Shown here in pieces: positions 1-64,000 of a stretch of 64,000 nt of DNA. The stretch's first letter is position 1. Every line of letters starts with the position of its first letter. Made by a program: the position numbers and the translations under genes. The stretch is from positions 54,006,523-54,070,522 of the forward strand of contig NC_056004.1 of the NCBI RefSeq assembly GCF_018446385.1, read 5' to 3'. The notes beneath the pieces are model-generated. The model was not told the origin of the DNA and ran no database searches. It saw only the letters and a program-made list of their open reading frames with translations. The DNA comes from Zingiber officinale (lineage: Eukaryota > Streptophyta > Magnoliopsida > Zingiberales > Zingiberaceae).

Positions 1-479
1 CAGTAGAAGACTGATTTACGTTTGTCGAGTTGGGTAGTCATGGTTTGATATACCTTAGTTGCTTGTGGATGATTAAGGTATTCTTGATTAGTTGGTAGAA
101 GAATGATTTAGTTTTGTTGGTTGATCAGTAGAGGATTTCTATACTCTATTTTTAGAGGTTCGAACCTTTAGGTTATTTGTGCTTAGTTATATATCTAGAG
201 CACCTTTGAGTACATGTTTGGTACTGACGTGGAAAGGACTGATTTAGTCATATACCATTGTCATCTTGGATAGTTTTAAGAAGATCGATGTAACTTATTC
301 CATAGGGTACTTTAATTTTTGACTGTACGTACCTAGTTGGATAACTTGGAAGGTAACATAGGGAATGCTAGGTTGATTGGGTTAAGTATGTTGATTATTC
401 ATATGATTGTCATGTGTTGTAGGAGTCCTGTGATAAACTGCCATTTGTGAGTAGTATTTGTATACATGTTCTGATATGG

Positions 480-1010
480 TTATTATAGGTTCCTTGTGAA
501 TTTTTAGCTATGTAGTTAGATGTACGTGTCTGATTGTATTATTGAAGATATCTTGTCGATTAAATCCGAGTTGTAGTATAAGTACATCTGTGGTGTTTGG
601 ATGGAGGTATCTTATCGATTTAATCTGAGTTGTGATATGTACATATGTGTTTGGTGTGGTATCTGAGGTATCTTTTTGATTATGTTTGATTTGTGAGTGC
701 ACCTGGGTTTAGTATGCTTTATTGGAAGTATATGTTGGTTATACTCTTGGCATAGGTGTATATATGTCATGTGAGTGTTGTTTGAGGTGTATTGTTGATT
801 TTACCTATGCTGATTTTTTCACACGTGTTCGGTATGTATTGTTGGAAGTATCATACTGAATATACCTGAGTTGTGGGTGTGTTTGGTGTATAATAATTAG
901 AAGATTATGTTGATCATACCTATGTGGTGTGTGCACGTGCGTCAGATGTATGGTTTGTAGCATCATTATAATTTTACCTATGTTGAATGTGGAATGTTGT
1001 GTGTACATTA
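480..1010 (+). repeat. Degenerate ~85-90 bp tandem repeat
   Basis: About six diverged units share the pattern 'GTTGATTATACCTGAGTTG' ... 'GTGTTTGGTGT' ... 'GGAAGTAT'. The same family occurs in reverse orientation at about 2930-3420 inside the antisense solo LTR, so it is an LTR-internal tandem repeat rather than a free satellite. Confidence 0.6.
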
Positions 1011-1139
1011 TATTATTAGTTGTATTACCCTGTCAACTAATTCTCCTATTAGTGGGTGACCGACCCACTAGGATGATGATAGAGTTGACTATGTATTTGA
1101 TTTGCTTACTAGGTTGTTATACCTTTGGCTGCCCATAGT

Positions 1140-1390
1140 GATCTGTGGTAGAGCGACCCCAGATAGTCTCTGGTTAGATAGTTAGGTGCTTTGGACACTT
1201 AGGTTTGTTCTCCCACATATTGTGGATTGGTTGTAGCGGAGCATTGCTCCCATATTTATTGTGGATACATATTTCGGATTATTTGTGGTGGAGAGTTGCT
1301 CCCACATATTAAGGATTTCTTGTGGTAGAGCGTTGCTCCCACACATGTGGTGTTTTCTGTGATGGAGCGTTGCTCTCACACTGGTGGATC
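1140..1390 (+). repeat. ~60-bp tandem repeat with GTTGCTCCCAC core
   Basis: Four to five units carry 'GGTGGAGCGTTGCTCCCACA' with spacing of about 55-65 bp. Each core is an imperfect short palindrome (GGAGC...GCTCC). The repeat lies between the LTR-like sequence and the RT coding fragment. I see no coding potential. Confidence 0.6.
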
Positions 1391-1660
1391 TATTCTTTGA
1401 TGATTTGTATTGTTGGTGATTATATTTCAGATTTATTGTCAGGGATGTTATGGTTAGAAACGTCTGTGATACGGACATTATGTATCTTGGTTTTATAATT
1501 AGGGCTTGCAGAGTCTTAGATGTTTTCAGAGACTTGATGATTTTGGTATTTCCCAGGATGTTTAAATCGGATTTCATTGTCTTTGTTGACGATGATGTGA
1601 TCTATTTCGGATCCGCGGTGAGTCACGCACATCATCTTTGCATAGTTCTAGAGGTGTTTC

Positions 1661-4600
1661 TGTCACGCCCCCAAAGGAGTCTCTGCCAGACAAAAATCCG
1701 ACAGCATCTCCCCTGTACCGGTGACAATCTGAAGCATCACTACAAGCAAAATACATCAGCCACATGCGGCTGGAATATTTATATACACATCCACGCAGTT
1801 ATAATAACAGCTCACACGGCTGGAATGAAACAATCACAACCACGCAGTTATATACAAAACAGCCCACACGGCTATACCAAAACACAGCGGAAAAACGACA
1901 GAAAGCCCACACAACACAAATAAATACAATGCATGCCGGCCCGGCTTAAACACAAATACAACACCAAAACCATAGGATAGCCACATGGCTATGCACAAAT
2001 ACAATGCCAAAAATAAGAAAAGAATATACAAAAGAAAATAAGCACGGTCTTCGGATGTGACGTAGGACCCGGCAGACAGGATACTCCAAGCGACACACCA
2101 ACCATCTACCTGCTACCTGAAAACATAAATGTACAAATGTGGTGGTGAGTATAGGTAACTCAGCGGGTAATAGACAAGACAGTGCATGGTCCATAAACAA
2201 CATGGAGATCACAAGTATACAGTCTCAGTAGGGAATAAAGAACATGATCATACTATCATAATCAATGCATCTGAACATACCTGACATAATAACCTGACAT
2301 ATAAACTGTACAAACCACAACTAACATAAGGCCAGATACATACCCAATCCGGAATCGACGCAAGGTACAAAGATCAATAAACTCACTAGATCTGCAACAG
2401 ACATACCCGTGACACCTGTGCAATATAAATACGACTGCATATACATGTAAAATAAATGACATGTATGCAGCATGACAACCAAATGCAACAATCATATCGC
2501 AAACAAATGCAACATACCACAAACACATGCAACTAGTATCTAGTAGGCATGTATGCAAATATAACCCCCAGATGCACCGTGCATCATATGCAAAAGTGCA
2601 TGCATGCTCAATGGTCACCCCCGCCACCTCTCCGAACACCACGACCCCTGTATGGCCGAGAGGCTTGGGTCTGTGACGACTGTACTACCCTCCAGCCCAC
2701 TATATAGTGGTCGAGGCGGACAGTCCGCTAGTAGCTATCTAACTACATAGCATCAGGGTCCCTGACTGCTCACAACGCCGGATCTCACTAAACCTCGTGA
2801 CCGGGTGGCACGACAGGACTAGCAGCAACTGCTCCAACTACCACTACCCATGAGTGGCCGAGTGTGCGGTGCTAAACCAAACCAACTGATGACTCTCTCA
2901 ACCACAAGGGAGACAACGGTCATCAGATGCAATGAATGATGAACATGATATATATATATATAATCATCATCCATGCAACACCCCAAACCTCATAAATACC
3001 TCCAACATGAGTATAATCGTCATGATACCTCCACGTATCCCACCAAACATATGTACACACTACACATGTATAATCAACCAAACATCTCCAATAATCCCAC
3101 CAGACACATGTACACAAAATATAAGTACAATCAACATGTATCCTCCAGTAAAAACACAACAGACATGTGTGTATACCCCAAACATACAATCAACACAACT
3201 CCTCCAAAAGTACATGACAAATATGTATGTACACACCACATGTAAATGCACGGTCAACAAGATGACTCCTATAACACATACCCACCTATGTACAATCCAC
3301 GTCATATACCCAATCAGCATGGGAATACCAACAACCCGACAATCCCTACAAGACATACTCTACACGTGTAATCACAACAGAGTAGATATCAAGAGTGTAG
3401 ACTGTATATGAATTAAATAGATCATCACAAGGGTCAAGCATAAGTATCATGCAGGAAAAATAACAACCGATCATGATATAAGATAAAGCAGCCTAAACCA
3501 TCACATAATAGCCATGCACTAAGATCAAGAAAAACTACGTAGAGGTCAAGGAAGAAATACCCGCCTTGATATATCTCGTATCAATAGAACCGCCCATATC
3601 GAAATGAACATCCCATATCAAAGTCCTGCATAAATCAATACATATATTTCATTTAGTTAAATTCATATGATTAAATAGCTAAATAAAATCCCTAACCCAA
3701 CTAGGATCACTCCAACTAAATCTGATCTCTGATCAATCCTCCAAACAATCCTCAATCAATCCAACACATGCCAATAACGATCATGTTTAACTCCACCTAG
3801 TGATCCAAATCCAATACGATATTAAATCCATCCTTAATCCCACTCATTCTAAACCAAACATAATCCACAACCATCAATTAATCCAACCCAAAATTAATCA
3901 CCATTGACCATCACACCAATCAAATCCAATCATCCATAATCATCTCATTATCTCTTATCAATATGAATTAAATCAATACATCTACTCACCACAAATAAAT
4001 CTAAACAAGAATAACAAAACCCTACAAGCCATAGAAAAACCTAATTTAGCGATATACTAATGAGGAAATCAAAAGTACATCATCAAAATACACTCACCTA
4101 GAGATAAGACAGCTAATCCAATAGTTAGCAGCTTTTCTTTCACTGTCCGGAAGCTACAAAGAACACTACCACCAAATTCCTTCCAAGATCAAATCCAGAA
4201 TCCAACTATAGAGAAATTGGTTTACTGAAACCCTAATAAACAGAACCATACTCACCTCCATCAACCCCCAAATCTTCATCCAAACCCTACACAGCCGCAA
4301 GAATTGAAGGAGATGAAGATCTGCTCAAGGAAGATCCATCACTAGTTAATCTGAAGCTTTCCCCTAGCCAAAAATAGAAGGATATCTAAATTGGAATCCA
4401 TAGGACTCGAAACCTTGAATCCACCAGATTTACCCGACAAAACCTTACCTCAATCGAACATCACCTATTTATCCAAGACCCTATCAGCCGCAAGAAGTGT
4501 AGAAGGCTATGATTGGCTCAAGAGAAGCAACAGATTTGAAGAGGATGAATGAGGAGATTAATCGGCTGGGGACGACGCGAATCAGAGCCCTCGCTGTGCC

Positions 4601-5238
4601 CTAGCCCCACCGAGTTGTTGTCGCGTGCACCAGCACAGCCGAAGAGATGGTCGCTCTGTCAAAGAAGGTCGGAGTCGTCGAGATCCGGCAACGCTTACCC
4701 TCCAGTGACACAATAGAGACGAGATCGCCTATGGAAGAAGCTTCTCCGCCGGTGTCGGGTGTCCACGCGCGAGGGAGAATAGAAAGAAGCGTCAGGGAGA
4801 AGCGGACCACAGCGGCGCGAGAGAGAGAGACGAAGAGGAGGAACGCTCAGCCGAGGCATGCTGGAGGAGGGGATCATTGCCGGCGGTGAGTCCATGGCGA
4901 CCGGCGATTGTGCGAGAAGGAATCGCGAGAGAGGGCTCGGGAGAGGAGATCGGGAAAAGGGGAAGAGTTCGGGCGAATTCGGGGAGGAGAAAAGGAAAAG
5001 AAATAAAATAAATAAAATAAAACCTAGGTTTGATTAATTAAAGCCTAAGTCCATTCCCAAATCAACTCCCACTTAAATGGGTATTCCAAACAGGCTTTCA
5101 CTGTACCCCAAATCCATCCCCTCAAAACGGATCATACGGACTCCGTTTAAATCCCGAAAAATTTCTAAAAATTCCCTAAAAATCCAATAAGATTTTTCGT
5201 CTAATAACATTTATTATTTAATTTTACAGTATCTTACA
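1661..5238 (-). mobile_element. Solo LTR, Ty3/gypsy type, 3578 bp, TSD GTTTC
   Basis: On the minus strand the element starts TGTAAGATACTG (from 5238) and ends GGGGGCGTGACA (at 1661), giving the usual TG...CA ends. Identical 5-bp target duplications GTTTC lie at 1656-1660 and 5239-5243. No internal retroelement sequence is present, so this is a solo LTR left by LTR-LTR recombination. It inserted into the RT-coding part of an older gypsy element. It contains a GC-rich block (about 4560-4960), an internal tandem repeat (about 2930-3420), and near its 3' end a segment similar to the end of the 7182-10074 LTR. The exact target duplication suggests it is younger than its host copy. Confidence 0.9.
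2930..3420 (-). repeat. Degenerate tandem repeat inside the antisense LTR
   Basis: Five to six diverged 80-90 bp units contain, in plus-strand reading, 'ACACATGTACACA...TATAAGTACAATCAACATGTATCCTCCA'. The reverse complement matches the array at 480-1010, so the two arrays form a long, loose inverted pair. It begins next to a short (TA)n run near 2950. Confidence 0.6.
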
Positions 5239-6047
5239 GTTTCGATGGAAACGTTTAGATGTGAAGATCAGTAGTGCGTATTTTGGTTGTCTTCTGTGAG
5301 ATGTTTGAGACACACGGTCACCAGTAGGAGTATACCGTGGTTCCACAGGAGATCGAGGTTGTTACCGTTGGGAGTAGACGGAGTCTATAGAAGAGGCTTG
5401 CAACTTCCTTTGTTTGGCTCGATATTTCCGGAGATACGTTGAGGGTTTCTCTCGGATAGCTATGTCACTGACACGCCTGACCAGGAAAGGCGTAAAGTTT
5501 ACGTGGTCTGAGGACTGCGAGATCAGCTTTCAGGAGCGGAAGCGGAGATTAGTGTCGGTTCCAGTTTTGGTTTTACCTTCTGGAGAGAATGGATTTGTAC
5601 TCTACACCGACGCTTCTCTACAGGGTTTGGGTACTGTTCTGATGCGGCACGGTAGAGTAGTCTCTTATGCATCTCGTCAGCTGAAGGAGCATGAGAAGAA
5701 CTACCCAGTTCATGATCTGGAGTTGGTCGTAATTATTTTTCCCTAAAGATTTGGCGAAATTACCTTTATGATATTACATTGAGATTCTCACTGACCATCA
5801 GAGTCTCAAATATCTGTTCACTCAGAAGGAACTTAATCTTTGATAGAGGAGATGGATGGAGTTCCTGAAGGATTATGATTGTACCATTAGCTATCACCCG
5901 GGAAAGCTAATGTGGTTGCTGATGCACTTAGCCGGAAGTCCAGAGGACTTTAGCTTGTCACCGAGTTGTGGTCACAGACTTGATTCAGGGTTTCTCCGAG
6001 TTAGACCTTGAGGAGCCGTGACGTTACAATAAAAAGGCGCCTTTTAT

Positions 6048-6339
6048 TGTAACGACCCGGCCGCTCGGCCCCATGGGCGGCCCAACTGGCGGCCCAAACT
6101 GGAGACCCCTTATGTCATCGACCGACGACCGTCGGCCGTACCGTTACTCACTAGGACTTCCCACCCCTGGCCAGTGGATTTTTACCTTCCCCGGGATTTG
6201 AACTCTAGACTTCCAGGCTAAGTACTAGATTTTATGACATAAGGGGGTCTCCAGTTTGGGCCGCCAGTTGGGTCGCCCATGGGACCATCAGGGGCCGCCA
6301 GTTGGGCCGCCCATGGGACCGAGCGGCTGGGTCGTTACA
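6048..6339. mobile_element. Foldback/MITE-like element, 292 bp
   Basis: The left end reads TGTAACGACCCGGCCGCTCGG and the right end CCGAGCGGCTGGGTCGTTACA, forming terminal inverted repeats of roughly 70 bp. Both arms contain 'GGGCCGCC...CCCATGGG' motifs. The right arm carries a ~34-bp tandem duplication of that block (about 6262-6325), making the arms unequal. No target-site duplication is recognisable. Just left is a near-perfect palindrome (6023-6053, GTTACAATAAAA...). The ends resemble LTR termini seen elsewhere in this window, so a miniature LTR derivative is an alternative. It lies exactly between the gypsy and copia fragments and may mark a rearrangement junction. Confidence 0.6.
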
Positions 6340-7181
6340 GAAACGAAAGGAGGTTTATAGTCCTAAAAATCAGAAGGTCATTGTTAGTACCAATGCCCGA
6401 TTTTTAGAAGAGGACTATGTTATGAACCATAAGCCCATGAGTAAAACTGTTCTTAAGGAAATAATAAAGGACACGTCTAATCTAGTACCAATAGTACAAT
6501 ATGAGATACCACAAGAAACTGCAACACTTGTCACAAATAATGCACAATTATAGATAGTACCTCGTCGTAATGGGAGGGTTGTTAGGCAACCTGCAAGATT
6601 CATGTTTTGGGAGAGTCTTTGGACTTGATTCCTTGTGAACATGAACCTGATCCCCGGACATAAGACGAAGCACTCCAAGATAAAGATGTAGCATCTTGGC
6701 AAAGAGCAATAAATCCATAAATAGATTCTATGTATTCTAACAAAGTTTGGGAGCTAGTAGAACCATCTAATAGTGTAAAAGCTATTGGATATAAATGGAT
6801 CTACAAAAGGAAAAGAGGGACAGACGGGAAGGTAGAAACCTTCAAAGTAAGGCTTATAGTGAAGGGGTATACTCAAAAAGAGGGAATCGATTATGAGGAA
6901 ACCTTTTCGCCAGTAGCTATGCTTAAGTCTATCCAGATAATCTTATCTATTGCTGCTCATATGGATTATGAGGTATGGCAAATAGATGTCAAGATATCTT
7001 TCCTTAACGGAAGTCTTGAAGAAAACATCCATATGAAGCAACCAGAAGGGTTTATTGTAAAGGGCAAAGAACATCTAGTATGTAAACTCAATAGGTCTAT
7101 TTATGACTGAAGCAAGCTTCAAGGTCTTGGAACATCCGATTTAATGAAGTAATCTAGTCGTATGGATTTATTCAGTATCCG

Positions 7182-10074
7182 TGTAACACCCCAAATTTCA
7201 TGATTTGGAGTCCTAAAAGACCTTATTAAAATTTAGAAATACTTTAGAAAAATTCTAGAGATTTTTAGGAATTTATAGAGTATTTTTATGCAATTTTTAG
7301 AGTTCGTTTGATATTTTTACCAAGAGGAAGAAGTTTAAAAAAAAGAAAAAAAATATTATATGTTGAAGCCGGGTTTTGAACCCAAGATCACGGACCCGAA
7401 CCCAAGTCTTAACGAACTCAGCCCAACCATCTGGTCTACGAATGTTTTGTTAATCATATATGGAGCGATATATATTTAAGTAGTAGTTAGGAACAGTAAA
7501 ATAAATTGGAAATAAAAGTGCGCAGCGGAGGAATCAAAGCCCGAACCTTTGATTCGGTTAAAAGCCGGCTAACCAACTGGGCTAGCAGTTGTTACTTGAT
7601 CAGATAAAGGAAGAGATTTATTTAAGTAATAGGAGTTAATAACAAAGAAATAAAAGGAAGAAAAAGGGGTAGCAGTCGAGAATTGAACCCGGGGCTTTTT
7701 GGCTCGGTCAAAACCCAACCAACCAACTGTTCCGCGGATATTTCGCGAAAGAGTTGGCAGTGAAATAACCTTAAGTTAACAGAAATACCAGAGTTATAAA
7801 AGGAACTTAGGGCTTGAGAATTTCCCGAGCCCTAATTTCTCCCGAATCCCTTCTTCTCTTCTCACGCGTGCGCGGCGTCGGCGACTTCTCTCAGGCGGAA
7901 AGCAAAGCCGAGTTAGGGCTTCACTCCAGCGGCCGATTGAGGGAGTTTTCCGAGAGTTCTCCACCTCCTCACGATCCTTTCGTTGAGGAGAGCCTGTTGG
8001 CACGAAGAGGAGCCGAATTGTTGAGTTCTCCGCAAGCCCTAGAAGCATTAGAAGCCTTCTTCTCGGTTGTAAGTCCAAGAACGCTAGGTAAGTGCTTCCT
8101 CACCTGCAGTAGAGTAGCTTCGGATTCGTGTTGGCTTCTCGTTTTGATTTTTAAGGGAGTTGGGTTTCGTGCTTGCTGCCGTGTGTTCCAAGGAGAGAAA
8201 GGGGATGATTTGTATAAGTTTGAGAATGTAGTTTGAATTCCTTCGCCTCGATGATCAAGTACATCAGATTCAGACATGTTTAGATTTGGGCATTTGTGTT
8301 CGATCAAATTGTTGCACTGTCCTTGTGTTTAGTTGTCGTGAGTCTCAAAGAAGGAGCATGTAGGGGTTGAGCACATTGAGCATTCTGTTCTTTATGACTT
8401 TCTGCCGTGGCATTCAGTTTCAAATTTAGTTTGGTGCATAAAGTTTCAGATCTAGTTTGGTGCATGTTTATGCTAGTATAATGCATTCAGATTTACTGTA
8501 CATTATGTTTTTATGTATGCAAATTAGGATTGGCATGTCATGAGTTTTATGCCTTAGTTTGGGTGCATGTGTTATAAACAGATAGTTTAGTTCTAGTTCT
8601 TAAAGTATGCAATTTTAACGTTCTATAGATTTAGTTTTTATATAGCACCTTAGTTTGATTTTTCCTTGCTGTAATGAGTTAGAACAGCCCTTTGGAGCAT
8701 ATTCCTGAGAAGTTATATATATGTTGTTTATTTCAGGATTTTAGAATTATTTTCCTTTGTATTAAACCTATTGTAGCATGTTTGAAGAAGTTAGATATGC
8801 TTTCTTTTGATTTGTCTCTGATATAGCATGCTTATAGAAGTCAGATTTTCTTTCCTTTGATTTAATCCTGTTGTAGCATGCCTATATTCTTTTAAGAGTT
8901 TAAGAAAAATATAAGAAAGATAAAGAAAAGAAAGAAGAAGGCCAAGGCCTTAAGTAGATCCCAAGGTCAAGACTTTAGGGATTTTGGCACACAAGGTGCT
9001 AAAGAAAATGCCGAGGCATTATATAGAAATATTAAAAGATAACAAGTATTTTACTTTTATCAGTGGCACTGTACTGGACTCTCTGTCCTTGGGCTGGGCT
9101 CCCATAGTCGTCCCTAGGTTTAGATAACATAGTAGTAATGGCTCGGCCGACGGTCGACGGTCGACGACCATAGGGTCGCCAAATGGGTCGGATCGTTACA
9201 AAAGTAAAAGCACAGTTGCCGGGCCCAAGAGAAGTTGATTATTATTTTAAAGTATTATAAGTATAAGTTTTTAAACAAGTAAAACAAGTTTTACATAACT
9301 ATAAAGTATTAAAGGATAAGTTTAGAACAGATGAATTAAGGTTCATTTTGTTTTAAAATCAGCAAGTTGAGTTTTTTTTTATGCTAGCATGTTATTTAGA
9401 TTAGTTTACTGTTCTTTGCTATTAGAAGAGCATGAGTAGCTTTACATGTTTAGCACTTCAGTATGTTTGTTTATTTACTAGTAGATGAGCATGAGTAGTT
9501 TTCCTTTTGAGCATTCAGTTTTAGTTTTCAATATATTCACATGCATATCGAGTTTTTATGAGTTAGATAGCGCTTACTAAGCAAATTTTGCTTATAGATT
9601 ACACTTCCTCTTACTGCAGATACAAGAAAGGAAAAGATATAGAAAGGAAGGCGACAAGGAGGTGTTCAAAGGATGTGTGATGCCAGGACTATGGAAGCCT
9701 TGGGATTAGGAAAGAAGTTTTAATTTTAGTTTCCGCATTTTAGTTATTGTAAACATTTGAGTTGTATTTTAAGTTCATGTCATTTGAGATTATTCTGTTT
9801 AGATTGCATGTAGGATGAGTTCAGTTTAGTAAGTAGATATTTGCGTGTTTGATACTTATTTAACTGCGTGGTTGTTTGATAAATGTTCCAGCCGCCTGTG
9901 GCTGATGTATACTATGCTTGTATCTTGGTTTATGGTCACCGGTACAAGGGAGATTCTGCCGGAATTTTTCGGTAGGGTTTCCATGTGATTTTTAATCATA
10001 CCGGTTAAGTAGAGTTAGTAGTTAAGTAACGGTCATCCTAGAGTGTAGTAGTAGTAAGAAGGGTGGTCGTTACA
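7182..10074 (+). mobile_element. Solo LTR, Ty3/gypsy type, 2893 bp, TSD ATCCG
   Basis: It starts TGTAACACCCC and ends GGTGGTCGTTACA. Identical 5-bp duplications ATCCG lie at 7177-7181 and 10075-10079. There is no internal retroelement sequence, so it is a solo LTR, inserted into the RT region of the copia fossil. A TATA-like sequence (TATAAAAGG, about 7796) followed by a GC-rich block suggests the U3/R promoter region. Open frames near 7814-8300 are in this block and I do not regard them as genes. Three tRNA-like modules lie upstream of the TATA box. Confidence 0.92.
7350..7750 (-). repeat. Three tRNA-like (box A/box B) modules inside the solo LTR
   Basis: Three modules about 155 bp apart (near 7360-7445, 7530-7600 and 7675-7745) each show, in minus orientation, a box A-like motif followed by a box B-like motif. 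Box A examples are TAGACCAGATGG and TAGCCCAGTTGG; box B examples are GGGTTCAAAACC and GGGTTCAATTCT. They look like degenerate tRNA- or SINE-derived sequence, repeated in tandem and captured in the LTR. No complete tRNA cloverleaf is evident. Confidence 0.5.
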
Positions 10075-11157
10075 ATCCGGATGAGTCTTGTGTATACAAG
10101 AAGTGTGATAGAAACGTGGTGGTATTTCTTGTACTATACGTAGATGATATTTTGTTAGTTGGAAATAATATCAAAGTGTTATCGGAAGTAAGGGTATGGT
10201 TGTCCAAGCAATTCGATATGAAGGACTTGGGAGAATGTGCATATATTCTTGGGATCAAAGTAATAAGGGATCGCAAGAAAAAAATATTGTGCTTATCCCA
10301 AGCTTCATATATTGATACGATCCTAGCTCGTTTTAGCAGGCAAGACTCCATGAAAGGTTTTTCTACCTTTTGGGCATGGAGTATCTTTATCTAAAGAGAT
10401 GTCTCCGAAGACATCAAAAGAGATAGAAGAAATGAAGACAGTTCCTTATGCTTCAGCTGTAGGAAGCCTAATGTATGCTATATTATGCACGAGACCGGAT
10501 ATCTGTTTTGCTGTGGGCATGGTTAGCATATATCAAAGTAATCTAGGACTGGGACACTGGACTGCCGTAAAACATATATTAAAGTACTTGAGAGGGATTA
10601 GAGATTATATACTAGCTTATAAGGCAGATGATTCGCTCCCTGTGGGTTACATGGATTCGAATTTTCAATCTGATAGGGACAATAGTAAGTAAACCTCGGG
10701 GTTTTTGTGTTTACTTTAGGAGGTGAAGCCATAACAATGGAGGGGTGTTAAGCATAGGTGCTTTTTTGGACTCCACTATAGAAGCTGAGTATATGACAGC
10801 CTCTGAGGCAGCCATAGAAGTTATATGGCTCAGAAACTTCATGATGGACTTATATGTGATTCCAGGTTTGCCCAAAATTATTACAGTTTATTGTAATGAT
10901 AAATGGTGCAGTAGCAAACTCAAAGGAACCACGAGCCCATAAGGCAAGTAAACACATAGAGCGCAAGTACCACCCAATATGAGACATCGTATAACAAGGA
11001 AAAGTTGTTGTCGCTTAGATTGCATCAGATGATAACCTGGAAGATCCTTTCACTAAGGCTCTTAAGGCAAGAGCTTTTGATGGGCATGTTGAGGGGTTGG
11101 GAATCAGATGTATGGCAGGATATATGGTAGCATAGTCTTTTAGTATAAGTGGGAGAT

Positions 11158-13707
11158 TGTTGGAATGTATGCTAAAAGCCTACTTTTTTGTATAAACATT
11201 TATTTAGAAATAAAAATCATATTGGTCAAATATCTACATTTATGCTAAGTGTAGTTGTCTGTTTAATTTATATTATAGATAACATAGTGTAAGGAGACAC
11301 ACAGAAGTTCATGTTATCAGTTCCTTATAAATTATAAACAGTTGCTCACAACCTTGATGGAATGAGACAAACCATTAGAGTGGTTGTAGTGTAATTAGGT
11401 ATTAGTTTATCTTGACTAATAAATTACACTAATACACTATGAGTGTATTGAGCAGGACCATTTGAGGTAGTTTCATTTTATACTGACTATATAAAAGAAC
11501 AAAATCTCTGTTATTATGGAAGTGTGTACTCTTAATCATGATATAATAACAAGCACGTATATTTAATATTTATTTCTTTAATTTATCAAAGTGTGTGATT
11601 TAGCTTATTAAATCAATAGGCCCAATAAGTTGGGAAATGATATTATTTATATGGTGTGTTGTTGATTATAGAATGAAACTGTGTCCTAGTAATCTAGGTT
11701 GATGATGTCCCCTTGAGGAGCTCATAAGGATTGTCATATAAACCCCTGCAGGTGGACTTAGTCCGACATGACAATAAGGTTGAGTGTTACTACTCTTGGA
11801 GCTAGATATTAATTAAGTGAGTTGTCAGTAACTCATTTAATTAGTGGACATTCAATATCTTAAACACAGGGAGACTAACACACTCATAATAAGAATGAGC
11901 TCATATTGTAATATGGGATTGGTGCGATAGTGCAATAATAACTCTTTAGTGGTATGAGTTATTATTGATGAACTTGAGTTGAGTGTTCGGGGTGAACACG
12001 GGAAGCTCAAGCTCATCGGGAGACCGAAGACAATTCCTCCTCTAGGTTCCTATTATAGCCTTTTATATAAAGTCTTATATCCACCCAAAGTCTAGCTTCT
12101 TAAGGCCCAAGTTAGGGTCGGCCAAGCCTTGCTTGGAGACCAAGCAAGGGGCCGACCAAGCTAAGCTTGGAGCCCAAGCTAGGGCCGGCCAAGCCTTGCT
12201 TGGTGCCCAAGCAAGTGGCCGCCACATCATGAAGAGAAGGAAGTTTTATTTTGTAAAATCTTTCCTTTTATAGAGATCCATAAAAAGGATTTAAAAGGAT
12301 GATTTTAATAGAAAACTTTCCTTTTTAAGATCGGTCATAAAAGGAAATAAAAGGGAGTTTTTATTTTGTTAAAAACTTTCCTTTTATGTTGGTTTTAAAA
12401 GAGAGTTTTAAAATTTAAAATCTTTCCTTTTATAAATTTCTACAAAGGAATAAAAGAGAGATTTGAAATCTTTCCTTATTTGTAGTTATCTATAATGTGA
12501 AAGAAAGATTTTAATTTTTGATAAAACTTTCCTTTTGTAACTATATTTTATTTTAAATCTTATCTTTTATAGATATCGATAAAAGGATTTAAAAGAGAGA
12601 GATTTTAATTTATAAAACATTCCTTTTATAACTATCCACAAAAGGAATTTTAAAATAGAGATTTTAATTTTGTTTAAAATCTTTCCTTACTTGGAGAATA
12701 AGCATATGACCGGCCATGTCATGGGAGAAAAGGAAGTTTTATTTTTTGTTATAAAACTTTCCTTTTTTGACAAGACCAAGGAATATAAAAGAGAAGGAGG
12801 GGGTGCCTCACCTAATAACACATCTTCTATTCCTCTCCTTTCTTCCTTGGTGGTGGCCGGCCCTTTGCTCTTCCTCTTCTCTTCATCTTTGTGGCCGGCG
12901 GCATCAAGACTTGAAGGTTGGATTGGTGGCCGGTTCATGCTTGGAGAAGAAGGTGAAGAAGGAGGCATTGTTTCCTAGCATCCCTTGGAGCTTGGTTGGT
13001 GGCCGAACTTCATCATCTCTTGGAGAAAGTTGGTGGCCGAAACTTGGAAGGAAGAAGAAGGCTTGGGTGGATTCCCATCTTGGTAGATCGTCGCTCACAC
13101 GACATCCAAGATAAGAAGAGGAATACAATAGAAGATCAAGAGGTCTATAAGTTACAAGAGGTATAACTAGTTATTAGTTTCTACATCATAACTAGCTCAT
13201 CTTTTGTATAGATCTTGAAAAACCAAACACAAGAGGTTATCGATTTAAGTTATCATTTTTGTTATCGATTTTATTTTTCGATTTCATGTTTCGATAATGT
13301 GTTTCTATTGAGGTCTCTATAGTTAAACCTAGTTTACTGTAAGAAGTTAAATATCTAATTTATCTATGAGGCTTTGTCTACGAAGTGGTGGATGATCCCA
13401 TACCCAAGAAGGCTTAGTGCCTCGTCATGTGTAACCTGGAAGTCAATCTTAGAAATAGATATTTGATAACTTTTGTAATATGGTTTAACTTAGGAAGATC
13501 ACATCGGTTGAACTTGGAGTAAGAATGTTAAGTTTCGTTCATAATCCAAGTTTAACTTCTAAAGGAGAAATTTGGATTAATAATGTTAAGCATTGTTTGT
13601 AATCTAAATTTAACTTTAGTAGAGCACATGGGTAGCTAGGATAGTTCTATGCTTGTACAAATTTTTGTACAAGGGAACTAGGATAGTATTTCGAGTAGCA
13701 ACCAACA
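11158..13707 (+). repeat. 3' LTR of the copia fossil, 2550 bp
   Basis: It begins TGTTGGAATG right after the polypurine tract and ends GCAACCAACA, where L1-type LINE coding sequence starts. It contains AAGCTTGG/CCAAGC repeats (about 12105-12225), a longer tandem repeat (12230-12700) and a TATA-like AATATAAAAG at about 12781. Short open frames between 12670 and 13130 are part of this LTR. The right partner of any target duplication cannot be tested because the 5' end of the element is missing. Confidence 0.8.
12230..12700 (+). repeat. Tandem repeat with CTTTCCTTTTAT core in copia LTR
   Basis: Six to seven diverged units of about 60-80 bp each carry 'GATTTTAATTTTGTAAAA' followed by 'CTTTCCTTTTATA' and 'AAAAGGA'. 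CTTTCCTTTTAT and its complement ATAAAAGGA alternate, so single units can fold back. The array lies a short distance upstream of the LTR TATA-like box, in presumed U3. Confidence 0.65.
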
Positions 13708-14560
13708 GCGTGGGCATTATTAGTTTGGAGGTTGGAGATTATGCCGAAGCATCGCTTCATTCTTTGGTTACTTGCCCATGGGAGGCTACAAACAACCGAT
13801 AGATTGTCATATGAGGAAAATAAGACATGTGTGCTTTTCCAAGGTTAAGACGAGTCAAATGGTCACTTGTTCTTTGAGTGCTCTATCACATGTGCTCTTT
13901 GGAACTACGTACGAGGTTGGCTAGAGATAAATCATGAAGTTAACTTAGTGGTGGACCTATTTTACATTCTTGGCCAACACTACAAAGGTGCAAGTCAGAA
14001 AATGAAAGCTCGATATCTTGGAGTTTCTAGTATGATATATGTTCTATGGGAAGCCCGCAACAGATGTCGCTTTGAATTTGAAGGAATGGTTCCTGATATC
14101 AATAGGATGTTACGGAAAATCCAAATCCATGTTTATCGATTTGTGGACTTATGCAAGAATTAAAGAGGTCAACCTCTTGCTATCCAAGTTAACATTGATT
14201 TCATCGGCGAATGGATAAGTCCGCATTTTCATCGGTGATTAGAGCAGATCGCATTTTTTATTTCATCGGCGAATGGTGCTTTTCGATTGCAGTGCATTTT
14301 GTGGCTGATTTCATGTTGGTGGCATTGTGATGACAAATTGTGGAAGAGTGATGGCAACATCTGATTGGTGTCATGGAGGTGCATGACATGTTTATGTAAT
14401 ACTTGTCTTATAGATTGTACGTACAAGAGATGTCATGACTCTCTTATTGAGTGACACCTCATGCATGGGGTGTGAGATTATAATTTATGTTGTATGCTCT
14501 TGGATTGTGTGTTCAAGATTGTAAAAGCTTGAACATATTATAATACAATTTACCAATTTC
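13708..14560 (+). mobile_element. L1-type LINE 3' fragment (zf-RVT domain and 3' UTR)
   Basis: Translation from 13708 gives the C-terminal zinc-binding region typical of plant L1 ORF2: 'AWALLVWRLEIMPKHRFILW', then 'KTCVLF', then 'HLFFECSITCALWNYVRGWL'. One in-frame stop (TAA at about 13846-13848) separates the first part from the open stretch 13867-14163. What follows is a non-coding, T-rich tail that I take as 3' UTR. The fragment begins exactly where the copia LTR ends, so copia probably inserted into this LINE. The RT and endonuclease parts are not present. It is a dead copy. Confidence 0.7.
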
Positions 14561-14575
14561 CGTTAAATTACCTTA

Positions 14576-14793
14576 TGTCGTCCCTTCAGGACGGTCTAGT
14601 AGGTAGCACATGAGGTATTGTCACTATAAGGTCTGGGGTTCAAATCTCGGTTAAGCTGAAGTAAATGTCTCCCTTATGTGCTAGTTATTATTCCAAAGGC
14701 TAATAGTTGCCCGTAATTTACCTCTTCCGTGTTGGCCCTGAGATGGGTTGGCAGGGGTGTTGGGGGCGAGCGTATTCGCCTTTTGCCACCATG
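14576..14793 (+). mobile_element. tRNA-type SINE, ~218 bp, with TSD
   Basis: A box A-like sequence (GGTCTAGTAGGTAGCACATG, about 14593) and a box B match (GGTTCAAATCT, about 14638) lie about 45 bp apart. A tRNA-unrelated tail contains 'GTAATTTACCTCTTCCGTG'. Flanking duplications AAATTACCTTA (14565-14575) and AAATTACTTTA (14794-14804) differ at one base. The family is not named; the body resembles plant SINEs with a TGATTTACCTCC motif, as at 18438-18622. Confidence 0.7.
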
Positions 14794-14804
14794 AAATTAC
14801 TTTA

Positions 14805-16480
14805 ATTAACATTAATATTTGTCTTCATCCAATGAATCCAATGCATGAGCAATTCAAATTATTTACTTTTCATCTAATGCATCCAATGCATGAATAATTC
14901 AAGTTGTACACTCCTCTTTCTTCATGAATTCAAATTCATGAAATCGCTTAATGAGTCCAACTCATTAATCATCAATCCAATTGACTAAATAAGTCTAATT
15001 CAAATTGGACTTAATCCAATAGTTAGATCTAATTGAGTCTAACTCAATGAGTCTAATTTGAATTAGATTTAATCCAATGATTCATCATATAAATCCATCT
15101 CCATTGACTTATTTTTTGTGTGTGACCCAATATGTTATTATAACATTGGCAATGTATCCATCAACATTTAGATACATAAGCAATGAGTGGCATCTAGCAA
15201 GACATCATTACTATCCAAGTGACGAGAATGTCGAGATCCGACTTAACATTTTCATGGCTATTATCTTGTATGGCTCAATCCTTTTATCCTTGATATCTAG
15301 ATTAATCAATGAGGCATAGACCATGTTATCCTCTTATCAATCTTTATGTTTCTTGATCTCTAAGTAGATACACTCAATCAAATAAGCTCAATATCGCATA
15401 TTGACTCATTTAAGCATGACCATGCATTCTTGTGTTCTACTAATCAAGGGGCCCACAGATATCACTTATATTATATGGAAGGGATAGATTCTATCTACAC
15501 CACTCATATCCCTTCGCATAACTTATTGCATACCCAGTGATCGACTTTATGGTCTACCCTGTTATGGGTAACGTTTGTCAATACCAAAGTATACAACTAC
15601 TTATGTAGGGAACCGTAATGACTTCAGGTCTAAGGACTATTCATACTAATAGTCACATGAGAATGTTTATCATACTCATATAACGATCCATGAAACATTC
15701 TCATGATAGGTCATTCAGTATATATTTTCTAATATATACTCATGTGTCAACCTGGTATCTCATATCCATGACTTATGAGATTAGGTCATCCGTTAACCTA
15801 CATGTTAGTCTCAACGTATTAATATTATCCTTGCATATTAATGCTTGACTAAGAATAATTAAGAATAGTATTCTATGTATATCTACAATATCTCACTATC
15901 AATTTAATCAATTGATATGTTGTAGATTAGAACCTCCTACTCTGGGATATTATTATACTTATTCATTCAGCACTGAATTTAAGTTAATATAATAGCTAAC
16001 TTTGCCTTTATTGATAATGAAATATGATACAAAAGGAGCCCTTTATAATCATCTCATAATTGGTACAGGGCTAATACTAACAATCTCCCACTAGCACTAG
16101 TGTCAATCACTAAAATATCTAATACCTAGTGACCTAGTATGACCATCATTCTTCCTCTATGCCAAGGCTTTTGATCAAGGGATTCGCAATGTTAGCATTA
16201 ATTAATACTCTGTATATTCTCACATCTCCTCTATCGATAATCTCTCGAATGAGATGGAACCACTATAGTATTGAATACCCAGCATCACCATTTAAACAAA
16301 ATACATACCTTAACCAAGTCTTTTATTAAAAAATAATTCTCAAGCCAAGTCTTCACCGATTAAAGAGTAGGGATATCATTTTCAATGAGAAGTATGTCAT
16401 CTGCATACAATATGAGAAAGATGGCTATGCTCCCACTAACCTTCTTGTAGACATAAGGTTTATCTTCATTCTTAATGAAA
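14805..16480 (-). mobile_element. Antisense Ty1/copia 3' end: LTR, polypurine tract, RNase H remnant
   Basis: Reading the minus strand, an RT piece (about 16380-16420, LYADD-type motif) is followed by the end of RNase H (about 16140-16260). Then come a purine tract (GTGCTAGTGGGAGATTG, about 16083-16099) and an LTR that starts TGTTAGTATTAGCCC at about 16083 and runs leftward. The LTR's far end is not clear; it may extend past the SINE. The element is broken, and beyond 16480 it is rearranged into the palindrome at 16482-17935. Confidence 0.65.
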
Positions 16481-16481
16481 T

Positions 16482-17935
16482 AATACTATAATGAAATGAC
16501 TGAATATAAAGTATATCAGGCCCGCAAGAGTAAACTAGAAGTAGCACGAAGCTGGAGGCGATGGCGCAGAGCCAGAGGGTGGCACAGAGTCGAAGGGTGG
16601 CATGAAGTCGAAGGACGTTATGGAGCCAAAGACGGAGGTGGCAAGGAACTGGAGGGTGGCACAGAGCCAGAATATGATAGTGGCATGTAGGCCGGAATAT
16701 GACAGTGACTCAAAGGCCAAAACACAACAGTGGCATGAAGGCCAAAAATACAACAATGACATTGATACTTCAATCACTAAAAGTGAAAGTCTAAGCTTGG
16801 AAATGTGTCCTAAAACTTAGGTAGAAGTAAGGGAAATGAATAAAGTACCTTATTTCAGTGCAGTAGGAAGTCTAATGTATGCAATATTGTGTACATGACT
16901 AGATATATGTATACAGTCGGTATGGTTAGATATCAAGCAAATCCTGGAAGGGCTCATTGGAGAGTAGTGAAAAAGATTTTTCGATATCTCAAAGTAACTA
17001 TGAACTTCTCTCTGTGTTATAGAGGAAGTGATTTGCAACTTGTGGGATATTCATATGTTGATTGGAGAGGTGATCTGGATAAATACAAATCAACATCATG
17101 TTTTACTTTCTTGCTCAATGGCGAAGTCATTTGTTTGACTAGTAAGAAGAGAGTGGTACTTTCTATCTTGTTGAGAAGAACAAAGAAGGCTATCATCATA
17201 CATCACCAGGTTAAGGGTTGAAACATTATGACATAACATTGATAGTTTGTGATACGTGACTATCATCTCGACTTCGAGTAGTTCGTGGCCTCTTTATAAA
17301 AAAACCTTGTATCCTTCTTTCAGAATTATTGTGAACCCTAGCCATGAACTACTCGAAGTCGAGATGATAGTCACGTATCACAAACTATCAATGTTATGTC
17401 ATAATGTTTCAACCCTTAACCTGGTGATGTATGATGATAGCCTTCTTTGTTCTTCTCAACAAGATAGAAAGTACCACTCTCTTCTTACTAGTCAAACAAA
17501 TGACTTCGCCATTGAGCAAGAAAGTAAAACATGATGTTGATTTGTATTTATCCAGATCACCTCTCCAATCAGCATATGAATATCCCACAAGTTGCAAATC
17601 ACTTCCTCTATAACACAGAGAGAAGTTCATAGTTACTTTGAGATAGAAGTATCAATGTCATTGTTGTATTTTTGGCCTTCATGCCACTGTTGTGTTTTGG
17701 CCTTTGAGTCACTATCATATTCCGGCCTGCATGCCACTATCATATTCTGGCTCTGTGCCACCCTCCAGTTCCCTGCCACCTCTGTCTTTGGCTCCATAAC
17801 ATCCTTCGGCTTCGTGCCACCCTTCGACTCTGTGCCACCCTCTGGCTCTACGCCATCGCCTCCAGCTTCGTGCTGCTTCTAGTTTGCTCTTGCAGGCCTG
17901 ATATACTTTATATTCAGTCATTTCATTATAGTATT
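16482..17935. repeat. 1.45-kb imperfect palindrome (807- and 594-bp arms, 53-bp spacer)
   Basis: The left arm (16482-17288) begins AATACTATAATGAAATGACT; the right arm (17342-17935) ends with its reverse complement. The centre reads ...GAGTAGTTCGTGG / CCATGAACTACTC... around a 53-bp spacer. Arms match closely by eye, except that about 210 bp in the left arm (about 16775-16985) have no partner. Both arms contain a piece of copia RNase H and a run of ~40-bp repeats ('GAGGGTGGCA', 'AATACAACAATGACA'). No TSD was found. The transcript would fold into a very long hairpin. Confidence 0.9.
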
Positions 17936-18437
17936 GTTTATCATTTTCATTTCTATTATTGGAGACTAACTTGAGCGTCGAAGGGTCAAACCAGGATAGT
18001 CTTTGGTCTATTTTCTAACAACATTGCAAGACCATTAACCTGAGACTTTCGGACACCTTCAGTCCTCTCTTTTTTTTTGGGGGGGGGGGGGTCTAGTGAC
18101 TCAGTCAACATAGAAGATAACTTATCATCTCTCCTCCCTTTGGGTCATGACAACTTAGTCTACATTCCAGCCATTTCACTGGTGGTTCACTCTTCTCATC
18201 TTCTGGACGGGATCACATACCAATTAAGAAAGAATAGGGGACATAATCTCCTTTATAAAATAACGTAAATTGAAGTGACAATAGAGTCATTTCGTTGACA
18301 ATTTGGTCCAATTCTATTTGGTTCAAATTGCGTTAGCACAATCCAGTAAGATGAGTTATGGATCCACCTTAGATTACAGATCAAAATGAATAATACCTAT
18401 AAGTTATGTACAACCTATGTATTAAGTGTCCTGTTCC
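17936..18437. other. No gene seen; T9-G13 homopolymer junction
   Basis: I find no coding sequence or complete element. 'ACTTGAGCGTCGAAGGGTC' near 17970 resembles plant LTR sequence, so this is probably more retroelement remnant. At 18070-18091 nine T are followed directly by thirteen G, an unusual homopolymer pair that may be a low-confidence base-call region. Confidence 0.5.
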
Positions 18438-18622
18438 CATGGAGATGCCCAGTTGGTTAGAGAGTGATAGATTTATTATAATGAGATAGAGATCAATTTT
18501 TGACAAACGCATGTTTACGGGAAAAAAATTCCCACTCTCTAGTCATTTAGCGGTCGGCCTGTGATTTACCTCCCTTTACATACTATGGAGATGGATTGTC
18601 AATGACACCTAAAGTGAGTGTA
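18438..18622 (+). mobile_element. tRNA-type SINE remnant
   Basis: A box A-like 'GCCCAGTTGGTTAGAGAGTG' near 18447 and the tail 'GCGGTCGGCCTGTGATTTACCTCC' layout near 18550-18570 recall a plant tRNA-derived SINE. Box B is degenerate and no clear target duplication is visible. Family unassigned. Confidence 0.5.
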
Positions 18623-18874
18623 ATCATCTTTGCTATTATATATTGAGGATCCCAAATACTTAAAAATATTAAAAAATTAAAATATAAAACTATAACAAAT
18701 ACTTTTTAAAATTAAAATATATAAAAATAATACTAATCATAAAATATATTTATTTATAATTTTTAAAATATTATTATAGTTGTTTAGAGAAATTAAATAG
18801 ACAACTATTCCATGGGCTTAAGCTTATGCCAACACATGAGACAATTTGACACGTCAAAAACTAGATGAATCATA

Positions 18875-19075
18875 CTAAGATGGCGTTTAGCTCAATTGAT
18901 TCGACACCCCTAATCCTAATTAATTTTCATTAAAATTATTAAGTTTAGGTCTACATAATTTTCTCGTACATTATAGTAAAAAAGTAATTATACTTATCCC
19001 GTGTGTTATAGTCTGTCCCAAGATTATGTCAAGAAAGATAAATTACGGGGTTAACTTATAGTCGACCATTAAATT
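18875..19075 (+). mobile_element. Possible second SINE remnant
   Basis: 'TGGCGTTTAGCTCAATTG' near 18881 looks like box A of a tRNA-derived element and is followed by 'TAAATTACGGGG' near 19030. Box B and TSD are not recognisable, so this is tentative. Confidence 0.3.
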
Positions 19076-19375
19076 GGCTAATAATTGAAATAATGTAACT
19101 TCTATATCACTTTTAATTAGTACTAGTGATTGTGCACACGCGTTGCATGAGAGATATAAGGGAAATAAAAAATAGTTTTAATTTTTAAGTATTGCCCCTA
19201 CTTTTATTTATTTTAGTGGAACAAAACTCTAATATTTTTACAATTTTATATAATTTAGGGGTACTTACAAAAAATTAAGGTGGGACAGTTGTCCTACCAA
19301 AGCTATATGTGACTCTGCCCCTGATTGCATCTGTAAAATAATACATGAACGCATGTGGATAATGGACTCTCATTC

Positions 19376-19455
19376 ATAAAAAAAATTAATTTAATTTTAT
19401 ATATCAAATATTAAACCAATAAGAATAAATAATATACTTAATTTTAACCAAAAGA
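19376..19455 (-). pseudogene. U2: U2 snRNA 5' fragment, unit 1
   Basis: Read on the minus strand: 'CTTTTGGTTAAAATTAAG', then an ATCTGTTCTTATCAG-like segment, then a GGTTTAATATTTGATAT-like segment, joined directly to an AAATTAATTTTTT run. This corresponds to roughly U2 nt 14-70 plus the Sm-site neighbourhood. It lacks the normal 5' end and any promoter. It lies just downstream, in U2 sense, of the unit-1 main copy. Confidence 0.65.
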
Positions 19456-19469
19456 TTGTCCATGAATTG

Positions 19470-19615
19470 GGTAAAGGTGCGCTAGACCTATACAATAATG
19501 CAATGCTAGGGCAACGTCTGAGAATCTCAACAGCGAGCTATTATAATAAACTTCCTCTTATAAAAAATTAATTTAATATCATAATTGATCTTAGCCAACC
19601 AGCCGAAAAAAGTAT
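19470..19615 (-). pseudogene. U2: U2 snRNA pseudogene, unit 1 main copy
   Basis: The minus strand starts at 19615 with ATACTTTTTTCGGC and continues GTTGGCTAAGATCAA, matching the conserved U2 5' end (ATACCTTTCTCGGCCTTTTGGCTAAGATCAAG, from memory). It then jumps to GATATTAAATTAATTTTTT (the Sm-binding region) and a 3' half ending 'CTAGCGCACC', as plant U2 does. The segment from about nt 32 to nt 95, including the branch-point recognition sequence, is absent. A TATA-like box and a USE-like box lie upstream (19634-19686). It is not expected to work in splicing. Confidence 0.8.
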
Positions 19616-19633
19616 GTTTTCTAATATCCCAGG

Positions 19634-19686
19634 TATTTATAGAAGCTTCTTTACTCATAGTGTTGCCACATATAAGATATGAGACA
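19634..19686 (-). promoter_or_regulatory. Plant snRNA-type promoter remnant, unit 1 (TATA and USE-like box)
   Basis: On the minus strand a USE-like GTCTCATATCTT (19676-19686) precedes TATAAATA (19634-19641), then the U2 start at 19615. Plant U2 genes have USE (RTCCCACATCG) near -70 and TATA near -30. The TATA-to-start gap here is about 7 bp shorter than in unit 3. Confidence 0.6.
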
Positions 19687-20340
19687 AAAGAGAACTCTAG
19701 ATTTATAACTGATTAATGAAAAAATTCTCAATAATACATCACAGCTGAGTATCGAACTCTAGATCTCTGATTGATTAATGAGAAAAATTCCTTATAATAT
19801 ACCATAACTGAGTCTCTAACTCTAAATTACTGATTGATTAATGAGAAAAATTCTCAATAATATACCACAGCTAAGTCATGAACTCTAGATCCTTGATTGA
19901 TGAATTTATGGAAATTACTAATAAACTTTGAAATTATTTTCAGTATAAAAAGAAAAAAAATATTAACGTAATTTCATTTTGAGCTTCACCAAAATTAGTT
20001 AATAAAGGAGACAAATTCTTAATAAAATAGTTTTAATTTTTAAGTATTGCCCCTACTTTTATTTTTTTATAGTGGGGCAGACTCTAATATTTTTATAATT
20101 TTATTTTCTTCTAGTGGTACTTGACCTATAAAAAATAGTTTTAATTTTTAAGTGTAAGGGTTACTTTATTTTTTAGTGGGGCAAGAGTATAAATTTTTTA
20201 TTATTTTATATACTTCTAGGGATATTTAGAAAAAATTGAGGTGGGGTAGTTGCCTCGCCAAAGCTATACATGGCTTCGTCCCTAGTTACGTGTGTAAAAT
20301 AATATATAAACACATACGGGTAATGGACTCTACTTTATAC

Positions 20341-20415
20341 AAAAAATTAATTTAATTATTTATATCAGATATTAAGCTGATAAGAACAAATACTACATTT
20401 AATCTTAACTAAAAT
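20341..20415 (-). pseudogene. U2: U2 snRNA 5' fragment, unit 2
   Basis: The minus strand reads TTAGTTAAGATTAAATG, then TAGTATTTGTTCTTATCAG, then CTTAATATCTGATAT, then the AATTAATTTTTT run. This is the best preserved copy of the U2 branch-point recognition region (GTAGTA) and stem-loop IIa in the array. It has no 5' end and no promoter of its own. Confidence 0.75.
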
Positions 20416-20429
20416 ATCACCCATAAATT

Positions 20430-20571
20430 GAGTAAGGGTGCGCTAGACTCATACAATAATGCAATGCTAGGGTGACGCCGGAGAATCCTAGCAGTAAGCT
20501 ACTGTAATAGACTCCCCCATATAAAAAATTAATTTAATACTTGATCTTAACGAAAAAGCCAAGAAAAGTAT
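20430..20571 (-). pseudogene. U2: U2 snRNA pseudogene, unit 2 main copy
   Basis: The minus strand from 20571 reads ATACTTTTCTTGGC, then TTAAGATCAAGTATTAAATT and AATTTTTT. Its 3' half contains 'GTAGCTTACTGCTAGG', 'TTCTCCGGCGTCACCC' and 'GAGTCTAGCGCACCC', close in layout to a plant U2 3' domain. It shares with the other units the loss of the segment between about nt 32 and the Sm region. A USE-like box is well kept at 20632-20642. Likely non-functional. Confidence 0.8.
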
Positions 20572-20631
20572 AATTTTAAACATCACTGATCAAAGGTATT
20601 AGCTTCTTTGTTCGTAATGTTGCCAATTATA

Positions 20632-20642
20632 AGATGTGAGAC
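20632..20642 (-). promoter_or_regulatory. Upstream sequence element (USE) of unit 2 U2 copy
   Basis: The minus-strand sequence GTCTCACATCT differs at two positions from the plant snRNA USE consensus RTCCCACATCG. It ends 60 bp upstream of the U2 start at 20571, i.e. spans about -61 to -71, the expected position. The TATA box of this unit is degenerate (about 20597-20604). Confidence 0.7.
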
Positions 20643-21120
20643 TAAAGAAAACTCTAGATTTCTAATTTATTAATGAGGAAATTCTTAATAATACGCTACA
20701 TCTGAGTCTCAAATTCTAGATCCTTGATTGATTAATGAGAAAAATTTCCAATAATACGCCGCAGTTGAGTCACAAACTCTAAATCACAGATTGATGCATT
20801 TAAAATTACTAATAAATCTTGAAATTATTTTCGGTATGAAAAAAAAGAACATTAACTTAATTTCATTTTGGGCTTAACTAAAATTAGTTAGTAAAGGGGA
20901 CAGATTCTTAATAAAATAGTTTTCATTTTTAAGTATTGTCCTTACTTTTATTTTTTAAATGGGGCAAACTCTAATATTTTTATAATTTTATATACTTCTA
21001 AGGTTCCTTAAAAAAAAATTGAGGTGGGGTAGTTGCCCCACCAAAGCTATATGTGGCTCCACCCCTGATTGCGTATGTAAAATAATATATGAACCCTTGC
21101 GGATAATGGACTATCCATCA

Positions 21121-21200
21121 TAAAAAAATTAATTTGATTTTTTATATTAGATATTAATCTGATAAAAATAAATACCACATTTAATCTTAACCAAAAGGCC
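21121..21200 (-). pseudogene. U2: U2 snRNA 5' fragment, unit 3
   Basis: The minus strand reads GGCCTTTTGGTTAAGATTAA, then a TGTGGTATTTATTTTTATCA segment and GATTAATATCTAATAT, then the AATTAATTTTTT run. It begins at about U2 nt 12 (GGCCUUUUGGCUAAG), so only the first ~11 nt are missing at the 5' side. Confidence 0.75.
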
Positions 21201-21210
21201 ACCCATAAAT

Positions 21211-21356
21211 TGGATAAGGGTGCGCCAGAGCCATACAATAATACATTACTAGATTGACGCCTGAGAATTCCAGCAATAAGCTACTATAATACTCTCTCTT
21301 ATAAAAAATTAATTTAATATCATATTTGATCTTAGCCAAAAAGCTGAAAAAAGTAT
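21211..21356 (-). pseudogene. U2: U2 snRNA pseudogene, unit 3 main copy
   Basis: The minus strand from 21356 reads ATACTTTTTTCAGC, TTTTTGGCTAAGATCAAA, then TATGATATTAAATTAATT. The 3' half ends 'GGCTCTGGCGCACCC', the normal plant U2 terminal sequence style. The middle segment is absent as in the other units. TATAAATA lies at 21382-21389, with 25 bp between it and the start, a normal snRNA spacing. The USE of this unit has been deleted (about 21410-21420). Confidence 0.8.
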
Positions 21357-22137
21357 GCTTTCTAATATCGTCAATCAAAGGTATTTATAGAAACTTCTCT
21401 GTTTGTAGTATTATCAATTTAGATTTCTAATTGATTAATGAGAAAATTCAAATAATATACAGCTGAGTCTCGAATTCTAGATCCCTAATTAATTAATGAA
21501 AAAAAAAATTCCTAAGCCACAGTTGAGTCTTGAACTCTAGATATTGATTAATGAGAAAAATTCCTAATAATAACTCTAGATCACTGATTGATTAATGAGA
21601 AAAATTCTAATAATATAACACAGCTGAGTCATGAACTCTAGATCCCTGATTGATGTGTTTATGGGAATTACTAATAAACCTTGAAATTATTTTTAGTATA
21701 AAAATAAAATTAAACATTAATGTAATTTTATTTTAGGCTTTACCAAAATTAGTTAGTAAAGGAGACAGATTCTTAATAAAATAGTTTTAATTTTTAAGTA
21801 TTGCCCCTACTTTTATATTTTTTTAGTGGGGCAGACTTTAATATTTTTATAATTTTATATACTTCTAGGAGTACTTGACCTATAGAAAATAGTTTTAATT
21901 TTTAAATATTGCCCCTACTTTTAGTTTTTTAGTGGGGCAAGACTCTAATATTTTTATAATTTTATATATTTCTAAGGGTACTTAAAAATATTTGAGGTGG
22001 GGTAGTTGCCCCACCAAAGCTATATGTGGCTTGCGTGTGTAAAATAATATATGAACGTGTGCGGATAATGGTATGGAAAATGGTGGATGTAAAAATCCAT
22101 AGTCGATCATGTCCTTCAAGTTATGCTACGTCGCTTT

Positions 22138-22310
22138 CTACCACATCGTTTCAAATGAAGTTTTACCATAACATTCCTCTAATATAAAAAAGCACCAGAC
22201 CTATACAATAATACAATACTAGGGTACCACATCGTTTCAAATGAAATTTTACCATAACATTCCTCTAATATAAAAAAAAACACCAGACATATACAATAAT
22301 ACAATGCTAG
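22138..22310 (+). repeat. ~85-bp direct duplication in unit 4
   Basis: Two tandem copies of 'TACCACATCGTTTCAAATGA...TTCCTCTAATATAAAAAA...CAATAATACAATRCTAGGGT' differ at few positions. Each copy has a USE-like TACCACATCG about 31 bp before a TATA-like TAATATAAAA on the plus strand. The second copy runs into the U2 3' half. Confidence 0.7.
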
Positions 22311-22416
22311 GGTGACTTCCGAGAATCCCAGCAGCAATCTACTGTAATAGACTCTTCCTTATAAAAAATTAATTTAATATCATACTTGATCTTAGCAAAA
22401 AAGTTGAGAAAAGTAA
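22280..22416 (-). pseudogene. U2: U2 snRNA pseudogene, unit 4 main copy
   Basis: The minus strand from about 22415 reads TTACTTTTCTCAAC, then TTGCTAAGATCAAGTATGAT and ATTAAATTAATTTTTTATAA. Next come 'GTAGATTGCTGCTGGGATTC' and 'AGCATTGTATTATTGTAT'. It has the same internal deletion as units 1-3. Its 3' end is replaced by a duplicated ~85-bp block (22138-22310), and no separate 5' fragment follows it. Confidence 0.75.
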
Positions 22417-22441
22417 ACTTTCTAACATCGCTGACCCAAAG

Positions 22442-22489
22442 TATTTATAGAAGCTTCTTTGCACGGTTGCGAATTATAAGACATGGGAT
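22442..22489 (-). promoter_or_regulatory. Plant snRNA-type promoter remnant, unit 4 (USE and TATA)
   Basis: On the minus strand ATCCCATGTCT (22479-22489; USE consensus RTCCCACATCG) is followed after about 29 bp by TATAAATA (22442-22449) and then about 25 bp to the U2 start. Plant Pol II snRNA promoters have a USE-TATA gap of a little over 30 bp, so the layout is essentially intact. Confidence 0.7.
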
Positions 22490-23004
22490 TAAAGAGAACT
22501 CTAAATTTCTAATTGATTAATAAGAAAATTCTCAATAATATGTCACAACTGAGTCTTGAACTCTAGATCCTTTATTGATTAATGAGAAAAATTCCCAATA
22601 ATACGCCACAACTGAGTTGCAAACTCTAGATCACTGATTGATTAATGAGAATTTTTTTTAATAATATACCACAACTGAGTTTTGAACTCTAGATTCATGA
22701 TTGTTGCATTTGTAGAAATTACTAATAAACCTTGAAATTATTTTCGATATGAAAAGAAAAAAGAATATTAACGTAATTTTATTTTAGACTTCACTAAAAT
22801 TAGTTAGTAAAGAGGACAGATTCTTAATAAAATAGTAAGATTAATTAAAATTGAATTAGATTTTTCTTTTTGATAGATGGACTTTTCTACTAATTTCTAA
22901 CCATTTAATAAAAAATAAAAAAAATCTCCCTCACCTAAATTTATCATAAAAAAAAATTATCGTATGAACCTCAGTTATTTAAAATCAAATACATATAGAT
23001 CTAA

Positions 23005-23870
23005 GAGTAAAGTAGAGAAAAATCCCCAATCACAACTTGAATTTTACATGCAATCCCCACTCATAAAAAACTTTGTTTCCACTCCCTGCATGTAAAGTTT
23101 TATTTGCTTCAATTCCCTCATGCAAATATTGTGACCTAATTGCCCCTCAGATTTTTTAGATACAAAAGGTCCAAAAATGAGTATAATTCATCTTAAATTC
23201 ATCACTTTACATTAGAATCGAGTATATTTTCTATTAAATTGAGTATTTTTTTTTCTTGTTTTAATATAATTCCTCTTAAATTCAACACTATGTAAAAAGA
23301 AAATCTAGTATATTTTCTATCCAATTAAATATCATTTAAAAAAATTTAGTATATTTTCTATCCAATTGAGTATCATTTAAAGAAAATCTAGTATATTCGA
23401 GTATATTTTCTATTAAATTACCCTTCATATTTTTTAGGTATAAATAGTCTAAAAATGAGTATAATTCTTATTAAATTCAGCATTTTAAACTAGAATCGAG
23501 TATATTTTCTATTAAATTGAGTATGATTTTTTTTCTATTTAATATAATTCCTCCTAAATTCAGTACCATTTGAAAAAAAATCTAGTATATTTTACATCCA
23601 ATTGAGTACCATTTAAAGAAAATCTAGTATATTTTCCATTCAATTGAGGTGGAAAAAGAATCGTACTCAATTTGATAGAAAATATACTATATTCTAATTT
23701 AATGTACTGAATTTAAGAGGATTTATACTCATTTTTAGACTTTTTATACTTAAAATATCAGGGGCAATTAGGTAAGTATATTAGACTAGGGAGTGAAAAA
23801 AAAGATTTTTTTCAATGGGGAGTGTATGCAAAGTTGTGTTTACCAATGGGGACTGCATGCAAATTTTCCC
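23005..23870. mobile_element. Foldback element, ~866 bp, probable 9-bp TSD
   Basis: About 200 bp at each end are inverted copies (AATCCCCA / CCTAATTGCCCCT / AAAATGAGTATAAT motifs in both arms). TAGATCTAA occurs at 22996-23004 and 23871-23879; a 9-bp duplication fits a Mutator-like MITE. The middle contains ~45-bp tandem repeats ('CTAGTATATTTTCTATCCAA', 'TTGAGTA'). It has no coding capacity. The class call rests on TSD length only. Confidence 0.65.
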
Positions 23871-23930
23871 TAGATCTAATCCATTTATTTTTATGCAACA
23901 CTATCATTAATAATATTCAAAAAATAACTA

Positions 23931-25033
23931 AGGGGGCGTTTGATTCTTTTCTAGGAATATGAATCGGAATGAGAATCATAGTATTATGGAATGAGAATGA
24001 GTATGAGCATGAACATTATTCTTAAAAATAATGTTTGGTTAGTTAAATATTTTCTATCGGAATAAATTAAAATTTTCTTTTTTACCCTTAAAGGAAAATA
24101 AGAGAAAAAATTAGATGTGAGATAAAGTTGAATGTGAGATAAAAATATGATGAGAGAGAAAGTGTGATGAGAGAGAAAGTGTGATGGAAAAGAATGAAGA
24201 GAGAGAAAGTGAAATGAGAAAAGAGAATATGATGGAAGAGAACATGATGATAGAAGATAAGAAAAAAAATATGATGAGAGAGGATAAAGAGAGAGAAAGT
24301 GTAATGAGAAAAAATGAGGAGAGAGAGTATGATGGGAGATATTGAAGAGAGAGTGTGATAGGAGATATTGAAGAGAGAGAAAGTGTGTTAGAAAAAAGGG
24401 AGAGTGTGATCGGAAAGATTACAGAGAGAGAAAGTGTGATGAGATAGAAAGCATAATGAGAGAGAAAGTGTGATGAGATAGAAAGCATAATGAGAGAGAA
24501 AGTGTGATGAGAAGAAAGAGAAAAAAGAGTGTGATGTGAGAGATTGAGGAGAGAGAAAGTATGATAAGAAAAGAAGTATGATGAGAGAGAAAGTATAGTA
24601 AGAAAAAAATAGAGGGAAGAGAGTGTAATAGAAGATATTAATAAGAGAGAAAGTGCGATGAGAGAGAACGTGTAATGAGAAAAAAGAGGAAAGAAAATGT
24701 GATCAGAGAGATTAATGAAAGAGAAAGTGGATGATAAAATGAGGAGAGAGAAAAATATAATGAGAGAGAATAAGAAGAGAGAAAGTGATATAAAAGAAAA
24801 ATTAAATAAATATATTTTGATATTTGATATTAAAGGGGAAAATTTTAGTTTTGGGTCAAGAGTATTTTTGGAATAAAGGAATATTTTGATTGTTGAAAAT
24901 AGAATAATAACTCATTGAAGGGGGAGACATGAGAATGAGTCATTACCCAATTATAAGAATTCATTTCCTTATTTGTATTTCTATTCCTATAATTCTTATT
25001 CCACTTTTATTCTTCTAAACCAAACGACCCTTA
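23931..25033. mobile_element. TIR element of the GGGGGCGTTTG type, ~1.1 kb
   Basis: The left end AAGGGGGCGTTTGATT and right end AACCAAACGACCCTT are inverted repeats, and subterminal sequence also pairs (TATGAATCGGAATGAGAAT against ATTCTTATTCCACTTTTATT). Such GGGCGTTTGGTT-ended elements are common plant foldback/MITE-type elements. Most of the interior is the purine-rich minisatellite at 24100-24790. No transposase is present. Its right end is about 530 bp from the HIRA start codon. Confidence 0.65.
24100..24790 (+). repeat. Purine-rich minisatellite, ~690 bp
   Basis: Units of about 25-45 bp are built from GAGAGAGAAAGTGTGATGAG. The plus strand is overwhelmingly A and G. The minus-strand open frame at 24111-24488 is a Ser/Leu-rich translation of this repeat and not a gene. 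Confidence 0.8.
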
Positions 25034-25567
25034 TTACTTATTAAAGTTTTATTTATTTATTTTACTAATCTAATCATAAAACATATTAAATCACTTTCAG
25101 TTTCAAACTGCAATATTTCTTGTCTTTTAATAACTCCAACTAATCAATTTTAAAGCAATTTATATTTTTCTCATATTATTTCCGAACTTAAAAAACACTT
25201 TCCATTATTTATTTAATGCGATAACACCAGTCAATTTATTATATCCAATACGACATCAGTAAATATTATCCAAAGGCAAATGTTCATCAAACTCCATTGT
25301 TATGGCGATTTATTGATTTTTACCACTCTTTTCTTTTTTCGTCTTGATCGTATTCAAACATGAATTAGATTCGTAGTCACTACCAAACACTCCTAAAATC
25401 TTCTCCCTGCACTTCTTGCTTTCTAGGGTTTCGAAGTTGCCTCTCCACCGATTTCTCGCCTTTTTCTCTCTGGCGTCTGTGAAACTCGCATTAGGGTTTT
25501 GGGAATTCGAATTCTGAAGTGGGGGCAGGCAGTCTTGCTCAAGGCTTAGTGGGAGGGGTCGAAGAGG
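25034..25567 (+). promoter_or_regulatory. HIRA promoter and 5' UTR region
   Basis: This is non-repetitive sequence between the foldback element and the HIRA ATG. Two telo-box-like motifs (AAACCCTAG at 25424-25432 and AAACCCTAA-type at 25491-25499, both on the minus strand) lie in the probable 5' UTR. Such motifs are common in plant housekeeping genes. The transcription start cannot be placed; a pyrimidine-rich stretch begins near 25380. The minus-strand open frame 25310-25672 overlaps exon 1 and is a shadow. Confidence 0.6.
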
Positions 25568-25675
25568 ATGATCACGGAGAAGCCTAGCTGGGTTAGACAT
25601 GAGGGGATGCAGATCTTCTCCATTGATATCCAAGCCGGCGGTCTCAGGTTTGCAACTGGTGGAGGTGATCACAAG
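25568..25675 (+). CDS. HIRA: HIRA exon 1 (residues 1-36)
   Basis: It encodes MITEKPSW through GGGDHK and ends AAG|GTGAGA. The ATG is chosen because the very N-terminal residues match known plant HIRA. Intron 1 is 689 bp and carries a 69-bp LINE tail. Confidence 0.95.
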
Positions 25676-28600
25676 GTGAGAATTTGTTTTTCAACGCTTT
25701 TTTTCGTCTTCTAATCTTTTAGTGATCTCTACTAAGCATGCCTTTCCTTTTTACCACCCCATTATGACTTCAAGTTGATTTAGTATCTCTATTCTCGTCT
25801 TCGTGTACGTAGCTAACTAGTTTTGACGAGATTTGTTACACCTGTTTGACTTCGACATTTGCTTACACTGTGAGCGCTCGCATTCTCCAGTTACAGTGGT
25901 TTGGCTACTTTGTACGTAGTCTTATTTGTGAATGCTTTATTACCATGGACAGTTTAAAATATATATACATATATTTTCACTTCAGGAATGTGATTTGAAA
26001 CAGCTTGATGTTTATACTGTGTATACTGTCCTGGTGGGATGCTGATTCTATATGTTGTCTTTTTTTCCCCCTTAGTGTTTGGGTAGATGAGGTTGTGTTT
26101 AAGTTAAATTTTGATGCAGAATTATACAAGTATTAGGACAGATAGGTAGGCAATTTGTGACAAAAGATTTATATCACTTAACAATACTGCAACTAGCAAT
26201 TTTATGATTTTACTTTCTACACCAACCTAGTGGGAAAGGATTCATACAGCCGACCCCACTTAGTGGGAAAAGGCTTGGTTGTTGTTGTTGTTGTTGTACT
26301 TTCTACACCAACCTTTGTTACATTAATGGACATTGGTTTTAATTTTCTCCTGGTTTTCATGAAGGTTCGAATATGGAACATGAAATCACTAGAGGGGGGC
26401 TCTGAAAATGATTCTTCAACTCCTAAAGTGCTGGCTACACTGCGGGACCACTTTGGATCAGTTAATTGTGTCAGGTGGGCTAAGCATGGTAGGCTCCTTG
26501 CTTCTGGATCTGATGATCAGGTAATTCTTATTCATGAGAAAAAGCCTGGATCTGGTACAACTGAATTTGGCAGCGGAGAGCCTCCAGATGTAGAAAATTG
26601 GAAAGTTACTATGACATTGAGAGGCCATACTGCAGATGTGGTAATTAGAAAATTTTCCCTTGAGATTTCAATTTTTTATGTTATGAACACCAATATGTTA
26701 TACATTTGTTTATTTAGTCTTGATTATGCTTGTCTAATGGAGTTTCCTATTATGTTTAAAATAGGTAGATCTCAATTGGTCTCCTGATGACTCAACACTA
26801 GCTAGTGGTAGCTTGGATAATACTATTCACATTTGGAGCGTTACCACTGGCATCTGCACTGCTGTACTAAGAGGGCATTCCAGCTTAGTCAAAGGAGTTA
26901 CTTGGGATCCTATTGGTTCTTTCATAGCTAGTCAGTCAGATGACAAAACTGTAATAATATGGAGAACTAGTGATTGGAGCTTGGCACATAAGACAGAAGG
27001 CCACTGGTCAAAGTCGGTGCGTAATGGTCGCTAGTTATTGCAACATTTTTCACAAACCTATATGCTATGTGTTAGTAAAGATGTCATCCTTCACTAGTCT
27101 ATTTATAATACCTTTTCTCTTTCCAGCTTGGTTCTACATTTTTCAGGCGCCTTGGGTGGTCACCGTGTGGCCATTTCATCACTACTACTCATGGCTTTCA
27201 GAAACCTAGACATTCAGCCCCTGTTCTTGAAAGAGGTGAATGGTCTGCTACCTTTGATTTCCTGGGTCATAACGCTCCTGTTATTGTGGTAAAGTTTAAC
27301 CATTCCATGTTCCGGAAACAATTTTCTAATTCCCAAGAAGCAAACTCTGCACCTGCTGGATGGACCAATGGATCTTCTAAGGCTGCATCAAGAGAGCTCC
27401 AACCATATAACGTTATTGCAATTGGAAGTCAGGACCGTACTATAACAGTGTGGACGACGGCAAGTGCCCGCCCCTTATTTGTTGCTAAACACTTCTTTAC
27501 ACAAAGTGTTGTTGACTTATCATGGTAATAGACTTTTTTTTTTACACAAGCTTGCCATTTTTTCTCTTCATGTCTGCTTCATAGCCAACCTAATTTTATC
27601 TCTTTGCTGGCAGGAGCCCAGATGGCTATGCTCTTTTCGCTTGCTCTTTGGATGGCACAGTAGCCTCCTTTCATTTTGAGGTGAAGGAGCTAGGACACAG
27701 GTTAAATGATACTGAGCTGGATGAAATAAAGAGAAGTCGGTATGGAGATGTCAGAGGAAGGCAATCAAACTTAGCAGAAAGTGCTGCACAGTTAGTGCTA
27801 GAAGCAGTCTCAGCTAAGCAAACAGCAAGCAAAAAAGTAGCATCTACTGTTGAGAAAAATCAGATATCTGGAAAAGCTTCCACTGATCCAGTAAATCCAA
27901 TTATTAGCCAACCAATTCACAAGAGTACTGATGCCCAGACTGGAGATGGTAGAAAAAATGGAGGGGCTATAAACGATGGTTCAAATACTATTACATCTGC
28001 GCAGTTATCAAGTCCTCCAAAACAAAGAGAGTATCGCCGTCCTGATGGCCGAAAACGAATTATACCAGAAGCAGTTGGAGTTCCAGCACACCAGGAAAAT
28101 CAGTCTGCAGTTCATGCTCAACTTGCAGAATTCTCTCCCTTGGCCTTGGATCAAACAAAGGACAATCGAAATGTAGTTGCTGATGGTGGGGTAAAAGATG
28201 CTTCCCTAAAGCGTCCATTTAGTGGAAGCTATGAGACACACAGCTATTCTGACAAGCTTAACAACTGTGGATCTAAGGAGCGTTCTGGAATCACTGCAAG
28301 AGCTAACATCACTGAAAGTCTTCTTATCGAGAAAACACCAGTTCTGACTAGCACTGATGGAAGGGCTAATGTAGAACATATAGGGTGTATAGGCATGCCA
28401 AGTTTTCTATCAACCTGCAATTCTCTTTCAATTCGAGTATTTAATAAGAAAAATACTGAAGACAGTTTACCAATCTGCCTGGAAGCAAAGCCTGTTGAGC
28501 ATTCTGCCCATGACATGATTGGTGTTGGTAATGCATTTTCCACTAAAGAAACTGAAATAAGTTGCACACAAGGATCTGAAACTCTGTGGTCTGATCGCAT

Positions 28601-31600
28601 ATCTGGAAAAGTCACTGTTTTAGCTGGAAATGCCAATTTTTGGGCTGTTGGTTGTGATGATGGTTGCCTACAGGTACACAAAAAATCACTTTTATATTAA
28701 TGCAAAACTAATCTAATATATGCCAATATATGGGATCCTAACCCTCTTTTATAGATTGATAACATGACTTATTTTTCGTAAAATATTTTTTTTTTGACAG
28801 TCTTTTCTAAAAAACTAAACCTTTTATAGAAACTGGCAAACTCTATTATATTCTATAATTTACGGAATCATAATCCCATAAATCATGGAATATTTTCAAT
28901 CTTATTTTTAGGGATATTCATGGTTATAAATTAGTCTGTTAATGATCTCATAAATGAATCGGATGTTCGTCAACAAGCTTGGTGTTTAGTTGGATAAAAC
29001 TTGTTTAAGTTCATTCAATAGGAAAACAATATAAAAATAAACAAACTCGAATACTAGTAAGTTTGGTTCATTAATGTTCATGAATAGTTTATGAATAAAT
29101 TTATTTATTAATTTGTGTGAAATTTAATTGTAAATTTACTTCTTAATTTTTTATTTAAATAGATGTAATTTATAACTATAATTTAAATTATTTATAATAT
29201 GCTAAAATAATAGAATACTATAAGTTTCAAGAATTAGATAAAAGTGTAGCCTAGTTTATAAATAAAACAAAGCTATTAGTTAAGCTTGATAATATTTTTA
29301 ATAAATAAGCTTAAACAAGATAAGTAAATAAATAAGTTTCATCATAGCTAAGCTCGACTTTGATCCTTTAATCCCTAGTTACAAAATCATGTTTCTGGAC
29401 CCTTTCCCTCAAGCTAGTAAATAAATGTTTATCATTTCTAGCCAAGGTTCTAAAATTCGCTAGACTCTAGTCGGGCGGCAGACCAGCGCCTGGGCGGCCT
29501 AGGCGGATTCCTCGGTATCCCTTGATTCATGTGGACTGTGGACAATGTCAGATGCAAATCTAAATGTTGTTTTAAACAATTTCATAGCAATGGAGATCTA
29601 TGTATTGTGAACAGTAGAACATGCAGTAAATTATCATAATCATGTAGTAAACAGTAGAACATATATCCAACTTGAATTTTAAAACCTTGCTATAAGCTAA
29701 AACAACTCTAGTGGTGGAAAACATTATAAAATAGTAGCAATAGTTCAATTCAAGATTACAATGCATTGTGAACCAGTAACCACTAAGCAAAATATAATTG
29801 TTGAATAACATAAATCATGTCTTAACAAAATGAGTTCAAAATTACACAACTAATAATATCTCATAGACTCATATTTATTCTACTTCTTCTTCTCCATAAT
29901 TTTCAATAACTTGTTCTTCATCTGACACAAACTCAATATCATTATTGTGATCCTCGTCTTCTTCTTCGGATTCAAAATCATCTTCATGAAGTTCTCTCAC
30001 TCTAGAGCTTCTTCGGGTTGTAGATTTTCATCTGCTCCACTTGCTTCATCAACCATTTGCCAAGTGAGCCCGGAACCTAGTTCAACTTCATTATCTTCCC
30101 CACCATCCACAATCCAACCTTGTGCATTTGAAGCATCTTTTGCAAGAAGAACATCTACATTCCTTTCTTTTTCTCGTTTTTGTTTGTTCAACAATCTAGC
30201 ATTAAATTGGACAAATACTAGATTTTTCAACCTGTTGGCATCCAACCTATTTCTTTTATTTGTATGAATCTTAAAAAACGAGAGAAAGTAATATATTATA
30301 GTTAGTAACTTGAATATAAAAGTTAAAACAAATTAAAGACTTAAAGCCTAAAGTTTACCCCTTCAAATGCACTCCAATTTCTTTCACATCCAGATGAACT
30401 TGTAGTTAATGAAAGTATCCTCAATGTCACCCTTAGCAAGTTAGGTGTGTGAGCACCGTATGTACTCCACCATGCACATGGATCAAATGTATCATCATTT
30501 TTTTCACATGCTTTTGCTTCCAATGTTTTTCCAAATAACCCTATCTTATCTCTATATTTTGGAAATTCTTTGTTAATAATTGTATCTTGTAGATCTAACT
30601 CATTGGCATGCAAAGTTTCCATGCATTCAAAAATCCCCGTCGCGACCTCCTCATAAAGAGCAATAGAACTATCTTTATAGTAAAAATAAGGATTCAACAA
30701 AAAAGCAGTGGTATGCAATGATGTATCAAGTCTATCCTTCATTTTTGACTCAATAATGACTATTATAGGTTGATAATTTGATTCCACGTTGTTCAAAGCC
30801 ACCTTGATATCTTCTTTAGCTTGAAGAAGCTCCCCATATAGAAACCCCATCGACGGCTTTCTATCTCCATCTACCAATCGAAGAACTCTTACCAAAGGAG
30901 CAAATATTGTCAAACAAAGTGTCACACCATTCCAAAAACTCATGCTCATCACTATAGAGTAAGCCAATTTTCCTTTGTTTGTTTTTGACCATTTACATTT
31001 CTCCCACATATCACTTGTAAACATGACCCTTAAACTAGTTTTTTTTTCAATCAAACTTTGCAATGTGAGGAAATTTGATGCAAATCTGGTTACTCCTGGT
31101 CGGACTATGTCTCTCTTCTTCGTGAAACTTCTCATCAATGACAAAGTCTTATGGTGAGCATAGATGAAAATGGTAAAAGACTTGGATTGCTCAATAACCT
31201 TTTTATATCGTGGAAGTTTGTCAATATTTTCAAGCATGAGATTAACCGTGTGAGTTGCACATGAACTCAAAAAAATCTCAGGTCGTTTTTCTCTTATCAA
31301 TTTAGCTGCAGCCATATTGTTGGTGACATTGCCTGTTAGAATCTGAATAATATTCTGAGCTCATACTTGTTCAACACACTTGTCAACATACTCAAAAATA
31401 AGTTCAGCTGTATGTGCTTCGTCTGAAGACTCCTTAGACTCTAAAAATGTAGTACCCTCCTTGCAATTAACACACAAATTTAAGATGTTTCTTTTTCTAT
31501 CACTCCATGCATCTGTCATGATCGAGCATCCATTCTTCTTCATGTTTCTTCAGCAATTATTTTGTTCTTTCAACTTCGGCTTTCAATAATGACTCCCTAA

Positions 31601-34600
31601 GTTGATATTGAGTTGGAGGCTTGAATCCTGGTCCAAATTGACCCATTGCCTCCATTAGTTGTTTGAAGCTATCATTATCAACAGCATTGAATGAGATTCC
31701 ATTTTCATAAACCCATTTCCCAACATATTGTTGAACTTGTAAGTTCTCTATTTGAAAAGAGCCTCATTTATATTTTTTTGGCGAAACACTTTACTTCCAT
31801 TGGAGCTTGCATTTTCTGGAGCAATTGCCGATGCATATCTATCCATGGGGCCAAGTGGAAGAGGTTTTTTAATTCCATCCATCCCTTCAATTTCAAGACC
31901 TTCTTCTTCGTCTAGAGAAATAACCACCTATGCTCTACAACTTTGTTCTTCCATTATTTTGTTATTCTTTCTGTTCCTCCCTTCTAAAATAGTCTGTTTG
32001 CACTTATTTTTGTCTGCTTGAGATGCTTTTTGACAACCAGATACATTTCCAGGTATATTTCCAATGTACTCCTTTATCTTATACACTCTCCTTAACATTG
32101 CTTTTCCACGTAACTTACATTTAATTTTGTCGAGGTTCTTAGGATCAATCAATATCCCAAACTCCCATCCGATGTCATTTGACTTTCTTCTAAGAATCCC
32201 GGATTTGGGTTGAGTGACAAATGCTGTCGAAGATGAATTGCTTGCCATTGATAACAGATAATTTGAAAAAATTATATATAACAAGATATAACATGATAAT
32301 AAAATTTAATTATACCATGCAGGCATACAATACAAAATAATGAAATATAACATTAAGTCATTAACAAGTCTGAAAATATTTTTATATATATCTTAATCTA
32401 ATTAATAAAATTTATTAGATATTTGGTTAAATAAATTAAATTTTAAATATATTTTTTATATTTTTAAATCTGTTTTATACTTTTATATATAAATTAATAA
32501 TATTTATTGGAATTTTTAAAATTTTAATTTAATTTTTCATATTTTTAAAACTGATTTATATAAAATTAATAATATTTATTAGAATTTTTAAAATTTTAAT
32601 ATAATTTTAATATTTATAAATCCGATTAATATAAATTAATAATATATAAAATTTATAAATATGATTTATATAAATTAATAATATGTATTATATTTTTTTT
32701 AAATTTTAAATATTTTTTATATTTTTAAATCTGATAAATGATAATATTTATTATAATTTTTTAAATCTGTTAATATATAAATTAATATTTAATATTATTT
32801 ATTTTAAAAAATTTAATATATTATTTATATATTTAAATCTGATTATATAAATTATAAAATTAATAATGGTTATTTGAATTTTATATATTTAAATTTGTTT
32901 TATATAAATTAATAATATTTATTATATAAATTTTTTTTTTAAATATATTTAATTGGGGTCGTAATTTTATTAGGCTTTATGAATCAACCCTATTATTGAA
33001 ATTATCCTCCTTAGGAATTGTTTTAATTTATTAAATCTAAAAAAATAAAAAAAAGAAGAAAACGCCGTCTCTCTGTCGTGACTCGCGCGACTGCGCGGAT
33101 TCCACCGGCGCCGCCAGAAGCTTCGTTGGACGAGTCCGGTGCATCCGGCGAAGTCCAGCGTTGCTTCCAGCGCCGCCGGTAGCGTCGCGCAAAGCTTTTG
33201 GCGTAGCTAGAGGCATCGCGACTCTACCGGCGTTGCTCGAAGCAACGCCGGACGCGTACAGCGCGTCCGTCGACGCTTCAGGCGGCGCCCTGCGATGCGT
33301 CCGGCGTTGCTGCGACGAAGAATCGAGAAACAAAAAATATAAATTAACAGAAACAAAAAAAAAAACTTATCGGAAGTCGCGATCGGAGAAGACGAAGAGT
33401 TGGCGAAGAGTCGGCGATGAAAGAAACGAAATGCCTCGGGCCCTCGGCAAATATCTAAAAATCGATTTTATATGCCTAAAATACCTAGCCCGTCGAGCCC
33501 GCCGAGCCCGCCGAGTCCGCCGAAGTCCGCCGAAGCCTGCTGAGGACCACCGAGGAACGCCTAGGCGGTCCAGCCGCCTAGGTCTTCTGCCTCACTGGTT
33601 TCCGGCGCGGCCTGCCGCCGCACAACGCCTAGGTGGGCCGCCTAGGGCGAGATTTCGAACACTATTCCTAGCTTAGATATAATACTTTAAAATATTGAAC
33701 TACTTAATCCTTTAGTAAGAATATCTACAAAAGAAAAAAAAAGAATTTCTACAAGTTGCCTAGATATATAAGGGGTATAAATAATCTGCTCTCTAGCTTC
33801 GCTTTGACAAAGTGTCTCTTTCGATTGATCTTGTTGTACTTGGACCGAATTGTGAGCTATGCTAATCACAAACTTATTATTACAATAGTCTCATTGGGTC
33901 ATCCCATTTGATCTTTAAATATTCTAAGATGATTTTTAACCAAAGTAGCTTACACACACTTTAAGCTATTACTCGGAATTCTGCCTCTACACTAGATTGC
34001 ACTATCAGATATTGTTTCTTGCTCCATGTCACGAGGTTAATTCTAAGAAAGGTTACCTTATGTCAACCATTGCAACTGTTGACCTAGTATAATCAACAAT
34101 TCATCCATATATGCCTTCAACACTAAACTTCCATTTCTTGGAAACAAAATACCCCTTCTTTGAGATACTGTAATACTTGATGAGTTGCTTTCAAATGAAT
34201 TTTTTTTGCATTATGCATGAATTAAGTAACCACTTTGTATGCTATGTTTAGTTGTGTATGAGGTGTATGAGGCAGATAAATAAATAAGTCTTCTTATGAG
34301 ACATTGATGCATTTCCTTATCTAGGTATTGGGGTATATTGGAGCATATGATGGCTTGCAATGTTGTCTTGCTTGTTTCTTTAAGGAGAGCTTGTTCAGAG
34401 TGAGCCATCTAAAAAATGTCATCCTTCCTAATACTTTGATTTTAAACTCCTTCACCAAACACTAAATTGTCTCTCCTTATAATCATTACTATTATATCAT
34501 TAACATGTACTAAGAGCGTGACCTTTGTGATTCTCCCTACATTAAGAGCGTTGTGACTCCCCTCGAAGAAGATTGATCAATAAACAATGCAATCCCCTTG

Positions 34601-37600
34601 CTTTGTTTATACTGCTATGGCAATTATAATTCTCATAAATATACCAAACTATGCTCATGGTGATTGCTTAAGTCCATATAAGATTTTTTTTCAATTTACA
34701 TACAATATGAGCATCCAAATTATTTCCTTATCTCAGTGAGACCTTCATATAAATTTCTCGCTCTCTGTGCAAAAATACATTCTTGACATTAAATTATTAT
34801 TATAACTCCCAACTATAATTAGATGCAAAGATTGTATAATTCCTTCCGTTTTCATTTTTACAATTGGAGCAGAAGTTTCTAGATAATGAGTCATAGGTTT
34901 GAGTATAGCCCTTAGCTACTAGGATTGCCTTATATCTTTCTTTCTATTGATTTATTCACTTTATATTTCACTGTATAGAAGGGGCGTCTTGGCGTAACGG
35001 TAAAGTTGTTGCCATGTGACCAAAAGGTCACGAGTTCGAATCCTGGAAACAACCTCTTGCAAAAAGCAGGGTAAGACTGCGTATAATGAATTTTTCCCCG
35101 GGACCGCGCATGGCGGGAGCTTTGTGCATCGGGCTGCCTTTTTTTTTTTATATTTCACTGGATAGACCCATTTACATTTTTTTTCTTCTTATTGGCAACT
35201 TCACCAATTCCCACGTTTGGTTATTCTCTAATGCATTTATTTCTTCATTCATGGTTTGTTTTATTTCAAATTGAATAATGTCTAAGATATGGTGGTAGAG
35301 ATGATAATGGTGGTTAAACAAGAATACTTTATGTGATGATGAAAGATGTTCAAAAGATACGGAGTTCCTAAGAGGATATAAAGGTTATTTTGTATGTTCT
35401 CTACTTCCTTTCCTAACAACATTGAGAAGGCTTAGGTCCTCATCACCTATATGTGATTCAGTTTTAACTTCTAATGAAGAATTATAAATTGTTATCTCAT
35501 TTTCAGGATTTGGCATAGATTCTTGACTTGCATTAGTTTAGGGACAAATATCTTCTTCCGTAAATATGCCTTGTCAAGTGATTCTCAATGATAGAGTTGA
35601 GATTTTGATGCACAGGCTAGACATAGGATTTGGCATAGATTCGGACGCAATTTTATGTAGATTCAGACACATGATTTAGTATGGGCTCATTGCGAGTAAT
35701 GACGGATCTAGTATGGGCTCATTGCGAGTAATGACGGATCGAGTAAGAATTTTTTGTCCTTATCTTCTAATATGGAATTCTCCTCTTAAACATAAGGTGT
35801 GGTGAAGTAGACATTTGTTCATTGAAGTAGTAATCTATGCCAACACATATAACCTTTTTTAATGGAGGATAATTTTTACTCTTTCTGAATCGAGGAATAA
35901 CGTACAAATATACTTTTTAATGCTCTTAGGTCTAACTCCCCTCTAATTTTGATTATGCACATGAACAAATGATAAACACTCAAATATTGTAGGGATAAAA
36001 TTATTTGTAGCCTATATGTTTGGATAAAATGGTTGAGAGTGTTTCCATTAGACTCTTAAACCCTAAGATTTTAAAAGGTAAATGATTTTTTGAAGATTTT
36101 AAAAAAATTGCTTCCCCAAAATGATTTAGCCACATTTTTTTTTTTTGAAATAAAAGGGCTTGGGTTAACAGTAGGAGATGATAAATTTTCTTTTCTTTGA
36201 TTTCGTTTTGTTGAAGAGGAAGATAAAAAAAATTTGATTAGCAATAATAAAATAAAATAAAATTTATTTAAATATAAACGATATAGTCGGGGATAGAGCC
36301 TAATAACGTAGAATGATCCATATAGCCGACCTCACCTAGTGGATAAAGTTTGGTTGTTGTTAATTCTGTTTTATTGTGGTGTACTGACACAAGATGACTC
36401 ATATATCATCCCTTCTTTTTGAAATAAAGAGTTAGGATTTGATTGAATTAATCCCTATCATATTCTAACCTTGATATTAACCCCCAGTTAATTTTTAATC
36501 ATGGAACAAAAAATTGGGAGGACATATTGACATCAGAAGTAAAAAAGAAAATACTACTACAATCATTAATGAAGACAAACTATTTTGCCCCAGAAACATT
36601 AGTAGTAGAAGGATCTCAAATATCATTGTCAATGGGCTAAAAAAAAGCTGTTTTTACTACTTAATGGAAAAGACGTACATTTGTGATTAACAAGTTTTCA
36701 TACTATGCAATGGAAACTCTCAATATATATACTTTGGAGTAAAGATGGAAAAAGAATATTTATTGTTTCTGAATGATGGATGTCCTATTGGTGGTGGTGA
36801 AACCAAATCTTATTATTATTATTAGACAAACAAAGTTCTAAAACGAAAGAGTAAGATAACTTGTTTTTGGTAATATTTGATTGATTCAAGGTTCAAGATA
36901 GTAAAGTGTATTCTATCTTTAGCATGTCCAATCATCTCCTTGAATCCTTGTCCTGACATACACAATAACTATGATAAAAATCACATTGCAACATAAATCT
37001 TGAGTTAGCTTTTGGATAAGGATAAGGTTTATAAGAATATTTTTAAGATTAATGGACTCCTACACCTACTTCTACAGTTAAAGAACCATTAGCTATGACT
37101 ATTTTCCTATCACTGGACATAGGGAATACATGGAAAAAAACACATGGTGAATAGGTCATACAATCAGTAGCTCCTGAATCCATGATCCAAAACTCGAAAA
37201 AGGTTGTACCCAAGACATTTAATCCAATAGAGGATGGAAACATACCTAAGTACACTAATGAAATAGTACATGAAGGCTTGTTAAAGTTACCAATAAAGGA
37301 TCTTAGTCGCTCTACCTCTTCTTGGTTATGCCCACCTGATTCCTTTGGTACTGCTTCACCATATCCACTTGGCCATTGATCTTTTATTTGTGTGTTCTCT
37401 TTCTTGTCCCACTCTTGGCTGGGCGGTTTGCCATGAAGCTTCTAACACCCCTTACGAGTATGCGTGACTTTCATGGTTTAGGAGCCTTTGGTTGTCCGAG
37501 TTTTCTACTTTCAGTAAATAATACTTTTTCTGAATTTGTGGTTGAATTATTGCCACCACTAGCTACCTAGCAGCGCTTTTTATGCTTTGTGATTGGAGTA

Positions 37601-40600
37601 TAAGTCCTCTTTTGCTCTCCTCCCCTTGAACCAGTATTACCACAAATTAACGCATGGAAGTTCTTGCTTATCAACAACTTGGATTCCCACTTGATTAAAT
37701 TTTGAATCAAGTTTTACAAGAAAATCATAAATTCAATCTTGGTCAATGAAGTTCTTTAGAACAACATTTTCAAAACATTTGATTTTGATAACCTTTCAAT
37801 GATCTAGTTATTGCCATTAGTTTATTACCTTGTTTAGCAGTCTTGTTTTTACTTAAGTGTATCTCTTTCTTTTGAATATGTTTGTCCCAGTATTGTAAAT
37901 GGAGGTAGACGGTGGTAGTGAGTAATTGCCTACTACCTCTTCCTAGGCGTGCCTAAGCAGTTAAATTTTTTTTTACTATTTTTATACATAATTAAATAAT
38001 ATATCAACTAAAGGATAAAAAATTAAATAAATGATAAAAAATTTAAAAAAATTACTATAAAATATATTAACTAAAAATGAAAAGTTAATATATATATTTT
38101 TAAAAAATAAATAATAATATTATTTAAATATATATTAAATTAATAGGATAATTTCATTGCACTTTAATTAAACCTATTTATGATTACAATTATTAATCTA
38201 AAGTTTCAATTAAATCCTAAGTTAAAAAAAACATATTTTATTCGGCGATCGATTTTGGTATTTCGGTTTTGGACGCGTCGCCTGACGCGATGCGTCTGAA
38301 CGCATCGCTCGACGCGACGTGTCTGAACGTGTCGCCTAAGCCTGACGACGAGATCAAACTTGTCACCGGGGCTTGGCGACGGGTCCGAACCCATCGTGCG
38401 TGCTCGGATGCGTCACCCGAGTTTGAATCGGAAACACTACCGTCGTCAAAACATAAGGCGGTGCGATTGAGCTCCACCTCCCTAGGCAGCACCTAGACGG
38501 CCGCCTCGATGCCACTTAGAACACTAGTTTGTCCTAAATGTGGTTTGCATTAGTCCAGAACATACACGTGTCACTATTCTCACGAACCATTGAATTCCAT
38601 AACCATACTATAATAATTGAATCTTCTTCATTCCATGCTCAAACTAGGATATCCAAGTTTTGACCTTATACCCATAAGATGACTTAGCTTTTGCTTTCCT
38701 CTAAGCATAGTATGAACAAGTTGGGACCACTTAAGATAGATTTTTTCCATTCAATTTTGTAGGCAATCTAGATATTTTACAATTCTCCGTATTGGTGAGA
38801 TTGAATGATCTCTTCTTACTGTATTGTAACATATGTTTGTACAACTTTTAACATTTTTATAAATCATAACATGCAGAAAAAACTGCTGGGAAACAAGGAA
38901 AATTGGCAATAAGGTGGAGCAACAAAGATAAACTATCAATGATTGAGATTCGGGAATGAAATTCAACTATGAAAGTTGGTAAAAGGAACATGAGTAATAT
39001 TCTATTTTGTCTTTAGAAAACAAAGCAAACAAAAAAACAGAAAACATTGATGAAGGTGATGAAGGTTGGAAGAAGGGAATCTAAAACTGAGCCTAACACT
39101 TTGATATCGTGTTGGAAATTGGAAATTTTATTAACTCAAAGTTATAACGAACCAGTCATGGTCGGTCCAAGCCCGAATAAAGGAGGAGGGTTGCGTTAGG
39201 TTACCAACTAGTGTTAAAACTATGACAAATGTTCAATGAATAAATTCATTAAACTATTGTGCTAATGCTAAGTTGTTTCCGGAAGGAACACGTTACAGGG
39301 TCCGACTGTAATGTTTCAGTAAAGACCGCTACATCTCCAGAACTTGAGTGTAGTGCTAAAGATGCAAGAGTTTACTTTGCATAATCTGACTGTAACGTAT
39401 CGCCAAGGACCACTATATCTTCATGAGAACTTGGGTGTAGTGTTAAATAGACAAGAGTTCTCACACATAGGTTGGATAAGAACAAATATGATAGGAAAAT
39501 TAATAGTTTAAAATTTAGAACATGGAATATAAGATCCTCATTGGTACATTAATGGAGGAAGTAGATACGATGATTAGGAGAAGAATTAGTATTTTGTGTG
39601 TACTAGAGACAAAATGGGCGAGAAGACAAAGATGATGAAGAACTCGAGTTTTAAATTATGGTATACGGGAAAGAGTAAAGCAAGAACTGGAGTGAGTATT
39701 ATTGTAGATAGTTTGTTAAAGGATGAAGTTATAGGAGTAGTTAGAAAAGGAGAGAAAATTATAGCTCTTAAGATAATAGTGACGAAAGAAACTATGAACA
39801 TAATTAATGTATATGCACCACAAGTAAGATTAGATGAAACTACCAAATCAAGATTTTGAGGCGACTTAGATAAAGTATTACAAAAATATTCCGCCACGTG
39901 AAATGATTTTAATAGGAGATAATCTAAATGAGCATATCAAGATGAAAAATAAGAAATATGAAAGGGTGCATGGGGTTATGGGTTTGGAACGAGAAATGAA
40001 GAAGGGAAAATTATATTACATTTTGCGATAGTATATGACCTTCTATTAGCTAATATGTTTTTTAAGAAAATAAAAGAACACTTAGTCACATTCAAAAGTA
40101 GAAATAATAAATCACAAATTGAATTTCTTATGGTTTAGTAAAAAAGATAGAAAGATTTATAAAGATTGCAAGGTTAGGAGAAAGCTTAACTACCCTACAT
40201 AAGTTAGTAGTGTTGGATATACTCCTCAAGCATAGTATTAATAGAAAGAAAATATATACGACTTTTATAATTAATTAATGGAAGCTAAAAGATTGGAAGC
40301 AAAATATATTTAATGATAAGGTAGAAGTACAAGCATTAGGTGAAATATTCCGTGATTCTAATACGACATGAGATAAGATAGTATCAAAGTTGAAAATAGT
40401 AGATAAAAGTGTACTTGGTTAGTCAAAGGGATATGCACCACTAAGTAAGGAATCTTGGTGGTAGAATGAGAAAATGTAAGAGAAAGTGAAGGAAAAACGA
40501 ATAGCTTATAAGAAATTATATATTTGTAAGAATAAGGAAAAATAAAAAAAATATACAATAGCCAAGAAAGAGGCTAAAAAAGTAGTGAATGGAGCAAAAA

Positions 40601-43600
40601 TGAAACTTTTAGATGATTATATCAAAAGAAGGGGAAAGAAATATTTATAGAATATGTAGTGAGAAAAAGGAAGACAAGAGATCTTATCCAAATAAAATAT
40701 ATTAAAGATAAATGTAATATGGTACTAGTAAACGATGGAGAAATAAAACAGCGGTGGAAGAGGTATTTTCATCAACTTTTTAATAAAGGTTTACATGACC
40801 AACTTAACTTAGGTAATTTAAGTAGGTCAAATGAATATAGAAATTAAAATTTTTATTGTGGAATTCAAACTTCAGAAGTAGTATAAGCTTAAATGGGATG
40901 CACAATGGAAAAGCCATTGGGCTAGATGGTATTCCGATAGAGATATGGAAGTGCCTAGAGAAAAAAAGTATTGAATGACTTATAAAATTATTTAACATGA
41001 TATTGAAAATGAAAAAAATGTCAGATCAATGAAGGGTAAGTATTCTAGTTCCTTTATATAAGAACAAGAGGGACGTACAAAATTGTGTAAACTATAGGAG
41101 TATTAAACTAATGAGTCATACCATGAAACTTTAGAAAAAAGTAATAGAAAAAAGATTAAGGAGATCACGATGACCGAAAATCAATTTGAGTTCATGCTTG
41201 GAAGGTCGACATTGGAAGCTATACATCTAATTGAAAAATATCAGGAGAAAAACAGGATCTACACATGATATTCATTAACATAGAAAAAACTTATGATAGA
41301 ATTCTAAAAGAAATTATATAGAGAATTCTAGAAAAGAGAGATGTTAGCATAACATATATTGGACTAATTAAGGATATGTACAAGGATGTTACGACCAGAG
41401 TAAATACTTCAGGCGGAGTAACTGAATCATTTCCAATAAAGATAGAGTTATATAAAGGATCAACTCTTACTCCGTATCTTTTTATACTAATTATGGACGA
41501 ACTTACTGCACACATTCAAGATAAGTACCGTGGTACATGTTTGCAGATGATATTGTTTTGGTAGATGAAATACGTGATAGAGTACACGCTAAACTAGAAT
41601 CTTGGCGAGAAATACTAGAAGAGAAATATTTTAGACTTAATGGAATAAAGACAGAATATATAAAATTTAAGTTTAGCAATATTAGATGTAATGAGATAAT
41701 TGTTAAGATAGGAGATGACGAGTTACTTGGAACCGAGAGCTTTAGATATTTATGATCATTTTTGTAAAATGATGGAGAGATTGAGAGAGATGTCTTACAT
41801 ATAATACAAGCAGGATAGTTAAAGTAGAAGTGAGCGTCAGATGTTTTTTTGTGACCGTAAAGTACCTTTAAAACTTAAAAGAAAATTCTATAAAGCTGCA
41901 GTTAGACCTGCTATGCTATTTGGACCTGAATGTTGGGTTATGACTCGAGCACATGAGCAGAAGATGAGAGTTATAGAGATGAGGATGTTAAGGTGGATGT
42001 GTGGACATACGAGGATGTATAGAATAAGAAATGAGAGCATTAGAGAGTCAGAATTGCATATATTGAGGGAAAACTTCGAGAGACACGTCTAAGATAGTAT
42101 GAACATGTACTTAGACGATCAATAAATGGTCCAATTCTGCGATGTGAAACGAAAAAGGATAACAAAAAAAAAACTTGATTAGCAATAATAAAACAAGATA
42201 AAATTTATTTAACTATAGACGATGAAAAAAGATAGAGCTAAATGTTGTAAAATGATTCATATAGCCGACCTCATCTAGTGGGATAAAACTTGATTGTTGT
42301 TGTAAATCTCATCTAATTCACACTATTTTGTCCCCTTTCATGGATTCATAATCTATTTTTTTCTTAATAAAATAACACACAATTTTTTAACAAGAAACCT
42401 TAATTACCCTACTAAATCGAAGACTTTTCTAGAAAACTACCCAGCATGTTTTTTATAAATTAATTATACTATCATATCCCATAATTTACATAACCATGTT
42501 CCTATTAATTATGAAATATATTTAGCATAATTTCTAGGGATATTATCTTTCTACAAAAATTAATTGTCATCCTTATAAGTTGAGTTTCATTTGGTTTAGC
42601 CCAATGTTTTGAGTGTTTAATTTCTTATTGTTACTTACTTTGTATGCTTAGTGAAAAAGAACCCCACCCATGCCGGTCCCAAAAAGAGCGAGGGTTGCCC
42701 ACCAACAAGGTCTTTTAGGCAAATATTTGAATGAATTTATCAAATTATTGTGCTAATGCTAGGTTGTTTCCGGAAGAAACACGTTGTAGGGTCTGATTAT
42801 AACGTCTCGACAAGGACTGTTACATTTCCATGAGAATTCAGGTGTAGTGTTGAATATGCAAGAGTTTAAGTTGCAAAGGTCCGATTGGAGTGTACGGACC
42901 GCTACATCTCCATGAGAATTTGAGTGTAGTATTAAATATATAAGAGTTCTTACAACATAAGTTAGCTAAGAATAAATATTATGAGAAAACTAGTTGTCTA
43001 AGATTTGGAATATGAAATCTAGGAACGCTCACTAGTAAAGCGATGAAGAGAGTAGATACGATGATTAAGAGAAGAATTAATATTTTTTGTGTATAAGAGA
43101 CAAAATAGGTAGGAGAGAAGATAAAGATATAGAAAATTCAAGATTTAAGTTATGGTTCATAGGAAGAAGTAAAATAAGAAATGTAGTAGATATTGTTGAT
43201 AGTTTGCTAAAGGATGATGTAGTAATGAGTAATTAGAAAAGAGGGGTAAGATTATAGCTCTTAAGATAGTGGTGGTGGAAAGAACTATTAATGTAATTAA
43301 TATATATGCACTTCAAGTAGAATTAGATGAAAACACTGAATTTAAGTTTTGGACTTAGATAAGATATTATAAAATATTCTGCCAAACAAAATAATTTTAA
43401 TAGGAGATTTAAATCGACATGTCAGAGTGAAAAATGAGGAGTATGTTAGGGTGTATGGGGGTTATAAGTTTGGAACAAGAAATGAAGAAGGGAAAATTAT
43501 ATTAGATATGACTATTAACCTTATATTAACAAATACGTTTTTTTTAAAAAAAGAGAAGAACACTTTGATCACGTTCAAAATTGAAAGTAATAAGTTATAA

Positions 43601-46600
43601 ATTAACTTTCTTTGGTTAGGAAAGGGTAAAATATATGTAAAGATTGTAAGACCATCCTTGGATAAAACTTAACTACTCAACATACATTAGTAGTGTTGAA
43701 TATGATGTCAAGCATAGTATTAATAGAAGAAAAATGTGCACGACTCCTAAAATTAAATGGGGAATGTTTAAGTATGAAAAATAAAACATATTTAAGTAGG
43801 GGTAGGAGAATAAGTTTTAGGAGAAATACACGAGGACTCAAATATGACATTGGACAAGATGACATTAAAGTTGAAAATAATTGTTAAGAGTGTACTCAGT
43901 GAGTGGTCGTGCATCACAAAGAATTTCGGTAGTGAAATGAGAAAGTAGGGGAAAAAGTGAAGGAAAAATGATCAACCTATAAGGTATTATACACTTATAA
44001 AAACGAGACAAATTTTAAAAAAAATATACACTAGCCAATAAAAAGACCAACACAACAGTGAATGAAGCAAAAATGAAACCTATGAACACTTATATCGAAA
44101 ATTGAATGCAAAAGAAGGAGAAAAGAATATAAAATAACTAAAGCGAGAGAGAGGAAGATAAGATATCTTATCCAAATGATGAGGAAATAAAAGAGCTATG
44201 AAATTGATATTTTCATCAATTTTTTAACGAAGGTTTATGTGAACAACTTAACTTAGATAATATAAGTAGGTCAAATGAGTATAGAAATTTAAATTTTTAT
44301 CGTAGAATTCAAACTTCAGAAGTAGAACAAGTTTTGAAAGAGATGCAAAATGGAAAAGTAGTTGGACTTGATGATATTTCGATGGAGGTATGAAAGTGTC
44401 TAAACAATAAGGTATTGAATGACTTATAAAGTTATTCAATTTGATATTAAAAATCAAAAAATTGTCTGATTAAAGGAACAAAGGAGATTTATAAAATTGT
44501 GCAAATTATAGGAGCATTACACTAATGAGTCATATGAAATTTTAGAAAAAAGTAATATAAAAAATCCTAAGGAAGGGGAGACCAAGGTGATTGAAAATCC
44601 AAGACTAAGGAATAGAAGCAAAAGCAAAACTTATATATGATATTCATTGACCTAGAAAAAACTTATGATAAAGTTCAAGGAAAATTATATGGAGAATTCT
44701 AGAAAAGAAAGGTGTTAGCATAACATGTATTGAATTACTTAAAGATATGTATGAGGATGTAACGATAAGAGTGAAGACTTTAGGCGGATTAACCGAAGCG
44801 TTTCTTATAAGAATAGAGTTACATTAAGAATTAGATCTAAGTCCTTATCTTTTTATATTAATCATGGACGAACTCACTAGACACATGCATGATATAGTGC
44901 CGTGGTGCTTGTTGTTTGCAGATGATATTGTTTTTGTAGATAAGACATGTGTAGGAGTAAATGCTAAACTTGAATTACGACGGGAAATGCTAGAAGTGAA
45001 GGCTTTAGGTTTAGTAGAGTAAAGATAGAATATATAGAATTTAAGTTTAGTAATATTAAACGTAATGAGATAATTGTTAAAATAAGAAATGATGAGTTAT
45101 GAACTTTAAATATTTAAGATCATTTTTCAAAAGATTAGGGGGATTGGGAGATGCGTTACATAAAATACAAGTAAGATGGTTGAAATGGAGGAGAGCAACA
45201 AATGCTCTTTATGACAAATGTGCATATCAAACGAGGAAGAGGAAGACCAAATAAGTTGATTATTAATAATAAAATAAGCTAAAATTTCAAATGTAAATGA
45301 TGATATAGTAGGGCATAGAGCTCAATGACATAGAAGGATCCTTATAGCCGACCCCATCTAGTGGGATACGGCTTGGTTGTTATTGTTATTGTATAGTAAA
45401 AAAGAAATAATCTGTAGAATCTTTGAAATCTCATTTAGGGTCGGGGCTCCAATTTCTCATTGGACAAGACATATTCGTGCCCTACTAGAGCATGCGAAGG
45501 TGTGGTTCTGAAGGCATCAAGGAGGAGAGGAAGAAAATTAGGAAGATGAAAGGGGGAGAAGAATTTGAAACCATTTACATTCGTTTGAAATTGTAGCCTT
45601 CAATCGCTTTGGGGGAGTGACAACTCGTGTTCATCAATATAGGGTGAGGCAGATCATATTTAGGAAGAAGAGGAGAGTAGGGAACGAGACTTAAAGCTTG
45701 AACATTGTTGGAAATCACTACCCGAAGGAGACCTTGAGCTCCAGTATCACTAGAAATCATTGCCAACCTCGAGCTGTGAAAGAAGAGGTCTTGTGACCTC
45801 AGTAGAAGAAGAGGTCTCACTAATCCAGAGCAACAACAAGCCAAGGTTGTTGGAAATAACTGCTGACCTCAATTGGCGATTTCATTTGAGGTATTGCATT
45901 GCTTGGGAGCCCATGAAGCAACATTCTGGTCTCACAAAGCAGAGATTTTGTTCAAGTCTCTCGAAGTTGGAGTTCTCAATATGGCATTCTATCTCTTGGA
46001 AAGCTTGGTAACTCGCAGTACAATGATTTTTCTCAAGATCTCTTGAAGCTAGGCAGTTTGAAAGCTTATGGAATCACTACCATCATGTGAGGTGCCATTG
46101 GAGTGGGTTTTCTTCTTTCTAGCTTTTCTGTGTGCCGGTCAGAGGATGGAACAAGAAGTTTCACCTGAGCGACGAACATGGAACAAAATTTTAATCCCTG
46201 TATCTATGCTTGTATATAGTTTTCAAAATCAGCTGATCTGAAAATCAGACATTGACCAAATGAAAACTTGTTAGTGTTAGAAAATATTGAATCAAAACTA
46301 CCAGAAAAATAACTCACTCTAGATATCTAGATAGACCAAAATTATCTAGATATTCTATGGGACTTGGCCAATCCCAGTGTATTCTTGTAGTTATCAACCC
46401 ATTTATCATTTGATTCTTAATAAATGCAAACCAGAACATAGAAGAAATAGATAGTTCATATATAATTTGATGGATAATAAAGGAACAAGAGGTGTTATGG
46501 TGTTACCCCACTACCATCACTAAGATGTTAAGGATCACAAGTTTAAGTTAAGATAATTGGATATAAAATTATTGTATTAAAATTGGTTTCAAGAAATGAG

Positions 46601-48266
46601 ATGTTAAATATTATAAAGATTCGTGCCTTTCAAATAGGATTAATGGTTCAATTCAAAGTTTAAGAAGAATTTAGATATAATTTTTCAAGATACATTTGAT
46701 TAAAAAAATGAGGGAGTTAAAAGGCTTATGTGTGATTAGGTGGGTGGTGGGCAAGAAAGGAAGGGCCTTGGAGGATGCATAGAAGTGAACCATTACATCA
46801 ATGCTCAGATGTGATTAAAAATAACAAAGCCTATTAAAAATGAGGGAGTTTAAATATGTTTTAGGGATTGACAAATTTGTATAAATGAGGTGAATTTGAA
46901 TAGGAACAACGAAGCTAAAGTAGTGAAATAAGTTATAAGCATATTAATGTTTATATCATATGATTAGTTCTATGTCAATCTAGAAACTAAGAATGGGAAG
47001 AAATATACTTAGATCACTCACGTTATATCATGTCACTCTTGCACGGAGTAATTCTTTAAACCTTTGTGAGGATCATTAAGCTTCTCATGCCTGAATTTGA
47101 TTTTTAGAAGCCAACTTTTACAGAGGCAAACAACACACTTCTTTTACTCCCATGCTTCATTCGTTCAACATATTTATTTAAATGAGTTAATAGGCGAAGT
47201 GAAGTCGCCAATCTTTTGAATCTTCAATTTTTTTTTCAGTGAAGTATGATTATAAGATTGCTAAGTATATGAAGTAATCTGAACTACTGAATTTAGGAAT
47301 CCTCTTGGCCAAAAAACTTTATTAATCCTGCAGCATTGTCTGATAACATTTACTCTGCAGGTTTTATTGTTGTCGGTGGTGAATATTCTATCTGTCATCT
47401 TTTTTTTTTTTTTACTTTCAAGTGATGTTTTTCTGTTTCTTTTTGTAAGATCTACACTAAATGTGGAAGGCGAGCCATGCCAGTCATGATGATGGGATCT
47501 GCTGCAGTTTTTGTAGATTGTGATGAGGCTTGGAAGTTGCTTCTTGTCACAAAAAGAGGTTTGCTGTATGTTTGGGATCTTTTTAACAGGACTTGCATTT
47601 TGCACGAGTCTTTAGCTTCTCTAGTTACAGCAAGGGAGGAGTCTTCAACAAAAGATGCCGGTATAATGATAAATTATATGATTGGAGTGTTTTTATATAA
47701 TGACAAATTATATGATTAGGAGTGTTTTTATTGCACCACATTATTGATAGGATTCTGATCCTCAACTAAACATTCTCTAGTAATGTTCTTGATAGAACTT
47801 TTCTTGATTTATCTCATGAATTAGGTACCATACGAGTTATTTCTGCAAGATTCTCCAGATCAGGGTCACCTCTGGTTGTTCTTGCCACCCGTCATGCCTT
47901 TCTGTTTGACATGAGCATGCTGTGCTGGCTAAGGATAGCTGATGATTGCTTTCCAGCTTCAAATTTTGCAAGTACCTTTAACTTGAGTTCTATTCAAAGC
48001 GGTGAACTGGGGAAGTTGCAGGTTGATGTTGGCAAATTCTTGGCAAGAAAGCCAAGCTGGACAAGGTATGCACTATGCACTTTTATCAGTGTTATAGTTT
48101 GTTCTATTTTCAACAACATAGGAAATCTTTGACATGCTTACAGGGTGACAGATGATGGGACACAGACACGAGCACATTTGGAGACACAGCTTGCTTCATC
48201 TCTTGCTCTCAAGTCCCCTAATGAATATCGCCAATGCCTTTTATCTTACGTTAGATTTCTTGCAAG
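25568..48266 (+). CDS. HIRA: HIRA histone chaperone, exons 1-8 (3' end beyond window)
   Basis: HIRA is the WD40 scaffold of the nuclear HIR complex, which deposits H3.3-H4 independently of replication together with ASF1, UBN and CABIN1. Joined exons: 25568-25675, 26365-26640, 26765-27016, 27127-27524, 27614-28673, 47450-47660, 47825-48065, 48144-48266; 2669 nt, 889 codons plus 2 nt, all in frame with GT-AG introns. The start ([20 protein letters not shown]) matches plant HIRA. A WD40 propeller covers about residues 10-375 (VRIW 37-40, IHIW 149-152, VIIW 191-194, ITVW 318-321). The B motif that binds ASF1 is at about 483-501 ([17 protein letters not shown]). The Hira domain starts near 690 ([20 protein letters not shown]). 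Plant HIRA is about 950-1050 residues, so the final ~100 are missing here. No stops or frameshifts: probably functional, despite introns of 18.8 and over 15.7 kb. Confidence 0.95.
26228..26296 (+). mobile_element. 69-bp 5'-truncated RTE LINE tail with 17-bp TSD
   Basis: It contains GATTCATACAGCCGACCCC, ACTTAGTGGGAAAAGGC and six TTG units, the 3' end shared with the RTE LINEs at 51106 and 45393. TACTTTCTACACCAACC is perfectly repeated at 26211-26227 and 26297-26313. The insertion lies in HIRA intron 1. It is an extremely short but textbook target-primed insertion, and the perfect duplication suggests it is recent. Confidence 0.95.
26365..26640 (+). CDS. HIRA: HIRA exon 2 (residues 37-128)
   Basis: It starts [12 protein letters not shown] after an acceptor AAG| and ends RGHTADV|GTAATT. 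It carries the acidic and Ser-rich loop typical after the first WD repeat and the conserved [13 protein letters not shown]. Intron 2 is 124 bp. Confidence 0.95.
26765..27016 (+). CDS. HIRA: HIRA exon 3 (residues 129-212)
   Basis: [20 protein letters not shown] through EGHWSKS; two WD repeats. The donor is TCG|GTGCGT and intron 3 is 110 bp. The open frame continuing past 27016 is read-through into the intron. Confidence 0.95.
27127..27524 (+). CDS. HIRA: HIRA exon 4 (residues 213-345)
   Basis: [20 protein letters not shown] through QSVVDLS; the last codon (W) is split TG|G across the 89-bp intron 4. It contains [18 protein letters not shown], the sixth propeller blade. Confidence 0.95.
27614..28673 (+). 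CDS. HIRA: HIRA exon 5 (residues 345-698)
   Basis: A long 1060-bp exon. It completes the propeller ([20 protein letters not shown]), then covers the low-complexity linker with the conserved [15 protein letters not shown] block and the B motif (about residues 483-501), and begins the Hira domain ([11 protein letters not shown]). The donor is CAG|GTACAC, opening an 18,776-bp intron. Confidence 0.95.
28674..29402. other. HIRA intron 5, 5' part, AT-rich
   Basis: No gene seen. From about 28980 to 29360 the sequence ('GTTCATTAATGTTCATGAATAG', 'AAGCTCGAC') looks like a diverged dispersed repeat, but I cannot assign it. Confidence 0.5.
29443..33664 (-). mobile_element. hAT DNA transposon, 4222 bp, decayed
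   Basis: The left end is CAAGGTTCTAAAATTCGC; the right end on the minus strand is TAGTGTTCGAAATCTCGCCC. Both fit hAT-type YARNG ends. The 8-bp duplication is TTTCTAGC (29435-29442) against TTCCTAGC (33665-33672), one mismatch. It contains a transposase gene on the minus strand, an AT-rich stretch (about 32280-32960), and a CpG-rich subterminal region at the right (33040-33640) with many CGCCGA and GCCTAGGCGG motifs. Such subterminal motifs are the usual transposase binding sites. It is inserted near the 3' end of the copia fossil. Confidence 0.88.
29997..32248 (-). pseudogene. hAT transposase pseudogene
   Basis: The start is probably ATG at 32248 ([17 protein letters not shown]). An N-terminal BED-type zinc finger region (IKCKLRGK ... 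YKIKEYIG) lacks the expected Cys/His pattern. After frame disruption around 31560-31930, the DUF659 block [16 protein letters not shown] (31361-31543) is followed by an in-frame TGA, and TGN stands where the family has the catalytic TDN. The long open part 30341-31315 (324 aa, [18 protein letters not shown] to CERNWSAFE) contains the hAT dimerisation region. A probable intron (30246-30345) separates it from the C-terminal exon ([20 protein letters not shown]). It could not encode an active enzyme. Confidence 0.85.
33673..34979 (-). mobile_element. RNase H part of the antisense copia fossil
   Basis: This is the part of the copia element at 29403-39140 between the hAT and the Au SINE. It carries RNase H and C-terminal polyprotein similarity on the minus strand ('CELLWLKI'-like and '[11 protein letters not shown]'). 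The remaining sequence to 34979 is diverged and not openly coding. Confidence 0.6.
34980..35148 (+). mobile_element. Au SINE with ~18-bp TSD
   Basis: It has box A (TTGGCGTAACGGTAAAGTTG), box B (GAGTTCGAATCCTGG) and the family tail 'GGGTAAGACTGCGTA ... CCCCGGGACCGCGCATGGCG ... GCATCGGGCTGCC' ending in T10, all hallmarks of the angiosperm Au SINE. TATATTTCACTGTATAGA (34962-34979) and TATATTTCACTGGATAGA (35149-35166) are the target duplications, with one mismatch. It is in HIRA sense orientation. Confidence 0.95.
35167..37887 (-). mobile_element. Diverged middle of the antisense copia fossil
   Basis: Coding similarity is weak except for the protease-like region near 37049-37255. A 48-bp direct repeat (GTATGGGCTCATTGCGAGTA at about 35677 and 35709) lies in it. 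An RTE LINE tail interrupts at 36213-36362. I see no host gene. Confidence 0.5.
36213..36362 (+). mobile_element. RTE LINE 3' tail fragment, ~150 bp
   Basis: 'GAAGAGGAAGATAAAAAAAA', 'AAAATTTATTTAAATATAAA', 'CATATAGCCGACCTCACCTA' and a short GTTGTTGTT end match the 3' ends of the LINEs at 42306 and 51106. It is severely 5'-truncated; the TSD was not resolved. Confidence 0.8.
37888..38526. mobile_element. Non-autonomous hAT element, 639 bp, perfect 8-bp TSD
   Basis: It starts CAGTATTGTAAATGG and ends (minus reading) TAGTGTTCTAAGTGG, imperfect hAT-like TIRs. GTTTGTCC is exactly duplicated at 37880-37887 and 38527-38534. The left half is AT-rich; the right half (38240-38515) is CpG-rich with repeated GACGCGTCGCCTGACGCG and TGTCTGAACG motifs. 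It has no transposase. Its composition parallels the 4.2-kb hAT nearby, but the termini differ enough that it is probably from another hAT subfamily. Confidence 0.88.
39141..42306 (+). mobile_element. RTE-clade LINE copy 1, near full length, dead
   Basis: The 5' region ('CATGGTCGGTCCAAGCCCG', about 39157) leads into an apurinic endonuclease domain (about 39530-39860: TWNIRS-like, [20 protein letters not shown]). Reverse transcriptase follows (about 40900-41760), with '[17 protein letters not shown]', '[20 protein letters not shown]' and the catalytic FADD (41537-41575), then the C-terminal '[13 protein letters not shown]' region (41841-42092). It ends with 'ATATAGCCGACCTCATCTAG' and GTTGTTG. 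Numerous stops and frameshifts break the single ORF. It is in HIRA sense orientation, inserted into the copia LTR remnant. The start is approximate because no TSD was resolved. Confidence 0.85.
42307..42648. other. Spacer between two LINEs, AT-rich, no gene
   Basis: 342 bp without recognisable coding sequence or repeat ends. It is intronic or a leftover of the copia LTR. Confidence 0.5.
42662..45393 (+). mobile_element. RTE-clade LINE copy 2, 2732 bp, with 13-bp TSD
   Basis: The start 'CCCCACCCATGCCGGTCCC' matches the 5' end of copy 1. The end is 'CATCTAGTGGGATACGGCTT' followed by TTGTTATTGTTATTG. Flanks TAGTGAAAAAGAA (42649-42661) and TAGTAAAAAAGAA (45394-45406) differ at one base. Endonuclease and RT similarity is present along the length ('FLIMDELT'-like near 44860, FADD near 44920), but there are many stops and frameshifts and a deletion near the RT C-terminus. 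It is more decayed than copy 1. Confidence 0.85.
45407..47449. other. HIRA intron 5, 3' part, apparently single-copy
   Basis: No element ends, no clear repeats and no convincing coding sequence. Short open frames at 45575-46011 and 47261-47605 have no recognisable domains. T16 precedes the exon 6 acceptor (47398-47413). Confidence 0.5.
47450..47660 (+). CDS. HIRA: HIRA exon 6 (residues 699-769)
   Basis: [20 protein letters not shown] through SSTKDA; part of the Hira domain. The acceptor is GTAAG| after a T-rich tract; the donor CCG|GTATAA splits a Gly codon. Confidence 0.95.
47825..48065 (+). CDS. HIRA: HIRA exon 7 (residues 769-849)
   Basis: [20 protein letters not shown] through LARKPSWT; Hira domain. 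The acceptor is TTAG| and the donor AAG|GTATGC; intron 7 is 78 bp. Confidence 0.95.
48144..48266 (+). CDS. HIRA: HIRA exon 8 (residues 850-889), last exon in window
   Basis: [20 protein letters not shown] through LSYVRFLA with a split Arg codon at AAG|GTCAGT. In plant HIRA this is followed by an EADE-like segment and about 100 more residues. I do not find them between 48267 and 64000, so intron 8 must be longer than 15.7 kb. Confidence 0.93.
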
Positions 48267-48388
48267 GTCAGTTTTAGTTTTTTCCTTTTAATATTAAGTT
48301 CTACTGAGGCTTTTGTTATTTATTGCTTTCTGTTTGCTACTGCTAGCTCCTCATGGTTCAAAGAACTTGTAAGTTTTTCTTTATTAAA
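48267..48388. other. HIRA intron 8, first 122 bp
   Basis: This is non-repetitive intron sequence between exon 8 and LINE copy 3. No gene is present. Confidence 0.6.
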
Positions 48389-49507
48389 CTTAAGCTGCAC
48401 TGGTAAAAATGAAGAAATTTTAAAAGAGTATGCATTAGCCAAGAAAGAGATCAAGAAAGTAGCGAGTGAATGAAATTTTCGAACGTTTATATCAATAATT
48501 TGATACAAAAGAAAAGGAAAGAGACACCTATTAGATAACCAAATTGAGAGAGAAGAAAATAAGGGGGTCTTACTTAACTAAGATGCATAAAGATTGAATT
48601 CAATATGGTACTAACGAAGGACGATCAAATAATGGGGCGATGGAACAACTATTTTCATCAAATTTTAATAAAGTTTAGATGACCAACTTAGCTTTAGGAA
48701 TTTTAAGTAAGTTAGAGGAGTATAGAAGCTTAAATTTATTATAGAAGTTTAATTTCAAAATAGACGTTAAATGGGATGCAAAATGGAGAATCAGTTAAAG
48801 TGAATGATATTCCAATAGAAGTATGGAGGTGCTTAGGGAGACAAATATTGAATGATTTACAAAGTTATTTAATTTGATATTTGAAAATAAAGGAAATATA
48901 TGCTCGGGTAAATACTGTAGTCCTCTGTATAAAAACAATATAAATTATAGGAGCATTGAGTCAATGAGCTATATCATAAAACTTTGAAAGCGCGATAGAA
49001 AAAGATTCAAGAAAGTAGATTAAGGTGATAAAAAATTAATCTAGATTCATACTTGAAAGATCGACGATAGAAGCTACTTCTTGACAAGTTGAAAGTATTG
49101 AAAAAAAGCAAGACTTATATATGATATTCAAGGACTTAGATATAATATGGAAGAAAAAAATTACATGGAAATTTTAATAAAAGAAAGATAATAATGTAGC
49201 GTATATTAAAACAATTAAGAATATATTAGGATGTAATGACAAGAGTGAAAACTCTAGGTAGATTAATCGAAACATTTCATATAAAGATAGAGCTATATAA
49301 GGATCAACTCTAAGTCCATATCTTTTTACATTGGACACACCAAGGCACGCTACTATGGTGCAATGTTGTTTGTAGATAATGTTTTGGTTGATGAGATGCG
49401 TGGAGTAAATGCTAAGCTTGAATCTTGACAGGAAGTATTGGAAGTAAGGTTTAGACTTAATATAGTAAAAATAGAATATATGAAATTTAAATTTAGTAGT
49501 ATTAAAT

Positions 49508-51106
49508 TAGGGTATTAGTAAACGATGGAGAAATAAAAGAGCGGTGGAAGCGGTATTTTCATCAACTTTTTAATGAAGGTTTAGGACCAACTTAATTTAG
49601 GTAATTTAAGTAGATCAAATGAGTATAGAAATTTTAATTTTTATTGTATAATTCAAACTTCAGAAGTAAAACAAACTTTAAATGAGATGCATAATGGAAA
49701 AGCCGTTGGACCAGATGATATTTCGATAGAGGTATGGAAGTGCTTAGGGAAACAAGGTATTGAATTACCTACAAAATTATTTAACATGATATTGAAAACG
49801 AAAAAAATGTCTGATTAATGGAGGATAAGTACTCTAGTTCCCTTATATAAGAACAAGGGAGATGTACAAAATTGTGCAAACTATAGGGGTATTAAACTAA
49901 TGAGTCATATTATGAAATTTTGGGAAAAAATAATAGAAAACAGATTAAGGAAGGAGACCGCAGTGATAGAAAATCAATTTGGGTTCATGCCTGGAAGGTC
50001 GACAATAGAAGCTATACATCTTCTTAGGCAATTAATTGAAAAATATCGGGAGTAAAAACAAGATCTACACATGATATTCATTGACTTAGAAAAATCTTAT
50101 GATAGAGTTCCACGAGAAATTATATGGAGAATTTTAGAAAAGAGAGGTGTTAGCGTAACATATATTGAACTAATTAAGGATATGTATGAGGATGTAACGA
50201 CCAGAGTAAAGACTTCAGGCGGAGTAACTGAAGCATTTCTAATAAAGATAGAGTTACATCAATGATCAGCTCTAAGTCCCTATCTTTTTACACTAATTAT
50301 GGACGAACTCACTGTGCACATTCAAGACATAGTACCGTGGTGCATGTTGTTTGCAGATGATATTATTTTGATAGATGAAACACGTGAAGGAATAAATGCT
50401 AAACTGGAGGGAAACACTAGAAGGGAAAAGTTTTAAGCTTAGTAGATTAAAGACAAAATATATGGAATTTAAGTTTAACAATATTAGAAGTAATGAAACA
50501 ATTGTAAAGATAGGAGAGGACGAGTTACCCGGAACCGAGAGATTTAAATATTTAGGATCATTTTTGCAAAACGATGGAGGGATTGAGAGAGATGTCTTAC
50601 ATAGAATACAAGTAGGATGGGTGAAATGGAGGGGAGCGTCGAGTGTTTTATGTGACTGTAAAGTATCTTTTAAACTTAAAGGTACCTACTATGTTATATG
50701 AAGTTGAATGTTAGGCTATGACTCGAGCACATGAGCAGAAAATGAGAGTTGCAAAGATGAGGATGTTAAGGTGGATGTGTGGACATACGAGGATGGACAA
50801 AATAAGAAATGAGAGCATTAGAGAGAGTCGGAGTTGCATCTATTGAGGAAAAACTTCGAGAGACACGTTTAAGATGGTACGGACATGTACTTAGACGACC
50901 AATAAATGTTCTAGTTAGGCGATGTGAAACTATGATAAACATGTATATCAAACGAGGCAGAGGAAGACTAAAAAAGACTTGGTTAACAACAATAAAACAA
51001 GATAAAATTTATTTAAATATAATAGGAGATAGAGCTCAATGGCGTAAAAGGATTCATACAGCCGACCCCACTTAGTGGGAAAAGGCTTGGTTGTTGTTGT
51101 TGGTGT
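49508..51106 (+). mobile_element. RTE-clade LINE copy 4, 1599 bp, nested in copy 3, 19-bp TSD
   Basis: It is 5'-truncated in RT ('GGGTATTAGTAAACGATGG') and ends 'CACTTAGTGGGAAAAGGCTT' GGTTGTTGTTGTTGGTG. TSDs AAATTTAGTAGTATTAAAT (49489-49507) and AAATTTAGTAGTATGAAAT (51107-51125) differ at one base. It carries RT with IDLEKSYDRVPREI, SGGVTEAFLIKIEL, a FADD catalytic motif near 50353 and the C-terminal [21 protein letters not shown] few stops and frameshifts interrupt it. It is the best preserved RTE copy here, clearly younger than its host. Confidence 0.93.
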
Positions 51107-51245
51107 AAATTTAGTAGTATGAAATATTGCAAAACAATTGTTTTGTAATTGAGCTTTAAGTATCTAGGATTTTTTTTTGCACAAAGATGGAGGGATTGGT
51201 AGAGATATTTTACATATAATACAAGTAGGACTATCCATGGTTGAA

Positions 51246-52200
51246 CTTAATGTTTAAAATTTTGAATTGCGTCAAGGTTTCTTTTTATGTTATGCCTTAC
51301 TAATACAATTTTGGTATTTTTTAAAATATAAATATATTAATTAAATTTTTTTTTAAAACTTGGTTTTTATAGACGCACTATTAATGTTAAATGTTCAAAT
51401 TTTAATATTCTCTCATGAAATATTTGGTGCTTATTGAGTAAAAGATAATTTACGATTAATTAAAATCCACTAAGTAGAATGTTTGCTTTAAGTATGTTTA
51501 AATTGGATTTAGTTTGGATTTATTTTGATTAGTTTAAAATTAAATTTATATATAAAATAATTTGATTTATATGATTAGAAATTATATTATATTTATTTTT
51601 TTCTAATAATATAATTCCTCCCTATTAAAGAGATTTTTTTTCTCTATTTACCTCGTGGATTGAATGAGGAGAAAAAAAATCATCCATCCTTTAAGAGTTT
51701 TTTTCCCCTCGTATGGACGGATGAAAGAGGAAAAAAACTATCCAAAATGATTTTAGGAGTTTTTTTTCTAATATCATGGACGGATGAATAAGAGAAAAAA
51801 TTAACTATCCATGAAGAGTTTAAGAGATTTTTTTCTACCCTTTGGATGAATGGAGGAAAAAGAATTAACATTGAAGGAAAAATTTTTTAACATGAAGAAT
51901 AGAAAAAAATCAGCAATAAAGGAGGAGAAAAATTAAGAGGGAAAGAGAGAAAGAAATAGGGAAAAGGAATAAAAAAATTAAAAATTAAAACATAGAAAAA
52001 ATAAAAATAAAAAACCCATTGTGTAGGTTGCAATAGCCTCCGTGGCTTCGTGGAGTTCGTTGTGAGATTGCCACTTCCTTTGCGGCCTGGCGGAGGTTAT
52101 CGTGAGTTCCTGACTCTGATTTTGACCCCATGTTGATGCCGATCGACAGACAAAATGGTAAGTTTCGTTTGTCTTGACTGACTCAACCCAATATCTTAAT
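51246..52200. mobile_element. Unidentified ~955-bp insertion in LINE copy 3
   Basis: Sequence homologous to RTE stops at about 51240 and resumes at 52201. CCATGGTTGAA (51235-51245) and CTATGGTTAAA (52201-52211) may be the target duplication (9 of 11). The insert has an AT-rich left part, a ~60-bp tandem repeat (about 51640-51870, 'GACGGATGAA' ... 'AAAACTATCCA') and a GC-richer right part ('TCCGTGGCTTCGTGGAGTTC'). No terminal inverted repeats or coding sequence were recognised. Confidence 0.5.
51640..51870 (+). repeat. ~60-bp tandem repeat in the unidentified insert
   Basis: Three to four units carry GGACGGATGAA(T)...GGAGAAAAAAA...CTATCCA and TTTAAGAGTTTTTTTC. Spacing varies between 55 and 65 bp. 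Confidence 0.6.
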
Positions 52201-52717
52201 CTATGGTTAAAATGGACAAGATAGTGAAGTTTTTTTTTTTACTGTAAGATACCCCTAAAGCTTAAAAGAAAGTAGATTTTACAAAATGATAGTTTGGTCC
52301 GCTATGTTATATAGAATTAAATGTTGGGTTATGAATTGATCACACAAGTAGAATATAAGAATCACAAAGATGCTAAGGTGGATATGCAAATATACGAGAA
52401 TGGACAAGAACCTTAGAGAAAAAGTTAGGATTGAGCCTATTGAATGACACGTTTAAGATGATATGAACATCTATTTAGACAACTAATAAATATCCTAATT
52501 AAGTGATGTGAGACCATGAGAACTACACATATTGATCGAGAAAGAGGGAGATTAAAAACGAATTAGTTAGCAACGATTAAATAAGATAAAATTCATTTAA
52601 ATATAGATGATGATATAATAGGAGATCAATGTCAATGACTTTAGAGGATTCATATAACCAACGCTACTTAATGGGTTAAGGTGTTATTGTTGTTGCTGTA
52701 AGCTTAACCCGCACTTG

Positions 52718-54403
52718 TTGAAGCATGTTATTAGAAGTCATATATATACAATGAGCATGTTATTGAAGCAATGCTTCTTGCATTTTGTATATGGATGATC
52801 CTAGGAGTCTTTTCATGATGCTTGTTTTTGTTGAATTTTTAGTTCACATTTTATTTATGGTCCGCGCTATTAATTATTTTTCACATGCAATTTTTTTTGT
52901 ATCACGACGACATGTACATGATTTGAAATCTCATATCATGTTGTGTGACATAGTTGAAGTTTAGTATTATGATAAATTACTAAATTCAATACTACTCGGC
53001 AGATATATATTTTCTTTGGTGTTATACCAATCATCTTGACAAGTTTTGTGTCATGCTAACATCATTTACATGCTATTACACTCATCAAGATAAATCAAAA
53101 TAATATTTATTATTTTTAATAGTATAGGCCTATGGGGACAACATAATCTGATAATTGGATCATTCCAATAGAACACAAAGTCCGAACTTAAGTATATAGT
53201 TTTTTTTTTTTCATTTCTTTCCTCTTCCCACGTTTAGTTTGCTACGGACACCATACTTCGACATGTCTTGATATTTTGAATTTTGATATGCACTACTCTT
53301 ATGAGTGCTTGTGTATTTTCCTTATGATGCAACTACTCAGACCGGTTGCTTAGTACAATCTGCGGTGGGGAAAAAATTGACAAATCCCACTCAACTTCGG
53401 AATCTGAGCCGAAGTGACTTCAAAATTGGGATTGTTTTTTCAGGTTTTGGTTTGGATTTTGAGTCCTAAATATTTTAAAGTTATGGTTTGCATAGTTTTT
53501 TTTTTTGATTTTTTAATGAATCAGACAATTCACTCCCGGCCTAAGCCCGACCTGTACTATATATATAATATCTGAAAACAACTTGAAATTTTTGAAAATT
53601 CAAAATCCGATCTGAATATATAAAATTATGTTGACTTTGTTTTTTGAAATTTTCCTTGTTTGACTTTTTTGGTAATTCCTTTTGTTTGAATAGCCAATAT
53701 CGTTGATAGAATTATTCATATCTTTACTTTTTGTCCCTGAAAATTCATTTGTATGTTACAACGTTCATAGGAATGTCTGAGTACACCCTTGCATTAGCTA
53801 TTTTATGTGATGACAATGCTTATTTAGCGAACTCTTTTCTACCATCCTGATGCAAACACAAGATAGATACATGTTTAAGTCAGCTGTTTCACTAGGTAGT
53901 ATGTTAACTGCAATCATTCCAGAGAGTAGTAAACATGAAAGTACAAAATTTAGTATTCTTGCTAGAATGAGTAGAATATTAAGATGAGGGTTTTTCACAG
54001 ACTTAACATAACTTGGTCTCGTAAACCATGCAAAATAGGCTAGGTGTGTTGTAGTCTTGTACATAATAAAAATAAAATTGTTTTAAAACCTAGTAGGAAT
54101 AAAATAAAGTTAAAATGTAGGCCCTAAAACATTTCATCTTTAAGCCAATTTGTTCCAAAATGTGTATGTTTTTATTTGTTTAATTCTTCAACATGAAATA
54201 TTTGATTCCAAATACATTAAAATGTAACCTTCAAGCAACTAGAGCATTTTCCATGTCATCATTTTCATCTTGCATCATTCTTTTATAATAGAAAAGGAAG
54301 CACTATGAGATATTATGAGGAAATTGTTTGCGTGTTACTTATGCCCTTGATGAGTGTGAAATTATAATGCATAGGTTGAGTATTTCCATTGAGATTAAAG
54401 GAG
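52718..54403. other. HIRA intron 8, no gene recognised
   Basis: Mostly AT-rich single-copy-looking sequence. A short region (53440-53640) has repeats of the 'GATTTTGAATTTTCAAAAAT' kind and a T10 run. The 88-codon minus-strand open frame 53798-54064 shows no domain I know and is probably chance. Confidence 0.5.
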
Positions 54404-54408
54404 CACAA

Positions 54409-54808
54409 TGTTATGGTCCGGAGTACAGGATCGAGTCATAGGTCGAGATCCGGATCCGTACTTAGTTATACAACACATAAGGAGGGAAGGAGGGGGAAAG
54501 ACTCGTCTTAGACAGAGTCTAAATTACTCAATTTTTCTTTTTCCCCTTTATTAATAATAACACTCCTTATATAAGGAGTCAAACATGACACGATTTAGGA
54601 AAGACAAACCCATAAAGGAAACAAGGAATCGAAAATAGAAAAGCTAATTAGACTATTATTTGTTTCTATTATAGCAGTAGTTAAATTAATTCATTATTTG
54701 TTTTCTACTAATTAGGTAATAGCTAATTTATTTCTACTATAATAGTAGCTAATTTGCTTCCAACTATAGCAGCATCCGACAAAGGCATCCACCTCGATGC
54801 CCACATCA
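54409..54808 (-). repeat. LTR (left) of the gag-only gypsy-type element
   Basis: Plus-strand ends are TGTTATGGTCC and CCCACATCA. It carries AATAATAACACTCCTTATAT (a probable TATA-region block) and several TAGTAGTTA-type repeats. It pairs with the split LTR at 55835-56032 and 63350-63547. Confidence 0.9.
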
Positions 54809-55834
54809 TCTCTCCCCTCTTGATGCTGAGCTTGTCTTCATACTTGAAAGTGGGGTATAACACCACTATGGAGGGAAATTTCCGAATCCATTTCCCCCTC
54901 TTCCTCACCTTCTCTGTTATCATCAGGTACTTCAATCCAAAATAGGCGCTTACACTTGTGACCCGTGGAGTAGGACTCATTACAGTTAAAATAGAGGCCC
55001 TTGGTTCTCCATTCTGCCATCGCGGCACGAGTCAGACGCTTGAAGAATGAAGTGGAGTCTCCTAGCTGATGCCCCTCGTTGTGTTGAGCTTGGTTGTGGT
55101 CCCACCCCAATTCGTGCGCAACAGCCCTCTCTTTGATGGAAGAACTGTTTCCGTTTTAATGCCTTGACCATATTCATTGAATGCCTAGGTTTTTAGGCTT
55201 ATGCAGTTCGATGTCGATACGGAGATCTTCGACTAGCCCTGCAGTGAACAAGTCAACTTCTTGTTGTGGTCGGAGGTTCGAGGTTCGAAGTTCAGGCGAG
55301 GTGGGATCGGAACTGCCGCTGGTAGTCTTCTATCGAGTCTGTCTACTCAGATTTGCTAGCTCTCCCAGAGGATTGTTGCTCATAGGCGGCCCATCGGATA
55401 TGACAATGGTTTGAATTACTTCCAAGTGAAAGACAACAAGACTAACCTTGTCGATTTTTGTGGTCCTTTGGTTGGCAAATAATTTTTCACACCTTTTAAT
55501 CTTGCCTAGTGGATCCCCTTCTCCATAATAGGTGGAGAACTCCATCTTTAAGTATCGCGGAATCAGGGTGCCGCTGATTGACGATTCAAGTATGATCTCC
55601 AAGGCTTTGGAAGGGCCACACTCCATGTTAGTAGGGCTGTTTGCGGTCGACACTGGTCGTCATCTTGTGTCTTGAATAGTATGGGATAATTTGGCCATCT
55701 GCTTCGCTAGTCCTCGTTGGCGGGAGGTGATCTGCCCCGTGAAAACTTGTTGTGCGAGGCCAATCTTTCTATGAAGGCATCGAGTTTGGATGTGATAGGA
55801 TTTGTGCCATCTATGATCGGCTCTGATACCAAAT

Positions 55835-56032
55835 TGTTATGGTCTTGAGTACAGAATTGAGTCACAGGTCGAGATCTGGATACATACTTGGTCATGCAAC
55901 ACGTAAGGGGGAAGGGAGGGGGAAAGACTCGTCCTAGACGGATCCCAAATTACTCAATTATTCTTTTCCCCCTTTATTAATAATAACACTCCTTATATAA
56001 AAAGTCAAACATGACACGATTCAGGAAAGACT
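55835..56032 (-). repeat. LTR (right) of the gypsy-type element, first half
   Basis: It begins TGTTATGGTCTTGAGTAC next to the primer-binding site and stops at 56032, where the copia-type element is inserted. The rest of this LTR is at 63350-63547. Confidence 0.9.
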
Positions 56033-57642
56033 TGAAGGATCAGAATAGCGATAGAGGGGGGTGAATATCGCTCGTTACAAACCTTTTCTTGTTAAGTATT
56101 AAGGCAAAATCAAAGTATAGCAACAAAATTGAAAACTATACACAGAGACATAGTTGGTTACTTGGTTCGGCGTCTGTGTTGACTCCTACTCCAAGACTCG
56201 CGATCCTTGATCGCACCGTTGAGCAAGTCACTAAAATTCGTATAAACATATTTACAAAGGATTATACAAGCTGAAGATAAATATACCGACAATGAAGATA
56301 TAAGATTAAGATTTGTCAGAGCTCTTTGGTGTAGTAGCTCTCATACAGTGTTGATGCGTAGAGCAGTAACACGAATAGAATGATAGAAGATTAGAAGGTT
56401 GCACCAAAGTTATTCTTGGCTTTGAGCTCGAGATGTATTTTTATAAGCGGTGTTCGATCGACCGAAAAATCCTTCGATCGACTCATCCTTTCGGTCGACC
56501 GATCTCCCTATCGGTTGATTGATCACACAACCTTCTTTCTTTACCGAGATCTGATCTTTATGTCATTAATGCCATTTAATGTTCGGTCGACTGATTACCT
56601 TGATTGGTTGATCGATCTCTGTGCTTTTCCAACTTTGCCGAGATTGAATCTACCATTATGTTTATCAAATTAGGTTCGGTCGATCGATTCAGTCGACCGA
56701 TCCGTCTGACTTCCAAGTTTGCTTGCGCGATCTGAACCCTTCCACATCAGCTAGGTTCGGTCGACTGAAACTACAAGTCGGTCAACCGATCCCTTCGAAT
56801 TTTGTAAAACAGAGTTAGTTTCATAGTATAAAAAGTATCCCTGCAACACAAAGTTAGCACAATAGTATAATGTTGCATGAATAAGACCTCTCTTGATCTC
56901 AACTTAGAAAAATCCCGATATCTTCAGTGGATTAGCGACCTAGGGTTTGCCCCTTCTTGGAATATAATTTTCTTATTCCTCCACTCCAGTCGCTTACCTC
57001 GACTTATCTACCAAACATCAGGTCCTTCAGACCTGTTTGGATTTTCTTTGCTCAGTATATAATTACCTGATCTACTAAGACTTTTCCTACAATACTAAAT
57101 TAGCCAACAATAATAGTAGTAATGCAAAATATTATGGTAAAACTAAACTTAGGTTTACCCAAATCCGTTGATCCAATCAACCGTGCGTCGTCGATTGAAA
57201 ACCTTTCGATCAACCTTGCTTGGAGTTTACTCCTTCAAGACTTCTCGTTACCTAAGGTGGTACCTCCTCCTAGGGTTTTCATCACTCGGCATCACTCACT
57301 AGGACCTAGGGTTACCTCCCCCTATGGTTTTCACCACCTAGCTTCACTTATCGAGACTTAGCATTGGATCAGCTTGCTAGGGATTCGATATCGGGTCCTC
57401 CAGACCTACTGAATCCTATCTGGTTTCCATGATTTGTCGAGATTTCCCTTGCCTATTCGCGACTAGGACTTCCCTTGTTTAACCGTAGTTAGGACTTTCC
57501 TTGCCTAACAGAAGTTAGGATTAGTCATTCGGTAGACTTTTCACCCTACCCTTACTAGTCATCGGTCAACTTGACCCAATTAGACTCTTTTAAACATATT
57601 GTCAAACAAATATAAAAATCCTGGAGGTCGATTGCAGCAACA
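56033..57642 (-). repeat. LTR (3' in element sense) of the nested copia-type element, 1610 bp
   Basis: It is rich in palindromic GGTCGACCGA-type motifs between 56450 and 56800. A ~90-bp insertion or deletion difference separates it from the other LTR (1516 bp). Open frames within it are not genes. Confidence 0.88.
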
Positions 57643-58499
57643 ATCTCTCCCTTTTTAATGTTTGACAATATATTTAAGTTAGGCTACTTAACCCAACAAA
57701 TCAAGTCTTATGCCTAAAAATAATTAGGGTTCGAACTTAAACCCTTCTTCTTCCCCTTTGGCATATATCAAAAAGGTTACTAACTTAATTGCTTTGATTC
57801 CTAAGGAGCTCCTTAGGTTTTGCACCAACAATTAGGTATTGGTTTTGCACCAACAATCATTTAATACCTATGTTAAAAAGACATCCACCTTTTCCTCTTG
57901 AAAGACAATTTTGATATATTCAAATTTTCATTTTTATTTTGAAAGACTCTTTTCAAAATTATTTTCAGACTTTCTTGTAAAATATTTTAAAGATATTTTT
58001 CAAGATTTAAAATATTTTTGCAAAACCAAGATATTTTTCATAGAAAAATTAATGCTTCCAATATAATTTTTCAAATAATTTTGTAAAAGTGATTTTCAAA
58101 ACTATTTGACAAGGACTAAGAATTCTCAAAAATATTTGCAAAGTATTTTTATCAAACAACTTTTTATAGAGTTTTTCAAAGTAAGAAACAACTTTTAAAA
58201 AATATTTTTCAAAACATAACTTTTCAAAATATTTTCTAAAGTATGATTTTGAAGAATATTTTAAAAGAATGTTGAAACTATGTTTTTAAAAGAGAATATT
58301 TGAACTCAAAACTTTTCAAACTTTTTTTTAAGATATATTTTCAAATATATTTCATTTTGAACCTCTTTTCAAAATATGTCTTTCAATAGAGTTTTTTCTC
58401 CTTAACCAGACACTTTTAAATATCCTTGTTACCTACACGGAAGCATTCTTATATGTCTAGAGGTTTGAGAGATCGTGGTTGACTTTAGGAACTATGAGC

Positions 58500-59640
58500 T
58501 TAGGTGTTGGTCAACAATAATTTTTTTTGATATAGGATTTAATAAAATGATTAAACTTAATTTTGAGTTAAGTAAAAATTAATTTGATTAATTAAAATGA
58601 TTAATTCAAATTGATTATTATTTAATTAATTTAGTTATTAGTTATTATGTTTATTACTTTCAAATTAATTATTAGGGTTAATTAGGGTAATTGATTAATT
58701 TTTGAATTAATTTAGAGCTAATTAAAGTAATTTGTTGATTAAGCTAACTTTCAATTTAAATTCAGATTATTAATTTTGATTTAAGGATTTATTTGAATTA
58801 ATTCAATTTTTGGTTGAGGTTAATTAAAAGTTAAGTTAATTATTATGTTCAAATTAGAAACTATGCTAAAATTTTTTGATTTTAAGTTTTAAGTTAAAAT
58901 TAGGTATAATAATTAATTTGAGTTAATTTATTAGATTTTAAGGTGTAGTCAAATTAAGTTTAAATTTTGGTTTAATAGTTGATTAAAGTTTTATAATTAA
59001 TTAGTTAAGAATTAATTGATTATGAATTATTATTAATTAAACATTAATTTAATTAATTTGTTAGGAGTTAAGTTTAAGTTAAAATTAATTAAGAATTAAT
59101 TAGGTAAAGATTTAAGATTAAAAAATAATTAATTAAAATTAATTTTGAAATAAATTAAAATTAATTAGGTTTAAATTAATTAAGAGTTAAAGATAAGTTA
59201 AAATTTTAGTTTTGATTACTTAAAGTTGATAAAGAAATTAGTTTATTTTTTTGAGTTAATGAGAATGATTTATTAATTGATTAATTTAATATTATTAATT
59301 AATTTCGAATTAAAGTAATTAGTTAATTAATTTTAAATTAATGTTAAGTAATTTATTAATTAATTTTAAATTAAGTTAATTGAAGTTATTAAATAATTTC
59401 GAAATATTTCTTATGCTTAGAATTGAATATTAATTAGTTGAATTTATTAAATAATTATTTATTAATTTTATTATTATTTAAATTAATCAGTATTTGTTTA
59501 ATTAATTTAGGTCCCTTTTTCAATTTAGTTTAACTTAGATTCAAATTTAGTTAATTAATTAATATAATTGTTTGATTAATTATTTAATTTTAATTAAAGT
59601 TTATTATTATTTTGAGTATTGATTAGGATTAATACTTATT
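58500..59640. repeat. TTAATTAA-rich low-complexity region inside the copia-type element
   Basis: More than 1 kb composed almost entirely of short T/A words (TTAATT, AATTAATT, TTAAGTTA). It lies between the gag remnant and the 3' purine tract, where an autonomous element would carry pol. Confidence 0.8.
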
Positions 59641-61828
59641 ATTTTAATTTGTTTGAATTATTAAGAAAAGGTCGTTTGATCCTTGCTAGATTTAAATTTA
59701 GCTTTGGGCACATCAAGGAGTTTATAGAGTAAGTTTCTAAACTGTAGTGAGTCAGAGGGAACAACATTAAAGTAACTACATCTGATAACTTCTCAAAAAC
59801 AACAAACTCAAAGAACTTAATACTAGGTTTTGGTGTAACTAGTTTATGTTTGACTGGGATAGCTTCAGCCAGATCCACTAGGCCTAGTGCACCAGTTAAA
59901 ACACATGATTCAGCCTAGACATGCCTTTGACAAAGTTTCCTTAGCGTACTATCATCTCAATCTATCAGGGTTTGTTAAACTTTTTTAACTAACCATTTTA
60001 CGTTAAGCAAAAAAGTAAATTTAAACCTAGGTATGTATGCATATTCAATCAATCAAGTTGGGTGAATAGTTTTTCTATTTGCTCCTACTGAGTCATAGCT
60101 TATATATAGTCTATCTAAAAGATGAATCCGACTCTTAGGAACCAACTATCGTTTTGGTTCAATTGGTACAGTTAAAACTGATTTAGGGACCCATGCTTGA
60201 ATTTGATTTCTAACGTTTTGCCTAAGTAAAGATAAATATAATTTGTTTAGTTTGTAACCTAGTTCAAATTTGTTGTATAAGGCTCGTTGCGATCCAAGTA
60301 CTATATTTAGACACTTGGATCCTAATTCAAACTTTTTAAAAGTTTTCTTGAGTCGCTCCACTTGTCCTTTCAAGTTGAAATTTTATTTCTCAAGTTTTGC
60401 AACTTGAGTTGAAGTTCCACTTGGAACTTGGTTAGTCAAGTGATTCAAGCTAACTTGCTCATTAAGGTGGTCAATTTCCTTAAGTACTAAGTTTTTTTTT
60501 TTTTGATGTTTGTTAATTTTTTAAATAAGCATTTAATTACTTTCAATATTTCAGACTTCGAATTTAAAGTTACCTTATCGTGTCCTTCGGAAACGGATGC
60601 GGATCTGTTGCTTCTCTCGGACTCGTCATCGGTCTCATACTCGTCCTCAAACTCGAACTCTTCATTTCTTGCCATAAGTGCAAGGTGGCTCGAGTGTTTC
60701 GGTTCTTTCGTGTCGGACTTCTCGGAAGATGACCCGTCACAAGTTGCCTAGATAACTTTCTTTTTTCTTGTGAACTTGGTCTTCTCCTCCTTCCGATTTG
60801 GGCACTCGTGTTTGAAGTGTTGCATCCATAGTAAGTTATTTCTGATTTGTTTTGATTTGAGTGGGTGACATCTTTGTACTCATTTTGAATTTCTTCTTGT
60901 TGAACTTCCTTCTAACCATGTTCATCAGTTCTTTTTCATTTGTAGAGTCTGAGTTTGACTTGCTCTCGGGTTCAAGCTTTGTTCGGGACTTCGTCTCCTT
61001 GCTTGGTCCTGTATACAATGCAATTCTTTTCTCAACTTGACTTAAGTTAGACTGCTTATGTAACTCTAATTTACAAAAAAGTTAGTCTAATTTAATAATT
61101 GAAAGGTCCTTTGAAACTTTATCAACATCTATAATTGATGCCCATAATGAGTTTCGAGGGAAGACGTTTAGAGTATACCTTATAGTGTTGCGGTTTTCCA
61201 TTTGATGTTCGATTAGATGGAGACCGTTGAGGATGTCTTTGAGTCGTGCATGCAATTTTTTCGGGCAACATTTTTATATTAAATAAATTATTAAGTAAGA
61301 GATATCTTTTTGTTACCTTGGAGTCATCGGCTCCCTTGTGCAATTTTACTAGAAGATCCTATAGTTCTTTTACGTTTTCATAGGGTTCGACTCGATTTAG
61401 CTCCTCCATGGTTAAGCCGCACTGGATGGTGTTTATAGCTTTATAGTTTACTTGTGCTTTCTTCACCATTTGGAGATTCCGCTTTTACAGGTCTAGCGAT
61501 TTCCCGTTCTTCATGGGTGGTGTGTATCCTTGTGAGCCAGAGTTTGATATCGGACTTGAGGTAGCATTCTATTCTTCTCTTACAGTAGTTGAAATTTTCA
61601 CTGGTGAACAATGGAGGATGAACAATACTATAGTCCTCTTGGTAGGAGTTTGCCATTCTATCAAAAACAAGGATAATCAAAGAAAATTTCCAAGTCTTGG
61701 GATTAGCAATACGAGATTTAGGAGGAAAGAGAATATACTAATTTTTTTTTTTAACAAAAAGAAAAGAAAAGTAAAAAATGTTCAAAAAACGGTTAAGTTA
61801 ATTCAGAGCAACCAACTTTGATAACAAT

Positions 61829-63344
61829 TGAAGGATCGGAATAGCGATAGAGGGGAGTTGAATATTGCTCGTTGCAAACCTTTTCTTTTTAAGTATTAAG
61901 GCAAAATCAAAGTATAGCAGCGGAATTGAAAACAATATACACAGAGAGATAGTTGGTTACATGGTTCGAAGTCTATGTCGACTCCTACTCCAAGACCCGT
62001 GATCCTTGATAGTACCGTTGGACAATTCACTAAAATTCGTAGAAAGATGTTTACAAAGGATTATACAAGCTGAAGATAAATATACTGACAATGAAGATAT
62101 AAGATGAAGGTTTGTCGGAGCTCTTCGGTGTAGTAGCTTGCACACAGAGTTAAGGCGTAGAGTAGTAGCACAAACAAAATAATAGAAGGTTGCACTAAAG
62201 TTGTTCCTGGCTCAGAGCTCAGAGTTTGAGATGTACTTTTTTAAGTGGCGTTAGATCAACCGAAAAATCCTTCAGTCGATTGATCCTTTTGGTCGACCGA
62301 CCTCCCTATCGGTTGAGTGATCACACAGTCTTCCTTCTTTGCCGAGATTTGATATTCGTGTCATTAATGCCATTTAATGTTCCAACTTTGCTAACATCTG
62401 ATCACCTTGATTGATCGACCAATCTCTATGTTTTTCAACTTTGCCAAGATCGAATCTGTCACTGTATTTACCAAATTAGGTTCAGTTGACTGATCCACTT
62501 GACTTCGAAGTTTTCTTTGCGCAATTTGAACCTTGCCACATCAGCTAGGTTCGATTTACTGAAACTCTTGTTTAGTCGACTAATCCCTTCGAATTTTGCA
62601 AAACAGAGTTAATTCCATAATATAAAAAAGTATCCCTACAACACAAAGTTAGCACAATGGTATAATACTGCATGAGTAAGACAGTAAGACTTGTCTTGAT
62701 CTCAATTTGGAAACCTTCCGGTTTATTCAGTTGGATTAGCGATCTAGGGTTTGTCCCTTTCCGGGATGCGACATTCTTGTCGCTCCATTCCAGTTGCTGA
62801 CCTCAAGTTACCTACCAAACATCGGGTCTTCCAGACCTGTTTGGATTTTCTCTGTTAAGTGTTTGATTGTCAGATCCTCTAAAACTTTTCATGCAATACT
62901 AAATTAGCCAATTGCAATAGTAGTAATGCAAAATATTATGGCAAAACTAAACTTAAGTTTACCAAAATCCACTAGTCCGGTCGACCGAAAATGTTTCGAT
63001 CAAGGTTGCTTGGTGTTTACTCCTCCAAGACTTTTCGTTACCTAAGGTTACCTCCCTCTAGGGTCTCACCAGGACTTAGTATCGGATCGGCTTGCTAGGG
63101 ATTCAATATCGGGTTCTCTAGACCTAACGAATCCTATTTGGTTTCTATGATTTGCTGAGATTTCCCTTGCCTAGCCGTGATTAGGATTTTCCTTGCCTAA
63201 CTGTAGGACTCCCCTTGCCTAACTGAAGTTAGGACTAGTCTCATCCTACCCTTGCTAGTCATTTAATTAACCTTGACCTGACTAGACTTCTTTAAACATA
63301 TTGTCAAACAAACATCAAAATCTTGAAGGTCGATTGCACCAACA
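61829..63344 (-). repeat. LTR (5' in element sense) of the nested copia-type element, 1516 bp
   Basis: It starts TGAAGGATCGG next to the PBS-like site at 61817 and ends GCACCAACA. It shares the CGACCGA motif cluster (62250-62590) with the other LTR. Confidence 0.88.
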
Positions 63345-63349
63345 AGACC

Positions 63350-63547
63350 AACGAATCAAAAATCGAAAAGTTAATTTGGCCATTATTTGTTTCTACTATA
63401 GCAATAGTTATTAGACCATTATTTATTTTCTACTGATTAGGCAATAATTAATTTATTTCTATTATGACAATAGTTAATTAGGCAGTAGCTAATTGCTTCC
63501 AACTATAGTGGCGTCCAATAAAGGTGTCTACCTTGGCATTTACATCA
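63350..63547 (-). repeat. LTR (right) of the gypsy-type element, second half
   Basis: It continues the LTR interrupted at 56032. It ends TTTACATCA and is followed by the CACAA duplication. 198 bp here plus 198 bp at 55835-56032 give about the length of the left LTR (400 bp). Confidence 0.9.
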
Positions 63548-63552
63548 CACAA

Positions 63553-64000
63553 CCTATGGAAAAAACAATAGATAAAGATGTAAGCTCGAGGGACTCTAAA
63601 TTTGGTAGAAAATCTTATATTTTGAAAATTAACTAATGTTTTTGTTTGGTTGAAAATTCAAGAAAGTAAACATTTGAGTCAAATATTTTCAAAATATGAA
63701 ATGAGTTTGGTTAGTATAAGATGGGTGAAAATTGTAAATGTATGATTGTCGTCAAATAATCAAATATCGACATACTATAAATTGAGTATCCATCAGAATC
63801 GCAAAGCAGGCTATTTAGAACAATTAAAATCGCAAGAATTATAAAAGAAAGAAAATGAGTTAAGAAAACACAAGGAGTCTTAGAAGAGAATCTGTTTTCA
63901 GAAACAATTTTAGGATTTTGGTTTCACCACAACGACTATTGACACCCTAAATATCATTCACTCTCTTACCTCAATGTTTATGTGTATGAAGGTGATCGAT
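63553..64000. other. HIRA intron 8, right edge of window, no gene recognised
   Basis: AT-rich, no element ends or coding similarity. The remaining HIRA exons are not here. Confidence 0.5.

Follow-up and report, generated by a model that had tools for sequence, protein, structure and literature searches.

Capture of genes and promoters by Helitrons, the rolling-circle transposons, is already known: in bats, Helraiser and HelibatN3 are described as having amplified a captured NUBPL promoter across the genome (PMC4778049). Promoter elements of the snRNA type are also on record outside snRNA genes, as the USE of trans-species MIRNA loci in Cuscuta, discussed in a commentary (PMC10226582). In Arabidopsis, pU2::pre-U2m-GUS, a U2 gene with a mutated 3'-box fused to GUS, is reported to give GUS activity (PMC5079582). 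Finally, some DNA transposons are described as targeting multicopy small RNA genes (PMC3706591).

Here we examine a stretch of 64,000 nucleotides from ginger, Zingiber officinale (the window), which holds a Helitron containing a U2 snRNA gene relic, whereas the transposons of PMC3706591, also linked to snRNA genes, are described as inserting into them. The ginger element resembles Helraiser and HelibatN3 in its A|TC...CTAG|T insertion and in having amplified a captured promoter genome-wide; however, the bat promoter comes from a protein gene and its element is described for an effect on host transcripts, while the ginger promoter is of the snRNA type and also lies in front of RepHel at the head of the elements that encode it (PMC4778049). 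As at the Cuscuta loci, a snRNA-type USE is tied to other transcripts, but those loci give small RNAs with Pol III-like features and the accessible part of the commentary mentions no transposon, whereas the USE-to-TATA spacing in ginger matches that of U2 genes in the same genome (PMC10226582). The arrangement, in which a U2 promoter and a U2 body whose 3'-box is broken precede a reading frame, is that of pU2::pre-U2m-GUS, which is engineered and yields protein activity; the ginger Helitron looks, by its sequence, like a natural version (PMC5079582). Our searches for Helitrons with snRNA genes, promoter capture, concatemers and Zingiber found no such element in titles and abstract openings, with subscription papers and repeat libraries outside their reach.

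Results

A multi-unit Helitron in the window

The minus strand of the window carries, at 19123-22840, a single insertion of a multi-unit, non-autonomous Helitron (Table 1). It reads A|TC...CTAG|T, with a host A before the 5' end, a host T after the 3' end, and the 5' TC and 3' CTRR ends of a Helitron. Its four units measure 0.87-1.06 kb; all contain a U2 relic and three also a second U2 piece, which bears out the tandem minus-strand U2 copies that a sequence-only reading had described. That reading bounded the array at 19165-22840; the right edge is exact, but the left edge is the Helitron 3' end at 19123. Its sub-repeats of about 70 bp turn out to have a period of 63 bp, and its non-U2 modules resolve into Helitron terminal regions, the block of 63-bp repeats and a piece whose end is hAT-like.

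With the Rfam RF00004 covariance model on the minus strand (gathering score 46), three main relics score above the threshold and the fourth, cut on its 3' side, falls below it, as listed in Table 1. The sequence-only reading would have been refuted had no unit passed this threshold, and three do. The main relic joins approximately U2 nt 1-31 to 85-192, so that nt 32-84 or thereabouts, with the branch-point recognition and stem II region, are missing; a full-length U2 body with the branch-point recognition sequence is absent from the main copy, and stem-loop I and the 3' stems are partly retained. The second piece of unit 1, weak by itself, joins by eye approximately nt 15-66 to 89-125.

The CAGGGGCGGAGCC fragment may be of hAT origin. 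Transposons of the hAT type are marked by paired terminal inverted repeats and an 8-bp target duplication; in this block a single end-like piece is seen, and CAGGGGCGGAGCCA has 109 occurrences genome-wide against a control of 3. In unit 4 the place of the second U2 piece is taken by a foreign filler of 120 bp. Among its 17 listed genome matches, four belong to the window array and its allele and 13 lie elsewhere; four relatives have no Rfam match at E 0.1 and align to one another well past the 120-bp block. On the plus strand, a USE-like TACCACATCG followed some 33 nt later by ATATAAAA (22139, 22225) was considered as a second snRNA promoter and rejected as a chance occurrence, the block being an unrelated repeat. 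A plasmid collection yielded no match, which is what one expects of plant DNA.

Table 1. Features of the Helitron insertion, in window coordinates
Feature	Position	Strand	Evidence or remark
Whole multi-unit Helitron	19123-22840	-	Own sequence, unit map, termini common to single copies
5' terminus, TCTTACTATTTTATTAAGAAT	22820-22840	-	Sequence; preceded by A, TC at 22840
3' terminus	19123-19149	-	CTAG at 19126-19123; decayed hairpin region at 19137-19149
Unit 1	19165-20031	-	867 bp; unit map
Unit 2	20032-20920	-	889 bp; extra partial duplication of ~100 bp (20024-20122) on 3' side
Unit 3	20921-21785	-	865 bp; unit map
Unit 4	21786-22840	-	1055 bp; sole unit with true 5' terminus; extra partial duplication 21778-21876
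Unit joint at ACTATTTT microhomology	20024-20031	-	Consensus 867-874 fused to 5-12
Further ACTATTTT unit joints	20913-20920; 21778-21785	-	Same fusion
U2 relic, unit 1	19472-19615	-	RF00004, 61.6 bits
U2 relic, unit 2	20433-20571	-	RF00004, 57.0 bits
U2 relic, unit 3	21215-21356	-	RF00004, 59.8 bits
U2 relic, unit 4	22273-22416	-	RF00004, 39.5 bits, E 1.2e-5, under gathering score; 3' side cut by filler
Second U2 piece, unit 1	19359-19457	-	RF00004, 23.1 bits, E 0.1; 82/97 identical to family consensus
Second U2 piece, unit 2	20320-20418	-	RF00004, 45.8 bits; 87/97 identical
Second U2 piece, unit 3	21103-21200	-	RF00004, 31.7 bits; 83/97 identical
USE-type element, unit 1	19675-19685	-	9/11 of family consensus GTCCCACATCT
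USE, units 2 and 4	20632-20642; 22479-22489	-	10/11; 8/11 of GTCCCACATCT
TATAAATA box (TATA), unit 1	19634-19641	-	Also 21382-21389, 22442-22449; unit 2 copy damaged (20597-20600)
63-bp tandem sub-repeats, unit 1	19692-19905	-	Elsewhere 20665-20785, 22496-22703; unit 3 has motif copies at ~21420-21644
Fragment with hAT-like end	19189-19323	-	CAGGGGCGGAGCC in consensus; elsewhere 20152-20284, 20933-21067, 21906-22031
120-bp filler	22072-22191	+	Derived from a low-copy repeat of the genome, unrelated; second, partial copy at 22225-22277

Dispersal, termini and insertion site

The family is dispersed through the ginger genome, not local, as a genome-wide search with one unit had been expected to decide. 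Over the two haplotypes of the assembly, and as lower bounds, the 5' end is found at 1429 places (up to one mismatch; control 1), the 3' end at 118 (control 0), the exact U2 deletion joint at 153 (control 0) and the U2-type promoter, USE plus TATA, at 366 (control 0). A hand-picked sample of eight 5' ends, for which the listing showed no exact deletion joint close by, had the U2 block in six cases and lacked it in two.

From 19 flank rows, four array copies and one further copy (L047) were dropped, leaving 14 usable single copies whose ends were set by eye. Ten start with TC, and the four that do not adjoin TA repeats; an A precedes the 5' end in 13, and the 3' end is CTAG|T in 12, CTCG|T in one and missing in one. 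Insertion falls between A and T without target duplication. The empty site comes from one single-unit member, L040, and its allele: when its flanks are joined, they match all 40 of the related repeats that were scored, out of 3469 candidates, at 91-93% over the join, and the site is empty in every one; three of these repeats, examined by alignment, run through the join. The query also included L034, L035 and L039, and all 40 scored rows belong to L040. Because the host bases after the L040 join are TCTT, like the Helitron 5' end, a four-base ambiguity exists and the exact cut is set by comparison with the family ends. The 3' subterminal hairpin folds modestly better than shuffled sequences, at -6.9 kcal/mol in the consensus and -5.8 in a coding copy (15 and 13 of 200 shuffles, respectively, fold equally well), and has decayed to -2.1 kcal/mol in the window.

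RepHel-coding relatives and the captured promoter

The same ends occur on relatives that code for RepHel, namely L056 and three more loci. The L056 protein has the domains PF14214 (4.5e-44) and PIF1 (6.9e-71), and its DNA matches the family consensus at positions 1-144 (89%), over the block from USE to U2 (339-562, 78%) and at the 3' end (26/27). As L056 has no Rfam U2 match at E 0.01, U2 homology there rests on the alignment to the family consensus. A DNA search gave eight RepHel places: four were read with their 5' end, those on C11 and C12 are uninformative on the U2 block because their 5' part is absent, and two others were left out. All four of the former carry the U2 block, with USE and TATA at U2 spacing and a U2 relic more decayed than in the small elements. 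The block separates the 5' terminus from RepHel and runs in the same direction as that gene; in L056 the presumed RepHel start comes 331 nt after that of U2. The coding reading frames are 98-99% identical to that of the copy at C7:49473123-49478694, with pairwise dS of 0.020-0.037 and dN/dS of 0.36-0.55. The genome also holds other, more decayed PF14214 loci, among which leaders were read for C11 and C12.

The promoter retains the geometry of a U2 gene in the family consensus and the coding copies, and is partly decayed in the window, where unit 3 lacks the USE. From USE to TATA the gap is 33 nt in the consensus and all four coding copies, against 30-32 nt in five real U2 genes; from TATA to +1 it is 33 nt in the consensus and three of the four coding copies (L059 was not matched), against 33-34 nt in the same five genes. 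The 3'-box, CA(N)3-10AGTNNAA, is found in four of those five genes but neither in the consensus nor in any of the four coding copies. An Arabidopsis U2 motif, CAANTC at -6 to -1 (PMC545797), is likewise not retained at that position in the family alignment. The consensuses of the two lineages agree at 19 of 19 USE and TATA positions, against 44 of 58 spacer positions (p 0.016, in a small sample). Of the 29 sites at which the lineages differ, 22 have the real-U2 majority on the side of the non-autonomous copies, the U2 body decaying in the coding lineage. Among single non-autonomous copies, conservation is 0.858 for the USE, 0.87-0.90 for other blocks and 0.989 for TATA.

Discussion

We propose, with a probability of roughly 0.8, that an ancestral Helitron took up a U2 snRNA gene together with the promoter, in which USE and TATA stand at U2 spacing, that its coding relatives keep this promoter, which likely drives RepHel, and that derivatives spread, a few of them as multi-unit elements. 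The data above establish the identity of the element as a Helitron, the capture, the dispersal and the place of the promoter; promoter activity, its use by RepHel, mobilization in trans and the order of events are what we infer. In the working model that we consider most likely, the captured promoter, freed of the 3'-box, would be active and drive RepHel transcription from its place upstream of the gene, with the U2 body reduced to part of the 5' leader. Small derivatives would then have lost RepHel, keeping the ends and the U2 block, gained the second U2 piece, the 63-bp repeats and the hAT-like fragment, and spread by mobilization in trans, a few turning multi-unit at the 8-bp ACTATTTT microhomology. 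Plant snRNA promoters and mRNA 3' ends were reportedly the subject of work by Connelly and Filipowicz (1993). A stronger form of the proposal, in which the captured U2 gene serves as the transposase promoter of an autonomous lineage, broken U2 sits in the mRNA leader, loss of the 3'-box was the switch step and hundreds of derivatives have since carried usable snRNA-type promoters across the genome, is one we advance tentatively, at slightly under even odds; another promoter may lie inside the 331-nt leader of L056.

The main competing account of the U2 piece makes it a neutral hitch-hiker with no part in RepHel transcription, a possibility to be taken seriously even though we lean against it. 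Helitrons are known to take up pieces of genes (PMC4778049), and the USE of single copies shows no conservation beyond that of other blocks; against this, however, stand the presence of the block in all four coding copies read with a 5' end, 5' of RepHel and in its direction, the identity of USE and TATA between lineages while the coding-lineage U2 body decays, and the loss of the 3'-box. The element is not a satellite, nor is it a cluster of functional U2 genes. Although the tandem units with U2 pieces are real, growth by unequal crossing-over of a U2-seeded satellite, one of two origins suggested by the sequence-only reading, or of a local gene cluster is hard to reconcile with the dispersal of the family and with an empty site found for a single-unit member: 14 of the 19 flank rows are usable single elements with shared Helitron ends, the joint pattern is confined to a few loci, and none of the supported small clades listed from the unit tree joins two units of one array alone. 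We give it hardly any weight; the other origin suggested there, capture of a U2 gene by a mobile unit, is borne out, and the unit can be named as a Helitron. Functional variant U2 genes, acting as decoy or specialized snRNAs, would accord with the U2-like promoter spacing and the partly kept stem-loop I and 3' stems, but the main copy lacks the branch-point recognition and stem II region, the consensus has no 3'-box, and the window relics reach 39.5-61.6 bits against 143.8-171 for the best 46 scored U2 matches of the genome, which makes this reading very improbable.

As for the arrays, the joint pattern occurs at four non-allelic loci, besides one C22 match that lies within the control level of 3. 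Recombination between ACTATTTT repeats could have produced the arrays independently at every locus: because the family consensus of 969 positions itself contains the 8-bp match (at 5-12 and 867-874), such an event could easily recur. The unit tree argues against such separate origins, as units of different arrays group together, window unit 2 with a C1 unit (support 0.90), both with a C15/C16 unit (0.96), and window unit 3 with another C15/C16 unit (0.85); the C15/C16 arrays also have, by eye, a partial duplication edge resembling that of the window. We thus regard separate origins as unlikely, and the concatemers themselves were probably copied to new loci.

These results imply that U2 covariance matches in plant genomes can be transposon-borne relics, of which the 153 copies of the exact deletion joint are the instance here. 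If the proposed role of the promoter is correct, a Helitron that has its transposition gene under a captured snRNA promoter would show a new way of securing transcription, and the conversion of a Pol II snRNA promoter to mRNA output would become testable in a natural system.

Helitron identity and copy number

Searching the genome with the whole array returned 82 matched stretches (the best 40 of 4337 candidates) on many chromosomes, many of them stopping at identical unit edges, and comparison of their flanks revealed outer ends that lie beyond the unit and are common to the copies, 5' TCTTACTATTTTATTAAGAAT and 3' CACGCAACGCGTG...CTAG. Five of the 19 flank rows were left out (four array copies, L031-L033, and L047, whose ends are unclear). 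In the remaining 14 single copies, whose ends were set by eye and three of which are probably alleles of others among the 14, the element starts with TC in 10 and follows an A in 13; the four copies with another start adjoin TA repeats. At the 3' side, CTAG followed by T occurs in 12, CTCG followed by T in one, and the 3' end is missing in one. The ends of the window element are those of the family, flanked by A on the 5' side and T on the 3' side, and its 3' hairpin has decayed; in the consensus and a coding copy this hairpin folds with a modest gain over shuffles (z -1.5 and -1.7).

An empty site is seen for one element, L040, and its allele L041, inside a repeat: the best 40 of 3469 candidates all match the joined flanks across the join (three other elements in the query yielded no scored row), and three fetched unoccupied copies align through the join with no duplication. 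Because the host bases after the join, TCTT, are identical to the Helitron 5' end, the exact cut here is placed by the family ends. The family consensus of 969 bp was built from 11 copies, whose pairwise identity of 0.78-0.89 (mean 0.82) indicates that the non-autonomous family is old.

Exact or near-exact matching, which diverged copies escape, located the family 5' end at 695+734 genome places (control 0+1), the 3' end at 62+56, the U2 deletion joint at 73+80 and the pattern of the snRNA-type promoter elements (USE and TATA box) at 177+189 (control 0 for each of these three). The genome searched comprises 3.09 Gb in 211 contigs and is very probably the haplotype-resolved ginger assembly described in PMC8342452, with 22 pseudochromosomes as 11 pairs; every count spans two haplotypes. 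Among eight 5' ends hand-picked from the listing, with no exact deletion joint listed nearby, the U2 block is present in six and absent in two. The six include L068 and L069, probably alleles, which contain neither the 63-bp repeats nor the hAT-like fragment and whose simpler layout is possibly older.

The captured U2 gene

The U2-derived copies that the sequence-only reading described in this repeat are real: three matches exceed the Rfam gathering score, and the fourth copy and the three second U2 pieces score lower. Mapping the array onto the family consensus bore out its four units, and the genome-wide search for the unit found copies dispersed, with matched stretches over many chromosomes. 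That reading had also suggested capture of U2 by a mobile unit; capture is established, and the carrier is a Helitron.

According to PMC545797 and PMC5079582, plant U2 transcription depends on the USE and TATA box, and a 3'-box, CA(N)3-10AGTNNAA, guides 3'-end formation; the USE as printed in PMC545797 has one C fewer than the form found here. We compared five real ginger U2 genes, drawn from the best 46 matches (143.8-171 bits). The USE-to-TATA gap is 33 in the Helitron consensus versus 30-32 in the real genes, and TATA-to-+1 is 33 versus 33-34. The 3'-box was found in four of the five real genes, and was not found in the family consensus or in any of the four coding copies read. A USE-TATA-like pair in filler within the window array was rejected as a promoter, being a chance occurrence in a low-copy repeat.

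Positions of the captured U2 block and of other features
Feature	Position	Strand	Remark
USE GTCCCACATCT	consensus 353-363	element sense	
TATA-type box TATAAATA	consensus 397-404	element sense	
Main U2 piece	consensus 430-570	sense	without ~nt 32-84
Second U2 piece	consensus 588-684	sense	includes branch-point recognition region
Window element	window 22840 to 19123	-	
Filler	window 22072-22191		from low-copy genomic repeat
ORFs	window 26197-28700	+	WD40-like text; presumably resemble HIRA, a histone chaperone
339-aa ORF	window 30341-31360	-	presumably similar to the C-terminal portion of hAT-type transposases
Insertion in unit 4 of C20 allele	L049 5354-8824 (C20:47477353-47480823)		extra 3471 bp; TG...CA ends, 5-bp duplication ACATC, LTR retroelement-like
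L068, L069	C7:52586767, C8:46308367		~650-bp compact derivative with both termini and both U2 pieces
Extra USE-TATA copy	L058 ~148-264 (C3:72261347)		
RepHel copies	C11:30801731-30804455, C12:36006968-36018161		~88-92% like L056
Clusters of best genomic U2 matches	C187; C3:22.5-23.3 Mb; C4:18.7-19.2 Mb; C17:17.84-17.87 Mb		small contig C187 holds 15 of best 46

Multi-unit copies

The window covers C19:54006523-54070522. Its array has an allele on C20, matching at 93.7% over window 17636-22233 and 96.0% over 22225-23004. Its three joints all read ACTATTTT, a motif present at consensus 5-12 and 867-874, and the joint pattern with at most one mismatch occurs 15 times in the genome (control 3): three times each on C19 and C20, twice each on C1, C13 and C14, and once each on C15, C16 and C22. 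Should the single C22 match be chance, these would represent some four non-allelic loci with arrays. Such arrays might have arisen repeatedly at one microhomology, which we regard as rather unlikely. In a tree of 41 units, those of the window pair with the C20 alleles (support 1.0), window unit 2 and a C1 unit form a clade (0.90) that joins a C15/C16 unit (0.96), and window unit 3 clusters with a different C15/C16 unit (0.85); none of the supported small clades listed (up to six tips) joins two units of one array alone. Since units thus group across arrays, concatemers were probably copied as concatemers, consistent with the circular Helitron intermediates reported for Helraiser in PMC4778049.

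Coding relatives and promoter use

PF14214 has 28 matches in the genome, two of the strongest each being followed, in the same orientation, by one of the listed family-type 3' termini. L056, the coding copy on C7, is a 5572-bp element with a 962-aa ORF carrying Helitron_like_N and PIF1 domains. Its 5' end corresponds to consensus 1-144 at 89% and is followed by a USE-TATA-U2 block corresponding to 339-562 at 78%, its 3' end matches the family at 26/27, and 331 nt separate U2 +1 from the presumed start codon (chosen by judgement) of RepHel, the Helitron transposition protein. Coding copies on C2, C3 and C19 have the 5' block and 3' end as in L056; the C19 copy starts with TA, not TC, its USE is off by one base and its +1 motif is unmatched. 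In L058, the C3 copy, a second promoter copy immediately precedes the 5' end, so that another family member abuts there.

A DNA search placed RepHel at eight sites, two of them on C177 and C15; the leader reading covered the other six and found the block in four. The C11 and C12 copies lack the 5' part, the first 1.47 kb of L056 having no match in the 3.5 kb 5' of either, and are truncated or belong to a sister lineage with another leader. The C2, C3 and C19 ORFs contain stops or gaps, and that of C7 contains none. Their 98-99% identity to C7, with pairwise dN/dS of 0.36-0.55, indicates recent movement of a coding lineage that already carried the U2 promoter.

When the coding majority is set against the non-autonomous consensus, the USE and TATA box are identical at 19/19 positions, compared with 44/58 in the two spacers and 107/136, 6 gapped, in the U2 body (Fisher p 0.016 and 0.025, respectively, versus the motifs). 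Of the 29 U2-body sites at which the two differ, real U2 genes by majority share the state of the non-autonomous consensus in 22, that of the coding majority in 3 and that of neither in 4; over the whole U2 body this real-U2 majority agrees with the non-autonomous consensus at 110/141 positions and with the coding majority at 89/136. By these alignments, the U2 RNA decayed in the coding lineage and its promoter was kept. In single non-autonomous copies, USE conservation (0.858) is unexceptional beside other blocks (0.87-0.90) and the TATA box (0.989), as expected if coding copies alone need the USE, yet this lends no support.

An Arabidopsis U2 gene with a mutated 3'-box was fused to GUS in a design for GUS accumulation, and GUS activity is reported in PMC5079582; the layout is the same as that of the ginger Helitron. 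By analogy, we suggest that the captured U2 promoter, its 3'-box gone, would drive RepHel as in the U2-GUS fusion; its co-option is likely. The feature in the window exists and falls within a known class, Helitrons with captured genes; what is unusual is that the captured piece is a U2 snRNA gene complete with promoter and that it sits at the head of the coding element.
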